From contig JAGLUH010000156.1 in assembly GCA_023134875.1 (NCBI GenBank), forward strand, positions 1 to 11,508: DNA of 11,508 bases. Direction: 5' to 3'. The translations under genes were made by a program, and so were the position numbers. The DNA is from Candidatus Zixiibacteriota bacterium (GTDB taxonomy: Bacteria; Zixibacteria; MSB-5A5; CAIYYT01). Shown one piece after another: positions 1 through 11,508 of this stretch; positions within the stretch are counted from its first letter, which is position 1, and each line of letters begins with the position of its first letter. The notes beneath the pieces are model-generated. The model worked only from the letters and a program-made list of their open reading frames with translations. It was not told the origin of the DNA and made no database searches.

Positions 1-506
1 TCACCGGCAACGGCAAAGGCAAGACCACCGCCGCGCTGGGGATGTGTATTCGGGCGGTCGGTTACCGGAAGAAAATCAAGATTATCCAATTCGTTAAGGG
101 AAGCTGGAAGTGCGGCGAACTGATCGGCATCAAGCTGCTTGAGGATTATGTGGACATGGAACAGGTGGGCGAGGGATTTGTCGGCATTGCAGGCGATAAC
201 AAGGACTTCTCGGTTCACCAACAGGCGGCGCAGGAGGGGCTGGAACGAGCACAGACAGCGATTCACTCCGGCAAGTATGATCTTATCATTCTGGATGAAC
301 TTAATGTGGCCGTTGATCTGGGACTGATTGAACTGGAGCAGGTGATCGATCTAATAAAGGAGAAACCGCCCAAGCTGCACCTGGTAATTACTGGCCGCAA
401 CGCCAAACCGGAAGTAATCACACTGGCGCACCTGGTAACTGACATGAAGGAGATCAAGCACCCTTACCAGGAGGGCATCCCCGCACAGCGGGGAATCGAT
501 TGGTAA
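1..506 (+). CDS. cobO: Corrinoid (cob(I)yrinic acid a,c-diamide) adenosyltransferase, CobO/BtuR type, 5'-truncated
   Basis: This ATP-dependent enzyme transfers the adenosyl group of ATP to the cobalt of cob(I)alamin or corrinoid precursors, making coenzyme B12 in the cytoplasm. The window opens inside the P-loop: the reading frame begins at base 3 with TGNGKGKTT, the Walker A motif that lies near the N-terminus in this family. The true start, probably only about 10-30 residues upstream, is therefore outside; the ATG at 42 is internal. Further family marks are IIQFVKGSW, the Walker-B-like LDELN, VITGRNAKPEVI, the DMKEIKHPYQEG segment and the terminal AQRGIDW. About 168 residues are visible, close to the family length of 170-200, so the C-terminus is complete. 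No cobalamin riboswitch or other B12 gene is visible here. The next gene lies more than 200 bp away behind a repeat, so it is probably a separate transcript. Confidence 0.93.
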   Translation, partial: TGNGKGKTTAALGMCIRAVGYRKKIKIIQFVKGSWKCGELIGIKLLEDYVDMEQVGEGFVGIAGDNKDFSVHQQAAQEGLERAQTAIHSGKYDLIILDELNVAVDLGLIELEQVIDLIKEKPPKLHLVITGRNAKPEVITLAHLVTDMKEIKHPYQEGIPAQRGIDW

Positions 507-529
507 AGGAACTGTATTCCCGCTTGCGG

Positions 530-605
530 GCTTGTTGAAAAAATTATTACGAGTCCGGCAGTTGCCGGACTCGCAATGACGTAAAACGCAGGTTTTTTAA
601 CAAGC
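530..605. repeat. Small inverted-repeat (MITE-like) element, copy 1
   Basis: A 76-bp element is bounded by gcttgttgaaaaaa (530-543) and its near-perfect inverted copy ggttttttaacaagc (591-605, one C-to-T difference). Inside is a perfect hairpin, gagtccggca / tgccggactc (551-560 and 563-572), followed by the core ggactcgcaatgacg (567-581). The same termini recur at 4521-4670 and 8313-8324, and the same core recurs at 4632-4646 and 8135-8149. It encodes no protein. Lying just after cobO, it may also fold as a transcript end, but no classical terminator geometry is seen. Confidence 0.8.
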
Positions 606-733
606 TCGAACGCGGGGAACCAGCTTCATAGAGAAAGAGTCCCTGGCTCTTGTTGAGTGAATACACTGTGCGCGGCAGGGTTAGCGACCTGCCCGTCCAC
701 AAAATGTGAACAGGAACTAAGGAAAAGCATGAG
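606..733. other. Intergenic stretch before trxB
   Basis: This stretch has no convincing ORF. A weak hairpin, ggcagg (674-679) with cctgcc (688-693), and a short cacaaaatgtg dyad near 698-708 lie upstream of trxB. No convincing -35/-10 pair was found. AGGA at 720-723 is a usable Shine-Dalgarno about 10 nt before the trxB start. Confidence 0.5.
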
Positions 734-1663
734 ATGAAAACAGACTACGATATCATCATCGTCGGTGGCGGGCCAGGTGGATTAACCGCCGGACTCTATG
801 GCGCGCGTGCTAATTTGAAAACACTTTGTATCGAGAAATACCTGCCCGGCGGGCAGATCGTCAATACGGATGACGTGGAGGATTATCCTGGTTTCGAGCA
901 TATCAGCGGTCCGGAACTCTCGAAGAAATTCGAGGATCATGCTCGTAAATTCGGCCTGGAGATCATTAGCGATCTGGTTGAGGAGATCTATACTGAGGGT
1001 GATGTCAAGGTAGTCAAAGCATCTGAACGTACCCTGACCACCAAGGCGGTGATTCTCTCCACCGGTGGTTCACCGAACAAGCTGGGTGTTCCCGGCGAAG
1101 AGGAGCTTGCCGGTCGTGGTGTTTCCTACTGCGCTATCTGCGATGGCGCCTTTTTCAAAAACCAGGTCATAGTCGTTGTCGGTGGCGGCGATGCCGCCGT
1201 CGAGGAAGCTATGTTCCTGACCAGGTACGCCTCCAGGGTGATTATCATTCATCGCCGTGACCAGTTGCGCGCCCAGAAGATCATCCAGCAGCGCGCCTTC
1301 AAGAATGAGAAAATGGAGTTTATCTGGGATTCGGTAGTTGAATCAATCGAAGGCACAGAGAAGGTCTCCCATGTCAAGGTGAAGAATGTCAAGACCGGCG
1401 AGGTTTCGCAGATTGAGTGCGCCGCCGTTTTCGTTTTCGTCGGTTTTGTGCCCAACTCCAGGATCACCCGCGAGCCGCTCAAGACCGATGAGAAGGGACA
1501 TATTATTACCGATGACAAAATGGAAACCTCGATACCGGGTATTTATGCCTGTGGCGATGTGCGTCATCAACTGGTACGCCAGATCACCAATGCCGTTGGC
1601 GACGGTACCACCGCAGCAATGGCCGCCTATAAGTATATCGAGGAACTGGAGGATAAGCAGTAG
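734..1663 (+). CDS. trxB: Thioredoxin reductase (NADPH)
   Basis: This low-molecular-weight flavoprotein passes electrons from NADPH through FAD and a redox disulfide to thioredoxin in the cytoplasm. The 309 residues match the bacterial TrxB length of about 310. Visible in order are the FAD-binding IIIVGGGPGGLTAG near residues 7-20, the active-site pair C133-A-I-C136 followed by DG, the NADPH-binding GGGDAAVEEA (150-159), HRRDQLRA (173-180) for the 2'-phosphate of NADPH, and the C-terminal FAD motif CGDVRHQLVRQ..AVGDG. All catalytic elements are intact. The ATG at 734 follows an AGGA about 10 nt upstream; the overlapping ATG at 730 reaches a stop at once. lipA follows after 18 nt, so this is probably the first gene of a four-gene operon. 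The intact enzyme is a useful contrast to the cysteine-less relative two genes downstream. Confidence 0.96.
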   Translation: MKTDYDIIIVGGGPGGLTAGLYGARANLKTLCIEKYLPGGQIVNTDDVEDYPGFEHISGPELSKKFEDHARKFGLEIISDLVEEIYTEGDVKVVKASERTLTTKAVILSTGGSPNKLGVPGEEELAGRGVSYCAICDGAFFKNQVIVVVGGGDAAVEEAMFLTRYASRVIIIHRRDQLRAQKIIQQRAFKNEKMEFIWDSVVESIEGTEKVSHVKVKNVKTGEVSQIECAAVFVFVGFVPNSRITREPLKTDEKGHIITDDKMETSIPGIYACGDVRHQLVRQITNAVGDGTTAAMAAYKYIEELEDKQ

Positions 1664-1681
1664 CCTCCTCGAGGCCGTCCC

Positions 1682-2566
1682 TTGAACATGCCACAACATA
1701 AACCGGATTGGTTGACCGTGAGGATGCCAGCCGGTGAAAACTACCAGCGCATCCGCAAACTGATCGAGAGTCATCACCTGCATACCATTTGCCAGGAGGC
1801 CAATTGCCCCAACCGGTGCGAGTGTTATAACAGCGGCACCGCAACTTTTTTGATTCTTGGTTCCCACTGCACCAGAGGTTGTACTTTCTGCAATGTCTCG
1901 CGAGGTGAGCCGACACCGTACGATCCGGGTGAAGCTGATCGCGTGGCGGACGCTGTCGCCTGGCTGGAACTCGATTATGTTGTGATCACTTCGGTTACTC
2001 GCGATGACCTGACTGATTATGGTTCTACCTTGTTCGCACTTGTCTGTGACAAGGTGAGGAAGGCGCGACCCGGTTGCCAAGTGGAGCTGTTGATTCCTGA
2101 TTTTATGGGGGATAGAAAGGCTTTTGCTCGCGTGGTGGCGGCTACGCCTGATGTGCTCAACCATAACCTGGAAACCGTCAAACGCCTTTATGGTGAAGTG
2201 CGACGCGGGGCCGACTATGATCGTTCGCTTGATGTGTTTACTGCCTTTCGCGAACTCGCACCCGGACTGATCTTGAAATCAGGGCTGATGGTGGGACTGG
2301 GCGAGACTATTACCGAACTGAGGGAAGTTATTTCTGACCTGGCTGAGCGTGGTTGCCGGATTCTGACGATCGGCCAGTACCTGCAACCTTCACCACGACA
2401 TCATCCGGTTGTCAAGTTCTATCATCCGGATATCTTCATCGAACTGGCTGAACTGGCACAGGCAGCCGGTATTGATATTGTCGAGTCAGCACCTCTGGTA
2501 CGTAGTTCCTATCATGCTAAGGAATCATATCTCAAGATATCGACCGCAATCAGGTGGAACTCGTAG
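1682..2566 (+). CDS. lipA: Lipoyl synthase (radical SAM, two 4Fe-4S clusters)
   Basis: LipA inserts two sulfur atoms into protein-bound octanoyl groups to make lipoyl cofactors of 2-oxoacid dehydrogenases and the glycine cleavage system. Using the 294-residue numbering, the auxiliary-cluster motif is C37-x4-C42-x5-C48 (CQEANCPNRCEC), the radical SAM cluster is C63-x3-C67-x2-C70 (CTRGCTFC), and the C-terminal RSSY (274-277) holds the serine that ligates the auxiliary cluster in known LipA structures. NHNLETV and LKSGLMVGLGE are further family motifs. The length is normal. The frame opens at a TTG (1682), but an ATG two codons later (1688) is equally possible; neither has a strong Shine-Dalgarno, so expression may depend on coupling to trxB 18 nt upstream. 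No lipB, lplA or gcv gene is in view. The 3' end overlaps or abuts the next gene, indicating co-translation. Confidence 0.96.
   Translation: MNMPQHKPDWLTVRMPAGENYQRIRKLIESHHLHTICQEANCPNRCECYNSGTATFLILGSHCTRGCTFCNVSRGEPTPYDPGEADRVADAVAWLELDYVVITSVTRDDLTDYGSTLFALVCDKVRKARPGCQVELLIPDFMGDRKAFARVVAATPDVLNHNLETVKRLYGEVRRGADYDRSLDVFTAFRELAPGLILKSGLMVGLGETITELREVISDLAERGCRILTIGQYLQPSPRHHPVVKFYHPDIFIELAELAQAAGIDIVESAPLVRSSYHAKESYLKISTAIRWNS
2552..2557 (+). promoter_or_regulatory. Ribosome binding site inside the lipA 3' end that decides the next start
   Basis: AGGTGG at 2552-2557 lies 8 nt before a GTG at 2566 that overlaps the last base of the lipA stop (TAGTG). The alternative GTG at 2554 lies within this purine box itself, so 2566 is the better start. 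Confidence 0.6.
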
Positions 2567-3453
2567 TGGATATTGAACCGGTAATTATCATCGGCGGTGG
2601 GCCGGCGGGAATTGCCGCTGCGATCCAACTGGCACGTTACGGCGTCAGACCAATCATCTTCGAGAAGGAGAAGCTGGGTGGTCTGCTCCGGAATGCCAAC
2701 CTGGTGGAAAATTATCCCGGCTTTCCGGGCGGTATCTCCGGTATCGAATTGGCCGCCCTTTTCGAGCAGCAACTCAGCGAGCATGAGGTAAGAGTCTTAG
2801 GCGAGGAAGTGGTGGCTCTTGATTACGACAACCGCAGCTTTCTTGTTACTTCTGACCGGCGGCTTTATCGCTCTCAAATAGCGGTGATTGCCAGTGGAAC
2901 CAGGGCAAAGCGACTCCGTGATATCGATATTCCGGAGAACGCCCGGGACAGGGTTTTCTACGAAGTTGTCCCTCTGCTGGGGATGACGGACAAGAAGATA
3001 GTTGTCGTCGGCGCCGGCGATGCTGCCTTTGATTACACCCTGACTCTCGGCCGCGAAAATGATATTACCCTTCTCAATCGCAGCCGTGAGGCCAAGTGCC
3101 TGCCTCTGCTGCGACAACGATTGCAGAAACTTGCAAGGGTGAGTTATCATACAAATGCGCAAATCACAAGTATTCAGCATGATATGTCCGGAAAACTGGC
3201 GGTTGAGGTCAATAGTCACAATGAAGTTTTGCAGCTTGAAGCAGATTATCTTATCTTCGCAATCGGTCGGGAGCCGTCGTGCGATTTTCTCTCAGCACGG
3301 TTGCAGGAAAAAAGCGATGAACTGAAGAACGAAGGTTTATTATATTTCATCGGCGATGTTAAGAATGGCAACTTGCGGCAAACATCAATCGCCGTAGGGG
3401 ATGGCGTAAAAGCGGCCATGCGCATAGCCGAAAAGCTGGGAGATCAAAGCTGA
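2566..3453 (+). CDS. Thioredoxin-reductase-like FAD oxidoreductase lacking the CxxC active site
   Basis: This is a cytoplasmic flavoprotein of the TrxB fold, 295 residues from the GTG at 2566. It shows the N-terminal FAD motif VIIIGGGPAGIAAA, LGG near residue 37, ENYPGFPGG, ASGT, a second Rossmann motif VVVGAGDAAFD (near 146-156) and a C-terminal IGDVKN..LRQ..AVGDG. The region where TrxB has its redox CAxC reads DRVFYEVVPLLG and contains no cysteine. The NADPH-phosphate motif HRRxxxRA is replaced by NRSREAKCL. It therefore probably binds FAD, may prefer a different nucleotide, and cannot reduce thioredoxin by the normal route. It is translationally coupled to lipA (1-nt overlap, TAGTG) and followed 1 nt later by a radical SAM gene. 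A role as electron donor to these enzymes is inference. Ferredoxin:NADP reductases of the TrxB-like type are a known family of CxxC-less relatives and are a plausible alternative. Confidence 0.85.
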   Translation: MDIEPVIIIGGGPAGIAAAIQLARYGVRPIIFEKEKLGGLLRNANLVENYPGFPGGISGIELAALFEQQLSEHEVRVLGEEVVALDYDNRSFLVTSDRRLYRSQIAVIASGTRAKRLRDIDIPENARDRVFYEVVPLLGMTDKKIVVVGAGDAAFDYTLTLGRENDITLLNRSREAKCLPLLRQRLQKLARVSYHTNAQITSIQHDMSGKLAVEVNSHNEVLQLEADYLIFAIGREPSCDFLSARLQEKSDELKNEGLLYFIGDVKNGNLRQTSIAVGDGVKAAMRIAEKLGDQS

Positions 3454-3454
3454 G

Positions 3455-4417
3455 ATGAAAGTGATTGCCTGCGCCGGCAGGGATGATCTGGCGACCGTTT
3501 ACCTGGCGGAGATGGGAGATGGGAAAGTGGTGGAGTTCGTAGAATCGCTGCAACCGCCGCTGACCAGAGAGGAAAAATGGGTGACGATTCTGTCGACTCT
3601 CTATGGCTGTCCGGTGAAATGCCCGATCTGCGATGCCGGCAGTTGCTATCGTGGTAAACTCACTAAACAGGATATGCTGGCGCAGCTTGATTTCCTGGTT
3701 AAGAGAAGATATCCCTCCGGCAGCATTCCCGCCAGGAAGTTCAAGGTGCAGTTCGCCCGCATGGGAGAACCCGCCTATAATACCGCAGTCCTTGATGTAT
3801 TGAAGGAGTTGCCGAGCCGTTATGATGCTCCGGCGCTGATGCCATGTATCTCCACTATTGCACCGACGGGCGTTGAGTCGTTCTTTGAAAGCCTGCTTGC
3901 TATAAAACAGGAATTGTATCCGGGCCGGTTTCAACTGCAATTCTCTATTCATTCCACCGACAGCGCCGAGCGGGACTGGTTGATCCCGACAAAAAAATGG
4001 GACTTCGCCCGCATTGCCCGCTACGGTGAACGGTTCCAACAATCGGGCGACAGAAAGATCACTTTGAATTTCGCCCTGGTACGGGATGTGTCGGTGGATG
4101 CGGACGAATTACTCAAGTATTTCAACCCCGATATTTTTCTTATCAAGATCACGCCGCTGAACCCCACTCATCGGGCTGTCAGCAGCAAGCTGGCGACATA
4201 CATTGATCCGGCGCGACAAGGGGAAAGCTACCAGGTGGTGGAGAAGCTTCGCTCATGTGGCTACCAGGTTATCGTCAGTATCGGTGAGACCGAGGAGAAC
4301 CAGATCGGCAGCAATTGCGGGCAGTATGTTACCAGGCATCTGTCGAATCAAACGGAGCTTGAGAACGCCTATCAGTACCCACTGCGGCATTACCAGCAAA
4401 GGGAAACCGTCCTTTAA
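3455..4417 (+). CDS. RlmN/Cfr-like radical SAM protein, divergent
   Basis: RlmN and Cfr are radical SAM enzymes that methylate adenine in 23S rRNA (RlmN also in tRNA) through a methylated cysteine. This 320-residue protein shows the same order of motifs. The cluster motif is C52-x3-C56-x2-C59 (CPVKCPIC), GEP is at 104-106 (ARMGEPAYN), CISTIAP is near 131-137, and LQFSIHS..RDWLIP resembles the family's SLH..RxxLMP. ITPLNP resembles LIPYNP, and the terminal GSNCGQ has C288 aligned to the methyl-carrying cysteine. Two parts are unusual: the residue seven before the first cluster cysteine, a catalytic cysteine in E. coli RlmN (C118), is I45, and only about 50 residues precede the cluster, so the usual N-terminal RNA-binding domain is missing or very short. 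The start ATG lies 1 nt after the previous stop, behind GGGAG. The target is unknown; a true RlmN role is unlikely with these losses. Confidence 0.82.
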   Translation: MKVIACAGRDDLATVYLAEMGDGKVVEFVESLQPPLTREEKWVTILSTLYGCPVKCPICDAGSCYRGKLTKQDMLAQLDFLVKRRYPSGSIPARKFKVQFARMGEPAYNTAVLDVLKELPSRYDAPALMPCISTIAPTGVESFFESLLAIKQELYPGRFQLQFSIHSTDSAERDWLIPTKKWDFARIARYGERFQQSGDRKITLNFALVRDVSVDADELLKYFNPDIFLIKITPLNPTHRAVSSKLATYIDPARQGESYQVVEKLRSCGYQVIVSIGETEENQIGSNCGQYVTRHLSNQTELENAYQYPLRHYQQRETVL

Positions 4418-4520
4418 CCCGTCCAGTTCGTAAGCTTGACTTGCTCACTGGGAACCCGAGCTTTAATCCTCGGATTGTCACGCTCCGAGAGATCGTGACC
4501 TACCGGATTCCCGTTTTTGT
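4418..4520. other. Intergenic stretch with candidate branched fold
   Basis: There is no gene here. Three nested pairings can be drawn: an outer gggaa (4450-4454) with ttccc (4508-4512), and inside it two hairpins, ccgag (4456-4460) / ctcgg (4469-4473) and gtcacg (4477-4482) / cgtgac (4494-4499). A short T-run follows at 4514-4518. The segment agatcgtgacctaccg (4490-4505) recurs with two changes at 8190-8205, so this is probably another dispersed repeat. It may serve as the transcript end of the upstream operon. Confidence 0.4.
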
Positions 4521-4670
4521 GCTTGTTGAAAAAGTCTTTGCGAGGCGTGAAGGGCTTAAGACCTGAGCGACGTGGCAATCTCGAAGTTGTTTGTCATCAG
4601 CACGTTGAGATCGCCACCTCCAGCAGCCGCCGGACTCGCGATGACAAGGTATGCAGGTTTTTCAACAAGC
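4521..4670. repeat. Small inverted-repeat (MITE-like) element, copy 2
   Basis: A 150-bp element has perfect 13-bp terminal inverted repeats, gcttgttgaaaaa (4521-4533) and tttttcaacaagc (4658-4670). The core ggactcgcgatgaca (4632-4646) matches the core of copy 1. The left half carries tttgcgaggcg and gcgacgtggcaatctc, a pattern resembling dispersed repeats that contain a cattgcgagg core. Frames that can be read through it (4517-4711, 4572-4913) are not genes. It sits between the convergent ends of the radical SAM gene and the PadR gene. Confidence 0.85.
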
Positions 4671-4690
4671 CCAGACTCCTGCCCTACCAA

Positions 4691-5260
4691 TCAGCCGCTG
4701 GCGGGGCGTGAGAGAGAATCCCAGTTGTCAGGGGTGTTTTTGGCCAGCCACTTGAGGAAATCGAGTTCCGATTTGAGAAACTTAATACGGTGCCGGATGA
4801 CTGCGAATCTGCCGAAACTGATTTTACCGGCAAGTTCCGCCTCCCGCCAGACCTCCTGGATCGCGGCCAGTTCCTGCTGCAACGCCTGGCGGCGCCCCTC
4901 CAGCACTTCCTGAAAATCCTTCTTGTCGCTGCGGAAACGCTCGGGAAAACCCAGCAGCAGATCGAAATCGAAATAGCAGCGATTGTAGAGGAGCCGATCG
5001 GTAATAGCGGTGTCGCCCAGGGCGTTTCTCCCTTTCTTGGTGATCTGATGCAGACGTTTTAGTTCATGCGGTTGCGGCGGCAGCAGCTCGACGTAGCCGT
5101 GTTTTTCCAGCTTGCGCAGAGCATAATAGAGATGGGGACGGGAATACTCCGCCCATAGCTGGGCACCGCGGGCGGTAAGAGTAGCGTCAAGCTCCCAGCC
5201 ATAGGAAGGCTTTTCAGCCAGCAACGCCAGAATAATCAGGTCAGTGCGAGTTATTTCCAT
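4691..5260 (-). CDS. PadR-family transcriptional regulator
   Basis: This 189-residue protein has a winged helix at the N-terminus and an extended helical C-terminus. The N-terminal part (LIILALLAEKPSYGWEL, then the recognition region WAEYSRPHLYYALRKLEKHGYVE, residues about 8-58) is typical of PadR, where the wing follows and a GKI/KGR element (ITKKGRNAL) closes the domain. The rest (about 85-180) is rich in charged helices (RRQALQQELAAIQEVWREAEL, in the style of the Vir_act_alpha_C dimerisation domain). PadR proteins are usually ligand-responsive repressors that control a neighbouring gene and themselves. Here the divergent neighbour is the response regulator at 5448, 187 bp away. The ATG at 5258-5260 has no Shine-Dalgarno and may begin a leaderless message (see promoter). 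The ligand cannot be told from sequence. Confidence 0.88.
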   Translation of the reverse strand: MEITRTDLIILALLAEKPSYGWELDATLTARGAQLWAEYSRPHLYYALRKLEKHGYVELLPPQPHELKRLHQITKKGRNALGDTAITDRLLYNRCYFDFDLLLGFPERFRSDKKDFQEVLEGRRQALQQELAAIQEVWREAELAGKISFGRFAVIRHRIKFLKSELDFLKWLAKNTPDNWDSLSRPASG

Positions 5261-5266
5261 GATATC

Positions 5267-5297
5267 ATATTATTAATAATAAGATCGGCGGTGTCAA
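5267..5297 (-). promoter_or_regulatory. Promoter of the PadR gene with overlapping palindromic operator
   Basis: Read on the minus strand, TTGACA (5297-5292, perfect -35) is followed after 17 bp by AATAAT (5274-5269, five of six -10 bases). Transcription would begin near 5262, only a few bases before the ATG. A 14-bp perfect palindrome, tattattaataata (5268-5281), covers the -10. A second, atgatatcat (5259-5268), covers the start codon. Autorepression is inferred from the overlap. Confidence 0.6.
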
Positions 5298-5399
5298 CAG
5301 CTTTCTCTACCGATTTGAAACGGTTCGCCTCCATCGTCTTACTTTTCCACACCGAAGTTAGCTCAATCGCTGCAAAAACTATGACGATAACATCAAGGA

Positions 5400-5405
5400 T
5401 ATAAT
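5400..5405 (+). promoter_or_regulatory. Candidate -10 of the REC-GAF-HD-GYP gene
   Basis: A perfect TATAAT lies 43 bp before the ATG at 5448, with a start expected near 5412. The best -35-like string (tatgac, 5380-5385) is weak and spaced only 14 bp away, so an activator or an extended promoter may be needed. The Shine-Dalgarno upstream of 5448 is also weak (gagaa, 5433-5437). Confidence 0.4.
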
Positions 5406-5447
5406 TGTATACTCTGTGACCTGTTTTTATCTGAGAACAGCAATACC

Positions 5448-6965
5448 ATGATTGCAAAAAGCCGAGTTTTAGTAGTTGACGACGAGCGTTACATCTGCGA
5501 TATCGTCGCCGAGACATTGAATGGGAAAGGCGACTGCGTGGTGGTTACTGAGTCGGACCCCGCGCGGGCGTTGGGGCTGCTGCGCACGCACCATTTCGAT
5601 TTGGTTTTGACCGATCTCGTGATGGGCGAGTATTCCGGGATGCAGGTGACGGAACTGGCGATGACGGAAAACCCCGATATCATCGTGATCTTGATGACGG
5701 GCCACCCAACCGTGGAGAACGCCATTTCCGCGCTCAAGCTGGGTGCTTATGATTACCTGGTAAAACCGTTCAAGCTGGACCTGTTGCAACTGACGGTGGA
5801 ACGGGGTCTGCGCAAGCAGCAACTGGCGCGGGAGAACATCCATTTCAAAGAGCAGTTAGCCCTCTACAAGGTCGTTGAGGCGATGGGTTCAACCATCCAC
5901 CTTGATACCGCCCTGAATCAGATGCTGCGGCTGGTGATAAAGGAATTTGACGCCGAGGCGGCATCGATCCTGTTCTATAATCCGGATGGGAATGATAAAT
6001 TCGTCCTTCAGGCGATCCAGAGCCCCAACGAGTCAGGGATGGATAGAGACTTCCTGGAAGGTAAAACCGAGCATTCCCTTGCTGCCGTACGCAGCAAGCA
6101 GGCGAAGACCAGAACCATCAGCGAGGATGATCGTGGCCAATCAGACCCGCTCAGCCATGCCACCGTAAGGACTTATCTTTCCTGTCCGCTGCTGGCTGGA
6201 GGACAGGTAATCGGCGTAATCAACCTGCAGCGAGAAAGCCACTACCAGGAATTCTCCACTGGCGAACTACAGTCGCTGAAGATAATCGCTTCCAAGGCAG
6301 CCTACGCTATCAGCAATTCAAAGCTGTACAGTGACCTGGAGAGAGCTTATCTGTCGACCATTGCCGCTTTCGCCAATGCCGTCGAGGCCCGCGATCGCTA
6401 CACCCGCGGTCACACCGAACGAGTAACCTACCTTGTGGAGTTAATCGTCCGCGAACTAAACTGGGATGATAAACAAATAATGATATCCTCGATGGGCAGC
6501 TCTCTTCACGATATCGGCAAGATCGGTGTGCCTGATTCAGTCCTGAACAACCCGGGATCGCTCAGCCACGAGGAGCGAGAGATGATGCAGCGTCACCCGG
6601 AAACCGGAGCCAAGATGATCGAGGGAATACCATTCCTGCAACCCTGCCTGCCTTACATCTACTCTCACCATGAGCACTGGGATGGCAACGGCTACCCCCA
6701 GGGTCTGAAGGGGGAAGAGATACCGATAGAGGGGCGGATTTTAGCGGTGGCCGACACTTTTGACGCGATCTTAAGTCACCGCCCTTATCGTGATGCCGGT
6801 ACTATCCAGCGGGCGGTTAAAGAACTGCGAGAGTTTTCGGGGAGTCAGTTTGATCCGTACCTAGTGGGGATTTTTCTCCGCGTTCTGGAGAATAACAGGG
6901 AGAAAATCGAAGTAATCTACAGCGCCACGCTGGAGCCAGGCGAGATCAAAACGGAATTGGTGTGA
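5448..6965 (+). CDS. Response regulator with REC, GAF and HD-GYP (c-di-GMP phosphodiesterase) domains
   Basis: This 505-residue cytoplasmic regulator is predicted to hydrolyse cyclic di-GMP under control of phosphorylation and a small ligand. The receiver domain spans about 5-120, with acidic D11/D12, phospho-acceptor D56, T84 and K106. A linker helix leads to a GAF domain (about 140-295, ending VIGVINLQRE..F..GELQSLKIIASKAAYAI). The HD-GYP domain spans about 300-480: GHTERV (321-326), H354-D355 in HDIGKIGVPDSVLNNPG, H383 in QRHPETG, HHEHWDGNGYP (407-417) and ADTFDAILSHRPYR. All recognised metal and GYP residues are present, so it should be active. No histidine kinase is in the window, so the partner is an orphan located elsewhere. 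It diverges from the PadR gene, and its last 20 bp overlap the tail of the convergent M50 gene. Confidence 0.93.
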   Translation: MIAKSRVLVVDDERYICDIVAETLNGKGDCVVVTESDPARALGLLRTHHFDLVLTDLVMGEYSGMQVTELAMTENPDIIVILMTGHPTVENAISALKLGAYDYLVKPFKLDLLQLTVERGLRKQQLARENIHFKEQLALYKVVEAMGSTIHLDTALNQMLRLVIKEFDAEAASILFYNPDGNDKFVLQAIQSPNESGMDRDFLEGKTEHSLAAVRSKQAKTRTISEDDRGQSDPLSHATVRTYLSCPLLAGGQVIGVINLQRESHYQEFSTGELQSLKIIASKAAYAISNSKLYSDLERAYLSTIAAFANAVEARDRYTRGHTERVTYLVELIVRELNWDDKQIMISSMGSSLHDIGKIGVPDSVLNNPGSLSHEEREMMQRHPETGAKMIEGIPFLQPCLPYIYSHHEHWDGNGYPQGLKGEEIPIEGRILAVADTFDAILSHRPYRDAGTIQRAVKELREFSGSQFDPYLVGIFLRVLENNREKIEVIYSATLEPGEIKTELV

Positions 6966-8016
6966 AAGTGAGAATAAAGACCAGAATCGCCAGCCAACCG
7001 AGCAATTTGCTTTTTGTCTCCAAAGGACGTTGATCGTTCAGCGTCGGCGGATGACGGAACCGCATCACTATATAGAGCAGCGCCGCAAACAGCCACCAGC
7101 CGATCCAGACAAAACCCATAGCAAGCAAGAGAAAGAAGATCGCCCAGGAAATTCTTTTATGCCGTTGCGGAAAGAGGGCGTAGGCGATATGGCCGCCATC
7201 AAGTTGACCGACCGGCAGAAGGTTAATCATGGTTACCACCATTCCCACCCAGGCGGCGAATAACATCAGGTTATCCTGCAGGAATATATCGTAGCCTTTC
7301 GGAATCGGTTCCGCCTGAACCAGAAACAACACGGCACGCATCACCAGGGGCTCAATGAGAGTGGTGGCCTCCGTGGCCGGCAGACTGGCGCGGTAGGTTA
7401 TGTCAGATAAAGCGAGCGCCAGGAAAACCAGCGCGACCGCAAAGCCGGCGATCGGCCCCAAGGCGCCTACCTCCAGCAAATCGCGACGGTTGGGAAAGGG
7501 GGATTTCGATTTGATCAGGGCGCCGAAAGTGCCGATGATGTTGGGCGCCGGCAGGAAGTAGGGGAGCGAAACCCTGATGCCGCGGCGGCGAGCCGCGAAA
7601 TAGTGGCCGAATTCATGACAGAGCAGAATCAGTAGAAGGGGGATGGAGAAGGGGAGCCACTTGACCATAAGGCCAAAATCGAGAACGAACAGCTTGCCCC
7701 GTTCGGCGATGGAAGCGGGAATGAAGGAGACCGAGACCAGGGTGGCGGCAAAGAGCAGAACATTGAGCCAGGGGATTTTCCCCGCCGCCGGATAGATATT
7801 AAGATGGACAACGGTATCATTCTGATGCACTCTCAAGGCGAAACCGAGGGTCATCAGCTCAGAACTCAGTTGACGCTGCCAGTCCGTCTCCCCGCCAGAG
7901 AGTGAACCGCGCAGATTGATTTCCTCACGCCGCGTGAAATAACCATCGACGGTAAGATAACGACCAGTGACGGCCAGTACCTGCTCAATCGTCTCGGTTG
8001 TCAGTTCTCTGCTCAT
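6946..8016 (-). CDS. Membrane zinc metalloprotease, peptidase M50 (site-2 protease, EGY-like)
   Basis: Site-2 proteases cut substrates inside or near the membrane, often in signalling. The 356 residues begin with a soluble domain (about 1-80) before the first membrane helix (about 82-100). The zinc motif H134-E135-F-G-H138 lies in a helix, followed by LPYFLPAPNIIGTFGALIK, the sequence style of the plant and bacterial EGY subfamily. The second motif, NLLPVGQLDGGH (265-276), supplies the third zinc ligand, D273. Five to seven hydrophobic segments are visible, ending in a short hydrophobic tail (about 335-352). No PDZ domain is seen. The ATG is preceded by a good AGGAG. The substrate is unknown; the nearby lipoprotein with RskA-like repeats (a fold of anti-sigma factors) is a tempting but unproven partner. 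The gene runs opposite to both neighbours, and its stop overlaps the response regulator end by 20 bp. Confidence 0.93.
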   Translation of the reverse strand: MSRELTTETIEQVLAVTGRYLTVDGYFTRREEINLRGSLSGGETDWQRQLSSELMTLGFALRVHQNDTVVHLNIYPAAGKIPWLNVLLFAATLVSVSFIPASIAERGKLFVLDFGLMVKWLPFSIPLLLILLCHEFGHYFAARRRGIRVSLPYFLPAPNIIGTFGALIKSKSPFPNRRDLLEVGALGPIAGFAVALVFLALALSDITYRASLPATEATTLIEPLVMRAVLFLVQAEPIPKGYDIFLQDNLMLFAAWVGMVVTMINLLPVGQLDGGHIAYALFPQRHKRISWAIFFLLLAMGFVWIGWWLFAALLYIVMRFRHPPTLNDQRPLETKSKLLGWLAILVFILTFTPIPF

Positions 8017-8044
8017 TTTCTCCTAGTCTAGGGTAAATTGGTAC

Positions 8045-8063
8045 CCCACCCCTCCGGGGTGGG
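8045..8063. repeat. Perfect short hairpin upstream of the M50 gene
   Basis: cccacccc (8045-8052) pairs with ggggtggg (8056-8063) around a 3-base loop. No T-run follows on either strand, so it is unlikely to be an ordinary terminator. It lies about 30 bp before the M50 start. Confidence 0.6.
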
Positions 8064-8082
8064 AAGATCGCTCGCACCCCAA

Positions 8083-8186
8083 GGAGGCTGTTTCAAAACT
8101 CGAAAACCGTCATTGCGAGGAGTCCGCCACAGGCGGACTCGCAATGACGACAGATGACACCCATCCTGACTTTTGAGACAGTCTCC
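8083..8186. repeat. Inverted-repeat element, copy 3, with different termini
   Basis: The ends ggaggctgtttcaaaa (8083-8098) and ttttgagacagtctcc (8171-8186) are inverted copies with two mismatches. The interior is a long hairpin, 8108-8128 with 8132-8149, imperfect only by a 3-base bulge around an aca loop. The core ggactcgcaatgacg (8135-8149) is identical to that of copy 1, although the termini belong to another type. Confidence 0.75.
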
Positions 8187-8330
8187 AAGAGGTCATGACC
8201 TACCGTTGAATTCAATTTGCAGGGGCGTTGCGGGCTGCGCCCACGTGTCCGGCCAGTCAAAGGCCTGGCTCTGACAGGCAACCGCCAAACTCGCGACGAC
8301 ATAACACACAGGTTTTTCAACAAGTCCTGC
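8187..8330. repeat. Mosaic of repeat fragments
   Basis: aggtcatgacctaccg (8190-8205) resembles 4490-4505 and contains a 12-bp palindrome, aggtcatgacct (8190-8201). A gggcg...cgccc hairpin follows near 8222-8243. The part from 8282 to 8324 (ccgccaaactcgcgacgac, then aggtttttcaacaag) resembles the right half of copy 2 (4627-4669). No matching left end was found, so it looks like a truncated or decayed copy. There are no genes here. Confidence 0.6.
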
Positions 8331-8398
8331 GGGATGGGTAAATCGTTTGGATGATTCGCTCTTTGACGCGTCGACTTATTTGGCGACGAAATAAATGC

Positions 8399-8427
8399 TT
8401 GACAGTTGAGGGTAGAAAAAATATCGT
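8399..8427 (+). promoter_or_regulatory. Promoter of the lipoprotein gene
   Basis: TTGACA (8399-8404) is a perfect -35. With 17 bp spacing the -10 would be tatcgt (8422-8427, four of six). A start near 8434 would leave a leader of about 54 nt. A good Shine-Dalgarno, aaggag (8474-8479), lies 8 nt before the ATG. Confidence 0.6.
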
Positions 8428-8487
8428 TATAGTCTTATAGGTTAGATATGTGTCGGTTGATGTATTAACCTTCAAGGAGTCTCAAAA

Positions 8488-9501
8488 ATGCGACATAGGA
8501 TTTCGATAGTTCTAGCGATTTTGCTGACGGCAGTGGTGTTTGCGCTATTTGGTTGTGGCGATGACAGTACGGAACCGTCGGCGGTATTTGATACGATTGC
8601 CTTGCAGCCGGTGCGCCTGCCTACGCTCAAGAGTGGACTTATCTACGAGGGCTGGGTAGCCCGACTTGATGAAGACTCAAACTGGGTTGAATATCAGTCT
8701 TTCGGCAAGTTTTTCTGGGATGAGGACGACTATTTCTTCCTGAGCCCTGGTGACACCACCCAGATAATCGATTCGGTTTTTCAAATCCAGGGTAGTGTTT
8801 ACGACTATGATGTTGTCGCCCTCACTCTCGAAAGTGATCCCGTTGATAACAATCCGGCGGAACCGTCACCAACGGTGGTGGCGTCGAGCCCAATCGTTCC
8901 CGATCGGTTCACACTGATGCGTTTCCCTGCTGAATTCACCGAGGCGGAGGGGTATTTCACTATCGGTACCTTCTCCGACGGTCACTATAAGGAAATCGGT
9001 GACAGCATTACCAACGAATACTCCGGTATCTGGTTTCTGGAGTTGTCGTGGTCAGCTGACGCCAGTGGCACCCCGGTATACGAGGAATATGCCACCGGCC
9101 TGACGTTGCCTGTTCTTCCCGATACCGGCTACCTGTACGAGGGCTGGATCAAGCTCAATAATGGCGATACGCTTTCGACCGGCAAGTTCTACCTCCCTGA
9201 GTTCCAGGATTATGACAACAGCCATATGCTTGATGGCGCTATTCCAAATTTCCCGGGCGAAGATTTCCTGGCGAATCCACCGGACGGTATGCAGTTTCCG
9301 ATCAACATACTGGTAGGCGGGCAGGCCTTTATCAGCATCGAGCCGAATCCCGACAACGATCTTGACCAACCGAGTAACTTGATTGTTCTCCGAGGTAATC
9401 TGCCGGTGGCTGACGGCGAAGTGCGGAACTCCTCCTTCCCGATGGAGAATATCGCTGCGTTGCAGTTTCCCCGGGTGAATGTCTATTTTTTAACAGACTG
9501 A
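8488..9501 (+). CDS. Secreted lipoprotein with two RskA-like domains
   Basis: The 337-residue protein starts with a basic N-terminus and a hydrophobic stretch (residues 5-21). A lipobox follows (L20-F21-G22-C23), then GDD, indicating lipidation at C23 and export to the cell envelope. The acidic residues at +2/+3 after the cysteine might favour inner-membrane retention in some bacteria. The mature part looks like a tandem duplication. LPTLKSGLIYEGW (44-56) and LPVLPDTGYLYEGW (207-220) each lead to a G-K-F strand (SFGKFFW, STGKFYL). Each copy ends with a strand-loop-strand: ALTLESDP..EPSP in the first, and FISIEPNPDNDLDQPSNLIVLRG (281 on) in the second. This pattern resembles the C-terminal domain of RskA-type anti-sigma factors, but no N-terminal sigma-binding domain or transmembrane anchor is present. 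I do not recognise a named gene. It has its own promoter and terminator, so it is a single-gene unit. Confidence 0.8.
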   Translation: MRHRISIVLAILLTAVVFALFGCGDDSTEPSAVFDTIALQPVRLPTLKSGLIYEGWVARLDEDSNWVEYQSFGKFFWDEDDYFFLSPGDTTQIIDSVFQIQGSVYDYDVVALTLESDPVDNNPAEPSPTVVASSPIVPDRFTLMRFPAEFTEAEGYFTIGTFSDGHYKEIGDSITNEYSGIWFLELSWSADASGTPVYEEYATGLTLPVLPDTGYLYEGWIKLNNGDTLSTGKFYLPEFQDYDNSHMLDGAIPNFPGEDFLANPPDGMQFPINILVGGQAFISIEPNPDNDLDQPSNLIVLRGNLPVADGEVRNSSFPMENIAALQFPRVNVYFLTD

Positions 9502-9522
9502 TTCAGCGTAAAGTCTACTCTC

Positions 9523-9552
9523 AAACCGGTTCGTAGACGAGCCGGTTTTTTT
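9523..9552 (+). terminator. Rho-independent terminator of the lipoprotein gene
   Basis: The stem aaaccggttcg (9523-9533) with cgagccggttt (9538-9548) has one T-G wobble, a 4-base loop (taga), and a run of seven T ending at 9552. It begins 22 bp after the stop at 9501. Confidence 0.9.
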
Positions 9553-9565
9553 GTGGGAAAAATGC

Positions 9566-9593
9566 TTGCGCCAAAGATCGGTTTTCTTAAATT
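9566..9593 (+). promoter_or_regulatory. Possible hppA promoter
   Basis: ttgcgc (9566-9571) and taaatt (9588-9593) are spaced 16 bp apart, each only a partial consensus match. The bases aaatgcttg preceding the -35 also occur before the lipoprotein -35. A start near 9600 would leave an 87-nt leader. GAAAGGAG (9671-9678) is a clear Shine-Dalgarno 8 nt before the ATG at 9687. Confidence 0.3.
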
Positions 9594-9686
9594 TACGAAT
9601 CTTTTTACCTTCTTAGGCGGGTGAGTTTGTGAAATTTAGAGCTTGCTTTTGCAGACCTGTTCAATCCCCCGAAAGGAGTAATGTCC

Positions 9687-11508
9687 ATGGGTCCTGATCT
9701 TGGTATGTATGGTCTGTATGCCGCGATTCTTGGCGTCGTCGGACTACTTTTTGCAATCGGACTTTTTCTGGCCATCAAGAGAAAGCCGACCGGCAACGAC
9801 CTGATGAGGGAACTTGCCGGCACCATTGCCAGGGGAGCGATGATATTCCTGCGTCGGGAATATTCTATCCTGGTGATCTTCATCGCCGTCGTATTTGTGC
9901 TGTTGATCTGGCACATCCACCTCTGGACTGGTATTGCCTTCCTGTGTGGGGCCGCGTGCAGTATGCTGGCCGGCTTTTTCGGTATGAAGGCCGCCACGCA
10001 GGCCAATGTTCGTACCGCTGCAGCCGCCAAGGAGAAAGGCCAGTCGGCAGCACTGTCGATTGCCTTTACCGGCGGCGCCGTAATGGGAATGTCGGTGGCA
10101 GCGCTCGGCCTGCTGGGATTGGGTATTTTCGTGTTCCTCACCTGGAAGCTGGGACTGAATCCCACCATCCTGACCGGTTTCGGTATGGGCGCCTCCTCGA
10201 TTGCGCTGTTTGCCCGTGTCGGCGGTGGTATCTTTACCAAGGCGGCCGATGTCGGTGCTGACTTGGTAGGCAAGGTGGAGGCAGGTATCCCGGAAGATGA
10301 TCCGCGTAATCCCGCGGTGATCGCCGATAACGTCGGTGACAACGTCGGTGATACCGCCGGTATGGGCGCCGATCTGTTTGAATCCTATGTCGGTTCCGTG
10401 ATTGCATCAATTGCCATTGCAACCGCTACCGCCGCGTCGTTCAGCGCTCTGACCAGTCAGGGCACAGCGATGGTGCTGCTGCCGCTGGCCGTCATAATGG
10501 CGGGTATCATCGCCTCGATGCTCGGTGTGCTCTCTGTTAAGATTTTTGCCGGTCTGGGAAATCCGGCGGCGACTTTACGAGTGGTAACCTATGTGGCCGC
10601 CGTCGTTCTTCTTGTAGCCGTATATTTTATCATCAGCAGACTCGGCCTCGATTCCAGGCTCTTCTGGGCGGTGCTGGGCGGTAATGTTGCCGGAATCGTT
10701 CTCGGTTTGCTGACGGAATACTATACCGCCGCCAAACCGATCAGAGACATCGCCGAAGCCGCTAAGACCGGTCCCGCTACTACTATTATCAGTGGTCTCT
10801 CGGTGGGTCTGGAATCGGTCGCCCTGCCGATTATCGCCATCTGCGGCGCCATTTACATCGGCTTTGAGATGGGCGGTCTCTATGGTATCGGTCTCGCGGC
10901 GGTCGGTATGCTGGCCACTATCGGTGTGACCATGTCGGTCGACGCTTACGGCCCGATCGCCGATAATGCGGGCGGTATTACGGAAATGGCGGGACTGGGC
11001 AAGGATGTCCGCGCCATCACCGACCGTCTTGATTCGCTCGGCAACACCACTGCCGCGATCGGCAAGGGTTTTGCCATCGGTTCGGCGGCTCTGACGGCCC
11101 TGGCGCTCTTTTCCGCTTACAGCGAAGCTGTCGGACTAAGAGTCATTGACCTCAAGGAAGTTCGCGTTGTGATCGGCTTCTTTCTTGGTGGCTTGATGCC
11201 TTTTCTGGTGGCGTCGATGACCATGACTGCTGTCGGTAAAGCCGCTTTCAAGATGGTTACCGAGGTACGCCGTCAGTTCAAGGAGATTCCGGGACTGATG
11301 GAAGGAACCGCCAAACCTGACTCGGATCGTTGTGTCGATATTGCCACTAGGGGCGCGCTGGTGCAGATGGTGGTTCCCGGTCTGCTGGCGATCATAGCGC
11401 CGGTGCTGGTCGGTACTATCCTGGGCAAGCACTCGCTGGGCGGCTTTCTGGCCGGTGCCACGCTTTCCGGGGTGCTTTTGGCTCTGATGATGGCCAACGC
11501 CGGCGGCG
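9687..11508 (+). CDS. hppA: Membrane ion-pumping pyrophosphatase, K+-dependent, probable Na+ type; 3' end outside the window
   Basis: This integral membrane enzyme couples hydrolysis of pyrophosphate to ion pumping out of the cytoplasm. About 607 residues are visible, against a usual 670-720. The frame stays open to the window end, which stops at MMANAGG, just before the family's AWDNAKK. Motifs include D188[18 protein letters not shown] (203 on), [18 protein letters not shown] (214-231) and [16 protein letters not shown]452-NTTAAIGKG has alanine and glycine where K+-independent enzymes have lysine and threonine, so K+ dependence is predicted. The transport glutamate is at E232 (DLFESY), one helical turn earlier than in plant-type proton pumps (DLFGSYAES); that placement is typical of Na+-pumping members, although dual Na+/H+ enzymes also share it. 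The ATG at 9687 is preferred over the in-frame ATG at 9681, which lies only 2 nt from the Shine-Dalgarno. The long reverse-strand frame opposite (9605-10342) is a shadow. Confidence 0.95.

Follow-up and report, generated by a model that had tools for sequence, protein, structure and literature searches.

The gene at positions 3455 to 4417 (forward strand) of the window, by which we mean the whole stretch of 11 508 nucleotides that was analysed, starts with ATG and holds an intact frame of 320 residues. The product, P0001, is an RlmN-like radical SAM protein of a group that we call family A. One base pair upstream, on the same strand, lies the gene for its usual partner (2554..3453), a TrxB-like FAD oxidoreductase devoid of the TrxB active-site CxxC. 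The partner gene overlaps by 13 bp with lipA, encoding lipoyl synthase (1682..2566, forward strand; 332.8 bits to TIGR00510, cut-off 310). Further upstream, an ordinary thioredoxin reductase gene, trxB, with a CAIC motif (734..1663, forward strand; 386 bits to TIGR01292, cut-off 343) possibly shares a transcription unit with the lipA, TrxB-like and RlmN-like genes. Two other features of the window are a Cob(I)yrinic acid adenosyltransferase gene (CobO/BtuR, 42-506), whose profile matches start at profile position 22 and which is probably cut by the contig start, and a 337-residue frame (8488-9501) whose N-terminus reads like that of a lipoprotein and which matched nothing in Pfam or NCBIfam at E 0.001.

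Residues kept and lost in the RlmN-like protein

P0001 is a member of a distinct RlmN-related radical SAM enzyme family. The ligands of its [4Fe-4S] cluster, C52-x3-C56-x2-C59 (3608..3631, forward strand), are invariant in 104/104 family A sequences, and the GEP motif is present. Two assignments in the initial annotation were borne out by the alignments. C288 (4316-4318, forward strand), in the kept CGQ loop, stands opposite C355 of RlmN and is Cys in all 104 sequences; it belongs to a C-terminal helix-strand-loop (residues 259-293; 4229..4333, forward strand) that some phage relatives encode as a peptide by itself. I45 (3587..3589, forward strand) faces residue 118 in the profile alignment to C118A RlmN chains, a column that holds Cys in 10/10 RlmN of the merged alignment and I, L, M and T in 71, 24, 8 and 1 of the 104 family A sequences, P0001 included, so that the resolving cysteine is lost. 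C6, C64, C131 and C268 had been put forward as stand-ins for C118. The family does not bear this out: Cys occurs at the first, third and fourth of these columns in 3, 38 and 9 of 104 sequences, and falls outside the eight most frequent residues of the C64 column in the same alignment. No other cysteine is conserved in family A, which rules out a replacement in the C118 role. E27 (3533..3535, forward strand) lies opposite an invariant RlmN glutamate, which we take to be E105 in E. coli numbering, and is Glu in 104/104 family A and 10/10 RlmN sequences.

The N-terminal domain had been described as missing, and this proved right for one part of it. In an AlphaFold2 model of P0001 (pLDDT 91.8), residue 1 pairs with RlmN residue 80; the helical domain is absent and three beta strands are kept at the N-terminus. 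According to the model, P0001 is without the helical domain only and retains the Glu-bearing beta extension. Met1 is conserved in 64 of 67 family A proteins (those 300-330 residues long among 80 detected), which together with a model starting at RlmN residue 80 makes the loss of the helical domain a family trait. Fold, cluster site, Cys-activating Glu and the equivalent of the methyl-carrying Cys are kept in family A, and the members examined have neither the general-base Cys nor the RNA-binding domain.

Distribution and operon of family A

Of the 7875 candidates in a protein search with P0001, 6619 reached E<=1e-3. The best 120 are considered here, and the remainder may include RlmN or other relatives. 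These 120 are 311-334 residues long, 59-68% identical to P0001 (P0001 itself aside) and, where named, called 'radical SAM protein' or '23S rRNA (adenine2503-C2)-methyltransferase'. Their likeness in length and identity, and the 41 columns that are invariant in the alignment of 104 sequences (mean column identity 64%), exclude chance. A scan of GTDB species genomes yielded 435 confirmed relatives, and the best 80 of these include proteins of Chloroflexota, Zixibacteria, Cloacimonadota, Latescibacterota, Eisenbacteria, Krumholzibacteriota, Acetothermia, WOR-3, Neomarinimicrobiota, Syntrophaceae and Thermoplasmata archaea. Within Zixibacteria, matches at E<=1e-20 occur in 26 of 132 genomes, of which 25 carry family A, counting a contig-end fragment in G115; the match in G087 belongs to family B, described below. 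Family A had no IMG/VR match with the patterns used. The TrxB-like/RlmN-like pair was seen beside phage head genes in two Zixibacteria genomes, at L021:4670-10155 (L021 and L131 being one genome) and similarly at L043/L137. The PHROG matches for head genes come from a scan of L021, and prophages may carry the pair in both genomes. Judged by title and abstract among the matches listed, the literature held nothing on family A, its operon or its split relatives; the family is widespread and apparently unstudied.

Gene order was compared in 82 loci, namely the window, L010 and the best 80 of the 435 relatives. A TrxB-like gene lies at most 200 bp upstream, in the same orientation, in 68 of the 71 loci with at least 900 bp of upstream sequence; it is lacking at this distance in L019, L047 and L064, the last of which has one about 1 kb upstream. 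An isochorismatase-like gene (PF00857 in three examples scanned) occurs within 1300 bp upstream in 53 of the 66 loci with at least 1700 bp, and farther off in two more. Overlaps of 4 bp are frequent between genes of the operon. The Zixibacteria set of 23 loci, which partly overlaps the 82, gives 20/20 for the TrxB-like gene and 7/18 for the isochorismatase-like gene in family A (20/21 and 7/19 with L151, of family B). In the window, lipA precedes the pair in place of the hydrolase gene. On these counts, the constant unit is the flavoprotein plus the RlmN-like enzyme. An association with lipoate as a family trait is ruled out, since, of all the loci compared, the window alone has lipA next to the pair. 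Besides the TrxB-like and isochorismatase-like genes no neighbour cluster exceeds 9 of 80 loci, and the CooC-like (5 loci), NadA-like (4), MttB-like (3) and hydrogenase-like (2) neighbours, all named from sequence reading, are too few to use.

What might the flavoprotein contribute? The CxxC is missing from the TrxB active-site position in 60/60 partner proteins and appears elsewhere in two of them (L077 and L084). The partner model (pLDDT 96.1) aligns at TM 0.86 with a thioredoxin reductase structure titled FR conformation and at 0.58 with one titled FO. Any argument from conformation is weak, as NADP-bound structures fall on both sides (5vt3 at TM 0.86, 2q0l at 0.60). We infer that the partner passes hydride from NAD(P)H to FAD independently of a thiol relay; it is the best candidate for an electron source. 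Distances among partners and among enzymes correlate across 58 loci (r 0.68, uncorrected for shared ancestry; none of 2000 permutations as high).

Relatives in phages

A divergent Zixibacteria relative (P0121, locus L151) led to a second large family, B. The corresponding search returned 6488 proteins at E<=1e-3 among 8000 candidates scored, a set that may include RlmN or other relatives and of which the best 120 are listed. The C118 position is Thr in 25/25 aligned members. R102, Q162, N205, K231, P234 and C288 are common to family A and family B (25/25), and the K97 and Q99 columns hold N and H in family B. Aligned to P0001, family B has a residue other than Glu in the E27 column and an invariant E34 (25/25) nearby. 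Phages often carry family B, which was found on 150 stretches of viral contigs; loci L152-L231 and L232 encode such RlmN-like proteins with Thr in place of C118, and Bacteroides phage Versailles has a member that is 66.5% identical to P0235. The corresponding PHROG profile, phrog_24834, is the best match of P0001 across Pfam, NCBIfam and PHROGs, with 113 bits and E 2.4e-32 in a library that has no curated cut-off. No stable neighbour accompanies family B in phages: NAMPT-like genes (5/84 loci) and Thg1-like genes (4/84), both named from sequence reading, are too few for a conclusion.

The initial annotation had proposed a tree against RlmN, and in a midpoint-rooted tree of 57 rows, including 18 of the 104 family A rows, family A indeed forms a branch of its own (98/95), as do RlmN (100/99) and family B (100/100), each separated by one branch; A and B group together at 95/91. 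Two further phage proteins, from Moorella phage MTATph1 and Vibrio phage D479, fall outside A and B on long, unsure branches. An RlmN-like protein of Vibrio phage 495E54-1 has Cys at the C118 position and groups with RlmN, also on a long and unsure branch. Its gene follows genes of ribose-phosphate diphosphokinase and of the nicotinate phosphoribosyltransferase family, an arrangement (L234:3120-6813) that resembles an NAD-salvage set; given the Cys and the grouping, this context was set aside as a guide to family A.

Gly takes the C118 position in the MTATph1 and D479 proteins and in that of Kehishuvirus tikkala, which the tree does not include, and all three stop short of the CGQ loop. These split cores (L233:6866-7828, L235:5878-6958 and L236:2869-3791) have the loop, AACGQ, on a separate peptide encoded by the next small frame, of 40 residues in MTATph1, 93 in D479, where the loop motif occurs twice in tandem, and 43 in tikkala. 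An IMG/VR scan with the split cores produced 58 loci (L238-L295), which are not independent events because some are near-identical viruses. The CGQ loop is inside the core in none of the 58, L295 being a 99-residue fragment. A loop peptide lies within 450 nt downstream of the core in 39 loci and elsewhere in the examined stretch in 15 of the other 19; the stretches examined of L239, L253, L254 and L278 held no loop peptide. With a stricter pattern, peptides were collected from 56 of 61 loci, 45 of them distinct. Their profile aligns to residues 259-293 of P0001 free of gaps (hhalign probability 89%, E 2.3e-6 for one comparison); the match to the C-terminus of RlmN is weaker (75%, E 2.5e-5). 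On the strength of this alignment the C-terminal arm of RlmN-like enzymes looks like a separable module, and the phage peptide of about 40 residues looks like a carrier or a substrate in trans. In both split loci whose frames were examined, a second radical SAM protein sits between core and peptide: L270 encodes one (PF04055) and an ORF that is weakly methyltransferase-like, below the cut-off (3299-4030 and 4018-4464), and L268:3936-4847 encodes one that scores just above the cut-off. The arrangement is like that of a small biosynthetic cassette.

Mechanism, substrate and known systems

The chemistry of RlmN and Cfr provides the frame for an interpretation. PMC9692996 describes E105 of RlmN as activating C355, by deprotonation of the cysteine that will carry the methyl group. 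According to that paper and the preprint PMC13001441, C355 is methylated by a first SAM and a second one generates the methylene radical; C118 (C105 of Cfr) then accepts the proton of the target carbon, which lets the C-S bond break. RlmN C118A and Cfr C105A stay crosslinked as covalent adducts. Judging by its sequences, family A appears to keep the residues for the first half of this cycle (E27, C288, the cluster and the GEP motif) and to miss the base for the second.

Does the substrate remain RNA? According to PMC13001441, Cfr contacts A2503 through residues that include S103, S153, N288, R327, S328 and F330, with S328 and F330 acting via nitrogen or backbone atoms. Y97 and M95 of Cfr, in a stretch interrupted by an insertion, are outside the mapping. 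S103, S153, S328 and F330 correspond to V43, Q99, E278 and E280 of P0001; the S103 and S153 positions hold T/A/S and V in RlmN and so are not retained there either. The N288 and R327 positions are N and R in 10/10 RlmN and invariant K231 and G277 in family A. Only these two replacements weigh much, because of the nitrogen or backbone contacts of S328 and F330 and the variation of S103 and S153 in RlmN. Alignment also places a set of new polar residues on the barrel strands: K97, Q99, R102, Q162 and K231 occur in 104/104 family A sequences and N205 in 102/104, opposite N/H, V, G, A, N and E, respectively, of RlmN. The mean pI of family A is 6.98 (range 4.7-9.4 in 104 sequences, so that some members overlap RlmN), compared with 9.49 for RlmN frames read from stop to stop and 9.22 for RlmN cores (n=10; 10 of 16 loci, six having been lost to the motif and frame filter).

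Canonical RlmN, moreover, coexists with family A. It scores above the cut-off in 4 of 5 genomes of the source bacterium's family, in 25 of 40 genomes of a broad set (40 of the 80 family A genomes, of unstated completeness) and in 23 of 24 Zixibacteria genomes with family A (G087 and G115 left out), the one exception being the source genome. The initial annotation had asked whether the source genome holds another RlmN; none was found there, an absence that is uninformative because the genome is 77% complete. The coexistence in other genomes rules out a role of family A as a replacement for RlmN. Extra matches to the RlmN model in G009, G014 and G038 are, by sequence reading, another radical SAM group. 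Because the A2503 contacts are replaced, polar barrel residues are new and mean pI is lower, we read the substrate as small, non-RNA and probably anionic. The early suggestion of a different, perhaps non-RNA, substrate thus finds support, also in the loss of the RNA-binding domain and the coexistence of RlmN. Family A probably applies chemistry akin to that of RlmN to a target that is not RNA, and the name '23S rRNA (adenine2503-C2)-methyltransferase', which one annotation source gives to many of its genes, is probably wrong for it.

We propose that family A is a C118-independent carbon-carrier enzyme that acts on a small non-RNA substrate with the flavoprotein as its partner, an explanation that we favor while placing it just short of probable. 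SAM would methylate C288 with E27 as the base, methyl carriage by C288 being assigned by homology. A second SAM would yield the 5'-deoxyadenosyl radical, which would convert methyl-Cys288 into a methylene radical; this may add to a small, probably negatively charged substrate inside the barrel, near K97, Q99, R102, Q162, N205 and K231, new and invariant or almost so. The Cys-CH2-substrate adduct would be resolved independently of C118, by another residue, the substrate itself or the partner. A different release mechanism had been suggested at the outset; it follows if the methyl-cysteine chemistry is kept, since no second cysteine is conserved, and the mechanism itself is conjectural. The flavoprotein may pass electrons from NAD(P)H via FAD either to the cluster, with or without ferredoxin in between, or to a thiyl species or the adduct, and the isochorismatase-like hydrolase of most other loci may act before or after the enzyme on an amide or ureido metabolite.

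A rather unlikely alternative is that C288 serves as a hydrogen-atom donor or relay quenching a product radical, in epimerase, reductase or mutase chemistry that needs no C118. Other radical SAM enzymes use a single cysteine in this way, which fits a protein that has given up C118 and kept one Cys, and a reductase partner suits a net reduction; yet a plain hydrogen donor needs neither the kept CGQ loop nor the Cys-deprotonating Glu that is invariant in 104/104 sequences. It is less likely still that the family methylates a shape-restricted RNA, such as a tRNA loop or fragment, using another general base and needing no N-terminal domain. The nearest solved structures to P0001 are RlmN and Cfr and the early chemical steps would be identical, but the N288 and R327 contacts are replaced, mean pI is lower, canonical RlmN coexists and the conserved neighbours are the TrxB-like and isochorismatase-like genes only. 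The stable adduct entertained by the initial annotation, which would make family A a one-turnover or tethering protein linked to its substrate, finds a parallel in the adducts accumulated by C118A RlmN and C105A Cfr according to PMC9692996 and PMC13001441; it did not find support, and we regard it as highly improbable, as losses shared by the whole family, the many invariant barrel-strand residues, conservation across many phyla and a dedicated redox flavoprotein argue for turnover. A decayed RlmN pseudogene or misassembled fragment, suggested by a source genome that is incomplete and in which canonical RlmN was not found, has a negligible chance and is refuted by the family data, with radical SAM motifs intact, equally long homologues and the column identity given above.

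Returning to the proposed carbon-carrier enzyme, the split phage relatives allow a broader hypothesis, which we consider possible if doubtful: the C-terminal methyl-cysteine arm of RlmN may be a modular carbon-carrier, on which relatives devoid of C118 build or transfer a one-carbon unit and from which partner proteins release the adduct. In family A the arm would act in cis, with a CxxC-less flavoprotein giving electrons; in phages it would be a free peptide of about 40 residues, a possible trans carrier or modified product, sometimes beside a second radical SAM enzyme. If the split version works as it looks, its peptide would open the carrier cysteine to study, labelling and exchange apart from the enzyme.

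RlmN and Cfr are, to our knowledge, the only class A radical SAM methylases that have been characterized, and each acts on RNA with the help of two essential cysteines. A large and conserved family in which the carrier cysteine stays but the resolving one is gone raises the question of the purpose of C118, and of whether chemistry with methyl-cysteine radicals serves beyond RNA. Of the reaction of this class, in which a methyl group moves from SAM to a protein Cys and on to an sp2 carbon, family A keeps the residues for the first half. With RlmN, which C2-methylates A2503 of 23S rRNA and A37 of tRNA, it shares the CX3CX2C cluster motif and a CGQ loop with the cysteine (C355, here C288); it differs in having I, L, M or T for the second catalytic Cys and no RNA-binding helical domain, and P0001 scores 42.5 bits to TIGR00048, below the cut-off of 290. 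Cfr, the C8-methylase of 23S rRNA A2503, has C105, whose equivalent is missing in family A, and other residues occupy its contact positions S103, S153, N288, R327 and S328; the scores of P0001 (30.9 bits to TIGR04432, 33.7 bits to NF000424) are below the cut-offs of 550 and 530. The partner shares the two-domain FAD/NAD(P) fold of thioredoxin reductase and, at 150 bits, stays below the cut-off of 343. Family B (phrog_24834) is likewise C118-less and has the methyl-Cys and the R, Q, N, K and P residues in common with family A, from which it differs in its longer stretch before the cluster, CGN for CGQ, its phage context and the lack of a stable neighbour.
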